Assembly (NCBI RefSeq): GCF_029893635.1 | Contig: NZ_JARXYR010000002.1 | Location: 2,393,001 to 2,457,000, forward strand | DNA: 64,000 nucleotides | From: Variovorax sp. TBS-050B | GTDB lineage: Bacteria > Pseudomonadota > Gammaproteobacteria > Burkholderiales > Burkholderiaceae_C | Direction: 5' to 3' | In this document: positions 1 through 64,000 of the stretch, piece after piece | Layout of the letters: each line of letters starts with the position of its first letter | How positions within the stretch are numbered: the stretch's first letter is position 1 | Position numbers and translations under genes: made by a program | Notes under the pieces: generated by a model | The model's input: the letters and a program-made list of their open reading frames with translations, nothing else | What the model was told of the DNA's origin: nothing | The model's database searches: none

Positions 1-1
1 C

Positions 2-655
2 GCGAAGGTGGGCATGCAGCCGATCATCGCGACGCTGATCCTGATGGTGGCGGGCCGCGGCATCGCGCAGCTCGTGACCGACGGGCAGATCATCACCATC
101 TACTACAAGCCTTTCTTCTTCCTCGGCAGCGGTTACCTGCTTGGGCTGCCGTTCTCGCTCTTCATCGTGGCGGCGGTGTTCGTGCTGCTGTACCTCGCGA
201 TCACGCGCACCGCGCTCGGCCTGTTCATCCAGGCGGTGGGCATCAATCCGACCGCGGCGCGCGTGGCGGGCGTGCAGTCGCGGCGGCTCGTCGTCGGCGC
301 CTATGCCTTCTGCGGCGCCTGCGCGGGCGTCGCGGGGCTGCTGATCAGTTCCAACGTCAAGAGCGCGGACGGCAACAACGCCGGCCAGTTGCTCGAACTC
401 GACGCGATCCTCGCGGTCACGCTCGGCGGCACCGCGCTCACCGGCGGGCGCTTCAGCCTCATGGGCAGCGTGATCGGCGCGCTGATCATCCAGACGCTGA
501 CCTACGCGATCTACTCGATGGGCGTGCCGCCCGAGATCAACCTCGTGGTCAAGGCGGTGGTGGTGTTCGCGGTGATGCTGCTGCAGTCGCCCGAGTTCCG
601 CACGCAGCTGCGCGTGCTGGTGCAGCGGCCGGTGCACGACGGAGGTGCCGCATGA
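2..655 (+). CDS. ytfT: Sugar ABC transporter permease, YtfT-like (5' partial)
   Basis: This is the C-terminal 217 residues of an inner-membrane permease of the ribose/galactose-type ABC family; the reading frame is open to the window edge, so the true start lies upstream. The visible protein opens with VGMQPIIATLILMVAGRG, which closely resembles E. coli YtfT, a galactofuranose permease. It keeps the family's cytoplasmic loop region (ELDAILAVTLGGTALTGG) and several membrane segments. Its stop overlaps the start of the next permease gene in an ATGA arrangement, so the two are cotranslated and probably form a heterodimeric channel. The binding protein and ATPase would be expected upstream, outside the window. 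The downstream arabonate genes suggest L-arabinose or a related aldose as substrate (inference). Confidence 0.85.
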   Translation, partial: AKVGMQPIIATLILMVAGRGIAQLVTDGQIITIYYKPFFFLGSGYLLGLPFSLFIVAAVFVLLYLAITRTALGLFIQAVGINPTAARVAGVQSRRLVVGAYAFCGACAGVAGLLISSNVKSADGNNAGQLLELDAILAVTLGGTALTGGRFSLMGSVIGALIIQTLTYAIYSMGVPPEINLVVKAVVVFAVMLLQSPEFRTQLRVLVQRPVHDGGAA

Positions 656-1677
656 GCGCCGTGATGCAGAGCGCGTCGGCGCCAAAGCCCACGTCCGCGC
701 CCGGTGCGGGGCGGAAGGGGCTCAACCCCAAGTACCTGCCGCTCGCGGCCACGGTGTCGCTGTTCGTGCTGATGGCCACGCTCGGCTCGGTGTTCTACGA
801 CGGCTTCTTCTCGGCCCAGGTGTTCCTGAACCTGCTCATCGACAACGCCTTCCTGATCGTGGTGGCGGTGGGCATGACCTTCGTGATCCTCTCGGGGGGA
901 ATCGACCTGTCGGTGGGCTCGGTGATCGCGCTCACCACCATGGTGTCGGCCGCGCTGGTCGAGAAGCACGGCTGGAGCCCGGCGGTCGTGATTCCGCTCG
1001 TGCTCGCGATGGGCACGGCCTTCGGCGCCTTCATGGGCTTCCTGATCGAGCGCTTCCGGCTGCAGCCTTTCATCGTCACGCTCGCGGGCATGTTCCTCGC
1101 GCGCGGGCTGTGCTATCTCATCAGCATCGACTCGATCAGCATCACGAACGAGTTCTATGCCCAGGTCTCGCAGGTCCGCATCCCGGTCTGGGGCGAGGCC
1201 TCGCTCTCGATCAGCGCGGTGATCGCGGTCGCGGTGCTGCTCGCGGCGATCTTCATCGCCCACTGCACGCCCTTCGGTCGCACGGTCTACGCGATCGGCG
1301 GCAGCGAGCATTCGGCGATGCTGATGGGCCTGCCGGTGCGGCGCACGCTGGTCGGGGTCTACACGCTCTCGGGCTTCTGCTCGGCGCTCGCGGGCGTGAT
1401 CTTCACCTTCTACATGCTCTCGGGCTACGGCCTGCATGCGCTGGGCCTCGAGCTCGACGCCATCGCGGCGGTGGTGATCGGCGGCACGCTGCTCACGGGC
1501 GGCGTGGGCTACGTGGCCGGCACGCTGTTCGGCGTGCTGATGCTCGGGATCATCCAGACCCTCATCTCGTTCGACGGCACGCTGAGCTCGTGGTGGACGC
1601 GCATCGTCGTCGGCGCGCTGCTCTTCGTCTTCTGCCTGCTGCAACGCTTCTTCACCTCGCGCGCACCGCGCCGCTGA
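652..1677 (+). CDS. yjfF: Sugar ABC transporter permease, YjfF-like
   Basis: A 341-residue inner-membrane permease, partner of the YtfT-like gene it overlaps by 4 nt. It carries the hallmark GMTFVILSGGIDLSVGSVIA segment of ribose-family permeases and a C-terminal FDGTLSSWWTRIVVGALLF stretch very close to E. coli YjfF. About eight to ten hydrophobic segments are visible, and the length matches the family. An N-terminal extension of about 20 residues rich in Ala, Pro and Ser precedes the first membrane segment. The gene ends 6 nt before the arabonate dehydratase start, so transporter and catabolic genes are probably one operon. Substrate is inferred from context as L-arabinose or D-galactose; the sequence alone does not settle this. 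Confidence 0.9.
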   Translation: MSAVMQSASAPKPTSAPGAGRKGLNPKYLPLAATVSLFVLMATLGSVFYDGFFSAQVFLNLLIDNAFLIVVAVGMTFVILSGGIDLSVGSVIALTTMVSAALVEKHGWSPAVVIPLVLAMGTAFGAFMGFLIERFRLQPFIVTLAGMFLARGLCYLISIDSISITNEFYAQVSQVRIPVWGEASLSISAVIAVAVLLAAIFIAHCTPFGRTVYAIGGSEHSAMLMGLPVRRTLVGVYTLSGFCSALAGVIFTFYMLSGYGLHALGLELDAIAAVVIGGTLLTGGVGYVAGTLFGVLMLGIIQTLISFDGTLSSWWTRIVVGALLFVFCLLQRFFTSRAPRR

Positions 1678-1683
1678 TATCCC

Positions 1684-3420
1684 ATGACAAAGAAATTGCG
1701 CTCGACCGAATGGTTCGGCTCCGCCGACAAGAACGGCTTCATGTACCGTAGCTGGATGAAGAACCAGGGCATCCCGGACCACGAGTTCGACGGCCGCCCG
1801 ATCATCGGCATCTGCAACACCTGGTCGGAGCTCACGCCGTGCAACGCGCACTTCCGCAAGATCGCGGAGCATGTGAAGCGCGGCATCTCGGAGGCCGGCG
1901 GCTTCCCGGTGGAGTTCCCGGTGTTCTCGAACGGCGAGTCGAACCTGCGGCCCACCGCGATGCTCACGCGCAACCTCGCGAGCATGGACGTGGAAGAGGC
2001 GATCCGCGGCAACCCGGTGGATGCGGTGGTGCTGCTCACGGGCTGCGACAAGACCACGCCGGCACTGCTGATGGGCGCGGCGAGCTGCGACATCCCGGCC
2101 ATCGTGGTCACGGGCGGGCCGATGCTCAACGGCAAGCTCGACGGCAAGAACATCGGCTCCGGCACGGCCGTGTGGCAGCTGCACGAATCGCTCAAGGCCG
2201 GCGAGATCGGCCTGCACCAGTTCCTTTCGGCCGAGGCCGGCATGTCGCGCTCGGCCGGCACCTGCAACACCATGGGCACGGCCTCGACCATGGCCTGCAT
2301 GGCCGAGGCGCTCGGCACCTCGCTGCCGCACAACGCGGCGATTCCGGCGGTCGACGCGCGGCGCTACGTGCTGGCGCAGATGTCGGGCATGCGCGCGGTC
2401 GAGATGGCGAAGGAGGGGCTCACGCTGTCGAAGATCCTGACGCGCGAGGCCTTCGAGAACGCGATCCGCGTCAACGCGGCGATCGGCGGCTCGACCAATG
2501 CGGTGATCCACCTGAAGGCGATCGCGGGCCGTATCGGCGTGCCGCTCGAACTCGAGGACTGGACCCGCATCGGCAGCCACACGCCGACCATCGTCGACCT
2601 GATGCCTTCGGGCCGCTTCCTGATGGAGGAGTTCTACTACGCGGGCGGCCTGCCCGCGGTGCTGCGCCGTCTGGGCGAGAACGGCCTGCTGCCGCATCCC
2701 GATGCACTCACGGTCAACGGACGCTCGCTCTGGGACAACGTGCGCGATGCGCCGAGCCTCGACGACGAGGTGATCCGCCCGCTCGACAAGCCGCTGATCG
2801 CCGACGGCGGCATCCGCATCCTGCGCGGCAACCTGTCGCCGCGCGGCGCGGTGCTCAAGCCCTCGGCCGCCTCGCCGGAGCTGCTGAAGCACCGGGGCCG
2901 GGCGGTGGTGTTCGAGAACCTCGAGCACTACAAGGAACGCATCGTCGACGAATCGCTCGAGGTCGATGCGAGCTCCGTGCTGGTGATGAAGAACTGCGGC
3001 CCCAAGGGCTACCCCGGCATGGCCGAGGTCGGCAACATGGGCCTGCCGCCCAAGCTGCTGCGCCAGGGCATCAAGGACATGGTGCGCATCTCCGACGCGC
3101 GCATGAGCGGCACCGCCTATGGCACCGTGGTGCTGCACGTGGCGCCCGAGGCCGCCGACCGCGGTCCGCTGGCGGCGGTGCGCGACGGCGACTGGATCGA
3201 GCTCGACTGCGATGCCGGCCGCCTGCATCTGGACATCAGCGATGAAGAGCTGGCGTCGCGCCTCGCTTCGCTGTCGGCTTCGGACACCCAGCCGATGAGC
3301 ACGCGCGGCGGCGGCTACCAGAAGCTCTACGTCAACCACGTGCTGCAGGCCGACGAGGGCTGCGACTTCGATTTCCTGGTCGGCTGCAGAGGCTCGGCCG
3401 TGCCGCGCCATTCGCACTGA
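1684..3420 (+). CDS. L-arabinonate dehydratase (IlvD/Edd family)
   Basis: A 578-residue Fe-S dehydratase of the IlvD/Edd family, closely similar along its length to Rhizobium L-arabinonate dehydratase. That enzyme converts L-arabinonate to L-2-keto-3-deoxyarabonate. The three expected [2Fe-2S] cysteines are visible: Cys53 in TPCNAH, Cys121 in GCDKTTP and Cys194 in GTCNTMGTAST. The catalytic serine lies in SDARMSGTAYG near residue 474. Length and C-terminal ending (GCRGSAVPRHSH) fit the sugar-acid branch rather than the roughly 560-residue IlvD of valine synthesis. It follows the sugar permeases by 6 nt and precedes a 2-keto-3-deoxyarabonate dehydratase, which supports an arabonate role. Activity on D-fuconate or D-galactonate cannot be excluded. 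Confidence 0.85.
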   Translation: MTKKLRSTEWFGSADKNGFMYRSWMKNQGIPDHEFDGRPIIGICNTWSELTPCNAHFRKIAEHVKRGISEAGGFPVEFPVFSNGESNLRPTAMLTRNLASMDVEEAIRGNPVDAVVLLTGCDKTTPALLMGAASCDIPAIVVTGGPMLNGKLDGKNIGSGTAVWQLHESLKAGEIGLHQFLSAEAGMSRSAGTCNTMGTASTMACMAEALGTSLPHNAAIPAVDARRYVLAQMSGMRAVEMAKEGLTLSKILTREAFENAIRVNAAIGGSTNAVIHLKAIAGRIGVPLELEDWTRIGSHTPTIVDLMPSGRFLMEEFYYAGGLPAVLRRLGENGLLPHPDALTVNGRSLWDNVRDAPSLDDEVIRPLDKPLIADGGIRILRGNLSPRGAVLKPSAASPELLKHRGRAVVFENLEHYKERIVDESLEVDASSVLVMKNCGPKGYPGMAEVGNMGLPPKLLRQGIKDMVRISDARMSGTAYGTVVLHVAPEAADRGPLAAVRDGDWIELDCDAGRLHLDISDEELASRLASLSASDTQPMSTRGGGYQKLYVNHVLQADEGCDFDFLVGCRGSAVPRHSH

Positions 3421-3427
3421 AATGAAG

Positions 3428-3550
3428 GCGGACAGCCGGACGCAGAGGACGCGAAGGATTCGCGAAAGGCGCGAAAAAGAAAATCAAAATTTTCTGTTCC
3501 CTTTCGCGTCCTTCGCGGAATCTTCGCGTCCTCTGCGTCCGGCAATCCGC
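3428..3550. repeat. Long imperfect palindromic repeat, copy 1
   Basis: The left arm (GCGGACAGCCGGACGCAGAG...) and the reverse complement of the right arm (GCGGATTGCCGGACGCAGAG...) match almost base for base over about 50 nt, around an AT-rich centre (AAAATCAAAATTTTC). A shorter tandem motif of type GCGAAGG/GCGAAAGG recurs inside each arm. A second copy lies at 19005-19146. Both sit between consecutive same-strand genes of a catabolic or transport unit, so as RNA the element would fold into a long hairpin that could affect mRNA stability or downstream expression. There is no coding sequence and no transposase. Confidence 0.85.
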
Positions 3551-3582
3551 TCCCGCTCCCGAACTGACATCTTCGACACACC

Positions 3583-4500
3583 ATGACCCCCAGATACCGC
3601 GGCATCTTCCCGGTGGTGCCCACCACCTTCACTGAACAGGGCGCGCTCGACCTCGAAAGCCAGAAGCGCTGCGTCGACTTCATGATCGACGCCGGCTCCG
3701 ACGGCCTGTGCATCCTCGCCAATTTCTCGGAGCAGTTCGTGCTGTCCGACGAAGAGCGCGAAGTGCTCACGCGCACGGTGCTCGAGCATGTGGCGGGCCG
3801 GGTGCCTGTGATCGTGACGACCACGCACTACAGCACCCGGGTCTGCGCCGAGCGCAGCCGGCGCGCGCAGGACATGGGCGCGGCGATGCTGATGGTGATG
3901 CCGCCCTACCATGGCGCGACCTTCCGCGTGCCCGAGCCGCAGATCTACGAGTTCTATGCAGGCCTCTCGGACGCGGTGCGCATTCCGATCATGATCCAGG
4001 ACGCGCCCGCGAGCGGCACCGTGCTGTCGGCCGCCTTCCTCGCGCGCATGGCGCGCGAGATCGAGCAGGTTGCGTACTTCAAGATCGAGACCGCGGGCGC
4101 GGCCTCGAAGCTGCGCGAGCTGATCCGGCTCGGCGGCGATGCGATCGAGGGCCCGTGGGACGGCGAGGAGGCGATCACGCTGATGCCCGACCTCGATGCC
4201 GGTGCCACCGGCTCGATGACGGGTGGCGGCTATCCGGACGGCATCCGCCCGATCATCGAAGCGCACCGCGCCGGTGACCGCGACAAGGCCTTCGCGCTCT
4301 ACCAGCAGTGGCTGCCGCTGATCAACTACGAGAACCGCCAGGCGGGGCTGCTCGCATGCAAGGCGCTGATGAAGGAGGGCGGTGTGATCGCCTGCGAGGC
4401 GCCGCGGCATCCGCTGCCGGCGCTGCATCCCGAAACGCGCGCCGGGCTGATCGAGACCGCGAAGCGCCTCGATCCGCTGGTGCTGCGCTGGGGACGCTGA
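3583..4500 (+). CDS. L-2-keto-3-deoxyarabonate dehydratase (DHDPS/NAL family)
   Basis: A 305-residue TIM-barrel protein of the dihydrodipicolinate synthase/N-acetylneuraminate lyase family. The Schiff-base lysine is Lys167 in AYFKIE. The segment ILANFSEQF replaces the usual GTTGE-type motif and is typical of L-2-keto-3-deoxyarabonate dehydratases, which convert the product of the preceding dehydratase to alpha-ketoglutarate semialdehyde. Together with the arabonate dehydratase this gives the core of the non-phosphorylative L-arabinose route; a semialdehyde dehydrogenase would complete it outside the window. The gene is separated from its upstream neighbour by a 162-nt gap filled by a palindromic repeat. 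An aldolase function is less likely given the neighbour. Confidence 0.82.
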   Translation: MTPRYRGIFPVVPTTFTEQGALDLESQKRCVDFMIDAGSDGLCILANFSEQFVLSDEEREVLTRTVLEHVAGRVPVIVTTTHYSTRVCAERSRRAQDMGAAMLMVMPPYHGATFRVPEPQIYEFYAGLSDAVRIPIMIQDAPASGTVLSAAFLARMAREIEQVAYFKIETAGAASKLRELIRLGGDAIEGPWDGEEAITLMPDLDAGATGSMTGGGYPDGIRPIIEAHRAGDRDKAFALYQQWLPLINYENRQAGLLACKALMKEGGVIACEAPRHPLPALHPETRAGLIETAKRLDPLVLRWGR

Positions 4501-4536
4501 AGGAAGAAAAAAGAAGAGGAGGAGAGCGGAAGGTCT

Positions 4537-4791
4537 TCAGCTCTTCTCGAGCTCGCTGACCTGCAGCGACAGGTCGAACAGCTTCGACTTGCTTGCGTAG
4601 TAGCGGTCGAGCCGCCATTCCTTCAGGATGTCGATCGCGAGTTCGAAGCTCTTGTAGTCGAGGTTGTAGAGCGTGACCAGTTCGAAGCTGCGCTCCGATT
4701 CGAGCGCCAGCACGAGCTGGGCAAGGATCTTGGCCGATTCATTGGCCGGGTCCGTTTCGATGAACCGGCGGGCGACCTTGATGGCATTCAT
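4537..4791 (-). CDS. Conserved hypothetical protein, 84 aa
   Basis: A small soluble protein of 84 residues with no signal peptide or membrane segment. It is mostly helical by eye (ETDPANESAKILAQLVLALE) and has a charged C-terminus (QVSELEKS). A GAGGA ribosome-binding site lies about 10 nt before the ATG at 4791. Amino-acid composition is balanced, with Ile, Asn, Tyr and Lys, unlike the Arg/Ala-rich shadows common in this GC-rich DNA, which supports a real gene. It stands alone between the arabonate operon (convergent) and the secreted-protein pair. I do not recognise a family and assign no function. Confidence 0.75.
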   Translation of the reverse strand: MNAIKVARRFIETDPANESAKILAQLVLALESERSFELVTLYNLDYKSFELAIDILKEWRLDRYYASKSKLFDLSLQVSELEKS

Positions 4792-4935
4792 TGGAAAGTG
4801 TTCCTCGGTAGGCAGAGACCGGGAACTATAGCTATCAGCCTCTCAGGCTTTGTGACAGAAATATGACATGCAAGGCCATCGCCGCCGCGGGCGGCGGGCG
4901 ATGGCAAGGTGGCGGGTTGGTCTTCGCTGTGCCGC

Positions 4936-5439
4936 TCAGCGCACCGGGACCGGCGCCGGCATCGGCGCCGGCATGCGCTCGACGGGCGCCACGATCGGCG
5001 CCGGCGCGCGCGAGGGCGCCGGCATCGGAGCCGGCATCGCGGCGGGCGCGGGCATGACGACGGTGGTGACCGATTCGCGGATCACGCCGCCGCCCATCAC
5101 GCTGCCGTCGACGGCGCCGGTGGTGTTGCCGGCACTGCCGAGCACGCGCGCTTCGCAGTCGGCGCGGTCGGCCGGAGGCTGCAGGTTGCAGCGCGCGAGC
5201 GCATTGGCGCGGTAGTCGGGCGCGCTGGTCAGGCCGCCGCGTGCGGCTTCCTGGCGCGCGGCGCCGGCTTCACGGATGCAGGCGGCGCGGTCCTGCTGAT
5301 TGTGTCCGCAGACCGAGAGCTCCTGCTGGTAGGTGGAATCGCCGCGGCGCGTCTGGGCCGAGGCGGGCGCGAGGACGGCGGCCAGGCCGCCCGCGGCAAC
5401 GAGGGCGGCAATCATCGAACGGGTGCGAAGGCTGTTCAT
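4936..5439 (-). CDS. Secreted Cys-containing protein with Pro/Ala-rich tail, paralogue A
   Basis: A 167-residue protein with a Sec signal peptide (MNSLRTRSMIAALVAAGGLAAVLAPASAQ, cleavage after ASA). The mature part has a core with paired cysteines: CGHNQQDRAACIREAGAARQ, then ANALARCNLQPPADRADCEAR. A GSVMGGGVIRESV segment follows, then a low-complexity PAPMPAP tail. The core repeats in the next gene upstream (5531-5953), so the two are tandem paralogues. An AAGGAG ribosome-binding site precedes the ATG. It should be periplasmic or cell-surface. I do not recognise a named family; the tail resembles a flexible cell-wall-spanning linker (inference). Confidence 0.75.
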   Translation of the reverse strand: MNSLRTRSMIAALVAAGGLAAVLAPASAQTRRGDSTYQQELSVCGHNQQDRAACIREAGAARQEAARGGLTSAPDYRANALARCNLQPPADRADCEARVLGSAGNTTGAVDGSVMGGGVIRESVTTVVMPAPAAMPAPMPAPSRAPAPIVAPVERMPAPMPAPVPVR

Positions 5440-5530
5440 GGTGTGCTCCTTGGAGTGACCTGAAACGAGGGAAAAGATTGGAACGCGGCCGGGCCTCGGC
5501 GGTTCCGCTCCGGCAGGGCCGCGACGGGGC

Positions 5531-5953
5531 TCAGCGTGTGGGTGCGGCCGGCTGCGGCGGCAGCGGCGCGACGGTCTTGCGGATCACGCCGCCGCCCATC
5601 ACGCTGCCTTCGGTGCTCGTGCGGGCGCCGCCCTGCAGGCGCGCCTCGCAGTCGGCACGGTCGGCCGCGGGCTGTTCGCGGCAGCGCGCCATGGCATTGG
5701 CGTCGTAGCGGCCGGGGCTGGCGCTGGTCAGGCCGTTGCGTGCGGCTTCCTGGCGCGCGGCGCCGGCTTCGCGCAGGCAGGCGGCGCGGTCCTGCTGCAC
5801 GCCGTCGCAGGCGGCGCGCTCAGCCGCGGCGCTTGGTTGCTGCGCAGGCTGTGCGCGCACGACCGAGGCGCCGGCGGCGAGAAAGACGCATGCCGCGAAA
5901 AAGGTGGCAGCGGCAAGAGGCGATCGGGAACGGACAGTGGCTGTTCTTCTCAT
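5531..5953 (-). CDS. Secreted Cys-containing protein, paralogue B
   Basis: A 140-residue protein starting at the ATG at 5953, preceded by AGGAG. The signal peptide begins MRRTATVRSRSPLAAATFFA and ends near VVRAQ. The mature core (CDGVQQDRAACLREAGAARQ, then ANAMARCREQPAADRADCEAR, then GSVMGGGVIRKTV) matches paralogue A almost motif for motif. Paralogue A's long PAPMPAP tail is replaced by a short PLPPQPAAPTR. The same reading frame stays open far upstream into the cyanophycin gene, but the signal peptide and ribosome-binding site fix the start here. The four conserved cysteines suggest two disulphides in the periplasm. Function unknown. Confidence 0.75.
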   Translation of the reverse strand: MRRTATVRSRSPLAAATFFAACVFLAAGASVVRAQPAQQPSAAAERAACDGVQQDRAACLREAGAARQEAARNGLTSASPGRYDANAMARCREQPAADRADCEARLQGGARTSTEGSVMGGGVIRKTVAPLPPQPAAPTR

Positions 5954-6102
5954 CGGGTGCTCCTGGTTGGGCCGCACCCTCCGAGGAGCACGACCGGAGC
6001 GCCAGTGTGGGCGCACGACCCGCCCGCGGCCTGTGGGACGGCACAGACACCCGCCCCGGCCGGACTCGCCGATCCGTGTGGGACTGATCCGGCAGCGCCG
6101 GC

Positions 6103-8670
6103 TCAGCCCTCGGAGATGCGCTGGGCGAGGTGCGCGAGCGCTTCGTCGACCTGATCGACGAGGATCAGCGACAGATCGCCCGGCTGCAGGCGCGCGAGCG
6201 CGGTGTCGATGGCGATGAATTCGCCCCGGATCTCGTCGATGTAGCGCGTGCGCGCGGCGCCCTGCAGGCCCTGGCGCAGCAGTGCCATCACTTCGCCGTC
6301 GGCACGGCCGCGCTGCGCGGCGTCCTGGTAGAGGATCACGTCGTCGAAGGCCTGGCCGAGGATCGCGGTCTGGTCGCGGATGTCGGAATCGCGCCGGTCG
6401 CCCGCGCCGCTGATGACCACCGAGCGCTTCCGCGCCGGCATGGTGTCGACGGCCGACACCAGCGCGCGCATCGCGTCGGTGTTGTGGCCGTAGTCGGCGA
6501 TCACGGTGGCGCCGCGGTAGTCCATCACGTTGAAGCGGCCCGGCACGCCGGCCGCGTCGTTCATGAAGCTCGCGAGGCCGCTGCGGATGGTGTCCCAGTC
6601 CAGGCCCACGCCCCACGCGGCGGCCACCGCGGCCATCACGTTGTCGACCTGGAAGCCGATGGTGCCGCCGCGCGTGATCGGCACGTCGCGCAATGCGATG
6701 CGCTCGCGCCACGAGCCTTCGGCCGCGACCAGCGTGTCGTTGTCGATGTAGACCGTGCGCTTGCCCTGCGCGCGGTGCGTGGCCATCACCGGATGCTGGC
6801 GGTCGGCGGCGAAGAAGATCACGTGGCCGGGGCAGCCCGCGGCCATGGCGGCGACGTTCACGTCGGCCGCGTTGAGCACCGCATAGCCGTCGGGCGCCAC
6901 GTTGCGCACGATCACGCGCTTGAGCACGGCCAGGTCTTCCACCGTGGTGATGTAGTTCAGCCCCAGGTGGTCGCCGCTGCCGATGTTGGTGACCACGGCC
7001 ACCTGGCAGCGGTCGAAGCCCAGGCCCTCGCGCAGGATGCCGCCGCGCGCGACCTCGAACACCGCGGCGTCGACGTCGGGGTGCATCAGCACGTTGCGCG
7101 CGCTCTTCGGTCCGCTGCAGTCGCCGCTGTCGGTCTGGCGGCCGTCGACGTACACGCCGTCGGTGTTGGTCATGCCGGTGCGCAGGCCGCTCGATGCGAG
7201 CAGGTGGTTGATCAGGCGCGCGGTGGTGGTCTTGCCGTTGGTGCCGGTCACGGCCACCACCGGAATGCGGCCGTCGTCGCCGGGGGCGAAGAGGGTGTCC
7301 ATGATCGCCTCGCCCACGGCGCGGCCGCGGCCGAACGAGGGCGAGATGTGCATGCGCAGCCCCGGGGCCGCATTCACCTCGACCACGCCGCCGTGCTGCT
7401 CCTCGAGCGGACGCAGCACGTTCTCGCACACCATGTCGACGCCGCAGATGTGCAGGCCGACCATCTGCGCCGCATCGACCGCGCGCGCGGCCACTTCGGG
7501 GTGCACGGTGTCGGTCACGTCGGTGGCGGTGCCGCCGGTGGAGAGGTTCGCGTTGTTGCGCAGCACCACGCGCTGGCCGCGCTCGGGCACGCTGTCGGGC
7601 GTGAGGCCCTGGGCCTCGAGCCGGCCGATCGCGATGTCGTCGAGCCGGATCTTGGTGAGCGAGGTCGCGTGGCCTTCGCCGCGCCGCGGATCGAGGTTCA
7701 CCGCATCGACGAGCTGGCGCACGGTGGCGCTGCCGTCGCCGATCACGTGCGGCGGGTCGCGCCGCGCCGCGGCCACGAGCCGGTCGCCGACCACCAGCAG
7801 GCGGAAGTCGAAGCCGGGCAGGAATTTCTCGACCATCACCTCGCCGTAGGCCGCGGCCGATTCGTAGGCCGCCGCGAGCTGCTCGCGCGTGGTGATGTTG
7901 ACCGTCACGCCCTTGCCCTGGTTGCCGTCCTGCGGCTTCACCACCACGGGCAGGCCGATCTCCATCGCGGCGGCCCAGCCGTCGTCGGCATCGGCGACGG
8001 GGCGCCCCAGCGGCACCGGCACGCCGGCGGCATTGAGCAGCTGCTTGGTGAGTTCCTTGTCCTGCGCGATCGATTCGGCCACGCCGCTGGTGCTGTCGAC
8101 CTCGGCCGCCTGGATGCGGCGCTGGCGCGAGCCCCAGCCGAACTGCACCAGGCTGCCGCTCGTGAGCCGGCGGTACGGAATGCCGCGCACCACGGCGGCA
8201 TCGACGATGGAGCCGGTGCTCGGGCCCAGGCGCTCGGATTCGTCGAGGTCGCGCAGCTCGGTGATGGCGGCGGTGGCGTCGAAGGGGGTGTCGTTCTGCG
8301 CGGCGGCGATCAGCGCCTCGGCCAGCGCGAGCGCGCGGCGGCCGACTTCTTCCTCCGAGTACTGGACGACGACCTGGTAGACGCCTTCCTCCATCGTGGG
8401 CGAGGTGTGGCCGAAATTCACCGCGCAGCCGGCCTGGGCCTGCAGCGCAACGGCGGCGTTCTCGAGCACGTGGGCCAGCGCCATCGGCTGGCCGAGCACC
8501 ATCGGATGCAGTTCGCCGATGGTGGGAAAGCGCGCCCGCAGGCGGGCTTCGAAGCCGGGCAGGCGGCTGATGGCGTTCTCGTCGCCTTCGCAGGCCACGA
8601 CGGCCTCGATGGCGGTGTGGCGGCTCCAGAGGTTGGGGCCGCGCAGGGCGCGGGTGCGGGTCACTTTCAT
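6103..8670 (-). CDS. cphA: Cyanophycin synthetase CphA
   Basis: An 855-residue ATP-dependent polymerase that builds cyanophycin (multi-L-arginyl-poly-L-aspartate), a cytoplasmic nitrogen reserve. Domains in order are an N-terminal domain opening with RALRGPNLWSRHTAIEA, an ATP-grasp domain (KPQDGNQGKGV at 245-255, EVNAAPGLRMH at 431-441) and a Mur-ligase-like domain with an intact P-loop TGTNGKTT at 475-482. ADYGHNTDAMR and ISGAGDRRDSD lie in the C-terminal lid region. Length matches the family at about 850-875 residues. The ATG at 8670 is chosen; an in-frame TTG at 8694 would add eight residues. It lies 16 nt after the stop of the paralogous gene and is surely cotranscribed with it. Confidence 0.92.
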   Translation of the reverse strand: MKVTRTRALRGPNLWSRHTAIEAVVACEGDENAISRLPGFEARLRARFPTIGELHPMVLGQPMALAHVLENAAVALQAQAGCAVNFGHTSPTMEEGVYQVVVQYSEEEVGRRALALAEALIAAAQNDTPFDATAAITELRDLDESERLGPSTGSIVDAAVVRGIPYRRLTSGSLVQFGWGSRQRRIQAAEVDSTSGVAESIAQDKELTKQLLNAAGVPVPLGRPVADADDGWAAAMEIGLPVVVKPQDGNQGKGVTVNITTREQLAAAYESAAAYGEVMVEKFLPGFDFRLLVVGDRLVAAARRDPPHVIGDGSATVRQLVDAVNLDPRRGEGHATSLTKIRLDDIAIGRLEAQGLTPDSVPERGQRVVLRNNANLSTGGTATDVTDTVHPEVAARAVDAAQMVGLHICGVDMVCENVLRPLEEQHGGVVEVNAAPGLRMHISPSFGRGRAVGEAIMDTLFAPGDDGRIPVVAVTGTNGKTTTARLINHLLASSGLRTGMTNTDGVYVDGRQTDSGDCSGPKSARNVLMHPDVDAAVFEVARGGILREGLGFDRCQVAVVTNIGSGDHLGLNYITTVEDLAVLKRVIVRNVAPDGYAVLNAADVNVAAMAAGCPGHVIFFAADRQHPVMATHRAQGKRTVYIDNDTLVAAEGSWRERIALRDVPITRGGTIGFQVDNVMAAVAAAWGVGLDWDTIRSGLASFMNDAAGVPGRFNVMDYRGATVIADYGHNTDAMRALVSAVDTMPARKRSVVISGAGDRRDSDIRDQTAILGQAFDDVILYQDAAQRGRADGEVMALLRQGLQGAARTRYIDEIRGEFIAIDTALARLQPGDLSLILVDQVDEALAHLAQRISEG

Positions 8671-8686
8671 GGGGCGGCGCGGCGCA

Positions 8687-10930
8687 TCAGGCAAGTTGGG
8701 GTTGCAGGGAAAGCGGCGGCGTCTGCGACAGCTGCAGCGACGCCAGGGCGGCCTGCAGGTCGGCCTCGAAGGCCTCCACGCCGGCGCCGATCAGGTTCAG
8801 CGGAATGCCCATGGCCCAGGCCGCGGCCACGGCGGCCAGCAGGCTCTCGAGGCTGACGCCCGCATGCGTGGCACGCCACACCGTGAGGCGGCCGAGGCCC
8901 GGCAGGAAGGATTCGCTGCTGCCGTTGGCCAGCACCACGCGGTCCTGCCGCACCAGCACGGCCTTGCCGCCGGCGGCCTGGTGCGCGGCGAGCGCGGGAG
9001 ACTGCGCGTCGGCGGCATAGAGGATGACGCCGCCGTCGCACAGCGGCGCGAGGCCGGCCACGCGTTCGTCGCCCCCGTTGAGCACGGCCGTGCCCTCGGG
9101 CAGCACCACGTCGACCTGCGTGCGCAGCACCTTGACCATCTGGTCGCTCTCGGTGATGTCGTAGTCGGTCAGCGCCTCGGCGCCGTCGAGGTCGGTCACG
9201 ATGCCGATCTGGCAGCGGTCGTAGGGCAGGCCGTCGCGCAGGATGGTTTCGGCGCCGTTCTCGATCACCACGGCCTGCACGGCGCGGTTCATCAGCAGAC
9301 GGTGGCCGGCGTCCCAGTTGGCGCTGTCGCGCGCGTCGACGCGGCGGCGCTCGAGGAACAGGCCGTCGCGGCAGGCGAGGCCGGTGTGGCGTCCGCCGAG
9401 GTTGATGAGCCAGGCCACGAGCCGCGCGAGCACCGCGGTGTCGCGCGAACCGGCGACGCCGACCACGGGAATGCGGCCCGGCGCGTCGTTCGGGAACAGG
9501 TGGTCGCAGATCGCGCGGCCCACGGGGCGCGGCGAGCCGACGGCGGGCTTCAGGTGCATCAGCAGGCCGGGGCCGGCGTTGACTTCGACGATCGCGCCGC
9601 CCTGCGGGCCGAGCGGCCGGCCGATGTCCTGCGCCACGAGGTCGATGCCGGCGATGTCGAGCCCGACCACGCGCGCGGCCAGCACGGCGGCGTGCGCGAC
9701 TTCGGGGTGGACCTGATCGGTGCAGTCGTTCGCCATGTTGCCGTTGCGCTGGATCGTCACCACGCGGCCGGCGGCCGGCACCGAGCTGCCGTCGAGGTCC
9801 TGGCGCTTGAGTTCGAGCTGCAGCTTGGCGTCGGTGGCCAGCACGATCACGTCGAGCGGGAATTCTTCCTCGGCGCCGCGGCGCGGGTCGCTGTTGAGCT
9901 GCTTGTCGATCAGCTCGGCCACGGTGCTCTGGCCGTCGCCGGTCACCGTGATGATCTCGCCGCGCGCGGCGGCCACCACTTCGCCGCCCACCACCAGCAG
10001 GCGGTGCTCGTGGCCGCGGATGAAGCGCTCGACCATCACGTCGCTGCCCTCGGGCTCGGCGACGGCGAAGGCGGCCATCACTTCCTCGCGCGTCGTCAGT
10101 TCGAGCGACACGCCGCGGCCGTGGTTGGCGTCGGAGGGCTTCACCACCACCGGCACGCCGATGTCCTCGGCGGCTTCCCAGGCTTCTTCGGCGCTCTCGA
10201 CCACCTGGCCCTCGGGCACCGGCACGCCGCAGCTCGCGAGCAGCGACTTGGTGAGCTCCTTGTCGGAAGCGATCGATTCGCCGATGGCGCTGGTGTAGTC
10301 GGTCTCGGCGGTCCAGATGCGCTGCTGGTTCGCGCCATAGCCGAGCTGGACCAGGTTGCCGCTGTTGAGCCGCATGTGCGGAATGCCGCGGTCGGTGGCG
10401 GCGGCCACGATGGCGGCGGTGCTCGGGCCGAGGTAGCAGTCTTCCACCTTGGCCTTGACTGCGTCCACGGCCTTCTGCACGTCGGCGGCGGTGAACGGGT
10501 CGTTGTTGATGGCCGCCATCAGCAGGCGGTGGCCCTCGGCCAGCGCCACCCGCGCGACCTGCTCGTCGCGCGCGCGGAACACCATGCGGTAGACGCCGTG
10601 CGCCGAGGTGCTGCGCGTCTGGCCGAAGCCCGTCGGCATGCCGGCGAGGTTGAGCAGCTCGATCACCACGTGCTCGAGCACGTGGCCCGACCAGGTGCCT
10701 TCGGTCAGGCGCTGGATGAAGCCGCCGCGCTCGCCCACGCCGCAGTGGTGCTCGATGAGCGCGGGCAGCAGGCCGGTCAGCCGGTCGGTGAAGCCCTCGA
10801 TCTTGTTCGAGGGGTAGTCTTCGAGCTCGCCGAGGTCGAGCCAGACTTCCAGCACGGGCCGGTAGGTCCAGAGGTTGGGGCCGCGCAAATAGTTGATGCG
10901 CAACAGGCGGATGTCGTCGAAACGGGTCAT
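8687..10930 (-). CDS. CphA'-type cyanophycin synthetase with degenerate Mur-ligase site
   Basis: A 747-residue paralogue of CphA, first gene of the minus-strand pair. The N-terminal domain ([19 protein letters not shown]) and the ATP-grasp domain ([11 protein letters not shown] at 264-274, [12 protein letters not shown] at 449-460) are intact. The Mur-ligase P-loop is not: where CphA has TGTNGKTT this protein has AGSRDTAVL at 493-501, lacking the Gly-Lys-Thr core. It also ends about 100 residues earlier, without the C-terminal lid region. This resembles CphA2/CphA'-type enzymes, which keep one ATP-using site. The ATG at 10930 is preferred because conservation starts there; the frame is open a further 18 codons. 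It may act on beta-Asp-Arg dipeptides (inference). Confidence 0.85.
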
Positions 10931-11001
10931 GCAAACGTTCGATGTGCTTTGGCCGAGTACCGCGGCGCCTTCAAGCGCGCCCATGGCGATCGGTCAGAAT
11001 C

Positions 11002-11021
11002 GGCGCCCGACACGGGGCGCC
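11002..11021. promoter_or_regulatory. Inverted repeat in the divergent cphA'/ABC control region
   Basis: GGCGCCC, a 6-nt spacer (GACACG) and GGGCGCC form a perfect 7-bp inverted repeat. It lies in the 139-nt region between the divergent starts at 10930 and 11070. Flanking CATGGCG direct repeats occur at 10982 and 11022. It could be an operator or an RNA hairpin; no clear sigma-70 promoter was seen beside it. Confidence 0.3.
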
Positions 11022-11069
11022 ATGGCGCGGTCCCTGCGGCCCGCGACGGGCAAGAGTCAAAGAAACACA

Positions 11070-13356
11070 ATGCAACATCACGATCCAGTCGGCACCCGGG
11101 AGGGCGAAAAAGCAGCGGCGGCTTCAGACGCCCTGAAAAGCCGCCTCGCAGCCGCGGAAAACGTTCTGATCACATTGCCGGTTGACCTCGACGAAGAACT
11201 TCGGTTTACCTCGGGGCTGGTGGCGCTGACCGACCGGCGCCTGGTCGCGCTGGGCCAGCAAGGGCAGTGGCGTGAGTGGTCACTATCAGACGCCGATCTC
11301 GAGCTGCACCTGAACGACCATGCCGGCGTCGGAACCCTCGACCTGACGGCCCCCGGCGGCCTGCTCGCGCGCTGGCGCTACACGCTCGCGGGCCAGCCGG
11401 CGGCGCTCAAGCTGCTCAAGCTCTTCGGGCAGCGCAGCGGCGGCCCGGCTGTCGCCGAGGCGACAGCCGAGCCCGACGGTGACGACCTGCTGACCGACAG
11501 CGAACTGCAGACCCCCCCGTCCACCTGGGTGCTGCTGCGGCTCGGCCGCTTTGCCCGGCCCTACCGCAAGCAGCTGATCGCCGGTTTCATCCTGACCCTG
11601 ATTTCGACCGCCGCGAGCCTGGTGCCGCCGTACCTGACCATTCCGCTGATGGACGACATCCTGATTCCGTTCCAGAACGGACAGAAGATCGACCCCGCGC
11701 ACGTGGCGCTGTACCTCGGCGGCCTGCTCGGCGCGGCGCTGGTCGGCTGGGGGCTGGGCTGGGCGCGCACCTACCTGCTCGCGCTGGTCTCGGAACGCAT
11801 CGGCGCCGACCTGCGCACCACGACCTACGAGCACCTGCTGACCCTGCCGCTCGACTACTTCGGCGGCAAGCGCACCGGCGACCTGATGGCGCGCATCGGC
11901 TCCGAGACCGACCGCATCAACGTCTTCCTCTCGCTGCACGCGCTCGACTTCGCCAACGACGTGCTGATGATCGTGATGACCGCGTTCATCCTGTTCTCGA
12001 TCAACCCGCTGCTCGCGGTGGTCACGCTGGTGCCGCTGCCCTTCATCGCGTGGATGATCCACGTGGTGCGCGACCGGCTGCGCACCGGCTTCGAGAAGAT
12101 CGACCGCGTCTGGTCCGAAGTGACGAACGTGCTGGCCGACACCATTCCCGGCATCCGCGTGGTCAAGGCCTTCGCGCAGGAGCGCCGCGAGGCCGAGCGC
12201 TTCCGCGCCGCCAACGCCTACAACCTGCAGGTCAACGACAAGCTCAACCGCACCTGGTCGCTGTTCACGCCGACCGTCTCGCTCTTGACCGAGATCGGCC
12301 TGCTCGTGGTCTGGGCCTTCGGCATCTGGCAGGTGGCGCGCGGCAGCATCACGGTGGGCGTGCTGACGGCCTTCATCGCCTACATCGGGCGCTTCTACAC
12401 GCGGCTCGACTCGATGAGCCGCATCGTCTCGGTCACGCAGAAGGCCGCGGCGGGCGCCAAGCGCATCTTCGACATCCTCGACCATGTGAGCAACGTGCCC
12501 GAGCCCGCGAATTCCGGTGAAGGTGGAGCGCGTGCAGGGCCGCATCGAGATGAGCGGGCTGGGCTTCCGCTACGGCTCGCGCGCGGTGATCCACGACCTC
12601 GACCTCGTGATCGAGCCGGGCGAGATGATCGGCCTCGTGGGCCACAGCGGCTCGGGCAAGAGCACGCTGGTCAACCTGATCTGCCGCTTCTACGACGTGA
12701 CCGACGGCGCGATCAAGGTCGACGGCACCGACATCCGCCGCTTCGCGGTGGCCGACTACCGGCGCCACGTCGGGTTGGTGCTGCAGGAGCCTTTCCTCTT
12801 CTTCGGCACCATCGCGCAGAACATCGCCTACGGCAAGCCCGACGCCACGCGCGAGGAGATCGTCGCCGCCGCGCGCGCCGCGCATGCGCACGACTTCATC
12901 CTGCGGCTGCCGCACGGCTACGACTCGCTCGTGGGCGAGCGCGGGCAGGGGCTCTCGGGCGGCGAGCGGCAGCGCATCAGCATCGCGCGCGCGCTGTTGA
13001 TCGACCCGCGCATCCTGATCCTCGACGAAGCCACCTCGGCCGTCGACACCGAGACCGAGAAGGAGATCCAGAAGGCGCTCGACAACCTCGTGCAGGGCCG
13101 CACCACGATCGCGATTGCGCACCGGCTCTCGACCCTGCGCAAGGCCGACCGGCTCGTGGTCATGGACCGCGGCGAGGTGGTCGAGGTCGGCCCGCACGAC
13201 GCGCTGATGGCGAAGCAGGGCGCCTACTGGCGGCTCTACCAGGCCCAGCTGCGCCAGGGCGACGACGATGCGAGCGAGGGCGCGGTCCAGGAGCGCGCGG
13301 GCGCCCAGGCGGCGCTGGCGGTCAGCCACGCGGCCCATCCCGCCGGAGAGGTCTGA
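11070..13356 (+). pseudogene. Cyanophycin-associated ABC transporter (permease-ATPase), frameshifted
   Basis: A single-chain ABC exporter-type protein of about 760 residues, split by one extra base. From 11070 the frame encodes a unique N-terminal domain of about 150 residues, then a six-helix transmembrane domain (about residues 170-460) ending [13 protein letters not shown]. Homology continues in the next frame from 12514: [14 protein letters not shown], Walker [10 protein letters not shown], signature [15 protein letters not shown], Walker [11 protein letters not shown]. Removing one T at 12512-12513 (inside GAATTC) restores NPVKVERVQ, so this is a 1-nt insertion or a sequencing error. The downstream half could start only at the GTG at 12517. 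It resembles the ABC protein found beside cyanophycin genes and DUF1854 in other Burkholderiales; substrate unknown. Confidence 0.85.
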
Positions 13357-13362
13357 AAAACA

Positions 13363-13854
13363 ATGAACGCGACGAGCACCATCACCCCCTTCGAGGGCTT
13401 TGCGCTGGCACGCGACGGTTTCGGCCGGCTCGTGCTGACCGATCCGCACGGCGAGCAGCATGCCGGCGTCACGCCGGTGCGCGCCTTTCCGCTCAGCGCG
13501 CCCGGCGAGGGCGTTTCGCTGGTCGGCGGCGACGGCCGCGAGCTGGTCTGGATCGACCGCGCCGAGCAACTGCCGGCGCCTGCGCGCGCGCTGCTCGAAG
13601 AGGAACTCGCGGTGCGTGACTTCGCGCCCACGCTGCTGAAGCTGCACAGCGTCTCGAGCTTCGGCGTGCCGAGCACCTGGACCGTGAGCACCGACCGCGG
13701 CGAGACCAGCTTCGTGCTCAAGGCCGAGGAAGACATCCGGCGGCTCGAAGGCGGCGCGCTGCTGATCGCGAGCGCGCACGGCGTGCAGTTCCGCATTCCC
13801 GACACGAAGGCGCTCGACCGCGCCTCGCGCAAGCTGCTCGAGCGCTTCCTCTAG
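13363..13854 (+). CDS. DUF1854 family protein, cyanophycin-associated
   Basis: A 163-residue soluble protein matching the DUF1854 family that accompanies cyanophycin synthetase genes and the adjacent ABC protein in betaproteobacteria. Visible features are a beta-rich N-terminus ([20 protein letters not shown]), a middle part ([23 protein letters not shown]) and an end predicting a short helix ([12 protein letters not shown]). It begins 6 nt after the ABC gene's stop, so it is cotranscribed with it. No catalytic motif is evident; a regulatory or accessory role to the ABC protein is only inferred from constant linkage. Its TAG stop lies inside a hairpin shared with the convergent acyltransferase gene. 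Confidence 0.8.
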
Positions 13855-13876
13855 GGCCTGTGAACAGGCCCTAGAG
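13849..13876. terminator. Bidirectional hairpin containing both convergent stop codons
   Basis: CTAGGGCCTG, loop TGAA and CAGGCCCTAG form a perfect 10-bp stem, extended by two more pairs to 12 bp. The TAG of the DUF1854 gene (13852-13854) lies in one arm and the TAG of the acyltransferase gene (13871-13873, minus strand) in the other. There is no long U tract, so termination efficiency is uncertain. Confidence 0.6.
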
Positions 13877-15001
13877 AAGCGGGCTGTGGCCGGTCTCGGC
13901 CCGCAGCGCGGCGCCAGCGCCGGCCAGTGCGGGCGCGGGTGACCGCTTGACCGCCGCGGCCCGGCGGTGGCCCCAGGCGGTGATGGGCTTCTCGAAGCCG
14001 CGGTGCAGTCCGTGCGAGAGCAGCAGCGCCAGCCCGAACGAGAGCAGCAGCAGCGGCGTGCCGACCACCAGCCCCGGCAGCGCCGCGATCACCGCGTTCG
14101 CGGCCACGTACTGCACCAGGTACATCGCATACGAGCGATGCCCGACGAACACCAGCCACTTCGACGCCAGCCCGCGCGCCAGCCAGGTGCGCGGGGCGAC
14201 CAGCGCCGGGATCAGCAGCGTCACGAGCAGGCTGTAGACCGCGATGGCGCTGGCCGTGCCGATGCGGTCGGCCACGAGCGGAAAGCGGCGCTGCCACAGG
14301 AGCAGCAGCAGGACCAGCGCGAGCGCCACGCCGTGGTTCATCAACCCGCCGAGCAGCGCGAAGCCGCGGCGCGAATGCAGCGCGATGGCGAGCCCCGTGC
14401 CAAGCAGCATGCCGATGTAGTTCTGCGGCAGCAGCAGCTTCCACTCGTGGCCGCCGATGCCGATCATCGCCAGCGCCGCGATGCAGAAGCCGACGGCCGC
14501 CAGCGCCGAGCGCGGCGTGGTGCCGAACACCACGAGCAGCGCCGGCCAGACCAGGTAGTACTTCCACTCCACGGCCAGCGTCCAGGTCATGTGCAGCGGC
14601 GCGAGTTCGGCGAGTTCGTTCTGCAGGCTCAGGTAGTAGGGCGCCGCGGCCTTCATCTGCGCCCAGCTGCCGTCGCCCGCGAGCCAGCTCAGGCCCAGCA
14701 CCGCGAGGAAGACCAGCAGGTAGAGCGGCAGCAGGCGCGTTGCGCGGCGGATGTAGAAGGCCTGCAGCGAGATGCGGCCCGTGGCGTCGCGCTCCCGCAG
14801 CAGCAGCGTGGTGATGAGAAAGCCCGAGAGCACGAAGAAGGCGTGCACGCCGAGCCAGCCCGAGAAGCGCGTCCAGCCGATGCCGCCGAAATGCTCGCTG
14901 AAGACGAGGAACACCGAGACGGCGCGCAGCCCGTCGAGCGCCGCGAAGTTGCGCGTGGCGCGGTATGCCTCGAAGCTGATCGCTGTCGCGCGCTCGCTCA
15001 T
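13871..15001 (-). CDS. Acyltransferase family 3 (OafA/YrhL-like) membrane protein
   Basis: A 376-residue integral membrane O-acyltransferase. The N-terminus has the family motif ([18 protein letters not shown], with the catalytic-type His in the first helix) followed by [16 protein letters not shown] and [13 protein letters not shown]. About ten hydrophobic segments follow. These enzymes add acetyl or other acyl groups to sugars of surface polysaccharides, lipopolysaccharide or peptidoglycan at the inner membrane. The start is the ATG at 15001, after a GGGGA/AGG-rich stretch, although the frame is open further upstream. Neighbours give no clue to the acceptor. The terminal 25 residues are Ala/Pro-rich and poorly conserved by eye. 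Confidence 0.85.
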
Positions 15002-15164
15002 CCTGTCCCCGCGGCCGTGTCCTTGTGTGTGTGAGGCGCAGGATTTTGCCCGACATACGGCAATTGCGTTACAACTTGGTGGCATAAACGCCACATCGCA
15101 TGCCTTCGCCGGCGAAAATCGCCGACCCCTTGAACTACCCGGCCGTTGTCCTCGGCGGACTGAC

Positions 15165-15893
15165 ATGCCCCTGCACACCACCGCGCTCGTCCTCTTCTCC
15201 GGCGGCCAGGATTCGACCACCTGCCTCGCCGATGCGCTTTCCAAGTACCAGCGGGTCGAGACCCTGGGCTTCGACTACGGCCAGCGCCACCGGGTCGAGC
15301 TCGACGTGCGCGGCAGCATCCTCGCGAAGATGCGCGAGCGCTTTCCCGACTGGGCGCCGCGGCTCGGCCCCGACCACGTGCTCACGCTCGCGGCCCTGGC
15401 CCAGCTCGGCGGCTCCTCGCTCACCGAGGAAGTGGCTTTCGAGATGCAGGCCGACGGCCTGCCGAACACCTTCGTGCCCGGGCGCAACCTGCTGTTCCTC
15501 ACGCTCGCGGGCGCGCTCGCATACCGGCGCGGGCTGCAGGTGATCGTCACCGGCGTCTGCGAGACTGACTTCTCCGGCTATCCCGACTGCCGCGACGACA
15601 CGATGAAGGCGATGCAGCTCGCGCTCTCGCTCGGGCTGGAGCGCCGCCTGGTCATCGAGACCCCGCTGATGTGGATCGACAAGGCCGAGACCTGGCAGAT
15701 GGCACGCCGGCTCGGTGGCGCACCGCTGGTCGACCTGATCGTGGAAGAAACCCACACCTGCTACCTCGGCGACCGCAGCCACCGGCAGGCCTGGGGCTAT
15801 GGCTGCGGCAGCTGCCCGGCGTGCGAGCTGCGCGCGAAGGGGTGGGAGCGCTATGTGGCGGCCGCGCCCGCCGATGCGACCTCCACGCGGTAG
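15165..15893 (+). CDS. queC: 7-cyano-7-deazaguanine synthase QueC
   Basis: A 242-residue cytoplasmic PP-loop ATPase that converts 7-carboxy-7-deazaguanine to preQ0 in queuosine synthesis. The PP-loop SGGQDS is at residues 12-17. The zinc site is at the C-terminus ([25 protein letters not shown]), and [12 protein letters not shown] and [13 protein letters not shown] are family blocks. The ATG at 15165 is used because the family begins just before [12 protein letters not shown], although the frame is open upstream. No preQ1 riboswitch was recognised in the 163-nt upstream region. Its last 43 nt overlap the end of the convergent YddA-like gene. Confidence 0.92.
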
Positions 15894-17641
15894 CGCGCGG
15901 CGGCGCCCTCGGCGGTGTCGGGCACCAGCGTCCAGCGCTGGGTGTGGAACTCGCCGACCGCCGCGCGGTGCGCGATCGACACCATCGCGCCGCCCTTGCC
16001 ACGCACCATCTCCGAGAGCCGCTGGTAGAGCGTGCGCTCGGCCGGGGCGTCCAGCGCACTGCTGATCTCGTCGGCGAAGATCCAGCTCGGCTTCTTCAGC
16101 AGCACGCGCGCGATCGCGAGGCGCTGCTGTTCGCCGCCCGAGAGCTTCTGGCTCCAGGCGTCGCTGTCGTCGAGGCGTGCGGCCAGATCGGGCAGCAGCG
16201 CGTCATCGAGCGCTTGGCGCAGCTGCGCGTCGCTGTACTTCGAGGCGTCTTCCGGATAGGCCAGCGCCTGGCGCAGCGGCCCGTCGGGCACGTAGGGCCG
16301 CTGCGGCATGAACATCGCATCGGCCGGCACCTGCACGCGTCCGCGCGCGAACGGCCAGATGCCCGCGAAGGCGCGGAACAGCGTCGACTTGCCGCTGCCC
16401 GAGGGCCCCTGCACCAGCACGCTCTCGCCGGCAGCGGCCGAGAGCGCCGCATCAGCGAGCAGCGGCCGGCCGTTGGGCAGGCTCAGCGACAGGCTGTCGG
16501 TGCGGAGGGCCTCGGCGTCGCTGCGTTCGAGCGCCCGCGCCTGCGCGGTGCGCGCGCGGATCGCGTCGTCGAAGCTGGTCAGGCGGTCGGCGGTGGCGCG
16601 CCATGCGGCCACGTTGTCATAGTTGTCGACGAACCAACTCAGCGAATCCTGCACCCGGCCGAAGGCCGTCGAGATCTGCATCAGCTGGCCCAGCTGGATC
16701 GCGCCGCTGAAGAAGCGCGGTGCCGCGACCACGAAGGGAAAGATCACCGCGGCCTGCCCGAAGAAGGCAGTGAAGGTCACGAGGTTCTTCTGCTGCTTGA
16801 TGAGCGCGAGGTAGTTGCGCAGCACCGCACCGAAGCGCAGGTCGAGCTGACCGCGTTCCACCGTTTCGCCGCGGTCGAGCGCGATCGCCTCGCTGTACTC
16901 GCGCACGCGCACCAGGTGGTGCCGGAAGTCGGCCTCAAAGCGCTGCTGGCGGAAGTTGAGCCCGATCAGCGGCCGGCCGATGTAGTGCGTGATGATCGTG
17001 CCGATCACGCAGTAGACGAGTGCGAGCCAGACCATGGAGCCGGCGATCTCATACGTGCTGCCGCCGATCGGCAGCGCCACCGTGCCCGACAGGCCCCAGA
17101 GAATGCCCACGAAGCTGACCAGCGTGACCACGGCATTCAGGAGGCCCATCGACAGCGTCATGGTCGCGCTCGTGAAGAGGTGCATGTCCTCCTGGATGCG
17201 CTGGTCGGGATTGTCGGGCGTGGTGCCGTCGTTGCCGGCGTAGCGCGCGAGCTCCAGTTCGTAGAAGGTGCGGTTGGCCATCCAGCGGCCGAGATAGTTG
17301 CGCGTGATCCAGGCGCGCCAGCGCAGCTGCAGCAATTGCGTCACATAGAACTTGAGCACCTGCAGCGCGATATTGAAGAAGGCGAGCACGCAGAACACGC
17401 GGATCTCGCGCCAGAACACGGTGGCGTCCTTGTTCTGCAGTCCGTCGTAGAAGCGCCCGTACCACTGGTTGAAGAGCACGAGCGCATACACGTAGGCCAG
17501 ATTCAGCGCGACGATCGCCGCGAACATGATCCGTGCCCGCCATTTCTCCTCCGACTGGAAGTAGGGCGCCGCGAGCCGGAGGACGCGGCGCAGCACCTGG
17601 ACGAAGGTCTTGGCGCGTTCGTTGACGGAAGGAGAAGACAT
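15851..17641 (-). CDS. ABC transporter ATP-binding/permease protein, YddA/SbmA-like
   Basis: A 596-residue inner-membrane protein that joins an SbmA/BacA-type membrane domain (ABC_membrane_2, about residues 20-350, with [13 protein letters not shown] and [18 protein letters not shown]) to a C-terminal ATPase. Walker [10 protein letters not shown] lies around residue 411, the signature is [16 protein letters not shown] and Walker B is [13 protein letters not shown]. This layout is that of E. coli YddA and relatives of the peroxisomal ABCD transporters. Substrates are mostly unknown; long-chain acyl compounds, peptides or cobalamin have been proposed for relatives. It is transcribed toward queC and overlaps its 3' end by 43 nt. 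A 324-nt control region separates it from the divergent phosphonate importer. Confidence 0.88.
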
Positions 17642-17965
17642 GCGGGGTTCCTCGAAGGCGCTCGCGCGCGGGGATCGATCGTGAGGAAGCCATCCTAGAC
17701 AAATTCCTTAAGCGGGCCTGAAGCGGTGCGCGGCTGGACCGCACCGACCGTCACGGAAGCGAAACAAGCACGGGGCGCAAGCCGAAAGGCGGCGCCCATC
17801 GGGCGGCGGCGATGACATGTGCATGACGAACGCACGCGCCCCATGACAAATGCCTGTCACACGGGGCTGCGAGCATCGCCCCCGTTTACGGTCGCGTGCA
17901 CGTGCCGCTTTCTTCTGCTTTTCTTCCTTTCTTTCCTTCTTTCTCTTCCTCCTTCAAGGATTCCC
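17642..17965. promoter_or_regulatory. Divergent intergenic region with Pho-like repeats and pyrimidine-rich leader
   Basis: This 324-nt gap separates the YddA-like gene (minus) from the phosphonate binding-protein gene (plus) and holds no gene I can support. ATGACA recurs at 17812, 17823 (as ATGACG) and 17843. The first two are 11 bp apart, and 17843-17860 reads ATGACAA-ATGC-CTGTCAC, whose second half matches the Pho-box half-site CTGTCAC exactly. Positions 17908-17955 are almost pure pyrimidine and run straight into the AAGGA ribosome-binding site at 17956. Confidence 0.45.
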
Positions 17966-19000
17966 ATGTCGCGTCGTTTCATCCGCTGGGCCGCCGTGCC
18001 GGCTGCCCTGCTCTCGCTCGCCTTCGCCGCTTCGGCGCAGGGCCGTACCGAGCTGCTGGTCTACACCGCGCTCGAAGCCGACCAGGTGCAGGCCTACAAG
18101 GCCGCCTTCGAGAAGGAGAACCCGTCGATCGAACTGAAGTTCGTGCGCGACTCCACCGGCATCGTCACCGCCAAGCTGCTGGCCGAGAAGGCCAATCCGC
18201 AGGCCGACGTGGTGTGGGGCCTGGCCGCCACCTCGCTGATGCTGCTCGACAAGGAAGGCATGCTGCAGCCCTACGCACCCAAGGGCCTCGATGCGGTCAA
18301 GCCCACCATGCGCGACCCCGCGAACCCGCCCAAGTGGGTGGGCATGGACGTGTGGTCCTCGGCCCTCTGCTTCAACACCGCCGAGGCGCAGAAGAAGAAC
18401 CTGCCGAAGCCCACGAGCTGGGCCGACCTGACCAACCCCGTCTACAAGGGCCAGATCACCATGCCGAACCCGGCCGCCTCGGGCACCGGCTACCTGATGG
18501 TCTCGGGCTGGATCCAGATGATGGGTGAAGAGAAGGCGTGGAAGTACATGGACGCGCTGCACCAGAACATCGGCATCTACAGCCAGTCGGGCAGCAAGCC
18601 CTGCCGCCAGGCCGGCGCCGGCGAGTTCGCGCTCGGCATGTCCTTCGAATACCGCGCCAACAAGACCAAGCGCGACGGTGCGCCGATCGACATCGTGCTG
18701 CCGAAGGAAGGCCTGGGCTGGGACATGGAAGCCACCGGCATCCTCAAGACCAGCAAGAAGCAGGAGGCCGCCAAGGCACTCGCCGACTGGGCCGTGACCC
18801 GGCAGGCCAACGAGCTCTATGCCAAGAACTTCGCCGTGCTCGCGCTGCCGGGCATCCAGGAGAAGCTCGAATTCGTGCCGGGCGACGTCGAGAAGCTGCT
18901 CGCGAAGAACGACTTCACCTGGGCCGCCGCGAACCGCGAGCGCATCCTGACCGAGTGGTCCAAGCGCTACGAATCGAAGTCGGAAAAGAAGCCGATGTGA
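17966..19000 (+). CDS. 2-aminoethylphosphonate-type ABC transporter substrate-binding protein
   Basis: A 344-residue periplasmic binding protein with a Sec signal peptide (MSRRFIRWAAVPAALLSLAF, cleavage near ASAQG). The sequence YTALEADQVQAYKAAFEKEN, then FVRDSTGIVTAKLLAEKANP, then WGLAATSLMLL closely fits the PhnS2 family of putative 2-aminoethylphosphonate binding proteins within the Fe3+/AfuA-type fold. The ATG at 17966 follows AAGGA at 17956-17960. It is followed by its ATPase and a fused permease on the same strand, with a long palindromic repeat in the gap. Regulation by phosphate limitation is plausible given the upstream Pho-like repeats. Ferric iron as substrate is a less likely alternative. 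Confidence 0.85.
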   Translation: MSRRFIRWAAVPAALLSLAFAASAQGRTELLVYTALEADQVQAYKAAFEKENPSIELKFVRDSTGIVTAKLLAEKANPQADVVWGLAATSLMLLDKEGMLQPYAPKGLDAVKPTMRDPANPPKWVGMDVWSSALCFNTAEAQKKNLPKPTSWADLTNPVYKGQITMPNPAASGTGYLMVSGWIQMMGEEKAWKYMDALHQNIGIYSQSGSKPCRQAGAGEFALGMSFEYRANKTKRDGAPIDIVLPKEGLGWDMEATGILKTSKKQEAAKALADWAVTRQANELYAKNFAVLALPGIQEKLEFVPGDVEKLLAKNDFTWAAANRERILTEWSKRYESKSEKKPM

Positions 19001-19004
19001 ATCT

Positions 19005-19146
19005 GAATACGGACAGCCGAACGCAGAAGGAAGACAAAAGAGCGCAAAGGTCGCAGAAGGGATCCATGTCTTTGGGCTGTTCCCTTCGCAAGACTTCTGC
19101 GACTTTCGCGAAACCTTCGCGTCCTCTGCGTTCGGTATCCGCATTC
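19005..19146. repeat. Long imperfect palindromic repeat, copy 2
   Basis: The left arm (GAATACGGACAGCCGAACGC...) and the reverse complement of the right arm (GAATGCGGATACCGAACGC...) match at both ends, with the inner parts more diverged than in copy 1 (3428-3550). Shared signature words are CGGACAGCCG, ACGCAG and the right-arm CCTTCGCGTCCTCTGCG. It lies between the binding-protein and ATPase genes of one importer, and folding there could lower downstream expression relative to the binding protein. Confidence 0.8.
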
Positions 19147-19169
19147 GACCCAGCCTGACGACCACTGAC

Positions 19170-20225
<1,056 letters not shown>

Positions 20226-20265
20226 ACGGCATAAGGCTTTGCCTTCGGACCGCGGGAAGGACTGC

Positions 20266-21981
20266 ATGAGCAGCACCATGGAAGCGCTGGCCGTGATACC
20301 GGCCAGGGCTGTTCCCGCCAGTCCCTTCGACCGTGAGCGCTGGCTGACCGGTGCGGCCGTGCTGCTGATGGTGGCGCTGCTGCTCGTGACGGTGGCGCTG
20401 CCCGTCGGCGCGCTCGTCGGGCAGAGCTTCTTCGACCGCGCGGGCAGCTTCGTCGGCCTCGCCAACTTCGCGCGCTACCTCGACAATCCCGCGCTGGTGC
20501 AGTCGGCGTTCAACAGCCTCTGGCTGGCCGCGCTCAGCGCCGTCGTCTGCACCGCCATCGCCTACGTGTATGCCTACGGCCTCATGCTGTCGTGCATGCC
20601 GGCCAAGGGCGTGCTGCGCGCGGTGGCGCTGGTGCCGCTGCTCGCGCCTTCGCTGCTGCCGGCCATCAGCCTGGTCTATCTCTTCGGCAACCAAGGCCTG
20701 TTCAAGGGGCTGCTCGGCGATGCCTCGATCTACGGGCCGCTCGGCATTGTGCTGGGCTCGGTGTTCTGGACGCTGCCGCATGCGCTGCTGATCCTGACCA
20801 CCGCCATGGCCACCTCCGACGGCCGGCTCTACGAGGCCGCGCAGACCCTGGGCGCCTCGCGCTGGCGGATGTTCCGCACCGTCACGCTGCCGTCCACGCG
20901 CTACGGGCTCATCGTGGCCGGGATGGTCGTGTTCGTGCTCGTCATCACCGATTTCGGCGTGCCCAAGGTCGTGGGCGGCCAGACCGGCGTGCTGGCGACC
21001 GACATCTACAAGCAGGTCGTCGGGCAGCAGAACTTCCAGATGGGCGCGGTGGTCGGCCTGGTGCTGCTGCTGCCCGCGGTGCTCTCGTTCCTGGTCGAGC
21101 GCCACGTGCGCAGCCGGCAGGCCGCCGCGCTCTCGGCGCGCGCCACGCCCTACCGGCCCGAGCCGGTGAAGGCGCGCGACCGCGCGCTGCTCGCCTTCTG
21201 CGCGCTGGTCGCCTGCGCCATCCTCGTGATGATCGGCATGGCCGTGTTCGCATCGCTCGCCACCTACTGGCCCTACAAGCTCACGCCGTCGCTCAAGAAC
21301 TACGACTTCGGCAACATGGACGGCGGCGGCTGGGGCAGCTACTTCAATTCGCTCCGGCTCGCGGCCTGTGCCGCGGTGGCGGGTGCGCTCGCCACCTTCG
21401 TCTCGGCCTACCTGGTCGAGAAGCCGCGCCACTTCGGCCTGGCGCGCGAGCTGCTGAACCTTCTGGCGAACCTGCCGCTCGCGGTGCCGGGGCTGGTGCT
21501 CGGCGTGGGCTACATCTTCTTCTTCATCTCGCCCTCGAATCCGCTGCGCGCCATCTACGGCAGCATGACGATCCTGGTCGTCTGCACCGTGGCGCACTTC
21601 TTCTCGGTGGCGCACCTCACCTCGCTGAGCGCGCTGCGCCAGCTCGACCGCGAGTACGAGCTGGTGTCGGAATCGATGGGTATTCCGTTCTGGCACACGC
21701 TCTGGCGCATCCATCTGCCCGTTGCGCTGCCGACGGTGCTCCACGTGGCCGGCTACTTCTTCGTGAACGCGATGACCACCGTCTCGGCCGTCGTGTTCCT
21801 GTATTCGCCGCAGACCACGCTGGCGGCCATCGCCGTGCTCAACATGGACGACGCGGGCGACGTGGCGCCCGCCGCCGCGATGGCTTCGCTGATCATGCTC
21901 ACGGCCGCCATCGGCCGCGGTTTGTTCGCGCTGGCCGGGCACTGGGCGCTGGCGCGCACGCAGCAATGGCGGCAGCGTTGA
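20266..21981 (+). CDS. 2-aminoethylphosphonate-type ABC transporter permease (fused)
   Basis: A 571-residue inner-membrane permease made of two binding-protein-dependent transport domains in one chain, as in FbpB and PhnU2 proteins. Each half has an EAA loop: EAAQTLGASRWRMFRTVTLP in the first and ELVSESMGIPFWHTLWRIHLP in the second. About twelve hydrophobic segments are visible. The ATG at 20266 follows GGGAAGG at the usual distance. It completes the three-gene importer that starts at 17966. The gene ends about 100 nt before a tiny lipoprotein gene, and no obvious terminator was seen in that gap. Confidence 0.86.
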   Translation: MSSTMEALAVIPARAVPASPFDRERWLTGAAVLLMVALLLVTVALPVGALVGQSFFDRAGSFVGLANFARYLDNPALVQSAFNSLWLAALSAVVCTAIAYVYAYGLMLSCMPAKGVLRAVALVPLLAPSLLPAISLVYLFGNQGLFKGLLGDASIYGPLGIVLGSVFWTLPHALLILTTAMATSDGRLYEAAQTLGASRWRMFRTVTLPSTRYGLIVAGMVVFVLVITDFGVPKVVGGQTGVLATDIYKQVVGQQNFQMGAVVGLVLLLPAVLSFLVERHVRSRQAAALSARATPYRPEPVKARDRALLAFCALVACAILVMIGMAVFASLATYWPYKLTPSLKNYDFGNMDGGGWGSYFNSLRLAACAAVAGALATFVSAYLVEKPRHFGLARELLNLLANLPLAVPGLVLGVGYIFFFISPSNPLRAIYGSMTILVVCTVAHFFSVAHLTSLSALRQLDREYELVSESMGIPFWHTLWRIHLPVALPTVLHVAGYFFVNAMTTVSAVVFLYSPQTTLAAIAVLNMDDAGDVAPAAAMASLIMLTAAIGRGLFALAGHWALARTQQWRQR

Positions 21982-22087
21982 GCGGCGGCTCGATGGTCTC
22001 GTCCGCTGCCTGCCTCGATGGGCTCGATGCCCGCTGAAGCGCCCTCGGCGCCACGTCCGACTTGACCGCGGGCGCCGCGGGCCTAGC

Positions 22088-22225
22088 ATGCGCCTCATGC
22101 GAAGCACATTCGTCGCGTTCCTCTGCTGCCTCGGGCTGATGGCCGCAGGCTGCAACGACAAGCCGAAGCCCGGCGGGCCGATGCCCAAGGCCGCGCAGGC
22201 TGTCGTTGTGCCCTCGGCGGCCTGA
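22088..22225 (+). CDS. Very small putative lipoprotein, 45 aa
   Basis: A 45-residue reading frame whose product starts MRLMRSTFVAFLCCLGLMAA and continues GCNDKPKPGGPMPKAAQ. It has a basic start, a hydrophobic stretch and a lipobox-like LMAAGC, so it would be a lipoprotein with a mature part of only about 24 residues. A second ATG at 22097 gives a 42-residue version. No strong ribosome-binding site is visible, which lowers confidence. It stands between the phosphonate importer and an MFS gene. Small Pro/Lys-rich lipoproteins of this type are common in Comamonadaceae, but I cannot name a family. Confidence 0.5.
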   Translation: MRLMRSTFVAFLCCLGLMAAGCNDKPKPGGPMPKAAQAVVVPSAA

Positions 22226-22351
22226 TTCGCCCGGCAGGGCCAGCGCCGTCCAGGCGACGGCGCGGCGCTTCGCTGCGCCATCGCGCGATGCCTTGTATGC
22301 TCGACGCCACCCTCCCGGCGCCCGGCGCCCGGCGCGCAAGAAGAAGGAACG

Positions 22352-23602
22352 ATGGAGACATCCCCCGCCCGACACCAGCCCGACTCCCGCTACGCCATGG
22401 CGCGGCTCGCGCTCACGCTGCTCGTCATGACGGTCGGCAGCAGCGGCATGTACGTGGTCTCCGTGATGCTGCCGTCGGTGCAGGCCGAGTTCGGCATCGC
22501 ACGCGCCGACGCCTCGCTGCCCTACACGCTGCTGATGCTCGGTTTCGGCGTGGGCGGCGTGCTGATGGGCAAGCTGGCCGACCGCTTCGGCGTGATGTGG
22601 CCGCTGCTCGGCGGGGCGGTGTGCCTCGGGCTCGGCTACGTCGCCTCGGGCCTGGCGGGCGGCATCGTGTCGTTCACCATCGCGCAGACGCTGCTCGTCG
22701 GGCTGCTCGGCAGCTCGGTGGCCTTCGCGCCGCTGGTGGCCGACACCTCGCTGTGGTTCGTCAAGCGCCGCGGCATCGCAGTGGCCGTGTGCGCCAGCGG
22801 CAACTACGTGGCGGGCGCGGTGTGGCCGCCGATCGTGCAGCACTTCATCGAGACGGTCGGCTGGCGCCAGACCTACATCGGCATGGGCCTGTTCTGCGGC
22901 GTCGTGATGGCGCTGCTGGCGCTGTTCTTCCGCGCCCGGCCGCCCGCGGTCGTCGTCGCTCAACCCGTCGCAGGCAACGCCGGCGCCACGGTGCGCAATC
23001 TCGCGCGGCCCTTCGGCCTGTCCACCGGCACCGCGCAGGGCCTTCTGTGCGTGGCGGGCGTCGCCTGCTGCGTGGCGATGGCGATGCCGCAGGTGCACAT
23101 CGTGGCCTATTGCAGCGACCTCGGCTATGGACCGGCGCGCGGCGCGCAGATGCTCTCGCTGATGCTCGCCTTCGGCGTGGTGAGCCGGCTGGTGTCGGGC
23201 GCGATCTGCGACCGCATCGGCGGGCTGCGCACGCTGCTGCTCGGCGGTGCGCTGCAGTGCGTGGCGCTGCTGTTGTTCCTGCCCTTCGACGGGCTGGTGC
23301 CGCTCTACGTGGTGTCGGCGCTGTTCGGGCTGTTCCAGGGCGGCATCGTGCCGTCCTACGCAATCATCGTGCGCGAGCACTTCCCGGCCTCGGAGGCCGG
23401 CGCGCGCGTGGGCACGGTGCTGATGTTCACGCTGTTCGGTATGGCGCTGGGCGGCTGGATGTCGGGCAAGGTGTTCGACCTCACGGGCAGCTACCACGCG
23501 GCCTTCGTGAACGGCATTGCGTGGAACCTCGTCAACGTGTCGATCGCGAGTTTCCTGCTGTACCGGGTGACGGGCTTCGGCAGGCGCCGCGCGACGGCAT
23601 AG
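22352..23602 (+). CDS. MFS transporter
   Basis: A 416-residue major facilitator with about twelve membrane segments. The loop-2 motif GKLADRFGVMWPLLGGA follows helix 2, with the related SGAICDRIGGLRTLLLGG at the symmetry-related position. This and the overall layout are typical of the monocarboxylate/oxalate-formate antiporter-like subgroup. An AAGGAACG ribosome-binding site precedes the ATG. It is a monocistronic unit convergent with the phospholipase genes, only 31 nt from the end of the nearer one. Substrate cannot be assigned; organic acids are likely for this subgroup (inference). Confidence 0.82.
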   Translation: METSPARHQPDSRYAMARLALTLLVMTVGSSGMYVVSVMLPSVQAEFGIARADASLPYTLLMLGFGVGGVLMGKLADRFGVMWPLLGGAVCLGLGYVASGLAGGIVSFTIAQTLLVGLLGSSVAFAPLVADTSLWFVKRRGIAVAVCASGNYVAGAVWPPIVQHFIETVGWRQTYIGMGLFCGVVMALLALFFRARPPAVVVAQPVAGNAGATVRNLARPFGLSTGTAQGLLCVAGVACCVAMAMPQVHIVAYCSDLGYGPARGAQMLSLMLAFGVVSRLVSGAICDRIGGLRTLLLGGALQCVALLLFLPFDGLVPLYVVSALFGLFQGGIVPSYAIIVREHFPASEAGARVGTVLMFTLFGMALGGWMSGKVFDLTGSYHAAFVNGIAWNLVNVSIASFLLYRVTGFGRRRATA

Positions 23603-23633
23603 GCTGCAACGCCGCGCGGCGCATCCTGGGTCC

Positions 23634-25880
23634 TCAGAGATCGGGCATGCCCATCGCGGGATCGCTCACCGAATGCCGGCCGGTCTCCACGCGGCCCGCG
23701 AAGCGGCGCGCATAGCTGGTGTCCGCATCGCAGGCGACGGCGAAGTCGTACCACGCGCCGCTCGATGCCAGTTCCCAGTGCAGCTCGGCCTTGCCGCCGG
23801 GCTGCACGGTCGCGGTCCACGGACCGTCGTCGCGGTAGGCCTTGGCGCGCACCGTGAAGCTGCAGGCCTTCGAACCGGTGTTGAGCATTTCGAGGTAGAC
23901 GTTGCCGTTAGCGATGTCGTAGCACACGCGCACTTCGGGGTTCGGCGCATCGGCGGCGCGCAGGCTGCCGAGGTCCCCCTTGAAGTGCCGGTGGAAGCCA
24001 TTGGGTCCGAGCACCCACAGATCGTAGAAGCCGCTGTTGTCGGCCGCTGCGTTCCAGGTGTCGTCGAGCGTCTTGCCGGCCTCGAGCATGTAGCGGCGCG
24101 GCAGGCGGCCGAGGTTGAGCCTGTCGTAGACGTGGAACACCGCGCCCGTGCTGCCGGTGTTCGCGAACAGCAGCTGCACCTTGCCGTCGAGCGGCGCCAC
24201 GCGCGCGCTCGTGTGCAGCTCGTAGGGCAGCGCGCGCGAGGGCCGCGTGCCGGTGGCCTGGCGCGGCAGCTGCGGATCGAGCGGCAGCGGCACCTGGGCC
24301 AGCGCTTCCTGGTTGCGCCGGATCTGGTCGGCCTCCGCGCGCGTGGCGCGGCCGGCGAGCGTGGGCAGCGCTTCGTCGTTGGGGTTCTTGAAGTTGAAGG
24401 CGCTCGTGAGGTCGCCGCAGACCGCGCGCCGGAACGGGCCGATGTTCGGCTCCTGAACGCCGAAGCGCGCCTCGATGAAGCGCAGCACCGAGGTGTGGTC
24501 GAAGGCCTCGGAGTTCACCCAGCCGCCGCGGCTCCAGGGCGAGATCACGTACATCGGCACGCGCGGGCCGGGGCCGTACACGCGGCCGTCCGGCGCGGGC
24601 TGCTTGGTGCTGCCGGGCGGCGCGGGCTGGTTGAAGTATTCGTGCGCCATCGCATCGGCCGGCAGCGTGGTCTTGCCGGCGTAGCTGCCGTCGGCGTTCT
24701 TCGACGGCGGGGAAGGCGAGGGCAGGTGGTCGAAGTAGCCGTCGTTCTCGTCGAAGTTGACGAAGAGCACCGTCTTGCTCCACACCTCGGGCACGGCGGT
24801 GAGCGCGTCCAGCACTTCCTGCAGGAACCAGGCGCCCTGCACCGGGCTCGACGGGCCGGGGTGCTCGCAGTAGATCGAGGGCGCGTTCATCCACGCGACC
24901 TGCGGCAGCGTGCCTTCGCGGATGTCGCGCTTGAAGGCCTCGAGGTAGTCCTCGGGCTTCGTGCCCGGCAGCGTGTTGGCCACGCCCTTGTAGAGCGGGC
25001 TCTTCGCGTCGTCGGTGGCGCGGTCGTAGGCCTTGTAGGGCAGCGCCTGCCCGGTGTTGGCATAGGGCTCGTTGGGCTTGCCGCCGCTCGACACCGGATA
25101 GCCCGAGTCGAGGTTGGCCTGGCGGAACTGCCGGAACGCACCGAGCATGTTGTCGCCCCATTCGTCGGGCATGTTCTGGTAGCTGATCCAGCGCACGCCC
25201 GCCGCCTCGAGGCGCTCGGCATAGGTCTTCCAGGTGTAGCCGGTGTTCGGCGAATCCGGCTGGCCGCTGATCCAGTCCCACTCGTTGGTGACGAAGGCGG
25301 TGTTGCTCGCCGTCGGTCCGTTGGTGCCGGTGAGATGGAACGCGCGGTTCGCATCGGTGCCCGTGTGCATGCTGCAGTGGTAGGCATCGCAGAGCGTGAA
25401 GGCATTCGCGAGCGCGAACTGGAACGGGATCTCCGCTTGCTTGTGGTAGCCCATGGCCTTGCTCGTCTTGTAGCGCGGCCACTGGTACAGGCGCCCGCCG
25501 TCCCAGGCGTTCTGGCTGTCGGCCCAGTCGTGCGGCGTGCCGCCGTCGCGCTGGGCGTTGCCCTTGGAGCTGTCGAGGTGGTAGGGCAGGATGACCTTGC
25601 CGGTGGCATCGCTCTGCTGCCACACGTTCATGCCCTTGGGCAGCGGAATGGTGAAGCGGTCTCCGAAGCCGCGCACGCCCATGAGCGTGCCGAAGTAGTG
25701 GTCGAACGAGCGGTTTTCCTGCATCAGGATGACGATGTGCTCGACGTCGTTGATGGTGCCGGTCTTGTTGTTGGCCGGAATGGCGAGTGCGCGGCGGATG
25801 CTGGGCGGGAAGGCCGAGAGCGCGAGTGCGCTGGCGCCCGTGGTGGCGGCGCCGGTCAGAAACTTGCGACGGGAGTTCAT
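23634..25880 (-). CDS. Phospholipase C, phosphocholine-specific, Tat-exported (copy 2)
   Basis: A 748-residue secreted phosphoesterase of the phospholipase C/acid phosphatase superfamily, like Pseudomonas PlcN/PlcH. It begins with a Tat signal (MNSRRKFLTGAATTGASALA). The catalytic core has HIVILMQENRSFDHYFGTL, then YHCSMHTGTDANR and FVNFDENDGYFDH. The C-terminal half has two DUF756-type beta domains (from about GTRPSRALPYELH). It is nearly a duplicate of the gene 14 nt upstream (25895-28087). The start is the ATG at 25880; the frame runs open far upstream through its neighbour but has no signal there. It is expected to hydrolyse phosphatidylcholine or sphingomyelin outside the cell. Confidence 0.9.
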   Translation of the reverse strand: MNSRRKFLTGAATTGASALALSAFPPSIRRALAIPANNKTGTINDVEHIVILMQENRSFDHYFGTLMGVRGFGDRFTIPLPKGMNVWQQSDATGKVILPYHLDSSKGNAQRDGGTPHDWADSQNAWDGGRLYQWPRYKTSKAMGYHKQAEIPFQFALANAFTLCDAYHCSMHTGTDANRAFHLTGTNGPTASNTAFVTNEWDWISGQPDSPNTGYTWKTYAERLEAAGVRWISYQNMPDEWGDNMLGAFRQFRQANLDSGYPVSSGGKPNEPYANTGQALPYKAYDRATDDAKSPLYKGVANTLPGTKPEDYLEAFKRDIREGTLPQVAWMNAPSIYCEHPGPSSPVQGAWFLQEVLDALTAVPEVWSKTVLFVNFDENDGYFDHLPSPSPPSKNADGSYAGKTTLPADAMAHEYFNQPAPPGSTKQPAPDGRVYGPGPRVPMYVISPWSRGGWVNSEAFDHTSVLRFIEARFGVQEPNIGPFRRAVCGDLTSAFNFKNPNDEALPTLAGRATRAEADQIRRNQEALAQVPLPLDPQLPRQATGTRPSRALPYELHTSARVAPLDGKVQLLFANTGSTGAVFHVYDRLNLGRLPRRYMLEAGKTLDDTWNAAADNSGFYDLWVLGPNGFHRHFKGDLGSLRAADAPNPEVRVCYDIANGNVYLEMLNTGSKACSFTVRAKAYRDDGPWTATVQPGGKAELHWELASSGAWYDFAVACDADTSYARRFAGRVETGRHSVSDPAMGMPDL

Positions 25881-25894
25881 GTCGGTCGTGCGCC

Positions 25895-28087
25895 TCACAG
25901 GTCGACCATGCCCAGGGCCGGGTCGCTCACGCCGTGGCGGCCGGTCTCGACGCGGCCCGCAAAGCGGCGCTGCCAGCTGGCGTCGGCATCGCAGCTGACG
26001 ACGAAGTCGTACCACGCGCCGCTCCCGGCGAGCTCCCAGTGGAGCTCGGCCTTGGCGCCGCCTTGCACGGTCGCGGTCCAGGGGCCGTCGTCGCGGTAGG
26101 CCTTGGCGCGCACCGTGAACTTCGCGCCGTTCTTGCCGCCGTTGAGCATTTCGAGGTAGACGTTGCCGTTGGCGATGTCGTAGCACACGCGCACCTCGGG
26201 CACCGCCGCGTCGCCGGCGCGCAGCCGGTTGAGGTCGCCCTTGAAATGGCGATGGAAGCCGTTGGGCCCGAGCACCCAGAGGTCGTAGAAGCCGCTGTCG
26301 TCGCTCATCGCGTTCCAGGCGTCGTCGAGCGTCTTTCCGGGCTCCACCATGAAGCGGCGCGGGAGGCGGTCGAGGTGCAGCTTGTCGTAGACGTGGAACA
26401 CCGCGGCCGCGCGGCCGGTGTTCGCGAAGATCAGCCGCACCTGGCCCGTGCCCAGGTCGCTGCGCGCACTGGCATGCAGCTCGTAGGGCAGCGCGCGCGA
26501 AGGCCGTGTGCCGGTCGCCTGGCGCGGCAGTTGCGGATCGACCGGCAGCGGCACCTGCGCCAGCTTCTCCTGGTCGCTGCGCAACTGGTCGGCGGCGCTG
26601 CGCGTGGTGCGCCCCGCGAGCGTGGGCAGCACCTCGTTGTTCGGGTTCGCGAAATTGAACGCGCTGGTCAGGTCGCCGCACACCGCGCGGCGGAACGCGC
26701 TGATCTGCGGCTCCTGGACGCCGAAGCGCGCCTCGATGAAGCGCAGCACCGAGGTGTGGTCGAAGGCCTGCGAGTTGACCCAGCCGCCGCGGCTCCAGGG
26801 CGAGACCACGTACATCGGCACGCGTACGCCGGGACCGTAGACGCGGCCATCGGGCGCCGGCTGGCTCGTGGTCCCCGGCGGCTTGGGGTGGTTGAAGTAC
26901 TCGGGCGCGAGCGCCTCGACCGGCAGCGTGGTCTTGCCGGCGGGCGTGCCGTCGGGGTTGATCGACGGCGCGGCGGGCGACGGGTAGTGGTCGAAGTAGC
27001 CGTCGTTTTCGTCGAAGTTGATGAAGAGCACGGTCTTGCTCCAGACCTCGGGCACCGCGGTGAGTGCGTCGAGCGTCTCCTGGATGTACCAGCCGCCCTG
27101 GACCGGGCTCGACGGGCCCGGGTGCTCCGAGTAGGTGGCGGGCGCGATGATCCACGAGACCTGCGGCAGCTTGCCGTTCTTGATGTCCTGGCGGAACTGC
27201 TCGAGGAACCCGCCGTCGCTCATGGTGTTGGCGATGCCCTTGTAGAGCGGATTGCCCGCGTCGTCGCTCGCCGGATCGTAGGCCGGGGAGGCCGTGTCGT
27301 TGCTCACGGGCTTGCCGGAGGCCTCGTTGGCGAGCCGGTACTGCTTGAAGCCTGCGAGCGGGTTGTCGCCGAAGTTCTCAGGCATGTTCTGGTAGACGAT
27401 CCAGCTGACCTTGGCCTCCTGCAGGCGCTCGGGGTAGGTCTTCCATTCGTAGCCCTTGGCCGAGCTGTCGATCGAGTCCCATTCGTTGTTCACCGTGGCC
27501 ACGCCCGCGCCGGTCGGACCGTTGGTGCCGGCCCAGAGGAACATGCGGTTCGAGTTGGTGCCGGTGTGCATGCTGCAGTGGTAGCCGTCGCACAGCGTGA
27601 AGGCATTGGCCAGCGCGAACTGGAACGGCAGCTCGGCTTCCTTGAAGTAGCCCATCGCGGCATTGGTCTTGTAGCGCGCCCATTGGTAGGTGCGGCCGCC
27701 GTCCCAGGCGTTCTGGCCGTCGCTCCACGAGTGCGGCGTGCCGCTCACGCGCTGGGCGTTGCCCCTGGAACTGTCGAGATGGTAGGGAAGGATCGCCTTG
27801 CCGCTGGCATCGCTCTGCTGCCACACGTTCATGCCCTTAGGCAGCGGAATGGTGAAGCGGTCGCCGAAGCCGCGCACGCCCATGAGCGTGCCGAAGTAGT
27901 GGTCGAACGAACGGTTCTCCTGCATCAGGATCACGATGTGCTCGACGTCTTTGATGGTGCCGGTCTTGTTGTTGGCCGGAATGGCGAGTGCGCGGCGGAT
28001 GCTCGGCGGAAAGGCCGAGAGCGCGAGTGCGGCGGCACCGGTGGTGGCGGCGCCGGTGAGGAAGTGGCGGCGGGAGTTCATGGTCAT
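25895..28087 (-). CDS. Phospholipase C, phosphocholine-specific, Tat-exported (copy 1)
   Basis: A 730-residue tandem paralogue of the preceding entry, same layout. The Tat signal is MTMNSRRHFLTGAATTGAAA. The core is HIVILMQENRSFDHYFGTL, YHCSMHTGTNSNR and FINFDENDGYFDH, and two C-terminal beta domains follow. An AAGGA site 8 nt before the ATG at 28087 supports this start. The copies differ mainly in the middle (residues about 190-330), where copy 2 carries a 20-residue excess, suggesting divergence in substrate range after duplication. Both genes lie in one minus-strand operon behind two lipoprotein genes. Secretion beyond the periplasm by the nearby T2SS is inferred from the Pseudomonas enzymes. 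Confidence 0.9.
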   Translation of the reverse strand: MTMNSRRHFLTGAATTGAAALALSAFPPSIRRALAIPANNKTGTIKDVEHIVILMQENRSFDHYFGTLMGVRGFGDRFTIPLPKGMNVWQQSDASGKAILPYHLDSSRGNAQRVSGTPHSWSDGQNAWDGGRTYQWARYKTNAAMGYFKEAELPFQFALANAFTLCDGYHCSMHTGTNSNRMFLWAGTNGPTGAGVATVNNEWDSIDSSAKGYEWKTYPERLQEAKVSWIVYQNMPENFGDNPLAGFKQYRLANEASGKPVSNDTASPAYDPASDDAGNPLYKGIANTMSDGGFLEQFRQDIKNGKLPQVSWIIAPATYSEHPGPSSPVQGGWYIQETLDALTAVPEVWSKTVLFINFDENDGYFDHYPSPAAPSINPDGTPAGKTTLPVEALAPEYFNHPKPPGTTSQPAPDGRVYGPGVRVPMYVVSPWSRGGWVNSQAFDHTSVLRFIEARFGVQEPQISAFRRAVCGDLTSAFNFANPNNEVLPTLAGRTTRSAADQLRSDQEKLAQVPLPVDPQLPRQATGTRPSRALPYELHASARSDLGTGQVRLIFANTGRAAAVFHVYDKLHLDRLPRRFMVEPGKTLDDAWNAMSDDSGFYDLWVLGPNGFHRHFKGDLNRLRAGDAAVPEVRVCYDIANGNVYLEMLNGGKNGAKFTVRAKAYRDDGPWTATVQGGAKAELHWELAGSGAWYDFVVSCDADASWQRRFAGRVETGRHGVSDPALGMVDL

Positions 28088-28131
28088 CGCGTGCGTCCTT
28101 GGTGTTTTCGTGCGGGCGTTCCAGGGAGCAC

Positions 28132-28353
28132 TCAGGGCGCGCAGCGCATCACCGGCGCGGTGGTGGCGGGCGGCTCGGGCGTCGGCTCGGGCGAGGTGGG
28201 CGTGCCGGCGCCGGGATTGCCGACGACAGGCAGGCCGCCGAAGAAACCGCCGCCGCTGCCGCTGCCGCCGCCACAGGCGGACAGCAGGCAGGCCAGCAGG
28301 AGCGCGGGCGCGAGGCGCGGCAGGCGAAGGTGCGGGTGTTGCGAACGTTGCAT
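28132..28353 (-). CDS. Small putative lipoprotein, 73 aa
   Basis: A 73-residue protein with a lipoprotein signal (LAPALLLACLLSACGGG, lipobox LSAC). A Gly-rich linker and a Pro/Thr-rich segment (GTPTSPEPTPEPPATTAP) follow, ending VMRCAP. After processing, the mature part would be an extended tether of about 45 residues. It lies 44 nt upstream of the first phospholipase C gene and 54 nt after the AlkP/LamG lipoprotein gene, all on the minus strand, so it is probably part of that operon. No enzymatic domain fits in this length; it may be a stabiliser or simply a surface peptide. Function unknown. Confidence 0.65.
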   Translation of the reverse strand: MQRSQHPHLRLPRLAPALLLACLLSACGGGSGSGGGFFGGLPVVGNPGAGTPTSPEPTPEPPATTAPVMRCAP

Positions 28354-28407
28354 GGGGATTCCTTTCTTTTCAGGGAGTTGTTGTGTGTCGAGAGGCGGGG
28401 CCGCAGC

Positions 28408-30519
28408 TCAGGGCGCGAGTGCCGAGAGCGGCTGGCCCGACTTGAAGATGCTGGCGAGCTCGTCGGCCGTGAGGGCGCGGTTCCAGATCGCGAAGTCGTT
28501 GAAATCCATCGCGCCGCGCGGCGAGCTGGTTTCGCGCTTGTAGTACTGGCCCGTGCCGTCCTCGTTGAGGCCGATGCCGTTGTTCAGGCCGCCGAGCTTG
28601 GCGACGAGATCCGGGGTGAGCGTCGCGCTGCCGGTCTGCGTGGCGCGCGTCGCGTCGAACACGTAGGGCGTCATGCGCAGGTTGGCCTTGTCGATCACCA
28701 GCGCCACATAGGCCCACTGGCCGGCGCTGATGCGGTAGCCGTTGCTGTCGGCGCGCGCGCTGCCGGTGCCGACGTTGAAGCGGAGCTCGCAGCTGCCGAA
28801 CAGGCCGATGGCGAGGCCGGCATTGCCGCCGGTGGTGTAGTTCTTGTTGGCGATCACCGAGGCGCCGTTGCTCACGCCCTGGCTGCAGGTGGCGTCGGTG
28901 CGCATCCAGAAGCCAATGGTGTAGGCGGTGACCGCGGTCGCGGTCGCGACGTCGTTGGTCTGCAGCAGGCGGTAGCCGGCAGTGCCGTCGGCATTCTTCA
29001 AGGTGCTGTCCACGCGCAGCGCCTTGGCCTTATAGGGTGCCTTGAAGCCGTCGTCGACGAGGCTGCCGCCGTCGGCATCCGCCGCCCAAGGGGCCAGCGT
29101 CGAAGCGCCCATGCGGTCGACGGCGGGCAGCGCATCGAGCGGGTAGTAGTCGACCAGGCCGTTGCGCAGCGTCGGCGCGAGCGTCGCGGGCTTCAGGTAG
29201 GCGATGCGTGCCTGCAGCGCAAGGCTGGCTTCGCCCGCCTGCACGGTGTAGTCGAAGGTGTAGAGGCCGTCGCTCGCGGCCTCGATCGGGTCGGCGTAGC
29301 GGGTGGCGCCGGCCGCCAGCGTGGCCACCAGCTTGCCGTCGCGCAGCACCTTCACCGGCACGTCTGCCTGGCCCGCGAGCGACCATGAGAGTTCGATGCT
29401 GTTTCTGTCGGCACCGGTCTTCGCGACGAGACCGCGCAGCGCGGTGGGCGCCTGCAGCGCCTGGCCGTTGAAGCGGTAGTCCGCGTCGGCGGGCAAGGCA
29501 TTCAGGTGGCGCAGCACGGTGGGCGCGACGTCGGTCGCGGCGGCGAGTTTCGTGAGCGCGGCCACGTCCGCGGGCGCGGCTTCTCCGACGGCGGGAAGGG
29601 CGGCGAGCGCCTTGTTGCTCGCGATGAAGACGGTCTTGTTCCCGGCGTTCTGCAGACCGGTGGCGGCGCCGAAGGCATCGAGGCCGTGACCGGTGGTGAG
29701 CACCACCAGCCAGTCCTCCTTCGCATCGTGGGCGCTGCGCCGCGCGACGCGTGCGAGCAGTTCGCCGACCGCCGCGGCGGTGCCGGCCACCGCGCGCCGG
29801 TAGCCTTCGCTGCGCAGGCCGTCCGCTGCGGCCGCCGCGGGTGCGCCGTACTGCGCGAGCAGCAGGTCGTAGCCCTGGTCGATGAGCTGACCCGTTCGCT
29901 CGGTCACGCAGGCATCGGCGCCCGCGCAGTCGACCGCGGCATCGAGCGTGCCGTTCTCACGCGCGAGCAGCGTGGGGTAGGCGGTGTTCGTGGTGACCGA
30001 GCCGGTCAGATAGGCCGCGTCGGCCTTCTGCTTCGCGTAGGCGAAGACCGAGGGCGCGAGCGTGGCGTCGATGCGCTGGTCGGCCGTGTCCCAGCGCACC
30101 GTGTGCCGCTGGGCCCAGGTGCCGGTCACCAGCGAAGCCCAACCCGGCAGGTCCGTCGTGCGCTGTTCGCTCGGCGTGCCGTTGGCGCCGCCGGTCCAGG
30201 CTGGCGCGAGCTGCAGCGCCTGCAGGCCGGGTGCCCTGTTCTGCGCAATCGCCTCGGCGAGCGCGGCGTGCGTGAGCCCGTCGACCTCGACCAGGAGTGC
30301 CTTCGGCCCGCTCTTGCCCTGGTAGGTCGCTGGAGGCGGGCTGCTTCCGCCGCCGGTGTTGTTGCCCGATGGGGGCGGCACGGCGATGGGCGCAAAGCCC
30401 GCGCCACCGCCGCCACCGCCACCGCATGCGGCGAGCATCAGGGATGCGGCGAGTGGCAGAAATGCGCAGGAAAGCAGACGGCGAGGAAGCGCCGGGGACG
30501 ATAGAGGGTGCAGTCGCAT
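28408..30519 (-). CDS. AlkP-superfamily/LamG-domain lipoprotein
   Basis: A 703-residue lipoprotein (lipobox LAACGGGGGG). After a Gly/Pro linker, residues about 70-360 resemble the alkaline phosphatase/nucleotide pyrophosphatase fold. Visible marks are KALLVEVDGLTH with the first metal-ligand Asp, RTTDLPGWASLVTGTW with a candidate Thr nucleophile, and TDVAPTVLRHLNALP. The usual DHG motif reads TGHG here, so one metal ligand seems lost. A beta domain and a concanavalin/LamG-like domain (VDYYPLDA, then IGFWMRTDATC, then FNDFAIWNRALTADE) follow. The ATG at 30519 is chosen; an in-frame GTG at 30555 adds 12 residues. It leads the phospholipase operon and would be anchored to a membrane facing the periplasm or outside. 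Confidence 0.75.
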   Translation of the reverse strand: MRLHPLSSPALPRRLLSCAFLPLAASLMLAACGGGGGGGAGFAPIAVPPPSGNNTGGGSSPPPATYQGKSGPKALLVEVDGLTHAALAEAIAQNRAPGLQALQLAPAWTGGANGTPSEQRTTDLPGWASLVTGTWAQRHTVRWDTADQRIDATLAPSVFAYAKQKADAAYLTGSVTTNTAYPTLLARENGTLDAAVDCAGADACVTERTGQLIDQGYDLLLAQYGAPAAAAADGLRSEGYRRAVAGTAAAVGELLARVARRSAHDAKEDWLVVLTTGHGLDAFGAATGLQNAGNKTVFIASNKALAALPAVGEAAPADVAALTKLAAATDVAPTVLRHLNALPADADYRFNGQALQAPTALRGLVAKTGADRNSIELSWSLAGQADVPVKVLRDGKLVATLAAGATRYADPIEAASDGLYTFDYTVQAGEASLALQARIAYLKPATLAPTLRNGLVDYYPLDALPAVDRMGASTLAPWAADADGGSLVDDGFKAPYKAKALRVDSTLKNADGTAGYRLLQTNDVATATAVTAYTIGFWMRTDATCSQGVSNGASVIANKNYTTGGNAGLAIGLFGSCELRFNVGTGSARADSNGYRISAGQWAYVALVIDKANLRMTPYVFDATRATQTGSATLTPDLVAKLGGLNNGIGLNEDGTGQYYKRETSSPRGAMDFNDFAIWNRALTADELASIFKSGQPLSALAP

Positions 30520-30569
30520 CGGAGTTCTGGTGGGTGTCGTGGGCAGAGCGGGCACGGGCCCTCGCGCGC

Positions 30570-30592
30570 AAAAAAAAGTGCCCGAAGGGCAC
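30570..30592 (-). terminator. Terminator-like hairpin in the phospholipase operon leader
   Basis: Read on the minus strand, GTGCCC-TTC-GGGCAC is followed by eight T residues, a classical intrinsic terminator. It lies downstream of the 5'-nucleotidase gene, but also downstream of the Pho-box-like array and candidate -10, and 50 nt before the lipoprotein start at 30519. It could therefore end the upstream transcript or attenuate the phospholipase operon. A further GTGCCC (plus-strand GGGCAC at 30550-30555) could pair with the hairpin's 3' arm instead. Confidence 0.75.
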
Positions 30593-30609
30593 GTGCGCGG
30601 CGTTGGCGA

Positions 30610-30676
30610 AGATTAGGGAGAAGCGATGACGTCACGGTGAATCACCCGTGACATCGCGACGGCAGGCGCATGACAG
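30610..30676 (-). promoter_or_regulatory. Candidate Pho-box array and -10 element
   Basis: On the minus strand, five 7-bp units occur at exact 11-bp intervals: CTGTCAT (30670-30676), CTGCCGT (30659-30665), ATGTCAC (30648-30654), GATTCAC (30637-30643) and ACGTCAT (30626-30632). The PhoB consensus is CTGTCAT/C repeated every 11 bp. Ten nt after the last unit comes TAATCT (30610-30615), a fair -10 hexamer at the spacing usual for PhoB-activated promoters. The array points at the AlkP/LamG-lipoprotein-phospholipase operon. Confidence 0.65.
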
Positions 30677-30731
30677 CGCCAGTGTTCAAGCAGCGAGCGA
30701 AGCGGCGCGGCCGCTTCCGCGGGCGAAGCCC

Positions 30732-31631
30732 CTACGCTTCGTTGCTGATGCCGCTCGACACGTGCCCCGCCGGCACATGGCGAGCCGCGGCGTCGACGTG
30801 GCCGGTCTGGTCGTCGAAGAAGAAGTCTGGCTCGAACTCGCGCAGGAACTCGCCCTTGGGCAGGCCGCCGAGGAACATGGCTTCGTCGACCTTGATGTTC
30901 CACTTCATCAGCGTGCGGATCGCGCGCTCGTGCGCCGGCGCGCTGCGCGCGGTGACGAGGGCGGTGCGGATGCGCATCTGCGCGTTGCCCGCCATCTGCA
31001 GGCGGTGCAGCGCGGCCAGCAGCGGCTTGAACGGGCCTTCGGGCAGCGGCAGGTCGGCCTTGCTGAGTTCGTGCGCCTGGAAGGCGTCGAGGCCCTGGGC
31101 CTGGTAGATGCGCTCGGCTTCGTCGGAGAACAGCACCGCGTCGCCGTCGAAGGCGATGCGCACTTCGTTGGGCCAGGCGTCGCTGGCCTTGACCGATTCG
31201 ACCAGCACGCGCGCGGCCGGGAAGCCGGCGCTGAGCGCCTCGCGCACGTCCTGCGCATTGACCGAGAGGAACAGGTGCGCCCGCAGCGGCCGCAGGTAGC
31301 CGAAGGGCGGCCGGCCCTGCGTGAACACGCCGCGCTGCAGCTTGATGTCGGCCGCGGCGCTCGAGCGGAAGATGCGCATGCCCGAGACCGGGTCGTTGCG
31401 CGAAAGGATCACGACCTCGACGCGCTGCACGCCGTCGTCGTTGAAGCGCAGCAGCTTGCGGATCAGCGAGTACGCGATGCCGGGCGCGGCGGGCACGTCG
31501 AGCCGCTCGAGCTGCAGCTTCATGTAGCCTGCGTCGTCCCCCGACTCGAAGACGAGGTTCTCCTCTTCGAGGTTGAATAGGGCACGCGAGGAGATCGCGA
31601 CCACGAGCTTGTCTTCGAGGGTTACCGGCAT
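30732..31631 (-). CDS. 5'-nucleotidase (cytosolic NT5C1-like family)
   Basis: A 299-residue soluble protein of the bacterial 5'-nucleotidase family related to eukaryotic cytosolic 5'-nucleotidase 1. It opens MPVTLEDKLVVAISSRALFN. Other family features are VILSRNDPVSGMRIF, RIAFDGDAVLFSDEAERIY with the Asp-rich phosphatase-type motif, and KWNIKVDEAMFLGGLPKG near the end. It should release phosphate from nucleoside 5'-monophosphates in the cytoplasm; there is no signal peptide. An AAGGAAA site precedes the ATG at 31631. It lies just downstream of gspF on the same strand (16-nt gap), so it may be transcribed with the T2SS genes. The phospholipase operon begins after its stop. Confidence 0.82.
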   Translation of the reverse strand: MPVTLEDKLVVAISSRALFNLEEENLVFESGDDAGYMKLQLERLDVPAAPGIAYSLIRKLLRFNDDGVQRVEVVILSRNDPVSGMRIFRSSAAADIKLQRGVFTQGRPPFGYLRPLRAHLFLSVNAQDVREALSAGFPAARVLVESVKASDAWPNEVRIAFDGDAVLFSDEAERIYQAQGLDAFQAHELSKADLPLPEGPFKPLLAALHRLQMAGNAQMRIRTALVTARSAPAHERAIRTLMKWNIKVDEAMFLGGLPKGEFLREFEPDFFFDDQTGHVDAAARHVPAGHVSSGISNEA

Positions 31632-31647
31632 GGCAGGTTTCCTTGCC

Positions 31648-32886
31648 TCACTTCACGAACTGATTGAGCTGGATGATGGGGAGCATCACCGCCAGGACGA
31701 TCAGCATCACCACGCCGCCCATCGCGACGATCAGGAGCGGCTCGAGGATGGTGGCGAGATGCATCGCGCGGCGCTGCACTTCGGCGCCCAGCTGGTTGGC
31801 GGCGCGCTGCAGCATCAATGGCAGCGTGCCGGTCTGCTCGCCGAGACGCGCGAACATCGAGACCAGACCCGGAAAGCGCTTCTTCTGCGCGAGCGCGGAG
31901 GCGAGCGGCGCGCCTTCGCGCACCAGCACCAACGCATCGAGCGCATCGGCGCGCATGGCGCGGTTGCCGAGCGTTTCCGAGGCGGCCTGCAGCGCACGCA
32001 GGATCGGCACGCCGGCGGTCGCGAGCATGGCCAGCGTGCTGGCGAAGCGCGCCGCGTTGTAGCCGCGCGCGAGCTTGCCGACCAGCGGCAGCCGCAGCCA
32101 CGCCGCGTCGAACTTCAGCCGGAAGGCCTCCTGCGCGAGCGCGATGCGCGCGGCGACGGCCGCGAACACCACGCCGCCGAGCATCCACCAGCCGTAGTTG
32201 CGCACCGCGGCGCTCAGCGAGAGCATCACGGTGGTCAGGAAGGGCAGCGACCGCTTGGTGCCCGCGAACACCTGCGCCACCTGCGGCACCACGTAGCTCA
32301 CGAGGAAGATGACGATCACGATCGCCACCAGCGTGACGATGGCCGGATAGAGCGCCGCGCCCACGAGCTTCTGCTGCAGCGCCTGGCGCGCCTCGAGGTC
32401 GTCGGCCAGTCGGTCGAGCACGAGGCCCAGGTTGCCGCTCTGCTCGCCCGCACCGATGACCGCCGTGTAGATGGGCGAGAACTCGCGCGGATGCGCGGAA
32501 AGCGCACGCGCGAAGGGCGAGCCCGCGTTCACCTCTGCGCGCAGCGAGGCGACGAGGTTGCGCTGCGGCTCGGACTCGGCTTCGTCGGTGAGCGCGGTCA
32601 GCGCGCGTTCGAGCGGAAGGCCCGAGGATACGAGGCCCGCGAGCTGACGCGTCCAGACCGCGAGGCCGGTGGAATTGAAGACCCGCTTGCCGCCGCCGAG
32701 CCAGCGCGCCAGCCCCGTGGGCCGGCCGCTGGCGTCGAGCTGTTCGCTGCCGACCGGCTTGACCGACAGCGGAATCAGCGCCTGTGCGCGCAGCATGCTG
32801 CGCGCGCTGCGCGCGGTGTCGGCCTCGAGCACGCCTTCGCGCGACTGGCCGCTGGCATCGATGGCTTCGAAGGAATAGGCGGGCAT
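31648..32886 (-). CDS. gspF: Type II secretion inner-membrane platform protein GspF
   Basis: A 412-residue polytopic inner-membrane protein of the T2SS assembly platform. It starts MPAYSFEAIDASGQSREGVLEAD, the family's standard opening. Two repeats of the T2SSF domain follow (FTRQLAGLVSSGLPLERALTAL-type helix near residue 80; a second near residue 280 with FASTLAMLATAGVPILRALQ). Hydrophobic segments lie near 180, 220 and at the C-terminus (MGGVVMLIVLAVMLPIIQLNQFV). GspF links the ATPase GspE to pseudopilus assembly. It is the last gsp gene of the minus-strand operon, 14 nt after gspE. Length matches the roughly 405-residue norm. Confidence 0.95.
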   Translation of the reverse strand: MPAYSFEAIDASGQSREGVLEADTARSARSMLRAQALIPLSVKPVGSEQLDASGRPTGLARWLGGGKRVFNSTGLAVWTRQLAGLVSSGLPLERALTALTDEAESEPQRNLVASLRAEVNAGSPFARALSAHPREFSPIYTAVIGAGEQSGNLGLVLDRLADDLEARQALQQKLVGAALYPAIVTLVAIVIVIFLVSYVVPQVAQVFAGTKRSLPFLTTVMLSLSAAVRNYGWWMLGGVVFAAVAARIALAQEAFRLKFDAAWLRLPLVGKLARGYNAARFASTLAMLATAGVPILRALQAASETLGNRAMRADALDALVLVREGAPLASALAQKKRFPGLVSMFARLGEQTGTLPLMLQRAANQLGAEVQRRAMHLATILEPLLIVAMGGVVMLIVLAVMLPIIQLNQFVK

Positions 32887-32900
32887 GTCAGCGGCGGCGG

Positions 32901-34292
32901 CTATTCACGCGTGACGCGCAGCAGCTCGGCACGGGAGGTGATGCCGGCCTGCACCAGCCGTTCGCCGTCGTCGCGCATCGAGCGCAGGCCGCCGCGCGTG
33001 CCGGCCTCGAACAGCTGGCTCTCGGCGGCCCTGCCGTGGATCAGCGCCTGGACTTCGTCGTTCGCGACCAGCAGTTCGAAGATGCCGGTGCGGCCCTGGT
33101 AGCCGGTCTGGCCGCAGGCGTCGCAGCCGGCGCCGCCGCAGGTGGTGCAGACCTTGCGCACCAGCCGCTGCGCGAGCACGCCGAGCAGCGACGAGCTCAG
33201 CAGGAAGGGCTCCACGCCCATGTCGGTGAGGCGCGTGACGGCGCTGACCGAGTCGTTGGTGTGCAGCGTGGCGAGCACGAGGTGGCCGGTGAGCGAGGCC
33301 TGGATCGCGATCTGCGCGGTCTCGAAGTCGCGGATCTCGCCGATCATGATGACGTCGGGGTCCTGCCGCAGGATCGCGCGCAGTGCCTTCGCGAAGGTGA
33401 GCTCGATCTTGGCGTTGATCTGGGTCTGGCCCACGCCTGGCAGCTCGTACTCGATCGGGTCCTCCACCGTCATGATGTTGCTGCGGCTGGCGTCGAGCCG
33501 CGCCAGCGCCGCATACAGCGTGGTGGTCTTGCCCGAACCGGTGGGGCCGGTCACGAGGATGATGCCGTGCGGCTGCGCAATGAGCTTCTCGAAACGCTCG
33601 AGCGTGTCGCCCTGCATGCCCACCGATTCGAGCGTGAGCTTCGATTCGGTCTTGTCGAGCAGGCGCAGCACCGCGCGCTCGCCGTGCGCGCTCGGCAGCG
33701 TGGAGACGCGCACGTCGACCGCGCGCGTGCCGATGCGCAGCGAGATGCGGCCGTCCTGCGGCAGCCGCTTCTCCGAGATGTCGAGGTCGGCCATGATCTT
33801 CAGGCGCGAGATCAGCGCCGCATGCAGCGCGCGGTTGGGCTGCACCACCTCGCGCAGCGTGCCGTCGATGCGGAAGCGCACGGACGAAGTGCGCTCGTAG
33901 GGCTCGATGTGGATGTCGCTCGCGCCGTCGCGCGCGGCCTGCGTAAGCAGGGCGTTGAGCATGCGGATGATCGGCGCGTCGCCGGCGCTTTCGAGCAGGT
34001 CTTCCACGGCGGGCAGCTCCTGCATCATGCGCGAGAGGTCGGCGTCGCTCTGCACCTCGCTCACGACCGCGGCGGCGCTCGATTCGCCCTGCGCATAGGC
34101 GGCGCTGATGCGCTGCGCGAGCGGACCCGCATCCAGCACCTCGAAGGCATGCACGCCGTACTTGCGCGTGACTTCGCCGAGCGCACTGCGGGAGGGCTGG
34201 CTCGACATCCACAGCGTGCAGCGGCCGTCGTCGGCCTCCTCGAGCAGCAGCTGCTGGCTGCGGGCGAATGCGTAGGGCAGGGGATGGCGCAT
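32901..34292 (-). CDS. gspE: Type II secretion ATPase GspE
   Basis: A 463-residue cytoplasmic ATPase that powers pseudopilus assembly. Visible motifs are the arginine-rich region SDIHIEPYERTSSVRFRIDG, Walker A GPTGSGKTTT, the Asp box MTVEDPIEYELPGVGQ, Walker B IMIGEIRDFETA and a zinc module CTTCGGAGCDACG. The N-terminal domain is short, which accounts for a length slightly under the roughly 500 of E. coli-type GspE. It lies between gspD (16 nt upstream) and gspF (14 nt downstream). The ATG at 34292 starts MRHPLPYAFARSQQLLLEE, matching the family's N1 domain opening. Confidence 0.95.
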   Translation of the reverse strand: MRHPLPYAFARSQQLLLEEADDGRCTLWMSSQPSRSALGEVTRKYGVHAFEVLDAGPLAQRISAAYAQGESSAAAVVSEVQSDADLSRMMQELPAVEDLLESAGDAPIIRMLNALLTQAARDGASDIHIEPYERTSSVRFRIDGTLREVVQPNRALHAALISRLKIMADLDISEKRLPQDGRISLRIGTRAVDVRVSTLPSAHGERAVLRLLDKTESKLTLESVGMQGDTLERFEKLIAQPHGIILVTGPTGSGKTTTLYAALARLDASRSNIMTVEDPIEYELPGVGQTQINAKIELTFAKALRAILRQDPDVIMIGEIRDFETAQIAIQASLTGHLVLATLHTNDSVSAVTRLTDMGVEPFLLSSSLLGVLAQRLVRKVCTTCGGAGCDACGQTGYQGRTGIFELLVANDEVQALIHGRAAESQLFEAGTRGGLRSMRDDGERLVQAGITSRAELLRVTRE

Positions 34293-34308
34293 GGCGGTCG
34301 CTTCGGCT

Positions 34309-36630
34309 TCAGGGCAGTTCGCGGGCGGTGCTCGGATCGGCCGTGGGCGGCAGCGCCCCGCGCAGGGTGCCCGATGCGCGCTGCGGCTGGCCGCTGCGGC
34401 GGTCGGCGGCGGGGCTGGCCGGCGCGGGCGGCGGGATCAGCCGCGTGCCCTCGATGCGTTCGCCGCTGTCGTTGCTGCTGCTGCGGGCACCCGAGCGCGG
34501 CAGCGGCGCCGCCGGCAGCACGGGCGACGAATCGACGCCGCGCAGCATGATGTTGTCGGTGGTGGGCTGGGCGCGCTGCTGCATGCCGCGGATCTCGTCG
34601 TAGCGGTCGTAGGCGAAGGCTTCGGTCGAGGCGCCGTCGCGCATGACCACCGGGCGCAGGAACATCATGAGGTTGCTCTTGCTGCGCGAGCGCACTTCGT
34701 TCTTGAACAGGTTGCCGAGCACCGGGATGTCGCCGGCCACGGGCACCTTCTCGATGGTGTTGTTGTAGTCGTCCGAGAGCAGGCCGCCCAGCATGACGAG
34801 GCCGCCGTCCTCCACCAGCACGCTCGATTCGATCGAGCGCTTGTTGGTGGTCGGGCCATTCGGGTTGTTGACCGTGTTCTGGTCGACCGTCGAGGTCTCC
34901 TGGAAGATCGTCATCTTCACCGTGCCGCTCTCGTTGATCGTCGGGCGCACGCGCAGCGTCAGGCCGACGTCCTTGCGTTCCACGGTGGTGAAGGGGTTGA
35001 TGCCCACCGAGCCCGAGGTGCTCGCGTACTGGCCGGTGACGAAGGGCACGTTCTGGCCGATGACGATCTTGGCCTCCTCGTTGTCGAGCGTCAGCAGGTT
35101 GGGCGTGGAGAGCACGTTGGCATCGCCGTCGCTGTTGAAGAAGTTGGCGATCGCGCCAAGGATGTACTGGCCGCCGATCTTGCCCGCGATGCCGAGGTTC
35201 AGGCCCGCCGAGGGCCGCACGTTGGCCACGTCGCGCGTGGCCAGCGCCTGCGTGAGCGCGAGGATGTTGGCGCTCGAGAGGCTCGAATTGGTGCCGATGA
35301 CCGCGTTGTTGCCGAGCGCGCTCTGCCACTGCACGCCGAAGTTGGCGGCCTTCTTGGCGCTGACCTCGACGATCAGCGCCTCGATCATGACCTGCGCGCG
35401 CCGGCCGTCGAGCCGGTCAATCACGGCGCGCATCTGCCGGTACTGCGGCTCGGGCGCGGTGATGATCAGCGAGTTGGTCGAGGGATCGGCCTGGATCTGT
35501 CCGCCGGTCGAGGGCTGGTTGGCGTTGTTGAGCGGCGCGTTGGCGGCCGGCGAGCCGCTGCCCTGGCTGTTGAGGTTCACCGGTGTCGCCTGCGGAATGT
35601 TCGCCTGTGCCTGCGTGCCGGTGCCGCCGGCCGCGCCGGGGACGCCCGGCGTGCCGGGGAGCTGGTTCGCGGCCATGGCGGCGCGCAGCGTGGCTGCGAG
35701 CCGCACCGCGTCGGCGTTCTTCAGGTAGACCACGTAGATGTTGCCGGCGGCGCCGTTGCTGGTTTCGGCCGCCGGCCGGTCGAGCTTCTCGACCAGCGTG
35801 CGCACCAGCGAGGCGCGCGCGGGATTGGCCGCGCGCAGGATCAGCGCGTTGCTGCGCGGATCGGCCAGCAGCGTGGTGCGGAACGAGGCGTCGGGCGTGC
35901 CCGGCGCCGCAGCGCCCGGTGCGCCCGAGCCGCTGCCGTCGACCAGCCGCGTGATCAGCGGCAGCATGTCGGTGGCGATCGAATGCTTGAGCGGGATCAC
36001 CTCGATGTCGGAGGCGTTGGGCACGTCGAGCGCGGCGACGATGCGCGCGAGCCGGCGCATGTTGCCCGCGTAGTCGGTGATCACGAGCGAGTTGTTGCCC
36101 GGGTTCACGTTGATTGTGTTGTTGGGCGGGATCAGCGGACGCAGCACCGGCAGCAGGCTGTTCGCGGACTCGTAGTTGAGCCTGAAGATCTGCGTGACGA
36201 TCTGGTTGTCGGCCGCGGAGCCTGCGGTCGGCGTGGCGGTGTTGACGGTCTGGCTCTGCAGCTTGGCGTCGGCCTCGGGCACGATCTTGTAGAGGCCTTC
36301 GGCCTCCACCACCGCGAAGCCCTGCAGCCGCAGCGCGGAAGCGAACTGGTTGAAGGCGGCCGTGGGCGCGAGCGGCCGGTCGGTGACGAGGTTCATCGTG
36401 CCCTTGACGCGCGGGTCGACCACCACGTCGCGGCCGGTCACCACCGCCATCGTGCGGGCCACGGCCTCGATGTCCGCATTGGCGAAGTTGAGCGTGATGG
36501 GTTCGCCGCGGCGCGGCGCGCCGGCGCCCGGGGTCTGCGCGAAGGCCGGCGGCGTCTGCAGGACGGTGGCGGCGATCAGCATCTGCGCCGCGAGTGCGAC
36601 GATGCCGAGCGAGGTCGATGGCTTCTTCAT
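34309..36630 (-). CDS. gspD: Type II secretion outer-membrane secretin GspD
   Basis: A 773-residue secretin forming the outer-membrane channel. The signal peptide begins MKKPSTSLGIVALAAQMLIA and ends at AFAQ. The N0 domain follows (ITLNFANADIEAVARTMAVV), then N1-N3 repeats (VIPLKHS, YLKNADAVRLAATLR). The secretin core has QVMIEALIVEVSAKKAANFG and VPVAGDIPVLGNLFKN. The N3 region contains a Gly/Pro/Asn-rich insertion of about 70 residues. The Asp/Ser-rich C-terminus has no clear pilotin-binding helix. The start is the ATG at 36630, 2 nt after gspN's stop, although the frame is open further upstream. Confidence 0.94.
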   Translation of the reverse strand: MKKPSTSLGIVALAAQMLIAATVLQTPPAFAQTPGAGAPRRGEPITLNFANADIEAVARTMAVVTGRDVVVDPRVKGTMNLVTDRPLAPTAAFNQFASALRLQGFAVVEAEGLYKIVPEADAKLQSQTVNTATPTAGSAADNQIVTQIFRLNYESANSLLPVLRPLIPPNNTINVNPGNNSLVITDYAGNMRRLARIVAALDVPNASDIEVIPLKHSIATDMLPLITRLVDGSGSGAPGAAAPGTPDASFRTTLLADPRSNALILRAANPARASLVRTLVEKLDRPAAETSNGAAGNIYVVYLKNADAVRLAATLRAAMAANQLPGTPGVPGAAGGTGTQAQANIPQATPVNLNSQGSGSPAANAPLNNANQPSTGGQIQADPSTNSLIITAPEPQYRQMRAVIDRLDGRRAQVMIEALIVEVSAKKAANFGVQWQSALGNNAVIGTNSSLSSANILALTQALATRDVANVRPSAGLNLGIAGKIGGQYILGAIANFFNSDGDANVLSTPNLLTLDNEEAKIVIGQNVPFVTGQYASTSGSVGINPFTTVERKDVGLTLRVRPTINESGTVKMTIFQETSTVDQNTVNNPNGPTTNKRSIESSVLVEDGGLVMLGGLLSDDYNNTIEKVPVAGDIPVLGNLFKNEVRSRSKSNLMMFLRPVVMRDGASTEAFAYDRYDEIRGMQQRAQPTTDNIMLRGVDSSPVLPAAPLPRSGARSSSNDSGERIEGTRLIPPPAPASPAADRRSGQPQRASGTLRGALPPTADPSTARELP

Positions 36631-36632
36631 GG

Positions 36633-37433
36633 TCAACCCAGGGTGATGATCGAACGCGCGTTCTCGCGCCGTCCGATGATGTTCAACAAATTGGAGAGTG
36701 CGTCTTCGCGGCCCGCGGCGGCGCTGGCTTCGCCGTTGAAGCGGAAGGCGGTGCCGTTCCAGCTGCCGCTGCCGTTGAGCTGCAGGCTGCCTTCGCGCGT
36801 GCTCAGCAGCAGGCTGGGCCGGCTGCCGCCTTCGAGCGTGAGGCGGTAGCTGCCCATCGGCTTGAGGGTAGACAGGCTCGATGACACGTCGGTGGCGTCG
36901 AGCGTGGCCTGACCCGAGATACGCAGCACGGGACCGTCCCACTGCAACGCCAGCGCGCGCGTGGAGAGATCGAGCGTGCCTTCGAGCCGGAGCGTGTTCC
37001 AGGGCGCGCCCAGGCCGGTCAGCAGGCTGGCGGGCCAGCGCGAGCTGCCGTCGCCCCATTGCAGTTGCATGCCGTCGGCACGCGGGCTGGCCTTGAGAAG
37101 CAGCGGCCGGGCCGCGCAGCAGGGCAGGTCGAGCACCGCCGACAGGCCGCTCCAGCCCGGCCGCATGCGCCAGTTGAGCAGGCCGGGCAGCGACACCGCC
37201 TCGGCGCCGCCCGCGCCGCTCGCGAGCACCACGGCCGCGGTGCCGTTCCAGACCGTGCCGCGCGGATTGACGAGCAGCAGGCGGCCCTGGGTCCAGCCGG
37301 AGAGCGCCGCGGACAGCCAGCGTGCGGGCGCGAACAGCACGAGCGCGACCAGCGCGCCGATCACGATGCCGAGCACGGCCCAGCGCCAGCCGCGGCGCGG
37401 CGCCGGATCGGAAAGCGGAGCGCGCGTCACCAT
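36633..37433 (-). CDS. gspN: Type II secretion protein GspN
   Basis: A 266-residue bitopic inner-membrane protein of the GspN family, an optional T2SS component whose exact role is unsettled. It has a cytoplasmic Arg/Pro-rich start, one transmembrane segment (WAVLGIVIGALVALVLFAPARWL) and a periplasmic beta-rich domain (LLLVNPRGTVWNGTAAVVL, then GSWNGTAFRFNGEASAAAG). It is translationally linked to gspD (2-nt gap) and lies 10 nt after gspM. Presence of gspN is usual for beta- and gamma-proteobacterial systems of the Xcp/Gsp type. The conserved WNG motifs and position make the assignment firm. Confidence 0.9.
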   Translation of the reverse strand: MVTRAPLSDPAPRRGWRWAVLGIVIGALVALVLFAPARWLSAALSGWTQGRLLLVNPRGTVWNGTAAVVLASGAGGAEAVSLPGLLNWRMRPGWSGLSAVLDLPCCAARPLLLKASPRADGMQLQWGDGSSRWPASLLTGLGAPWNTLRLEGTLDLSTRALALQWDGPVLRISGQATLDATDVSSSLSTLKPMGSYRLTLEGGSRPSLLLSTREGSLQLNGSGSWNGTAFRFNGEASAAAGREDALSNLLNIIGRRENARSIITLG

Positions 37434-37443
37434 GCGATCGGGC

Positions 37444-37980
37444 TCACCGGGCTGCGGGCAGCGCCATCACGAACGTGCCCTCCCATCGCACCGTCGGGAC
37501 CTGCGGCTCCTTGCTGGCAGCCGGCGAAGGCGGCGCGGCGGTGGCGCGGGTCAGGTGGGCTTCGCGCGGCACCGCGTGCGCATTGCCGCGCGCCTGCGTG
37601 AGCCACTGCGCGACGGCATCCGCGGGCGCGGCGCGCAGCGTGATGGTGGCGGCGCCGTCGCCGCTCGCCGCCAGCAGTTGGGCATTGCCGCCGAGGCTCT
37701 GGCGCACGGAGGTCTCGAGGGCGCGCAGCGCGTCGTCGCGCGTGAGGCGGGGCTGCGCCTGCAGCAGCTTGGCGCGTTCCTGCAGGGTGGCCATCTGCTG
37801 CAGTTGCGCGTCGAGCCTGGCGTGCTCGGTGCGTGCCGCGGCCAGGGTGCGAAGCGCGGGGGCCAGGCCGATCCACCACAGCAGCGCGAGCGCGACGAGC
37901 GCGGCCGCGATGCCGACCAGGCGGCGCTCGCGCTGTTCGAGCGCGGCCCAGCGGGCGCGGAGCTGTTCGCCGGGGTTCAT
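37444..37980 (-). CDS. gspM: Type II secretion protein GspM
   Basis: A 178-residue bitopic inner-membrane protein. It has a short cytoplasmic start (MNPGEQLRARWAALEQRERR), one transmembrane helix (LVGIAAALVALALLWWIGLA), a coiled-coil-like stretch (RTLAAARTEHARLDAQLQQM) and a small ferredoxin-like periplasmic domain. GspM pairs with GspL in the assembly platform. The ATG at 37980 overlaps the gspL stop by 4 nt (ATGA), which fixes the start although the frame is open further upstream. The length is close to the 160-180 norm. Confidence 0.9.
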   Translation of the reverse strand: MNPGEQLRARWAALEQRERRLVGIAAALVALALLWWIGLAPALRTLAAARTEHARLDAQLQQMATLQERAKLLQAQPRLTRDDALRALETSVRQSLGGNAQLLAASGDGAATITLRAAPADAVAQWLTQARGNAHAVPREAHLTRATAAPPSPAASKEPQVPTVRWEGTFVMALPAAR

Positions 37981-39188
37981 CGCGAGGCCTCCGCCTGCAC
38001 CAGCAGGAGATCGCCCTCGGCGCGCACGCTGTAGCCGCGCGGGCCCATGGCGCCGGAGAGGCGGGTGAGTTCGGCAGGCTGCAGCGCCAGGCCGCGCAGG
38101 CGCAGCTGGCCGGCGCTGAAGTCGATGGCGGTGGGCGTGCGGCCCGGCGGAAGGTTGCCGGCGAGCGCGCCGATCATCGGTTCGAGGTCGCTGCCGGCCA
38201 CGTCGCCCACGGCCTGCTGCAGCGCCGCGACCTCGCGGCTCATCTGCAGCGGCGCATCGACCACGAGTTTCACGGCAGGGAAGGTCTGGGTCAGCATGGT
38301 CTTGATGGCCTCGCGCTTGCGCTCGAGCGCCTGGCGTTCCTGCCACGCCCAGGCATTGAGGCCGATCAGCTGGATCAAGAGCAGCGCGACGACGCCCCAG
38401 CGCGCGGCGCGCCACTCGGGCGCATGGCGCAAGGTCTGGAGCAGTGAAGCGAACTTCTTGCCGGCGCGCGCGCGGCCCGTGGCGGCGAGGTCGAACTGGG
38501 CGAGTTCCCACGGGGTGCGCGTGGCCTGCAGCCAGCGCTGCGGCGCCTGCACCAGCGGCAGGCGACGCTCGAGCAGGCGTTCCGCGGCTTCGGCCACCGC
38601 CGGTTCTGCAGCGATGACGGCGGTATCGAGCGGCAGCGCGGCCGCGAGCGCGAGGCCTGCGCCCGCGAGCGGCAGCGAGACCACGCCGTCGGCGTCGCAG
38701 ACGGTGAGCATCGGTGCCTCCGCTTCACCGGTGACCTGCAGCAGCGGCGGTGCATCGGGCGGCTGCGGTGCGAACTCGGGAACGATGCGCACCACGCGCC
38801 GGCCCGCGGTCTCGAGGCCCTGCACCAAGGCACGCAGCCAGATGCGGTTGCAGGCCGCCACCCAGACCGGCGCGCCGGGCCTGGCTTCGGGTTCGAGCGC
38901 GAAGTGCAGCGCCTCGGGTTCGTCGAGCAGCCGCTCTTCGAGCAGGCCGTCGAGCACGGCGCGCAGCTTCGATGCGCTGCCCGTGCTGCCCTTGGGCAGC
39001 GTGACGCGGTGCCACGACAGTGCCGCGGCGGGAATGCCGAGCGTGACTTCCGCACCGGCCGGCAGCAGCGCGCGCAGCGCGCGCCCGTGGTCGCGCAGCG
39101 CGATGCCGTCGTCGCCCGCCTGGACCCAGTCGTACTCGCCCGCGGCATCGGCCGGGGGGAGGGGGGCAATGAGCAGCAGCGGAGTCAT
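37977..39188 (-). CDS. gspL: Type II secretion protein GspL
   Basis: A 403-residue inner-membrane protein that recruits GspE. The cytoplasmic actin-like domain spans about residues 1-240 (TPLLLIAPLPPADAAGEYDW, then LSWHRVTLPKG, then DEPEALHFALEPEA). A transmembrane helix lies near residue 265 (WGVVALLLIQLIGLNAWAW). A periplasmic ferredoxin-like domain ends YSVRAEGDLLLVQAEASR. A 134-nt gap separates it from gspK upstream. That gap is AT-richer than its surroundings and may hold a secondary promoter, with TACAAT on the minus strand at 39212-39217. No strong ribosome-binding site is seen before the ATG. Confidence 0.92.
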   Translation of the reverse strand: MTPLLLIAPLPPADAAGEYDWVQAGDDGIALRDHGRALRALLPAGAEVTLGIPAAALSWHRVTLPKGSTGSASKLRAVLDGLLEERLLDEPEALHFALEPEARPGAPVWVAACNRIWLRALVQGLETAGRRVVRIVPEFAPQPPDAPPLLQVTGEAEAPMLTVCDADGVVSLPLAGAGLALAAALPLDTAVIAAEPAVAEAAERLLERRLPLVQAPQRWLQATRTPWELAQFDLAATGRARAGKKFASLLQTLRHAPEWRAARWGVVALLLIQLIGLNAWAWQERQALERKREAIKTMLTQTFPAVKLVVDAPLQMSREVAALQQAVGDVAGSDLEPMIGALAGNLPPGRTPTAIDFSAGQLRLRGLALQPAELTRLSGAMGPRGYSVRAEGDLLLVQAEASR

Positions 39189-39313
39189 TTCGAATTCGGA
39201 AAGGGCGGGTGATTGTAGGGGTCGACCGCGGCAGGTCTGCTACTTTTTTCATAGCGATTAACCCATGTGCGGCGGGCGTTGGAAGATTTATTAATGCAAA
39301 GAATTGACGGAGC

Positions 39314-39331
39314 AAACCCGCCTCAGGGTTT
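39314..39331 (-). terminator. Weak hairpin at the end of gspK
   Basis: AAACCC, loop GCCTCA (plus strand) and GGGTTT form a perfect 6-bp stem overlapping the gspK stop. There is no U tract behind it on the minus strand, so it may only pause polymerase or protect the 3' end ahead of the gspK-gspL gap. Confidence 0.3.
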
Positions 39332-40336
39332 AGCCGGAGGCGCCACGAGGCCTGCGCCGCGATGGCGCCAGACGGTCTTGACGGTGATGCCGTTGCGCTG
39401 CAGCAGCGAGCGTTCCTCGACCCAGGTGCGGTCGATCCGCAGCCGGCCATGGACTTCGAAGAACTGTGTGCTCACGCTGTGCTGGTTGGCGTTGAACTGC
39501 GAGCCGCCGTTGGGCAGCGCCTGGCTCGCGTCGGCGATCTGCCGGAAGAACGCGCGGGTGCGCTTCTCGACCACCTGGCGCGCGTCGCTGATGCTCAGCG
39601 AGGGCAGGCTCGCGCTGATGGCCTCGGCGCTCGCGGTGTTGATGTTGAGCGGCGTCCGGATGGGCAGCACCGTGACGTAGGGCTCGAGCGCTGCCACGGT
39701 CGAGGGCGAGAGGCCGAGCCATACCAGTTGCGACACTTCCTGCGGCATCAGCGGCGCCCCGGCGCCGTCGCTGCCGCCGCCACCACCGGATGCGTCGGCC
39801 GGCGCCGCCATCGCGCGCAGCAGCGAGCTGGTCATCACCGCGAGTTCGGAGGCCGGCAGGCCGAGGATGTTGAACAGCTTGGTGAAGGTGGCGACGCTGG
39901 CCGGCACGGGCTTGTTGCCGTCGACCAGCGACAGCACGTTGAGCTTGGACTGCGCATCGACGATGCGGCCCGAGAGGAAGGCGTCGGGCAGTCCTTCGAG
40001 GCTGTCGCTCGCCACGTTCTTCTCGGCCGAGAGAAAGCTCGTGAGCCGCGCCTCGGCGAGCGGCACGGCCCAGGGCTCGGCGAGATGGTCGGGGCCGCCG
40101 GTCATGCCGTCCTCGCGCAGGATCAGGCGCGACCAGTCGAGCGCGCCGATCAGCACCCAGGCCGCCTGCACCCGGCCGCGCTCGGCGGCTTCGACCTCGG
40201 AGGCGCGCCACTGCTGCCAGAGCGCAGCGGCGGAGAAGGTGGCGACGAGCATCACGGTGAGCATCGCCGCGAGCAGCGCCGCGCCGCGCTGGCCGCGGCT
40301 GCGCGCATGGCGGGGGGCTGGCGCCGACCGCCTCAT
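39323..40336 (-). CDS. gspK: Type II secretion minor pseudopilin GspK
   Basis: A 337-residue pseudopilin, the largest of the tip complex. The short leader and N-terminal helix read GQRGAALLAAMLTVMLVATF, a prepilin-peptidase-type site (G followed by AALLAAML). The large alpha-helical insertion domain of GspK is present (SKLNVLSLVDGNKPV, then LNINTASAEAISA with the helix-hairpin motif). A Gly-rich stretch (ASGGGGGSDGAGA) lies mid-protein. GspK caps the pseudopilus with GspI and GspJ. The ATG at 40336 overlaps the gspJ stop by 4 nt. No prepilin peptidase gene (gspO) is in the window. Confidence 0.92.
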   Translation of the reverse strand: MRRSAPAPRHARSRGQRGAALLAAMLTVMLVATFSAAALWQQWRASEVEAAERGRVQAAWVLIGALDWSRLILREDGMTGGPDHLAEPWAVPLAEARLTSFLSAEKNVASDSLEGLPDAFLSGRIVDAQSKLNVLSLVDGNKPVPASVATFTKLFNILGLPASELAVMTSSLLRAMAAPADASGGGGGSDGAGAPLMPQEVSQLVWLGLSPSTVAALEPYVTVLPIRTPLNINTASAEAISASLPSLSISDARQVVEKRTRAFFRQIADASQALPNGGSQFNANQHSVSTQFFEVHGRLRIDRTWVEERSLLQRNGITVKTVWRHRGAGLVAPPAKP

Positions 40337-41019
40337 GACCTTGGCGCTCCCACCGTGGGCCGGACCCAGTCGCGCGTGAGCGCGCCCGCCAGCCCGTCGC
40401 CCGGCGACAGGTTGAGCACCAGCCGGACGCCGTCGGGCATGTTCACCGTGGCGCCGGCCGGATTGGCCGGGTCCGCCGGATTGGGCGTGGCGGCCGGCAG
40501 CGCGCCCGCGGGCGTCCAGCTGTTCTCGCGGAAGTAGTAGAGCTGCCAGCTGTCGACGGGCATCAAGGCGACGTCGCCGCCGGCACCTCCGCCGCCGTCC
40601 TGCGCCCAGGATTCGGCCATGTTCCAGGCCTGCTGCCATTCGCTGCGCGTGGTGAAGGGCGGCGACTGCCAGCGGCGCCAGCGCGTGCCATCGGGGCCGC
40701 TGCGCAGCGTCCAGGCCGCGACCATCATTGCGGGCGCGCTCTCGTCGCTGGTTCGGCGCGTGAGCCTCAGCACGCGGCCGTTCCAGTCGATCGGGCGCGT
40801 CTGCGCGAGCGTGGTGACGGCATCGAGGTCGGCGCTCCACTGCGCGAGCGTGGTCTGCAGCGTGAGCACCGCGTCGGCCCGCTGCTGGTTCTGCGTGGTG
40901 GCGCGCGACATGCTGTCGAGCCCGCGCCAGCTCACAAGCGCGAGCAGCGCCATGACCGAGATGGCGACCAGCAGCTCGATCAGCGTGAAGCCGCGCGCGG
41001 CCAGGCGGTGCGCCTTCAT
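40333..41019 (-). CDS. gspJ: Type II secretion minor pseudopilin GspJ
   Basis: A 228-residue minor pseudopilin. The leader and N-terminal methylation motif read ARGFTLIELLVAISVMALLA with the conserved Glu at mature position 5. The C-terminal beta domain has RVLRLTRRTSDES and DSWQLYYFRENSW. GspJ forms the pseudopilus tip with GspI and GspK. The gene overlaps gspI by 1 nt upstream and gspK by 4 nt downstream, showing tight cotranslation. The start is the ATG at 41019; the same frame is open upstream inside gspI and beyond, without a leader motif. Confidence 0.92.
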   Translation of the reverse strand: MKAHRLAARGFTLIELLVAISVMALLALVSWRGLDSMSRATTQNQQRADAVLTLQTTLAQWSADLDAVTTLAQTRPIDWNGRVLRLTRRTSDESAPAMMVAAWTLRSGPDGTRWRRWQSPPFTTRSEWQQAWNMAESWAQDGGGGAGGDVALMPVDSWQLYYFRENSWTPAGALPAATPNPADPANPAGATVNMPDGVRLVLNLSPGDGLAGALTRDWVRPTVGAPRS

Positions 41020-41396
41020 CAGAAGCGCCCCACCACGGTCGAGACGCGCAGCACCGGCGCATTCGCCTCGTCGCGCACCTGCACGTCGACGCGCCGGAAG
41101 TTGGGATTCAGCGTGGCGATGGTGGACGTGGTCACGTTGAACGAAACGCCCGCCTGCACGCAGATCGACCCCGAATCGCCCAAGGCCGGCATTTGCCGCG
41201 CCAGCCGCGCCTTGGCGAGTTCGTTCTCGGCGCAGAGGTCGGCCAGCAGCAGGTCGGACTGGCGTTGCGCATTGCGCGTGAGCGACATCGTCGCCTGCGA
41301 GCCCGCTGCGAGTGCGAGCGCCACGATGCCGAGCGCGATCAGCACCTCGACGAGCGTGAAGCCACGGCTTCGCTTGCCGCGCGTGCTGCTCTTCAT
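41019..41396 (-). CDS. gspI: Type II secretion minor pseudopilin GspI
   Basis: A 125-residue minor pseudopilin with the prepilin motif SRGFTLVEVLIALGIVALAL and a short beta domain ending VLRVSTVVGRF. The conserved Glu5 of the mature protein is present. Length is in the family range of 115-130. It starts at the ATG at 41396, which overlaps the gspH stop, and ends 1 nt into the gspJ start codon. With GspJ and GspK it forms the tip complex that initiates pseudopilus growth. Confidence 0.92.
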   Translation of the reverse strand: MKSSTRGKRSRGFTLVEVLIALGIVALALAAGSQATMSLTRNAQRQSDLLLADLCAENELAKARLARQMPALGDSGSICVQAGVSFNVTTSTIATLNPNFRRVDVQVRDEANAPVLRVSTVVGRF

Positions 41397-41860
41397 GGCG
41401 TGGAGACGGTGAAGGGACGCAGGCCGTCGGTGGCGACGCGCAGCGAGCGCGCCGGCGGGCCTTCGGTCTGCAGCACGATCTGCTGCGCGGCGATGATCGG
41501 ATCGGGACCGAGCTGCACCGCGGCGATGGGCGCGCCGCTCGCGAGGGAGGCCTGCGCGCTGATGCCGCCCATGGTCCAGCCGGCGGGCAGCGCATCGGCC
41601 GGCAGGCCGTCGAAGACGAAATTGCCGCCTTCCACGAGGCGCCATCGCACCGCCACGCCGCTCGCGCGCGACTGGGCGCGGGCCGACTCGAGCAGCGCGG
41701 CGAGCCGGTCGGCTTCGCGGTCGAGCCGGGCGGCGCTGCTGTCGCGCATCGCGAAGCTCACGCTGGCGGTGCCGATCGCGATGATCGCGATCACCACGAT
41801 CAGCTCGAGCAGCGTGAAGCCGCGGGCGCGGCGGCTACTGCCAGCTGCCGATGTCGGCAT
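41393..41860 (-). CDS. gspH: Type II secretion minor pseudopilin GspH
   Basis: A 155-residue minor pseudopilin. The leader MPTSAAGSSRRARG precedes the prepilin motif FTLLELIVVIAIIAIGTASV. A beta-sandwich domain follows (VRWRLVEGGNFVFDGLPADA, ending LRVATDGLRPFTVSTP). The ATG at 41860 lies within the last codons of gspG, overlapping by 26 nt; an in-frame upstream start at 41893 would only lengthen the leader. GspH joins the major pseudopilin GspG to the tip complex. Confidence 0.9.
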   Translation of the reverse strand: MPTSAAGSSRRARGFTLLELIVVIAIIAIGTASVSFAMRDSSAARLDREADRLAALLESARAQSRASGVAVRWRLVEGGNFVFDGLPADALPAGWTMGGISAQASLASGAPIAAVQLGPDPIIAAQQIVLQTEGPPARSLRVATDGLRPFTVSTP

Positions 41861-42275
41861 TCTTGCCCTCGCCACCGGCCTGGCCATCGGCACCGAGCGA
41901 GAGCACGTCGATTTCGCCCTTGATACCCGGGTTCATGTACTGGTAGGGATGGCCCCAGGGATCGTTCGGCAGCTTCTCGACGTAAGGCTTCCAGTTGGGC
42001 GCCGCGGGGCCGGTGGTCGGGCGCACGAGCAGCGCCTGCAGGCCCTGTTCGGCCGTGGGATAGCGCTGGTTGTCGAGGCGGTAGAGCTTGAGCGCCTGCA
42101 TCAGGTTGTTGATGTCGGTCTTGGCCGCGGTCACGCGGGCGTCGTCCGCGCGTTCGATCACGTTGGGCACGATCAGCGCGGCCAGCACGCCGATGATGAC
42201 CAGCACCACCATCAGCTCGATCAGCGTGAAGCCGCGCTGGGCGGTGCGGAAGGTCTCGTGAAGGATTTTTTTCAT
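41835..42275 (-). CDS. gspG: Type II secretion major pseudopilin GspG
   Basis: A 146-residue major pseudopilin, the pseudopilus subunit. The prepilin site is QRGFTLIELMVVLVIIGVLA. The conserved GspG body has RYPTAEQGLQALLVRPTTGP, the Ca-binding-type region DPWGHPYQYMNPG and a typical end GADGQAGGEGKNADIGSWQ. The start is set at ATG 42275 (MKKILHETF) because the leader is then about 15 residues; the frame is open to 42326. It is the first gene of the minus-strand gsp operon and lies 49 nt from the divergent gspC. Confidence 0.94.
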   Translation of the reverse strand: MKKILHETFRTAQRGFTLIELMVVLVIIGVLAALIVPNVIERADDARVTAAKTDINNLMQALKLYRLDNQRYPTAEQGLQALLVRPTTGPAAPNWKPYVEKLPNDPWGHPYQYMNPGIKGEIDVLSLGADGQAGGEGKNADIGSWQ

Positions 42276-42324
42276 AACGGGGAAGACATGTTGCGGAAGG
42301 CGCGCTGCATGATAATCCGCGCCC

Positions 42325-42957
42325 ATGACAAGTCCCTATTCCGCCGCGCGCTGGCACGCCCCGCTTGCCACCACCGGCCTGTGGGCGCTGGCAGCCGGCG
42401 CGGCCGTGTTCTGGGGACTGCGGCTCGCGAGTCCGGCCCAGGCGATCGCGCCCGCAGCGACGCTGCCGCGCGCACCGGTCTCGGCCGATGCGGACGCGGT
42501 GGCGCGGCTGTTCGGCGCACTGCCGGTGGAGCAGGCGGCGCCTGCGGCCCCGGAGGCGGCAAGCCGTTTCGCGCTCTCGGGCGTGGTGGCGGATCCGTCG
42601 AACCAGGGCGCGGCTTTGATCTCGATCGACGGCAAGCCGCCGCGGCCCTTCCGGGTGGGCTCGCGCGTCGGCGAAGGCTATGTGCTGCAGTCGGTGGGCG
42701 TGCGCGCGGCGACGCTGGGCACGAGCGCGGACGGGCCCGCGGCCTTCACGCTGCAGTTGCCGGTGCGGGCGCCGCTCAATGTGGGCAGTCCGCTGCCGGC
42801 GGCGCCGGCGGTGTCCCCGCCGCAGCCCTCATCGCCAGCGCAGCCGCCATCGCCCGGGGCCGTGGGCCTCCTGCCGGCCACCGTGCCCTCGGTTGCCGCG
42901 CCACCGCCGGAACAGCAGTCCGGCGACCATCAGCCGCCGGCCCAAGCCGCGCAGTAG
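42325..42957 (+). CDS. gspC: Type II secretion protein GspC
   Basis: A 210-residue inner-membrane protein that connects the platform to the secretin. It has one transmembrane segment (ATTGLWALAAGAAVFWGLRL), then a periplasmic homology-region domain (RLFGALPVE, then FALSGVVADPSNQGAALISI, then PRPFRVGSRVGEGYVLQSVG). The Pro/Ser/Gln-rich C-terminal tail has no PDZ domain, unlike many GspC proteins. It is transcribed away from the other gsp genes. In many Burkholderiales gspC is separate or divergent in the same way. It converges on ilvA, with 9 nt between the stops. Confidence 0.88.
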   Translation: MTSPYSAARWHAPLATTGLWALAAGAAVFWGLRLASPAQAIAPAATLPRAPVSADADAVARLFGALPVEQAAPAAPEAASRFALSGVVADPSNQGAALISIDGKPPRPFRVGSRVGEGYVLQSVGVRAATLGTSADGPAAFTLQLPVRAPLNVGSPLPAAPAVSPPQPSSPAQPPSPGAVGLLPATVPSVAAPPPEQQSGDHQPPAQAAQ

Positions 42958-42966
42958 CCGCCCGGC

Positions 42967-44556
42967 TCAGGCCTGCAGGAACAGGCGGTAGGCCGGGTTC
43001 GCGGTTTCTTCCACGTAGGGATAGCCGAGCGTTTCGAGAAAGGCGTCGAAGGCCGCGGCATCGCCCGCCGGCACTTGCAGGCCGACGAGGATGCGCCCGT
43101 AGTCGGCGCCCTGGTTGCGGTAGTGGAACAGGCTGATGTTCCAGTTCGGCCGCATCAGGCTCAGAAACTTGAGCAGCGCCCCGGGACGTTCGGGGAAGAT
43201 GAAGCGCAGCAGCCGCTCGTCGTGGGCGAGGCCGGTGCGCCCGCCGACCATGTGCCGCAGGTGTTCCTTGGCGAGTTCGTCGTGCGTGAGGTCGAGCGCG
43301 TCGAAGCCATGCGCATTGAAGGTCTGGGCGATGGTCGCCGACTCGCCGCGCGTGGAGGTGGTCAGGCCCACGAACACATGCGCCTTGGACGCGTCGCTGA
43401 TGCGGTAGTTGAACTCCGTCACGTTGCGCAGCGCGCCGCCCACCGAACCGGTTTCCTGCGATTCGCTCGCGGGCATTTCGCCGACGAGCTCGCAGAAGCG
43501 CCGGAAGCTGCCGCGCTCCTCGGGAATGGTGACCGCGAACAACGCCTCGCGTTCTTCGCCGACCTCGGCGCGCTCGGCAACGAAGCGCAGCCGGTCGAAG
43601 TTCATGTTCGCACCGCACAGGATCGCCGCATAGGTCTCACCGTGGCGGCCGTGCCCGGCCACGTACTGCTTGATCGCGGCCACCGCCAGCGCCCCCGCGG
43701 GTTCGACGATGCTGCGGGTGTCGACGAAGATGTCCTTGATGGCGGCGCAGACGGCATCGGTATCGACCGCGATGTATTCGTCGACCAGGTTGCTGGCGAT
43801 CCGGAAGGTCTCCTCGCCCACCAGCTTGACGGCCGTGCCGTCCGAGAACAGTCCCACGTCGGGCAGGCTCACGCGCTGGTGCGCGGCGACCGATTGCATC
43901 ATCGCGTCGGAGTCGTTCATCTGGACGCCGATCACCTTGATCTCGGGACGCAGCGCCTTGATGTAGTTGGCGACGCCCGAGATCAACCCGCCGCCGCCGA
44001 TGGCCACGAAGACCGCATCGAGCCGGCCCTGGTGCTGGCGAAGAATCTCCATCGCGATCGTGCCTTGTCCGGCAATCACGTCAGGGTCGTCGAAAGGATG
44101 CACGAAGGTGAGGTTCTGCTGCGCCTGCAGTTCGAGCGCATGCAGATAAGCATCGGAATAGCTGTCGCCATGCAGCACCACCTCGCCGCCGAAACCGCGC
44201 ACTGCATCGATCTTGAGCCGAGGCGTCGTGACCGGCATGACCACCACCGCGCGCGTGCCGAGCTTGCGCGCGCCGAGCGCCACGCCTTGCGCGTGATTGC
44301 CGGCCGATGCGCAGATGACCCCACTTGCAAGCTGCTCGGGCGTGAGGTGGGCCATCTTGTTGTATGCGCCGCGAAGCTTGAAGCTGAAGACCGGCTGCTG
44401 GTCTTCGCGCTTGAGCAGCACCGTATTGCCGAGCCGCGCGCTGAGCGCTTGCGCCTTCTCGAGCGCCGATTCGATTGCTACATCGTAAACGCGAGCATTC
44501 AGGATTTTTCTGAGATAGTCGGCGGGCGTGAGCGCCGGAACAGGTACGTCTCGCAC
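42967..44556 (-). CDS. ilvA: Threonine ammonia-lyase, biosynthetic
   Basis: A 529-residue PLP enzyme that converts threonine to 2-oxobutanoate, the first step of isoleucine synthesis. The PLP lysine is Lys60 in FSFKLRGAYNK. SAGNHAQGVALGAR and IGGGGLISGVANY complete the catalytic domain. Two C-terminal ACT-like domains (ALFAVTIPEERGSFRRFCEL and LLRFIFPERPGALLKFLSLM) indicate the isoleucine-regulated form, not the short catabolic TdcB. The GTG at 44556 is chosen because conservation starts with RDVPVPALTPADYLRKIL and a GGAA lies 6 nt upstream. The frame continues open to 44715, but that part overlaps the divergent recombinase gene. Confidence 0.92.
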   Translation of the reverse strand: MRDVPVPALTPADYLRKILNARVYDVAIESALEKAQALSARLGNTVLLKREDQQPVFSFKLRGAYNKMAHLTPEQLASGVICASAGNHAQGVALGARKLGTRAVVVMPVTTPRLKIDAVRGFGGEVVLHGDSYSDAYLHALELQAQQNLTFVHPFDDPDVIAGQGTIAMEILRQHQGRLDAVFVAIGGGGLISGVANYIKALRPEIKVIGVQMNDSDAMMQSVAAHQRVSLPDVGLFSDGTAVKLVGEETFRIASNLVDEYIAVDTDAVCAAIKDIFVDTRSIVEPAGALAVAAIKQYVAGHGRHGETYAAILCGANMNFDRLRFVAERAEVGEEREALFAVTIPEERGSFRRFCELVGEMPASESQETGSVGGALRNVTEFNYRISDASKAHVFVGLTTSTRGESATIAQTFNAHGFDALDLTHDELAKEHLRHMVGGRTGLAHDERLLRFIFPERPGALLKFLSLMRPNWNISLFHYRNQGADYGRILVGLQVPAGDAAAFDAFLETLGYPYVEETANPAYRLFLQA

Positions 44557-44628
44557 GTTATTTCCAAGGGAGTTTTCAATTGATAGCGCACGATCATAAG
44601 AGGCATCGGGTTTGCTTACGGATATGAC

Positions 44629-45759
44629 ATGGACACAAATGTCATAAATATCTTCCAAATAGCCTCCGCTGCTAACGATTCTGGTTTTTTTGAGCGCACC
44701 TATCCCGCGATCCATACGTCCGCTGTTCGTTTAACAAACGAGCAAAATTTGTTATCCGTTTCTGTCAGCGACCTTTCCAAAGGATTGATGCAAGCGGAGG
44801 CCGCGCGTGTGCAACGAGGCGAAATCGGGCGACCCACCTGGCAGGTGATGGGCAACAGACTGCGCGCTCACATCCTTCCACTGCTGGGTTCGGTGCCCGC
44901 AGAGGCCTTTGCCACTGCGGACGCGCAGCGACTGATCGACCATCTCGGAGAACAGGGCTTCACGAGCACGACGATCGCGCAGTACATGGTGCTGTTGCGA
45001 AAGGTGTTGATGCATGGCGTGAGCACCGGCGTGCTTCGCGATGCGCCGCCCTTTCCAAAGATCAAGGTACGGAGTCAGCCGCGGGGCAGTTTCAGCGTTG
45101 CGGAATACCGCGCGGTGGTTGCAGCGGCGCGCAAATTGCGCGGGCTGCCGCATCCCGTGCTTCAGGAACTCGGCGCCGGCGAACGTTTCTGGATTGCGCG
45201 CGAACTGCTCGTCATGCCGCAGGAATTGCCGTGGTTGATTCGTTGGATGGTCAACACCTTTGTTCGTCCGAGCGATATCAAGCTGATGAAGCACAAGCAC
45301 ATCGAGATCGTGCGCGGAAAGCACGTCTACCTGCGCATGAACCTGCCTGAAACGAAGCGGCACAGCCAGCCCATCGTGAGCTTGCGTCCTGCCGTTCGGG
45401 TTTACGAATGTCTGCTCGCGCATCAGCGTGAACAGGGCGCGGCGGGTCCGGAGGACTACATCTTCATGCCGCATCTGAAGAATCGCGAGCACGCATTGGC
45501 GGTGCTCAACTTCTTGTTCCATTGGGCGCTCAAGCTCACGGGTCTCGAGAAGGGGCCGCTCGGCCAGTCGAGAACGCTGTATTGCTTGCGCCACACCGCG
45601 ATCACGTTGCGGCTGTTGTACGGGCAGGGCATCGACATGCTGACCCTGGCGCGCAATGCGCGCACGAGCGTGAACATGGTCGAACGTTTCTACGCTTCGG
45701 TGCTGAGCGGAGAAATGAATGTGGGGCTGCTGCAGAGCAGGCGTGGCCGTGTGAATTGA
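44629..45759 (+). CDS. Tyrosine-type site-specific recombinase, degenerate active site
   Basis: A 376-residue protein with the layout of phage-type integrases: an N-terminal SAM-like core-binding domain (TWQVMGNRLRAHILPLLGSV, then AQYMVLLRKVLMHGVSTGVL) and a C-terminal catalytic domain. Candidate catalytic residues are Arg213 (TFVRPSDIK), Lys243, Arg321 in YCLRHTAI and the nucleophile Tyr355 in MVERFYAS. The two usual histidines are replaced: Tyr318 stands where HxxR has His, and ARNARTS takes the place of the LGH box. The first 150 nt are distinctly AT-richer than the surroundings. No att repeats, excisionase or phage genes are nearby, so it looks like a domesticated or orphan recombinase. 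Confidence 0.78.
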   Translation: MDTNVINIFQIASAANDSGFFERTYPAIHTSAVRLTNEQNLLSVSVSDLSKGLMQAEAARVQRGEIGRPTWQVMGNRLRAHILPLLGSVPAEAFATADAQRLIDHLGEQGFTSTTIAQYMVLLRKVLMHGVSTGVLRDAPPFPKIKVRSQPRGSFSVAEYRAVVAAARKLRGLPHPVLQELGAGERFWIARELLVMPQELPWLIRWMVNTFVRPSDIKLMKHKHIEIVRGKHVYLRMNLPETKRHSQPIVSLRPAVRVYECLLAHQREQGAAGPEDYIFMPHLKNREHALAVLNFLFHWALKLTGLEKGPLGQSRTLYCLRHTAITLRLLYGQGIDMLTLARNARTSVNMVERFYASVLSGEMNVGLLQSRRGRVN

Positions 45760-45763
45760 GAAA

Positions 45764-45798
45764 AGCCAAAAAGCCGCCCGGCTTGCGCTGGGCGGCTT
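45764..45798 (-). terminator. Intrinsic terminator of the porin pseudogene
   Basis: On the minus strand AAGCCGCCC, a 10-nt loop and GGGCGGCTT form a perfect 9-bp stem, followed by a T-rich tail (TTTTTGGCTTTTC). It lies about 50 nt past the porin stop and just past the convergent recombinase stop. Confidence 0.8.
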
Positions 45799-45849
45799 GA
45801 CACTGAATCGCTTCGAACTGGCGGGAGCCAGCATCGGATCAGGTCTCGA

Positions 45850-47053
45850 TCAGAAAGCGTGGCGGATGCCGAAGTCGTAGCCGGTCGAGTTCTTGGGCGT
45901 GAAGACCTTGTTGCCGATGAAGGACGGGCCGCCCACGGTCAGGGCTGCACCGTTCTTGTTGCTCACGCGGGCGACCGTGGCGTACAGGGCGGTGCGCTTC
46001 GACAGGTTGTGCACGTAGCCGAGCGCCAGCTTGTTGGCCTTCGGGTCCGGCTTGTCGTAGAACGGGTTGAGGTCGTCCGTCTTGTACTTGACGCCCGAAT
46101 ACGAAGCGCGAATCAGGCCAGGACCCACAGGGACCGTCACGCCGACCAGCCAGCCGTTCAGCTTGGTCGAGGTCAGGGAGAGCCGGTCGGCAAGGTAGTA
46201 CCCGTCGAAGTCGGTCTTCTGCTTGGCCTGCGACAGCTCGCCGAGGAGCTTCACAGGGCCGAAGTCGTACGACGCGCCGATGTTGAAGATGTCGACCTTG
46301 TCGGTCGTGCCCGCGAAGTAGTTGTCACCGGTGATGTTGCTGCCGTAGGCCAGCGCGATGTCCAGAGGACCGTTGGCGTAGCCGAAGCGGCCGCCGACGT
46401 AACGGCCCTTGCGTGCGATGTCAGCCTTGTCCGGTGTCGCGAAGCCCGGGTCGTACTTGGTCTGCTCGTGGAAGCCGTACTGCACTTGGCCATAGAAGCC
46501 GCCGAGGTTCGGCGGCAGGAAGTAGCCGACCGTGTTGCTGGCACGCGTGGGGCTGCCGAACAGGCCGCCAGCGGTGTGGATCAGGTTGGTACCGACGCCG
46601 TTGGTACCGAACGGATCGAACACGGAGTTGTTCCAGAACGTCGGCGTGTAGTCGCGGCCGAGGCGGAATTCACCGAAACCACCGGACAGGCTCACCGTCG
46701 CACGGCGAGAGAACGTCGCAGCACCTTCGGAACCGTCGTCGTTCTTGATGGGTGCTTCGAGCCAGAAGCTGGCAGCCAGGCCACCACCGAGGTCTTCCGT
46801 ACCACGGAAGCCCAGACGGCTGGTGTTGTAACCCGAGTGGGCCAGCTCACGGCGGCTGAGCTTGACGCTGCCTTGGTTCCGGTAGAACGGGTTGTAGGCA
46901 ACCGGGAGGCCGTTCGCGTTGTACGTCACGCCATTGTTCAGATCACGCGAGCTGTTCGAATAGCCGCTGATCGACGCGTCGACCACGCCGAACAGCGTGA
47001 CGGACGACTGAGCCGAGGCAACACCGGCAACAGCCAGGGCAGCCAGAGCAACT
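45850..47053 (-). pseudogene. Outer-membrane porin, 5' end and start codon missing
   Basis: A gram-negative trimeric porin (OmpC/general porin type) similar throughout to the intact porin at 48696-49940 (FGVVDASISGYSNSSRDLNN, then SRLGFRGTEDLGGGLAASFWLEAP, ending GYDFGIRHAF). The C-terminal Phe needed for outer-membrane assembly is present. Homology to the other copy's signal peptide goes back only to VALAALAVAGVASAQ; beyond 47053 the expected ATGAAAAAATCTCT is replaced by unrelated sequence. The frame has no ATG, GTG or TTG from the upstream in-frame TAG until the GTG at 46986, which lies inside the first beta strand. It is either inactivated by a rearrangement or misassembled. Codon use (CGT, GGT) is that of a highly expressed gene. 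Confidence 0.8.
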
Positions 47054-47116
47054 GCCCTTTCGCACCGCGAAACTAGAGTGGAAGCTGGGTCGCCCGCGCC
47101 TTGCCGAAGCGCAAAG

Positions 47117-47206
47117 AAAAAAGCCCCGAGCCTTGCGGCTCGGGGCTAAATCCACCAATTGGAAGGGTGGAGGAGACAACCGGTGCGCACAACGGGGTGC
47201 GCGATG
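47117..47206 (-). ncRNA. Candidate small RNA with CUCCUCC motif
   Basis: A self-contained unit on the minus strand. A promoter (47213-47240) is followed by about 90 nt that fold into three stems. Stem 1 is GCGCAC/GTGCGC (47185-47202). Stem 2 is TCCACC/GGTGGA (47151-47171). The last is an 11-bp perfect terminator stem, AGCCCCGAGCC/GGCTCGGGGCT (47122-47147), with six U. Between stems 1 and 2 the RNA reads GGUUGUCUCCUCC, complementary to Shine-Dalgarno sequences. No reading frame fits. The layout resembles known anti-SD riboregulators, but no homologue is claimed. Confidence 0.6.
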
Positions 47207-47212
47207 AAATAA

Positions 47213-47240
47213 AGTATATCGGCTGTTTGCTGCGTTGCAA
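47213..47240 (-). promoter_or_regulatory. Sigma-70-type promoter for the candidate sRNA
   Basis: On the minus strand, TTGCAA (47235-47240), a 16-nt spacer and TATACT (47213-47218) match the -35 and -10 consensus at 4/6 and 5/6 or better. Transcription would start near 47206. It is the clearest sigma-70 promoter seen in this GC-rich window. Confidence 0.65.
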
Positions 47241-47321
47241 CAAGCAGTGACGCTTTTCCCACACACAAATGAATGTCAGTGACCGTTTTTGTTGCTGAAC
47301 ATTCCGGATGGACCGACGAAG

Positions 47322-47771
47322 ATGGAATGCACAGTGAGTTGGACCGGCGACGCCGGCACCCGTTCGGCCATGGGTTTCGTGGCAGAGACCGGCAGCGGCC
47401 ACGTCCTGACGATGGATGGCGCGCCAGACGCCGCCAAACCCGAGAACGGCGGACAGAACTTCGCACCCCGGCCGATGGAAACCGTGCTCGCGGGCACCGG
47501 CGGCTGCACCGCCTATGACGTCGTGCTGATCCTGAAGCGCGGCCGCCACCAGGTGGAGCGCTGCAGCGTCAAGCTCACGAGCGAGCGCGCGCCGAAGGAT
47601 CCCAAGGTCTTCACCAAGATCCACATGCACTTCACCGTGGCAGGCAAGGGCATACCGGCCGCCGCCGTGGAGCGCGCGATCGCCCTGAGCCACGAGACCT
47701 ATTGCTCGGCGAGCATCATGCTCGCGAAGACCGCCGAGATCACGACGAGCTTCGATCTGATCGAGACCTGA
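47322..47771 (+). CDS. OsmC family peroxidase-like protein
   Basis: A 149-residue cytoplasmic protein of the OsmC/Ohr superfamily. Family features are METVLAGTGGCTAYDVVLIL, which carries one conserved Cys, and SHETYCSASIMLAKTAEIT, which carries the second. These two cysteines form the thiol peroxidase site that reduces organic hydroperoxides. The ATG at 47322 (MECTVSWTGDAGTRSAMGF) is preferred; a TTG at 47289 would add eleven residues without clear support. It is transcribed toward coq7 and converges with it, leaving 12 nt between stops. Subgroup OsmC/YhfA is more likely than Ohr. Physiological substrate unknown. Confidence 0.85.
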   Translation: MECTVSWTGDAGTRSAMGFVAETGSGHVLTMDGAPDAAKPENGGQNFAPRPMETVLAGTGGCTAYDVVLILKRGRHQVERCSVKLTSERAPKDPKVFTKIHMHFTVAGKGIPAAAVERAIALSHETYCSASIMLAKTAEITTSFDLIET

Positions 47772-47783
47772 AGCCGCGGCGTC

Positions 47784-48413
47784 TCAGATGCGGTGCGCCA
47801 CCGTGGTCATGACCCGCGAGGCCAGCCGCATCAGGGCCTTGGCCGGTGCCGGCAGCTCTGCGGCGCCCGCATCGACGGCCTGGGAAGCGTGCCGCGCCTC
47901 GTCGATCTTCATCTGCTCGACGACGGCCCGCGAGGCGGTGTCCGCAGGCGGCAGGCGGCCAAGATGGCTGTCGAGATGCGCCTCGACCTGCCGTTCGGTC
48001 TCCGCGACGAACCCCAGGCTCAGCGGGTCTCCGAGGCGCCCCGCGACCAATCCGAGGCCGAAAGCGCCGGCATACCACAGCGGATTCAGCAGCGAGGGCC
48101 GGGCACCCAACTCGTCCAGCCGCTGGCGCGTCCAGGCCAGATGATCGGTCTCCTCGTGCGAAGCCTCGAGCAGCTGGGCGCGCAGAACCGGATCGCGGGC
48201 CACTGCGGCCTGGGCGGTGTAAAGCGCCTGGGCGCAGACCTCGCCGACGTGGTTGACCCGCATCAGCGCCCCGGCCTCTCGGCGCTCCGACTCGGTCATT
48301 TCGGCCGGCGCCTGGCGGGGTGGCGGCATGGACCGGGTGGCGCGATGGCGGGCAAAAAGCGTACGCAACGCTGCATCGGCCGTGTTGAGAACGGGATCGA
48401 GCGAAAAGGTCAT
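47784..48413 (-). CDS. coq7: 3-demethoxyubiquinol 3-hydroxylase Coq7
   Basis: A 209-residue di-iron monooxygenase that carries out the penultimate hydroxylation in ubiquinone synthesis in many beta- and alpha-proteobacteria, in place of UbiF. The iron-ligand motifs are [32 protein letters not shown] and [15 protein letters not shown]. Hydrophobic stretches ([14 protein letters not shown]) explain membrane association. The ATG at 48413 ([20 protein letters not shown]) fits the family; an ATG at 48431 would add six residues. It is divergent from the intact porin, sharing a 282-nt control region. Confidence 0.92.
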
Positions 48414-48499
48414 GTCGTTATTGGAACCCATGCCGAAGACCACGGGAAAATCGCCGGTCTGATTTCGCATTGTGGTTTTTCGGAAGGCTTCACGCCTTT

Positions 48500-48515
48500 G
48501 TTGCAGTCCTGCAAC
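48500..48515. promoter_or_regulatory. Perfect inverted repeat in the coq7/porin control region
   Basis: GTTGCAG-TC-CTGCAAC is a 16-bp perfect inverted repeat in the 282-nt region between the divergent coq7 (48413) and porin (48696) starts. The related palindrome GTTGCAAC occurs in the sRNA promoter at 47234-47241. It could be a regulator site; the regulator is unknown. Confidence 0.35.
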
Positions 48516-48695
48516 GAAACGCGGGGGGCTCCGGAGATTTCGGGCGAATTGTTTTGCCCTGCCGCAGCGCCTCTGGTGCAATAGCATCAACTTCCCAAAA
48601 GGAGGTTGGCCCGGGGTCCGGTGGGAGCACAAAAGTGCCAGTCACGGTGAGCCCTTCGCACCGGAGCCCTATGTTTAACCTTGGAGAAACTTGCA

Positions 48696-49940
48696 ATGAA
48701 AAAATCTCTAGTTGCTCTGGCTGCCCTGGCTGTCGCCGGTGTTGCCTCGGCTCAGTCGTCCGTCACGCTGTTCGGCGTGGTCGACGCGTCGATCAGCGGC
48801 TACTCGAACACCTCGCGTGACCTGAACGGTGCCACGTTCCTGAACCCGTTCTACCTGAACCAAGGCAGCGTGAAGACCAGCCGTCGTGAACTGGCCAACT
48901 CGGGTTACAACTCCAGCCGTCTGGGCTTCCGTGGTACGGAAGACCTCGGTGGCGGCCTGGCTGCCAGCTTCTGGCTCGAAGCACCGATCTCCAACGACGA
49001 CGGCCAGCAAGGTGTTGCCACCTTCGCACGTCGCTCGACCGTGAGCCTGTCGGGTGGTTTCGGTGAAATCCGCCTCGGCCGTGACTACACGCCGACGTTC
49101 TGGAACGACACCGTGTTCGATCCGTTCGGCACCAACGGCGTCGGTACCAACCTGATTTCGACGGCCAACGGCACCTTCGGCGCCTTCGGCACCCCCGCTG
49201 CTTCGACCGCTCCGTTCACCAACGTCGGCTCGAACAACTACACCCGCGCCAGCAACACCATCGGCTACTTCCTGCCCCCGAACCTCGGCGGCTTCTACGG
49301 CCAGCTGATGTACGGCTTCAGCGAGAAGACCAAGTACGATCCGGGCACCGCCACCCCGACCACGCTGAACGCTTCGCGCCAAGGCCGTTACGTTGGTGGC
49401 CGTTTCGGCTACGCCAACGGTCCTCTGGACGTGGCGATTGCCTACGGCAGCAGCACGGTTGGCGACAACTACTACGTTGGCACGACCACCAAGGTCAACA
49501 CCCTGAACCTCGGCGCTTCGTATGACTTCGGTCCCGTGAAGCTCTTCGGTGAAGTGTCGCGCGCCAAGAACAAGCTCGACTACGAAGTCGAGCCCTTCCT
49601 CGGCGGCCGTCCCGACATCGACCTGACCGGCTACCTGCTCGGCGTGACCGTGCCGGTCGGCGCTGGCCTGATCCGTGCTTCGTACTCGCGCGTCAAGTAC
49701 GACTTCAACGCGCCCGCAGTGCTGTTCGCTCCTGACGTCGCAGATCCGAAGGCCAGCAAGCTGGCGATCGGCTACGTGCACAACCTGTCGAAGCGCACGG
49801 CTCTGTACGCCACGATCGCTCGCATCAGCAACAAGAACGGTGCTGCTCTGACCGTTGGCGGCCCCGCCTTCATCAGCAACGCCGTCTTCACGCCGAAGAA
49901 CTCGACCGGCTACGATTTCGGTATCCGTCACGCTTTCTAA
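48696..49940 (+). CDS. Outer-membrane porin (OmpC-like)
   Basis: A 414-residue trimeric general porin. The signal peptide is MKKSLVALAALAVAGVASAQ, and the mature protein begins SSVTLFGVVDASISGYSN, the standard first strand of betaproteobacterial porins. The loop-3 region has FDPFGTNGVGTNLI, and the protein ends GYDFGIRHAF with the C-terminal Phe used by the Bam machinery. A GGAGA site precedes the ATG at 48696. Codon usage favours CGT, GGT and GTT more than neighbouring genes, as expected for a very abundant protein. It provides diffusion of small hydrophilic solutes through the outer membrane. It has its own terminator and is monocistronic. Confidence 0.93.
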   Translation: MKKSLVALAALAVAGVASAQSSVTLFGVVDASISGYSNTSRDLNGATFLNPFYLNQGSVKTSRRELANSGYNSSRLGFRGTEDLGGGLAASFWLEAPISNDDGQQGVATFARRSTVSLSGGFGEIRLGRDYTPTFWNDTVFDPFGTNGVGTNLISTANGTFGAFGTPAASTAPFTNVGSNNYTRASNTIGYFLPPNLGGFYGQLMYGFSEKTKYDPGTATPTTLNASRQGRYVGGRFGYANGPLDVAIAYGSSTVGDNYYVGTTTKVNTLNLGASYDFGPVKLFGEVSRAKNKLDYEVEPFLGGRPDIDLTGYLLGVTVPVGAGLIRASYSRVKYDFNAPAVLFAPDVADPKASKLAIGYVHNLSKRTALYATIARISNKNGAALTVGGPAFISNAVFTPKNSTGYDFGIRHAF

Positions 49941-49980
49941 TTCGAGGCTGGCCTGAGCCAGCTTTGAATCGAAAGTTCAA

Positions 49981-50012
49981 AAGCCACTCGACGCAAGTCG
50001 GGTGGCTTTTTT
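49981..50012 (+). terminator. Intrinsic terminator of the intact porin gene
   Basis: AAGCCACTCGAC, loop GCAA and GTCGGGTGGCTT pair over 12 bp with one T-G pair, followed by a run of T. It lies 40 nt after the porin stop. Confidence 0.9.
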
Positions 50013-50106
50013 CATTGGGAGCGCACCATCGGCGTGCACCCCCGGGGAACCACCGTGCGGGCACGCACCTTGCACTGCTAGCATGCCTGCTCACTTTGTT
50101 TGCTGA

Positions 50107-51087
50107 ATGATTGCCTTTGTCCTGCGCCGCCTGATCCAAGCCGTGATCGTCATGATCGCGGTCGCGTTCATCGCCTTCCTTCTCTTCCAATACGTGGGCG
50201 ACCCGGTCGTGTTCCTGCTGGGCCAGGACGCCAAGCCCGAGCAGATCCGCGAGATGCGCGCCGCATTGGGGCTCGACCAGCCCTTCTTCGTGCAGTTCTG
50301 GCGCTTCCTGGGCAATGCGGCACAGGGCGAGTTCGGCCTGAGCCTGCGCCAGGGCGCCAAGGTGTCGCGCCTGATCGGCGAACGCTTTCCCGCCACGCTC
50401 GAACTCGCGCTGGTCGCGGCCGTGCTGGCGCTCTTCATCGGCATTCCGATGGGCGTGTACACGGCACTGCGCCGCGGGACCTTCATGAGCCAGGTGTTCA
50501 TGACCGTGTCGCTGCTGGGCGTGTCGCTGCCCACCTTCCTGATCGGCATCCTGCTGATCCTCGTCTTCGCCGTGGTGCTCGGCTGGTTCCCGAGCTTCGG
50601 CCGGGGCGAGACGGTGCAGTTCGGCTGGTGGACGAGCGGGCTCTTCCGCGTCGACGGCTGGCACCACATCGTCCTGCCGGCCGTGACGCTGGCGATCTTC
50701 CAGCTCACGCTGATCATGCGGCTGGTGCGCGCCGAGATGCTCGAGGTGCTGCGCACCGACTACATCAAGTTCGCGCGGGCGCGCGGACTCACGAACCGCG
50801 CGATCCACTTCGGCCATGCGCTCAAGAACACGCTGGTGCCGGTGATGACGATCACCGGCCTGCAGCTCGGCGGCCTCATCGCCTTCGCGATCATCACGGA
50901 GTCGGTGTTCCAGTGGCCCGGCATGGGGCTGCTGTTCATCCAGGCCGTGACCTTCGCCGACGTGCCCGTGATGGCGGCCTACCTGTGCCTCATCGCGCTG
51001 ATCTTCGTAGTCATCAACCTGGTGGTCGACCTGCTGTATTTCGTGGTCGATCCGCGGCTGCGCGTCGGCAAGGCGGGAGGACATTGA
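50107..51087 (+). CDS. Dipeptide-type ABC transporter permease (DppB-like)
   Basis: A 326-residue inner-membrane permease of the peptide/nickel family. The opening MIAFVLRRLIQAVIVMIAVAF and the conserved EMLEVLRTDYIKFARARGL loop identify the DppB/OppB half. About six membrane segments are present. It starts a six-gene plus-strand operon that also holds an M20 amidohydrolase, a binding protein, a DppC-like permease and two ATPases. The next gene begins 1 nt after its stop. The substrate is probably a peptide or N-acylated amino acid, judged by the embedded amidohydrolase (inference). Confidence 0.9.
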   Translation: MIAFVLRRLIQAVIVMIAVAFIAFLLFQYVGDPVVFLLGQDAKPEQIREMRAALGLDQPFFVQFWRFLGNAAQGEFGLSLRQGAKVSRLIGERFPATLELALVAAVLALFIGIPMGVYTALRRGTFMSQVFMTVSLLGVSLPTFLIGILLILVFAVVLGWFPSFGRGETVQFGWWTSGLFRVDGWHHIVLPAVTLAIFQLTLIMRLVRAEMLEVLRTDYIKFARARGLTNRAIHFGHALKNTLVPVMTITGLQLGGLIAFAIITESVFQWPGMGLLFIQAVTFADVPVMAAYLCLIALIFVVINLVVDLLYFVVDPRLRVGKAGGH

Positions 51088-51088
51088 C

Positions 51089-52354
51089 ATGACGACGACT
51101 GCCGCCCCGCGACTGCGGGCGTCTGGACGGGCGTTCGCGCAGATCGCGAACTTCTACCCCGAGCTGGAGGCCTTCCGGCGCGATCTGCATGCGCATCCCG
51201 AACTCGGCTTCGAGGAGGTCTACACCTCGGGCCGCGTGCGCGAGGCGCTGCGCGCCTGCGGCGTGGACGAGATCCACGAGGGCATCGGCAAGACCGGCGT
51301 GGTGGGCGTCATCCGCGGCCGCTCCACTGCGAGCCGGCGCATGATCGGCCTGCGCGCCGACATGGACGCGCTGCCGATGCGCGAAGACAACGACTTCGCC
51401 TGGCGCTCGGCCCACGACGGCCTGATGCACGGCTGCGGCCACGACGGCCACACCGCGATGCTGGTCGGCGCGGCGCGCTACCTCGCCGAGACGCGCAACT
51501 TCGACGGCACCGCGGTGCTGATCTTCCAGCCCGGCGAAGAAGGCTGCGCGGGCGCGCGCGTGATGATCGAGGACGGCCTCTTCGAGCGCTTTCCGGTGCA
51601 GTCGGTCTACGCCATGCACAACTGGCCCGGCATGCCCGCGGGCACCGTGGGCATCAACCGCGGCGCTATGATGGCCGCGGCCGACCGCGTGACCATCGAG
51701 ATCAAGGGCAAGGGCGGACATGGCGCCCATGCCTACCAGACCATCGATTCCGTCACGGTGGCGGCCCACATCATCACGGCCGTGCAGACCATCGTGTCGC
51801 GCAACGTGCGCCCGATCGATGCGGCCGTCATCAGCATCTGCGCCGTGCAGGCCGGCGACCTCGGCGCGATGAGCGTGATCCCCGGCGAGGCCACGCTGGT
51901 CGGCACCGTGCGCACCTTCAGCGCGCGCGTGCAGGCGCAGATCGAGCAGCGGCTCAACGAGCTCTGCACCGCGGTGGCCGCGGGCTTCGGCGCCACCGCC
52001 ACCATCAAGTACGAGCGCATCTATCCGGCCACGATCAACACCGCGCCCGAGGCCATGTTCGCGGCCGACGTGGCGGAGTCGCTCGTGGGCGCTTCCAACG
52101 TCGAGCGCAGCATGGAGCCCAGCATGGGCGCCGAGGATTTCTCCTTCATGCTGCAGAAGAAGGCCGGCGCCTACCTGCGCATCGGCCAGGACGTGCGCAA
52201 CGGCGCCTACCTGCACAACAGCCGCTACGACTTCAACGACGAGATCCTGCCGCTCGGCGCCGCGCTCCACGCGGGCCTCATCGAGCAGGGCATGCCGCTT
52301 GCCGCCACCCGCGGCGGGCAGCCCGAGAAAGCTGCCGCCACCGCGGCGTCTTGA
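51089..52354 (+). CDS. M20 family metallo-amidohydrolase (hippurate hydrolase-like)
   Basis: A 421-residue cytoplasmic amidohydrolase of the M20D type that cleaves N-acyl amino acids such as hippurate. The opening FRRDLHAHPELGFEE, the metal-binding HGCGHDGH at 114-121, FQPGEEGCAGARVMIEDGLF with metal-ligand Glu, and MGAEDFSFMLQ near the C-terminus are all present. The dimerisation domain holds KGKGGHGAHAYQTID. A GGGAGG site precedes the ATG. Its position between permease and binding-protein genes suggests that it acts on what the transporter brings in. Exact acyl group unknown. Confidence 0.9.
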   Translation: MTTTAAPRLRASGRAFAQIANFYPELEAFRRDLHAHPELGFEEVYTSGRVREALRACGVDEIHEGIGKTGVVGVIRGRSTASRRMIGLRADMDALPMREDNDFAWRSAHDGLMHGCGHDGHTAMLVGAARYLAETRNFDGTAVLIFQPGEEGCAGARVMIEDGLFERFPVQSVYAMHNWPGMPAGTVGINRGAMMAAADRVTIEIKGKGGHGAHAYQTIDSVTVAAHIITAVQTIVSRNVRPIDAAVISICAVQAGDLGAMSVIPGEATLVGTVRTFSARVQAQIEQRLNELCTAVAAGFGATATIKYERIYPATINTAPEAMFAADVAESLVGASNVERSMEPSMGAEDFSFMLQKKAGAYLRIGQDVRNGAYLHNSRYDFNDEILPLGAALHAGLIEQGMPLAATRGGQPEKAAATAAS

Positions 52355-52385
52355 GTTTCCGATCCCCAACCCGAGGAGTGTTCCC

Positions 52386-53969
52386 ATGAGTTTCAAGAAG
52401 AACGTGGCTGCGGCCGCCGTGTTGTGCGCCCTGGGCGCCGTCAGCCTGGTCGCCGGCGCGCAGACCATCCGGATCGCCAATCAGGGCGACGCGCTCTCGC
52501 TCGATCCGCACTCGCTCAACGAGTCGCTGCAGCTCAGCACCACGCAGAACGTCTACGAGACCCTGACCGGCCGCAACAAGGACCTGAGCCTCGCGCCGCT
52601 GCTCGCCACCAGCTGGAAGCAGGCCTCGCCCACGGTGTGGCGCTTCGAACTGCGCAAGGGCGTGCAGTTCCATGACGGCACGCCGTTCACCGCCGACGAC
52701 GTGGTCTTCAGCCTCCAGCGCGCCGCGGGCGAGGGCTCGGACATGCAGAGCTACACCAACGACATCAAGGAAGTGCGCAAGGTCAACGACCTCACGGTCG
52801 AGATCGAGACCAAGGCGCCGTTCCCGATCCTGCCTGACGTGCTGTCGCAGGTCGCGATCATGAGCAAGAAGTGGTGCGTCGAGAACAAGGCCGAGAAGCC
52901 CGTGGACCGCCGCAAGGGCATCGAGAACACCGCCTCCTTCAAGGCCAACGGCACCGGCCCGTTCCGCGTGCGCGAGCGCCAGCCCAACGTGCGCACGGTG
53001 TTCGTGCGCAACGGCACCTACTGGGGCAAGATCGAAGGCAATGCCCAGGAGGTGATCTTCACCCCGATCGCCAACCCGGCCACGCGCGTGGCCGCGCTGG
53101 TCTCGGGCGAAGTCGACGTGATGGAGCCGATCCCCGTGCAGGACGTCGCCCGCGTCAACAGCAGCCCCAACGCGCGCGCCATCACCGGCCCCGAGCTGCG
53201 CACCATCTTCCTCGGCATGGACCAGAAGCGCGACGAGCTGCTGTACTCGAGCGTCAAGGGCAAGAACCCGTTCAAGGACAAGCGCGTGCGCCAGGCCTTC
53301 TACCAGGCCATCGACATCGCCGGCATCCAGCGCACCGTGATGCGCGGCGCCTCGCGGCCCACGGGTCTGCTCGTCGGCCCCGGCATCAACGGCTGGACCG
53401 CCGAGCAGGACAAGCGCCTGCCCTTCGACGTCGAAGCCGCCAAGAAGCTGCTGGCCGAGGCCGGCTATCCGAACGGCTTCGAGGTCTCGATGAACTGCCC
53501 GAACGACCGCTACGTCAACGACGGCCAGATCTGCCAGGCCGTGGCGGGCAACCTGGCGAAGGTCGGCGTCAAGGTCAACCTCGTGGTGGAGACCAAGGGC
53601 ACGTACTTCCCGAAGATCCTGCGCCGCGACACGAGCTTCTACATGCTCGGCTGGACGCCCTCGACGTACGATGCGCACAACGCGCTCAATGCGCTGACCG
53701 CCTGCGTCGACGACAAGGGCGCGGGCCAGTTCAACCTGGGTGCGTACTGCAATCCCAAGCTCGACGAGCTGACCAAGAAGATCCAGTCCGAGAACGACAA
53801 GGCCAAGCGCAACGAGTACATCAAGGAAGCCTTCAAGATCCATGCGGACGACGTCGGCACGCTGCCGCTGCATCAGCAGTCGCTGGCCTGGGGCGTGAGC
53901 AAGAAGGTCGAGCTGGTGCAACTGGCCGACAACTTCATGTTCTTCAAGTGGATGAGCATCAAGCCCTGA
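52386..53969 (+). CDS. Dipeptide-type ABC transporter substrate-binding protein
   Basis: A 527-residue periplasmic binding protein of family 5 (peptide/nickel). The signal peptide begins MSFKKNVAAAAVLCALGAVS and is cleaved near VAGAQ. The domain opening is LSLDPHSLNESLQLSTTQNV, then WRFELRKGVQFHDGTPFTAD, both family signatures. The ATG at 52386 follows GAGGAG. The gene is followed by a GC-rich hairpin before the next permease gene, as is common after binding-protein genes that must be expressed more strongly. Ligand unknown; peptides or acyl amino acids are likely. Confidence 0.9.
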   Translation: MSFKKNVAAAAVLCALGAVSLVAGAQTIRIANQGDALSLDPHSLNESLQLSTTQNVYETLTGRNKDLSLAPLLATSWKQASPTVWRFELRKGVQFHDGTPFTADDVVFSLQRAAGEGSDMQSYTNDIKEVRKVNDLTVEIETKAPFPILPDVLSQVAIMSKKWCVENKAEKPVDRRKGIENTASFKANGTGPFRVRERQPNVRTVFVRNGTYWGKIEGNAQEVIFTPIANPATRVAALVSGEVDVMEPIPVQDVARVNSSPNARAITGPELRTIFLGMDQKRDELLYSSVKGKNPFKDKRVRQAFYQAIDIAGIQRTVMRGASRPTGLLVGPGINGWTAEQDKRLPFDVEAAKKLLAEAGYPNGFEVSMNCPNDRYVNDGQICQAVAGNLAKVGVKVNLVVETKGTYFPKILRRDTSFYMLGWTPSTYDAHNALNALTACVDDKGAGQFNLGAYCNPKLDELTKKIQSENDKAKRNEYIKEAFKIHADDVGTLPLHQQSLAWGVSKKVELVQLADNFMFFKWMSIKP

Positions 53970-54004
53970 TCGCCGCCGCGCCGGACGCCTGACGGACGGC
54001 TCCT

Positions 54005-54027
54005 TGGGCCCGCTTCTTGCGGGCCCA
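54005..54027 (+). terminator. Intra-operon hairpin after the binding-protein gene
   Basis: GGGCCCGC, loop TTCTT and GCGGGCCC form a perfect 8-bp stem (9 with the flanking T-A pair), followed by ATCCTTTT. It may reduce readthrough or protect the upstream mRNA, keeping the binding protein in excess over the membrane components. Confidence 0.65.
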
Positions 54028-54044
54028 TCCTTTTGCTTCCCACG

Positions 54045-54956
54045 ATGAAAAAAACCCTTGCCCGCTGGCTCGACAGCGATGTCGGCTACAGCTTCCGCAC
54101 CTCGCCCGTGGCGATCGGGGCGGCGCTGGTCGCACTGGTCTGCGTCTTCTGCGCGGTGTTCGCCGGCTGGGTGTCGCCGCACAACCCCTTCGATCTCGCG
54201 ACGCTCGAACTCGGCGATGCCCGGCTGCCGCCGGCCTGGTCGGCGGAGGGCTCGAGCAAGTACCTGCTCGGCACCGACGACCAGGGTCGCGACATCCTTT
54301 CCGCACTGATCTACGGCGCGCGCATCTCGCTCATCGTCGGCGTCGTGTCGGTGGTGCTGTCGGTCCTCGTCGGCGTGGTGCTCGGCCTCATGGCCGGCTT
54401 CTTCGGCGGCTGGCTCGACACCTTTCTGATGCGCGTGTGCGACGTGATGCTGTCGTTCCCGCCGATCCTCGTCGCGCTGCTGATCGCGGGCGTGGGCCGC
54501 GCGCTCTTTCCGCATGCCAACGATTCGCTCGCCTTCGGCGTGCTCATCATCTCGATCTCGCTCACCGGCTGGGTGCAGTACGCGCGCACCGTGCGCGGCA
54601 CCACGATGGTGGAGCGCAACAAGGAATACGTGCAGGCCGCGCGCGTCACCGGCGTGGCGCCGCTGCGCATCATGCTGCGCCACGTGCTGCCCAACGTGAT
54701 GGGGCCGGTGATGGTGCTCGCCACCATCCAGGTCGCGACCGCGATCATCACCGAGGCCACCCTGTCCTTCCTCGGCGTCGGCGTGCCGCCGACCTCGCCG
54801 TCGCTGGGCACGCTGATCAGCATCGGCAACCAGTACCTGTTCTCGGGCGAATGGTGGATCACGGTGTTCCCGGGCGCGATGCTGGTGCTGATCGCGCTCA
54901 GCGTGAACCTGCTCGGCGACTGGCTGCGCGACGCGCTCAACCCGCGCCTGCGCTGA
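54045..54956 (+). CDS. Dipeptide-type ABC transporter permease (DppC-like)
   Basis: A 303-residue inner-membrane permease, partner of the DppB-like protein at 50107. Features are KYLLGTDDQGRDILSALIYG, the DppC signature, and the loop VERNKEYVQAARVTGVAPLR, ahead of a C-terminal helix ending LLGDWLRDALNPRLR. The start is the ATG at 54045 (MKKTLARWLDSDVGYSFRTS); a start at 54033 would add four residues. It lies 17 nt before the first ATPase gene. Confidence 0.9.
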   Translation: MKKTLARWLDSDVGYSFRTSPVAIGAALVALVCVFCAVFAGWVSPHNPFDLATLELGDARLPPAWSAEGSSKYLLGTDDQGRDILSALIYGARISLIVGVVSVVLSVLVGVVLGLMAGFFGGWLDTFLMRVCDVMLSFPPILVALLIAGVGRALFPHANDSLAFGVLIISISLTGWVQYARTVRGTTMVERNKEYVQAARVTGVAPLRIMLRHVLPNVMGPVMVLATIQVATAIITEATLSFLGVGVPPTSPSLGTLISIGNQYLFSGEWWITVFPGAMLVLIALSVNLLGDWLRDALNPRLR

Positions 54957-54973
54957 ACGAAGGGAACCACACC

Positions 54974-56044
54974 ATGAGCCTGCTGCAAGTCAAAGACCTC
55001 GTCGTCGAGTTTCCGCACCGCCGCGGCACGCTGCGTGCGCTCGACGGCATTTCGTTCGACATCGCGCCGGGCGAGATCCTCGGCGTGGTGGGCGAGTCGG
55101 GCGCCGGCAAGTCGCTCACGGGCGCGGCCATCATCGGGCTGCTCGAGCCGCCGGGCCGGGTGGCGGGCGGCGAGATCGTGCTCGAGGGCCAGCGCATCGA
55201 CAACCTCGGCTTCGACGCCATGCGGCCGATCCGCGGCCGCAAGATCGGCGCGATCTTCCAGGATCCGCTGACCTCGCTGAACCCGCTCTACACCGTCGGC
55301 CGGCAACTGACCGAAACCATCCGCGCCCACCTGCCGGTGACCGAGGCCGAGGCGCGGCGCCGCGCCATCGGCCTGCTGCAGGACACCGGCATTCCCGCCG
55401 CCGAGCAGCGCATCGACCACTTTCCGCACCAGTTCTCGGGCGGCATGCGCCAGCGCGTGGTGATCGCACTGGCGCTCGCGGCCGAGCCCAAGCTCATCGT
55501 GGCCGACGAGCCCACCACCGCGCTCGACGTCTCGATCCAGGCGCAGATCATCCAGCTGCTCAAGCGCGTCTGCAGGGAGCGCGGCGCGGCCGTGATGCTG
55601 ATCACGCACGACATGGGCGTGATCGCCGAGACCTGCGACCGCGTGGCCGTGATGTACGCCGGCCGTATCGCGGAGATCGGGCCGGTGCACGAAGTCATCC
55701 ACCAGCCTGCACATCCTTACACCTCGGGCCTGATGGCCTCGATTCCCGACATGGCGAGCGACCGCGAACGGCTCAACCAGATCGACGGCGCGATGCCGCG
55801 CCTCAACGCGATTCCGAAGGGCTGCGCCTACAACCCGCGCTGCCCGCGCACCTTCGCGCGCTGCCTGTCGGAGCGGCCAGAGCTCATGCATGCGGGCGCC
55901 ACGCGCGCCGCCTGCTGGCTGCACGATGCCGCCGATCCGCACCGCGGCCAGGCCGAACTCGCCGCCCGGCACCAGGCGGCGCAACAGGCGGGCGAACGCG
56001 CCGTGCCCGATGCGGCCGCGCCGCTCGACGAGGTGACGCGATGA
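54974..56044 (+). CDS. Dipeptide-type ABC transporter ATP-binding protein (DppD-like)
   Basis: A 356-residue ATPase. Walker A is GESGAGKS at 40-47, the signature FSGGMRQRVVIALALA, Walker B KLIVADEPTTALD, and the oligopeptide-family C-terminal motif GCAYNPRCPRTFARC is present. The last 35 residues are an Ala/Gln/Arg-rich extension not seen in most relatives. Its stop overlaps the next ATPase gene by 4 nt (ATGA), so the heterodimer partners are cotranslated. Confidence 0.9.
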   Translation: MSLLQVKDLVVEFPHRRGTLRALDGISFDIAPGEILGVVGESGAGKSLTGAAIIGLLEPPGRVAGGEIVLEGQRIDNLGFDAMRPIRGRKIGAIFQDPLTSLNPLYTVGRQLTETIRAHLPVTEAEARRRAIGLLQDTGIPAAEQRIDHFPHQFSGGMRQRVVIALALAAEPKLIVADEPTTALDVSIQAQIIQLLKRVCRERGAAVMLITHDMGVIAETCDRVAVMYAGRIAEIGPVHEVIHQPAHPYTSGLMASIPDMASDRERLNQIDGAMPRLNAIPKGCAYNPRCPRTFARCLSERPELMHAGATRAACWLHDAADPHRGQAELAARHQAAQQAGERAVPDAAAPLDEVTR

Positions 56045-57072
56045 GCACCACCACCACCACCACCGCCACTGCTGCCGCCGCCGAGCCGCTCGTCGTCGCG
56101 CACGACCTGGCTCGCACCTTCGACGTGTCGCCGCCCTGGCTCAACCGCGTGCTCGAGCGCAAGCCGCGCGTGCTTCTGCATGCGGTGGACGGCGTGAGCT
56201 TTTCCATCGAGCGCGGCAAGACGCTCGCGCTGGTCGGCGAATCGGGCTGCGGCAAGAGCACCGTGGCGCGCCTGCTGGTCGGCCTCTATGCGCCGACGCG
56301 CGGCGGCCTGCGCTTCGATGGGCAGGATGCGCATGCCGCGTTCAAGGCGCCGGAGGGCCGCGCGCTGCGCCGCCGCATCCAGATGATCTTCCAGGACCCC
56401 TACGCGAGCCTCAACCCGCGCTGGATCGTCGAGGACATCATCGGCGAGCCGCTGCGCGAGCACGGCATCCTGCGCGGCAAGGCCGAGCTGCGCGCGCGCG
56501 TGGGCGAGCTGCTCCAGTCCGTCGGCCTCTCGCCGCTGGACAGCGCCAAGTACCCGCACCAGTTCTCGGGCGGGCAGCGCCAGCGCATCTCGATCGCACG
56601 CGCGCTCGCCACGCAGCCCGAGTTCCTCGTGTGCGACGAGCCCACCTCCGCGCTCGACGTGAGCGTGCAGGCCCAGGTGCTCAACATCATGAAGGACCTG
56701 CAGCGCGCGCGCGGCCTGACCTACCTCTTCATCTCGCACAACCTCGCGGTGGTGCGGCACGTGGCGGACCAGGTCGGCGTGATGTACCTCGGCCGGCTGG
56801 TCGAGGTGGCCGACAAGCAGAAGCTCTTCGCCGAGCCGCAGCATCCGTACACGCGCATGCTGCTGGACGCGATCCCACAGATGAAGCACACCGGCCGCGC
56901 GCGCACGCCGGTGCAGGGCGAAGTGCCCAATCCGCTGAACCCGCCCACGGGCTGCGCCTTCCATCCGCGCTGCCCGCATGCCAACGCCCGGTGCTCGGCC
57001 GAGCGGCCGGCGCTCATGGAGCTGCGCGGCGTGCGCGTGGCCTGCCATGCGGTCGAAGAGGGCCGGATCTGA
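56041..57072 (+). CDS. Dipeptide-type ABC transporter ATP-binding protein (DppF-like)
   Basis: A 343-residue ATPase, partner of the DppD-like protein. It opens with a Thr/Ala-rich stretch (MSTTTTTTATAAAAEPLVVA), then Walker A GESGCGKST, the signature [16 protein letters not shown], Walker B FLVCDEPTSALD and the C-terminal GCAFHPRCPHANARC. It is the last gene of the importer operon, and the Tat-exported dioxygenase gene follows 57 nt later on the same strand. Confidence 0.9.
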   Translation: MSTTTTTTATAAAAEPLVVAHDLARTFDVSPPWLNRVLERKPRVLLHAVDGVSFSIERGKTLALVGESGCGKSTVARLLVGLYAPTRGGLRFDGQDAHAAFKAPEGRALRRRIQMIFQDPYASLNPRWIVEDIIGEPLREHGILRGKAELRARVGELLQSVGLSPLDSAKYPHQFSGGQRQRISIARALATQPEFLVCDEPTSALDVSVQAQVLNIMKDLQRARGLTYLFISHNLAVVRHVADQVGVMYLGRLVEVADKQKLFAEPQHPYTRMLLDAIPQMKHTGRARTPVQGEVPNPLNPPTGCAFHPRCPHANARCSAERPALMELRGVRVACHAVEEGRI

Positions 57073-57129
57073 TCGCAAGGCGTGCGTAAACGCACTGCCG
57101 GGCCCGCCGCCTCCGGGCAGAGTGCGGGC

Positions 57130-58044
57130 ATGACCTTCCATCGGCTTTCCGGCGCCAGCGGCCGCCGCGGCTTCCTCATGGGCTCGGCCCTGGGCGCGAC
57201 CGCGGCGCTGGCTTCGCTCTCTTCGCTCGCGCATGCCGCCGCGGGCGTCTCGTCGCCGCCGCCGCGGCGCATGCCGGTGATCTTCATCGGCCACGGTTCG
57301 CCGATGAACGCGCTTGCCGACAACGGCTTCACGCGCCGGCTCGCCGCCTGGGGCGGCGAGCTTCCGCGGCCCTCGGCGATCCTGAGCGTTTCGGCCCACT
57401 GGCTCAGCCGGGGTGCCACCGGCGTCGGCGTGCAGGAGCGGCCGAAGACCATCCACGACTTCGGCGGCTTTCCACAGGCGCTGTTCGACATCCAATACCC
57501 CGCCCCCGGCCATCCGCTGCTGGCGCGCGAGGCCGCGGGCGCGATCACGCAGACCCGGGTGATCGAGACGCCGCAGTGGGGCCTGGACCACGGCACCTGG
57601 ACGGTGCTCCGGCACCTCTATCCGAAGGCCGACATCCCGGTGTTCCAGCTCAGCATCGATTACGACCGGCCAGCCGCCTTCCACCATGCGGTGGGGCGCG
57701 ACCTCGCCGCGCTGCGCGAGAAGGGCGTGCTCGTGATGGGCAGCGGCAACGTGGTGCACAACCTGCGCGCCACCGATCGTGGCACGCCCGACGGCCCCGC
57801 CGCGAGCCGGCCCTGGGCGCAGTCCTTCGACGATGCGGTGAAGGCCGCACTCGCGGGGCGCGACGACCGTGCACTGGTCGCCTACGAGAAGCTCCCCGGC
57901 GCCGAGACTGCGGTGGCCACGCCCGACCACTACTTTCCGTTTCTCTACGCGCTCGGCGCCGCCGGCGCGGGCGAGCGCGCGAAGACGGTCTACGAAGGAT
58001 TCCAGTCCGGCACGCTGAGCATGCGCTGCATCCAGTTCGGCTGA
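57130..58044 (+). CDS. ygiD: DODA-type extradiol ring-cleavage dioxygenase, Tat-exported
   Basis: A 304-residue member of the LigB/DODA family, like E. coli YgiD (4,5-DOPA dioxygenase). Metal-ligand histidines are His55 in FIGHGSPMN, His90 in SVSAHW and His154 in LDHGTW, with a further HYFPFLYALGAAG near the end. Unlike cytoplasmic YgiD (about 262 residues), it begins with a Tat-type leader: RRGFLMGSALGATAALASLS with a twin arginine at 12-13 and an Ala-rich cleavage region. The ATG at 57130 is preferred over one at 57082, which would put 16 extra residues before the leader. Substrate unknown; catechol-like compounds are expected. Confidence 0.82.
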   Translation: MTFHRLSGASGRRGFLMGSALGATAALASLSSLAHAAAGVSSPPPRRMPVIFIGHGSPMNALADNGFTRRLAAWGGELPRPSAILSVSAHWLSRGATGVGVQERPKTIHDFGGFPQALFDIQYPAPGHPLLAREAAGAITQTRVIETPQWGLDHGTWTVLRHLYPKADIPVFQLSIDYDRPAAFHHAVGRDLAALREKGVLVMGSGNVVHNLRATDRGTPDGPAASRPWAQSFDDAVKAALAGRDDRALVAYEKLPGAETAVATPDHYFPFLYALGAAGAGERAKTVYEGFQSGTLSMRCIQFG

Positions 58045-58069
58045 TGCGCGCGGCCCGGCCGGCGCCCGG

Positions 58070-59536
58070 CTATTGTTCCTCGCTCCACGAGAAGCCGTCG
58101 CGCGCGATCATGGCGCTCGACGCGCTCGGCCCCCAGGTGCCGGCCGCATAGGGGCGCGGGCCGCCGTCCGCGGCCCAGCTGTCGATCAGCGGCTCGACCC
58201 AGCGCCATGCCTCTTCCTGCTCGTCGCTGCGCACGAAGAGGTTCAGGCGGCCGTCGATCACGTCGAGCAGCAGCCGCTCGTAGGCGCCCACGCGCTCCGA
58301 GCCGAAGCGCTTGTCGAAGTCGAGGTCGAGCTGCACCGGCGCGAGTTGCGCGGCGCTCTGGTGGCCGTTGCCGCGCCGGTTGTCCTGCGCCTGCGCGAGC
58401 ATGTGCAGTTCCAGGCCGTCGCGCGGCTGGAGATTGATCACCAGCTTGTTCACCGCCCCGGCCGGGGCGCGGAAGATCGCGTGCGGGGTGGGCCGGAAGT
58501 TGACCTCGATGCGCGCATCGCGCGAGGCCAGCCGCTTGCCGGTGCGGATGTAGAGCGGCACGCCGGCCCAGCGCCAGTTGGCGATCTCGGTGCGCAGCGC
58601 CACGAAGGTCTCGGTGCGGCTTTCGGGATCGACGCCGGGCTCGTCGCGGTAGCCCGGCACCCGCTCGCCATAGGCCGTGCCGGCGGTGTACTGGCCGCGG
58701 ATGGCGTGCAGGCTCAGCGTCTCGGGCGTCCACGGCTTGAGCGCGCGCAGCACCTTGAGCTTCTCGTCGCGGATCGCGTCGGCGTGCGAGTTGATCGGCG
58801 GCTCCATGCCGATCGCGCAGACCAGCTGCAGCGCATGGTTCTGCACCATGTCGCGCAGCGCGCCGGTCTGGTCGTAGAAGGCGCCGCGCTTCTCCACGCC
58901 CAGGTCCTCGGCGATGGTGATCTGGATGTTCGCGATGTGCTCGCGGCGCCAGATCGGCTCGAACAGCGCATTGCCGAAGCGCATCGCGAACAGGTTCTGC
59001 ACCGAGGGCTTGCCCAGGTAGTGGTCGATGCGGAAGACCTGCTTCTCGTCGAGCACCTTGCACACCGCAGCGTTGATCGCGCGGTTGGAGGCCAGGTCGT
59101 GGCCCAGCGGCTTCTCGAGCACCACGCGCGTCGAAGGCCCGTTGAGGCCCGCCGCGGCGATCTGCTCGACCACCTGCGTGAAGAGCGCGGGTGCCGTCGC
59201 CACGTACATCACCACCGTGTCGGCGTTGCGCTGCTTGAGCAGGTCGGAGAGCCGCGCGTAGTCGGCCGGCTTCGACAGGTCCATGCGCAGGAAGTACAGC
59301 AGCGAGGCGAACTTCTCGAACTCCTCGGCCGAGGGCCGCTTGGCGCCCTCGACGGCGTTGAAGCGCGAGCGGATCAGTTCGCGGTACTGGTCGTCGGTGA
59401 GGTCGTCCCGCGCCACGCCGACGATGCGTCCGTCTTTCGGCAGGCTGCCGTGCCTGAAGGCCTGGAACAGCGCGGGCATCAGCTTGCGCCATGCAAGATC
59501 GCCGGTACCGCCGAACAGAACGAGATCGAAGCTCAT
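58070..59536 (-). CDS. zwf: Glucose-6-phosphate 1-dehydrogenase
   Basis: A 488-residue cytoplasmic enzyme that oxidises glucose-6-phosphate to 6-phosphogluconolactone, feeding the Entner-Doudoroff and pentose phosphate routes. The nucleotide-binding GGTGDLA is at 9-15, the active-site RIDHYLGK block is intact, and RTETFVALRTEIANWRWAGV and IRTGKRLASR are conserved C-terminal blocks. The ATG at 59536 (MSFDLVLFGG) fits the family; the frame is open to 59632 without support. It is divergent from a transporter resembling hexose-phosphate importers, with an operator-like palindrome between them. Confidence 0.95.
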   Translation of the reverse strand: MSFDLVLFGGTGDLAWRKLMPALFQAFRHGSLPKDGRIVGVARDDLTDDQYRELIRSRFNAVEGAKRPSAEEFEKFASLLYFLRMDLSKPADYARLSDLLKQRNADTVVMYVATAPALFTQVVEQIAAAGLNGPSTRVVLEKPLGHDLASNRAINAAVCKVLDEKQVFRIDHYLGKPSVQNLFAMRFGNALFEPIWRREHIANIQITIAEDLGVEKRGAFYDQTGALRDMVQNHALQLVCAIGMEPPINSHADAIRDEKLKVLRALKPWTPETLSLHAIRGQYTAGTAYGERVPGYRDEPGVDPESRTETFVALRTEIANWRWAGVPLYIRTGKRLASRDARIEVNFRPTPHAIFRAPAGAVNKLVINLQPRDGLELHMLAQAQDNRRGNGHQSAAQLAPVQLDLDFDKRFGSERVGAYERLLLDVIDGRLNLFVRSDEQEEAWRWVEPLIDSWAADGGPRPYAAGTWGPSASSAMIARDGFSWSEEQ

Positions 59537-59585
59537 GGGTCGAATTTCCTTGTGTCTTGATGCCGAGGGGGCTGTTTCAACCGAA

Positions 59586-59599
59586 TGGTACTTGTACCA
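59586..59599. promoter_or_regulatory. Operator-like palindrome between zwf and the importer
   Basis: TGGTAC-TT-GTACCA is a perfect 6+6-bp inverted repeat in the 142-nt divergent region, 50 nt from the zwf start and 80 nt from the binding-protein start. A related half-site CTGTAC occurs about 20 nt further on. A LacI-, GntR- or RpiR-type sugar-phosphate regulator would be a reasonable candidate, but none is encoded in the window. Confidence 0.5.
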
Positions 59600-59678
59600 A
59601 TTCATGAAACCTGTACGAAAGCTACGCTCCACGACGGCCGCGAGGCCTTTTTTGTTTGGCGAGGCACGAGGTGTTCAC

Positions 59679-60692
59679 ATGAAGAAGCTTTGGAGTGCGG
59701 CCGCACTGCTGGGCCTGTCGGCCGCCGCATCGGCGCAGGGCACGGTCAACGTGATCTGTTCCGTCCAGGCCGAATGGTGCAGCGTGATCGCCACCGTCTA
59801 TGCGCGCACCACCGGTACGCGCATCAACATGTCGCTCAAGGGCTCGGGCGAGGCGCTGGCCCAGCTCATCGCCGAGAAGGACAACCCCAAGACCGACGTC
59901 TGGTTCGGCGGCACGGGCGATCCGCACCTGCAGGCGGCGGAGCAGGGGCTCACGCTCGAGTACAGGTCGCCCACGCTCGCGCAGCTGCACCCCTGGGCGC
60001 AGCAGCAGGCGAAGCAGTCGGCCTACAAGACGGTGGGCATCTACTCGGGGCCGCTGGGTTTTGGCTACAACCCCGAACTGCTCGCCAAGAAGAAGCTGCC
60101 CGTGCCCAGGACCTGGGCCGACCTGCTCAAGCCCGAGTACAAGGGCGACATCCAGGTGGCGAACCCGGCCTCCAGCGGCACGGCGTACACCATGATCGCC
60201 ACGCTGGTGCAGCTCATGGGCGAGGACAAGGCCTTCGATTACCTCAAGGCGCTGCACCGCAACGTGGGCCAGTACACCCGCTCGGGCACCGGTCCGATCA
60301 AGGCGGTGGCGCGCGGCGAGACGGCGGTGTCGATCAGCTTCGTGCACGACGGCCCGGGCGAGAAGATGCAGGGCTTCCCGGTCGAGACCGTCACGCCGGC
60401 CGACGGCACCGGCGCCGAGATCGGCTCCATGAGCATCGTCAAGGGCGCGCGCAACCTCGAGGCCGCGAAGAAGTTCTACGAATGGGCGCTCACGCCCGCG
60501 GCGCAGGAGCTCGGCGCGGCCAACAAGCAGTTCCAGCTGCCGAGCAATGCCAACGCCCGGCTCGATCCGCGCATTCCCGACTTCAAGAAGATCAAGTTCA
60601 TCAACTACGACTATGCGAAATACGGCGCCAGCGCCGAGCGCCGCCGGCTCATCGCCCGATGGGAGAAGGAAGTGAACTCGCTGCCGCGCTAG
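59679..60692 (+). CDS. AfuA/FbpA-like ABC transporter substrate-binding protein
   Basis: A 337-residue periplasmic binding protein with signal peptide MKKLWSAAALLGLSAAASAQ. The mature part (CSVQAEWCSVIATVYARTTG, then VWFGGTGDPHLQAAEQGL, then ANPASSGTAYTMIATLVQL, then VHDGPGEKMQGFPVE) resembles AfuA, a hexose-phosphate binder within the ferric-binding fold. The tyrosine pair used for iron by FbpA was not seen. A GAGGTG site precedes the ATG at 59679. It heads a three-gene importer, 2 nt before the permease gene. Substrate is uncertain: hexose phosphate is favoured by similarity and by the divergent zwf; ferric iron is the alternative. Confidence 0.8.
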   Translation: MKKLWSAAALLGLSAAASAQGTVNVICSVQAEWCSVIATVYARTTGTRINMSLKGSGEALAQLIAEKDNPKTDVWFGGTGDPHLQAAEQGLTLEYRSPTLAQLHPWAQQQAKQSAYKTVGIYSGPLGFGYNPELLAKKKLPVPRTWADLLKPEYKGDIQVANPASSGTAYTMIATLVQLMGEDKAFDYLKALHRNVGQYTRSGTGPIKAVARGETAVSISFVHDGPGEKMQGFPVETVTPADGTGAEIGSMSIVKGARNLEAAKKFYEWALTPAAQELGAANKQFQLPSNANARLDPRIPDFKKIKFINYDYAKYGASAERRRLIARWEKEVNSLPR

Positions 60693-60693
60693 G

Positions 60694-62964
60694 GTGAGCA
60701 CCGCCACCGTGGCCGCCGGCGTCGCGCCCGCAACGCGCGGCAATCCCGCCGCCGAGGCGGCGGCCCGTCGCTCGCAGCACTGGGTCCGCGCATGGGTCGC
60801 CATCGGCCTTGCGGCCTATCTGTGCCTGCCCTGGTATGCCATCCAGGACGCGACCTGGTACGAGGCCGTTCCGCAGGTGTTCTCGCAGGCCGAGGGTGCC
60901 AACGGCCTGATGCAGGCGCTGACGCAGGGGCGCCGCTGGCTCTTCGTGGGACTCGCGGGGCTTGCGCTGTGCGCCATCGGCGCGGCGCGGCCGCCGGGCC
61001 GGGCGCAGGGGCGCTGGCTGCTCGCGGGCGGCGCCGTCGGGGCGCTCGGGCTGGCGCTGTCGGGCTTCGCCATCGGCGCGCGCGGCTGGAGTTTCGCTGC
61101 GCTCAACGCGCGCTTCGGCGAACTCGCCGTCAACCAGTTCGGCATCGGCGCGGGCGGCTTCGTGGCGCTCACGGCGCTCGTGCTGCTGGCGGCCTTCGGC
61201 ATCGCCCGGCTCGGCCGTTTCAAGGGCGACCTGTTCGTCGCCGCGGCCGTCACCGGCTGCGCGATGCTGATGGCGCTCTTCATCGCCTACCCGGTGAGCA
61301 AGGCGCTCGCGGGGGCCTTCTTCGACGAGGACGGCCGCTGGTCGCTCGCGGCCTTCGCCGCGCGTGTGTTCACCGAGCGTGTCTGGGGCCTGGGCTGCCT
61401 GTCCGGCGGCGTGCGCTGCGGCGTGGCCTGGAACACCCTGGCGCTGGCGCTGCTCACGGCCGCAGGCACCACCTTCCTCGGCACGCTGATGGCGCTGATG
61501 GCCGAGCGCGGCAGCCGACGCGGGCGGGGCGCGCTGCGCGTGCTGGCGCTGCTGCCGATCATCACGCCCCCTTTCGTGGTGGGCCTCGGCCTGATCCTGC
61601 TGTTCGGCCGCGCGGGCATCGTCAACCAGTTGCTGGAGAGCGCCTTCGGCATCGAACCCACGCGCTGGTTCTACGGCATGCCGGGCGTGCTGGTGGCGCA
61701 ACTGTTCGCCTTCACGCCCATCGCCTTCATGATCATGCGCGGCGTGGTGCAGGGCATTGCGCCCAGCCTGGAAGAAGCCGCGCAGATGCTGCGCGCCGAC
61801 AGGCGCCGCACCTTCTTCACCGTCACGCTGCCGCTGCTCAAGCCGGGGCTCGCCAACGCCTTCCTCGTCGGCTTCATCGAGAGCATCGCCGACTTCGGCA
61901 ACCCGGTGGTCGTGGGCGGGCAGTTCTCGGTGCTGTCGACCGACATCTTCTTCGCCATCGTCGGCGCGCAGTACGACCAGGGCCGCGCGGCCTCGCTGGC
62001 CTGGGTGCTCACGCTGTTCGCGCTCGGCGTGTTCGCGCTGCAGCGCGGCGTGCTCGGGCGGCGGAACTACACCACCGTGAGCGGCAAGGGTGACGCGGGC
62101 ATACCGATGGCGCTGCCCGACGGCGTGCGGCGGGCCATCCAGTGCATCGCGCTGCCGTGGATCGCCTTCACCGCGGTGGTCTACCTGTTCGCTTTCGCGG
62201 GCGGTTTCGTCCAGACCTGGGGCCGCGACTACAGCTTCACCCTCGGCCACTTCAGGAATGCCTTCGCGCTCGAGTGGGGCCCGTTCGGCCTGGTCTGGGC
62301 CGGCACCGCATGGAACTCGCTGCTCACCACGCTCAAGCTGGCGGGCATCTCGGCGCCCCTGACCGCGGCGCTGGGGCTGCTGATCGCGTGGCTGCTCGCG
62401 CGCAACGAATTCAAGGGGCAGGGCGCCTTCGAGTTCGGCGCATTGCTGGCGTTCGCGATCCCCGGCACCGTGCTGGGCGTGAGCTACATCCTGGCCTTCA
62501 ACGTGCCGCCGTTCGAACTGACCGGCACGGGGCTCATCATCGTGCTGTGCTTCATGTTCCGCAACCTGCCGGTGGGCGTGCGCGCCGGCACGGCAGCCTT
62601 CAAGCAGCTCGACCGCTCGCTCGACGAAGCCTCGCTGATGCTGCGCGCCTCCACCGCGCAGACGCTCGTGCACGTGGTGCTGCCGCTGCTCAAGCCGGCG
62701 CTCGTCGCCGCGCTGGTCTACAGCTTCGTGCGTTCGATGACCACGGTGAGCGCGGTGATCTTCCTCGTCACGGCCGAGAACGAGCTCGCCACCACCTACA
62801 TCATCGGGCGCGTGGGCAACGGCGACTACGGCATCGCGCTGGCGTACTGCACGGTGCTCATGGTGCTGATGTCGCTCGCCATCGCGCTGGTGCAGTGGCT
62901 GGTCGGCGAGCGCCGGCTCGGCCGCCGCGCGGCTGCTTCCGCATCGGCCATCCGGGAGTTTTGA
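60694..62964 (+). CDS. AfuB/FbpB-like ABC transporter permease (fused, long N-terminus)
   Basis: A 756-residue inner-membrane permease with two fused transport domains, the loops being SLEEAAQMLRADRRRTFFTV in the first and SLDEASLMLRASTAQTLVHV in the second. About 230 extra residues with several hydrophobic segments precede the first domain, as in AfuB-type permeases and unlike the roughly 550-residue FbpB. It begins with GTG at 60694, 1 nt after the binding-protein stop. It is followed 8 nt later by the ATPase gene behind a TTGAGGAACG site. Confidence 0.85.
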   Translation: MSTATVAAGVAPATRGNPAAEAAARRSQHWVRAWVAIGLAAYLCLPWYAIQDATWYEAVPQVFSQAEGANGLMQALTQGRRWLFVGLAGLALCAIGAARPPGRAQGRWLLAGGAVGALGLALSGFAIGARGWSFAALNARFGELAVNQFGIGAGGFVALTALVLLAAFGIARLGRFKGDLFVAAAVTGCAMLMALFIAYPVSKALAGAFFDEDGRWSLAAFAARVFTERVWGLGCLSGGVRCGVAWNTLALALLTAAGTTFLGTLMALMAERGSRRGRGALRVLALLPIITPPFVVGLGLILLFGRAGIVNQLLESAFGIEPTRWFYGMPGVLVAQLFAFTPIAFMIMRGVVQGIAPSLEEAAQMLRADRRRTFFTVTLPLLKPGLANAFLVGFIESIADFGNPVVVGGQFSVLSTDIFFAIVGAQYDQGRAASLAWVLTLFALGVFALQRGVLGRRNYTTVSGKGDAGIPMALPDGVRRAIQCIALPWIAFTAVVYLFAFAGGFVQTWGRDYSFTLGHFRNAFALEWGPFGLVWAGTAWNSLLTTLKLAGISAPLTAALGLLIAWLLARNEFKGQGAFEFGALLAFAIPGTVLGVSYILAFNVPPFELTGTGLIIVLCFMFRNLPVGVRAGTAAFKQLDRSLDEASLMLRASTAQTLVHVVLPLLKPALVAALVYSFVRSMTTVSAVIFLVTAENELATTYIIGRVGNGDYGIALAYCTVLMVLMSLAIALVQWLVGERRLGRRAAASASAIREF

Positions 62965-62972
62965 GGAACGAC

Positions 62973-64000
<1,028 letters not shown>

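Follow-up and report, generated by a model that had tools for sequence, protein, structure and literature searches.

The window, the whole 64,000-nucleotide stretch of Variovorax sp. TBS-050B DNA that was analysed, carries a small RNA (sRNA) gene on its minus strand between an OsmC-family gene and a porin gene lacking a start codon. A divergent tyrosine recombinase gene lies beyond this porin, and coq7 and a second, intact porin follow on the other side (Table 1). Promoter, two hairpins and terminator were all found where a preliminary description of the sequence had placed them.

Table 1. Features of the sRNA locus (positions within the window)
Feature	Position	Strand	Basis or remark
Divergent tyrosine recombinase, 376 aa	44629..45759	+	phrog_1 integrase, E 2.3e-16
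Start-codon-less porin (silent copy A), open for 400 codons	45850..47052	-	Porin_4
Putative recombination site, silent form AGGGCAG-TTGCTCTGG-CTGCCCT	47036..47058	-	inverted arms
sRNA gene, ~90 nt, RF02278 family	47117..47206	-	Rfam match 47178-47116, fold, covariation
Intrinsic terminator, 11-bp stem and T-run	47117..47147	-	3/11 pairs with changes on both sides
Hairpin 2, UCCACC/GGUGGA	47151..47171	-	unchanged in 52/52 sequences
Anti-Shine-Dalgarno stretch GUUGUCUCCUCC	47169..47180	-	UUGUCUCCUCC unchanged in 52/52 sequences
5′ hairpin (hairpin 1), GCGCAC/GTGCGC	47185..47202	-	covarying
Sigma-70-type promoter TTGCAA-16-TATACT	47213..47240 (-35 47240-47235; -10 47218-47213)	-	region conserved in genus alignment
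Palindrome TTGTTGCAACGCAGCAA spanning the -35 box, predicted PhaR operator	47227..47243	-	consensus matches
OsmC-family gene, divergent neighbour, start probably 47322	47289..47771	+	PF02566; in all 34 genus regions
coq7	47784..48632	-	NF033656; also neighbours Bordetella S17
Intact porin B and its leader, inverted with respect to copy A	48696..49940	+	Porin_4
Second 5′ site copy, in porin B	48711-48741		genome pattern search

A conserved member of the RF02278 family

Judging from the position of the -10 box, transcription probably starts near 47206. The predicted RNA has a minimum free energy of -45 kcal/mol (z -6.4), a value as low being reached by none of 200 shuffles. The CUCCUCC stretch noticed in the preliminary description is present, except that part of it is paired within hairpin 2, leaving mainly GUUGUCUCC single-stranded.

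The RNA had been taken for an undescribed one. The Rfam scan corrects this: it matches RF02278 (Betaproteobacteria toxic sRNA) over the full model (1-64) with 64.4 bits, against a gathering cut-off of 50, and an E-value of 6.3e-12. The layout is that of the family, with two hairpins, the second being the terminator, and UCUCCUCC at the 5′ end. In the same scan, NmsRb (RF02877; 37.6 versus 52 bits), anti-hemB (23.8 versus 49.5 bits) and suhB/MmgR (RF00519; 18 versus 41 bits) stayed below their cut-offs. The sRNA adds a new member to a known family, which has been studied in Burkholderia, Bordetella and Herbaspirillum. The ‘toxic’ of the family name reportedly originates from Kimelman 2012. The preliminary description was right to propose an anti-Shine-Dalgarno sRNA gene that stands by itself, having a promoter and a terminator of its own; its stems are conserved and covary.

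Matches to the family were found in 48 of 61 neighbourhood genomes and in 128 of 200 order-wide genomes, the own genome included in both sets; they exceeded the cut-off in 75 of the 200, and none was found in 14 control genomes. Three genomes of one family (G043, G457 and G576, family f8) carry 8 or 9 matches each, above the other listed genomes.

Conservation and covariation in relatives, proposed earlier as a check, were both found. Among 52 distinct sRNA sequences, standard pairs make up 96.4% of 1196 pair cells, compared with 27.7-41.2% in slid-structure controls. Fifty-three cells have changed on both sides, which none of 500 shuffles reached; this count was probably lowered rather than raised by the misplacement of shorter 5′ hairpins in the MAFFT alignment. 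Weaker measures of covariation gave 7 pairs with both-side changes (7 being reached by 23/500 shuffles) and 17 further pair types (reached by 165/500). The 5′ hairpin retains at least five pairs in all 52 sequences, with both-side changes at four of its six pairs. Hairpin 2, the seed hairpin, is invariant and therefore uninformative on pairing, so that the support comes from the 5′ hairpin and the terminator.

Relatives of this RNA have been studied experimentally. In Burkholderia cenocepacia, expression of four RF02278 RNAs is described, growth slows when ncS27 is overexpressed, and ribosome-binding site (RBS) regions are covered by 55-80% of the interactions predicted for the double-hairpin RNAs (PMC5688073, PMC4603805; review PMC10987360); an unnamed upstream motif is reported there as common to three of the four members. 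Four members are also reported from Herbaspirillum (PMC7011215). The Variovorax sRNA shares with NcS27/bdhR1 of B. cenocepacia the model match, the double hairpin with UCUCCUCC, the length of ~90 nt and an ncS27-like 5′ extension. It differs by its extra covarying 5′ hairpin and by having one CUCCUCC and a CUUCC, whereas the family consensus has a second CUCCUCC. The Neisseria NmsRs (NmsRA/NmsRB; RF02877), as described, similarly repress metabolic mRNAs, namely those of the TCA cycle, via anti-Shine-Dalgarno motifs (PMC5362039), although our sRNA falls below the cut-off of their model, as given above.

In Bordetella pertussis, S17 is described as an Hfq-dependent RNA that RNase E shortens to 67 nt and whose gene lies between a glycosyltransferase gene and coq7; it represses BP2158 by pairing, for which compensatory changes were tested, while two of four further candidates showed no effect (PMC11722255). 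By their described features, S17/S17S and the Variovorax sRNA resemble each other in their CU-rich 5′ end, terminator, coq7 neighbourhood and a -35 box starting with TTGCA, whereas the long form of S17 measures 190 nt and depends on BvgA-P. Since S17 adjoins coq7, the sRNA is probably its positional ortholog.

A predicted PhaR operator at the sRNA promoter

The sRNA promoter is the sole sigma-70-like site found within the surrounding 3.2 kb (mean of shuffles, 0.2). The palindrome over its -35 box, TTGTTGCAACGCAGCAA, fits exactly YTKNTGCRNYGCANMAR, the palindrome deduced for Ralstonia eutropha PhaR (PMC12849132). It also holds TGCAACGCAGCA, an exact fit to TGCRNYGCASMA of Bradyrhizobium PhaR, one of whose footprinted sites is reported to lie likewise over a -35 box (PMC6201568). 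Within the genus, the core TGCRNYGCA occurs at the sRNA promoter in all 34 regions; the PhaR 12-mer is exact in 11 of them and has one mismatch in 23, and the 17-mer is exact in 30.

The comparison was extended to 32 order-wide sRNA loci, one match per genome from a subset of the 128 genomes with matches. The exact 12-mer lies at most 200 nt upstream in 23 of these 32 loci versus 1 of 345 same-locus control windows; with up to one mismatch the numbers are 26/32 and 28/345. For the 17-mer at up to 0, 1 and 2 mismatches, they are 3, 14 and 24 of 32 loci versus 0, 1 and 13 of 345 controls. Fisher values for this enrichment are nominal, since the compared loci are related. In 9 of the 32 loci the exact 12-mer is absent, and a convincing site is absent in 8 or 9, so control by PhaR cannot be universal.

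The genome itself encodes a phaR gene (domains PF07879 and PF05233). The palindrome TTGYTGCNNNGCARCAA occurs exactly at only two places in it, the sRNA promoter and the promoter (C2:4763236) of a phasin gene (PF09361). With one mismatch it occurs at eleven further places, among them a second site at the same phasin promoter and a copy lying 95 bp away from the match to the PhaR domains. Of these 13 places in total, compared with 4 for the reversed-pattern control, several are probably chance matches. The strict 17-mer has no exact match at the phasin site and two other hits in the genome. In the 3′ UTR of this phasin gene, starting ~25 nt past the stop codon, is a second, weaker RF02278-like element (44.3 bits; C2:4763949-4764009, L065 5950-6010). 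Of 22 listed additional copies in the genus, 20 were looked at: 12 follow, at a distance of 1-55 nt, a gene recognised by eye as phasin-like because of its MALTxDQ start, and 8 of these 12 have the palindrome ~700 nt upstream; the other 8 are not behind such a gene.

A precedent for an sRNA under such control is described in Sinorhizobium, where PhaR/AniA represses mmgR and binds its promoter (PMC8401924, PMC12542648). MmgR is Hfq-dependent and, unlike the Variovorax sRNA, belongs to another family and class. A tie between PhaR and RF02278 was not found among the literature matches listed, papers on the family included.

The reading we prefer, with a probability of roughly 0.8, is that the sRNA is the Variovorax-type RF02278 ortholog, an RBS-blocking RNA repressed by PhaR and released when PHB accumulates, damping carbon uptake and catabolism. 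Building on the family membership, structure, conservation, operator match and enrichment observed, we infer PhaR binding, the direction of control and the targets as follows. The sRNA would be transcribed from its own sigma-70 promoter and probably trimmed to a short form starting near UGUCUCCUCC, as shown for S17. Its CU-rich stretch would pair, as shown or predicted for relatives, with the RBSs of numerous mRNAs, chiefly those for nutrient uptake and catabolism. PhaR, titrated by PHB granules, would repress the promoter through the predicted operator covering the -35 box. As PHB accumulates, PhaR would leave and allow synthesis of the sRNA, which would damp any further uptake and catabolism of carbon. 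The RF02278-like element of the phasin 3′ UTR, which stands behind the other exact palindrome, would be made simultaneously.

The palindrome might instead serve another regulator, the sRNA being a family member bearing no relation to PHB. PhaR motifs are short and degenerate, the loci devoid of the exact 12-mer would be accounted for, and S17 is under BvgA-P. Against this stand the exact fit of two published PhaR consensuses at one promoter, the other exact palindrome of the genome falling at a phasin promoter, the near copy close to phaR, and the 12 of 20 extra RF02278 copies behind phasin-like genes. We regard this alternative as unlikely. The predicted PhaR operator at the sRNA promoter, a proposal drawn from motif matches, is the main new and directly testable point of this analysis.

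Gene order, the start-less porin and the adjacent recombinase gene

In the 34 genus regions, as far as contigs reach, the gene order is intact porin, coq7, osmC and sRNA. The sRNA is followed by the start-less porin, the integrase and ilvA in 13, directly by ilvA in 20 and by a contig end in one. More widely, an OsmC gene is near the sRNA in 24 of the 32 order-wide loci. With porin A or ilvA following on the same strand, the RNA could be seen as a leader or attenuator of that gene; this reading was rejected as very improbable because the downstream gene changes between regions while the RNA does not, and moreover the fold shows no apparent antiterminator and the relatives are free short transcripts. 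Equally improbable is the earlier proposal of an undescribed sRNA acting on the neighbouring intact porin: both are in one locus and UCUCC is complementary to GGAGA of the porin leader, but RF02278 was already described and the porin was rejected as target on its leader duplex with the seed, which at -9.3 kcal/mol ranks 35th of 37 window leaders (a rough test, with a crude gene set from the window and duplex energy without an accessibility term).

The start-less porin had been described as broken. The open frame indeed has no start codon, whereas ‘broken’ fits poorly with a frame that stays open in all 13 complete genus copies (382-431 codons; one, L057, with N) and is linked to a recombinase gene; a plain pseudogene is disfavoured by the open frame. 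From the upstream stop to the conserved codons, no ATG, GTG or TTG occurs in the window copy and 6 of the 13 others (7/14). The remaining 7 have start candidates that are not conserved, some a few codons upstream (L046). Translation of porin A from a start of its own was rejected, no start being conserved among the 14 copies.

The first 60 bases of copies A and B differ by one base in the window, and a 31-base pattern from this porin 5′ stretch has exactly two occurrences genome-wide when up to 3 mismatches are allowed. Across 38 genus genomes (regions without copy A, contig ends, L057 with its N, and the filter-missed L134 and L152 being left aside), these 60 bases show 1.74 differences within genomes versus 2.90 between genomes, which none of 2000 permutations reached, and are identical in 23. 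This likeness points to recurrent exchange between A and B, relatedness of the genomes being able to add to the signal. The 8-nt arms of the silent site are complementary at 7/8 positions in 33 of the 38 genomes, at 6/8 in 4 and at 3/8 in one, whereas the leader site has no inverted arms (2/8 complementary in 38/38). Alignment A1 omits L171 and L184 (frame broken at the given ends) and L192 (frameshift). The flipped orientation was found in none of the 38 genomes, so that frequent inversion in the genus is rejected and switching there would be rare, biased or absent. The assembly of L057 (G031) has an N at each of the two porin 5′ sites, as could result from conflicting reads or an unresolved repeat.

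The integrase lies beside copy A in 13/13 regions and is found in 0/20 regions without copy A. It was found in 45 of 101 genus genomes and 15 of 299 family genomes, and 24 of 26 named loci found with it are from Variovorax. The protein has no Pfam or NCBIfam match at 0.001, Phage_integrase (0.0088) remaining below cut-off; a weak structural model (mean pLDDT 60.7) matches the Tn1549 integrase, Cre and lambda Int in Foldseek. R213, K243, R321 and Y355 are invariant in 18 sequences. HxxR and a later H/W belong to the canonical tyrosine recombinase motif; here Y replaces the H of HxxR and N the later H/W, departures which leave activity not assured. In Variovorax beijingensis 502 (L164/L189) the module is decayed: copy A was not found beside the sRNA and the integrase is truncated, with stops.

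Beyond the genus, the comparison took in twelve regions surrounding relatives of the integrase. A porin or porin-like gene lies near the integrase in ten of them, by search or site motif, and none was found in the other two (L097, L101). In four other genera of the family (g96, g130, g148 and g112), porins that lack the usual MKK start clearly adjoin the integrase; two more genera (g54 and g105) are less clear. Only in L092, L095 (two copies) and L098 is the stretch ahead of the signal peptide free of ATG, GTG and TTG; elsewhere there are candidates in frame, for instance 13 codons upstream in L091 (ATG) and 7 codons upstream in L093 (TTG). Intact and silent porins are arranged tail to tail in two species of a single genus (L093, L094), and here the body that bears the start in L093 is closest to the silent body of L094 (54% versus 36-39% for the other five pairs). 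This one pair suggests the swap of roles that inversion predicts; the silent body of L093, without the usual porin C-terminus, may be decayed. L095 and L096 (G248) have start-less porins in two porin-integrase pairs in direct orientation, with further integrases nearby. At L190, in a metagenome-assembled genome named Gammaproteobacteria, an integrase relative lies near several surface-protein-like open reading frames with similar, by eye apparently start-poor, signal peptides.

With a site-specific recombinase gene adjacent and inverted, shared sites at the silent and intact porins, we lean slightly towards a recombinase-driven porin switch in which inverted sites in the signal-peptide codons would let the start-less and intact porin bodies swap the start codon, the sRNA lying inside the invertible segment. 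Such a switch perhaps exists; its support comes from anatomy, not from observed flipping. The arrangement of one expressed 5′ end, a silent gene without it, an adjacent recombinase and inverted sites is also that of two surface-protein inversion switches, Vpma of Mycoplasma agalactiae, where the recombinase is Xer1, and pilin/Piv of Moraxella. The present case differs from both in that the genes are porins, the hosts Burkholderiales, the recombinase family divergent and flipping unobserved. No such porin-recombinase system was found among the literature matches listed, which covered few subscription-journal papers.

Significance of the porin module and the PhaR operator

If it flips, the porin module would be a case of recombinase-linked variation of outer-membrane pores in environmental bacteria, with a bearing on solute uptake and on the entry of phages.

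As for the sRNA, the regulator of sRNA accumulation in Burkholderia is stated as unknown in the published work consulted, and the authors of the S17 study postulate a repressor that they leave unnamed. The predicted PhaR operator would be a testable answer to both. It would parallel the control of MmgR by PhaR/AniA in Sinorhizobium, and would mean that, in a large part of the order, carbon storage is tied to the translational control of uptake and catabolism.
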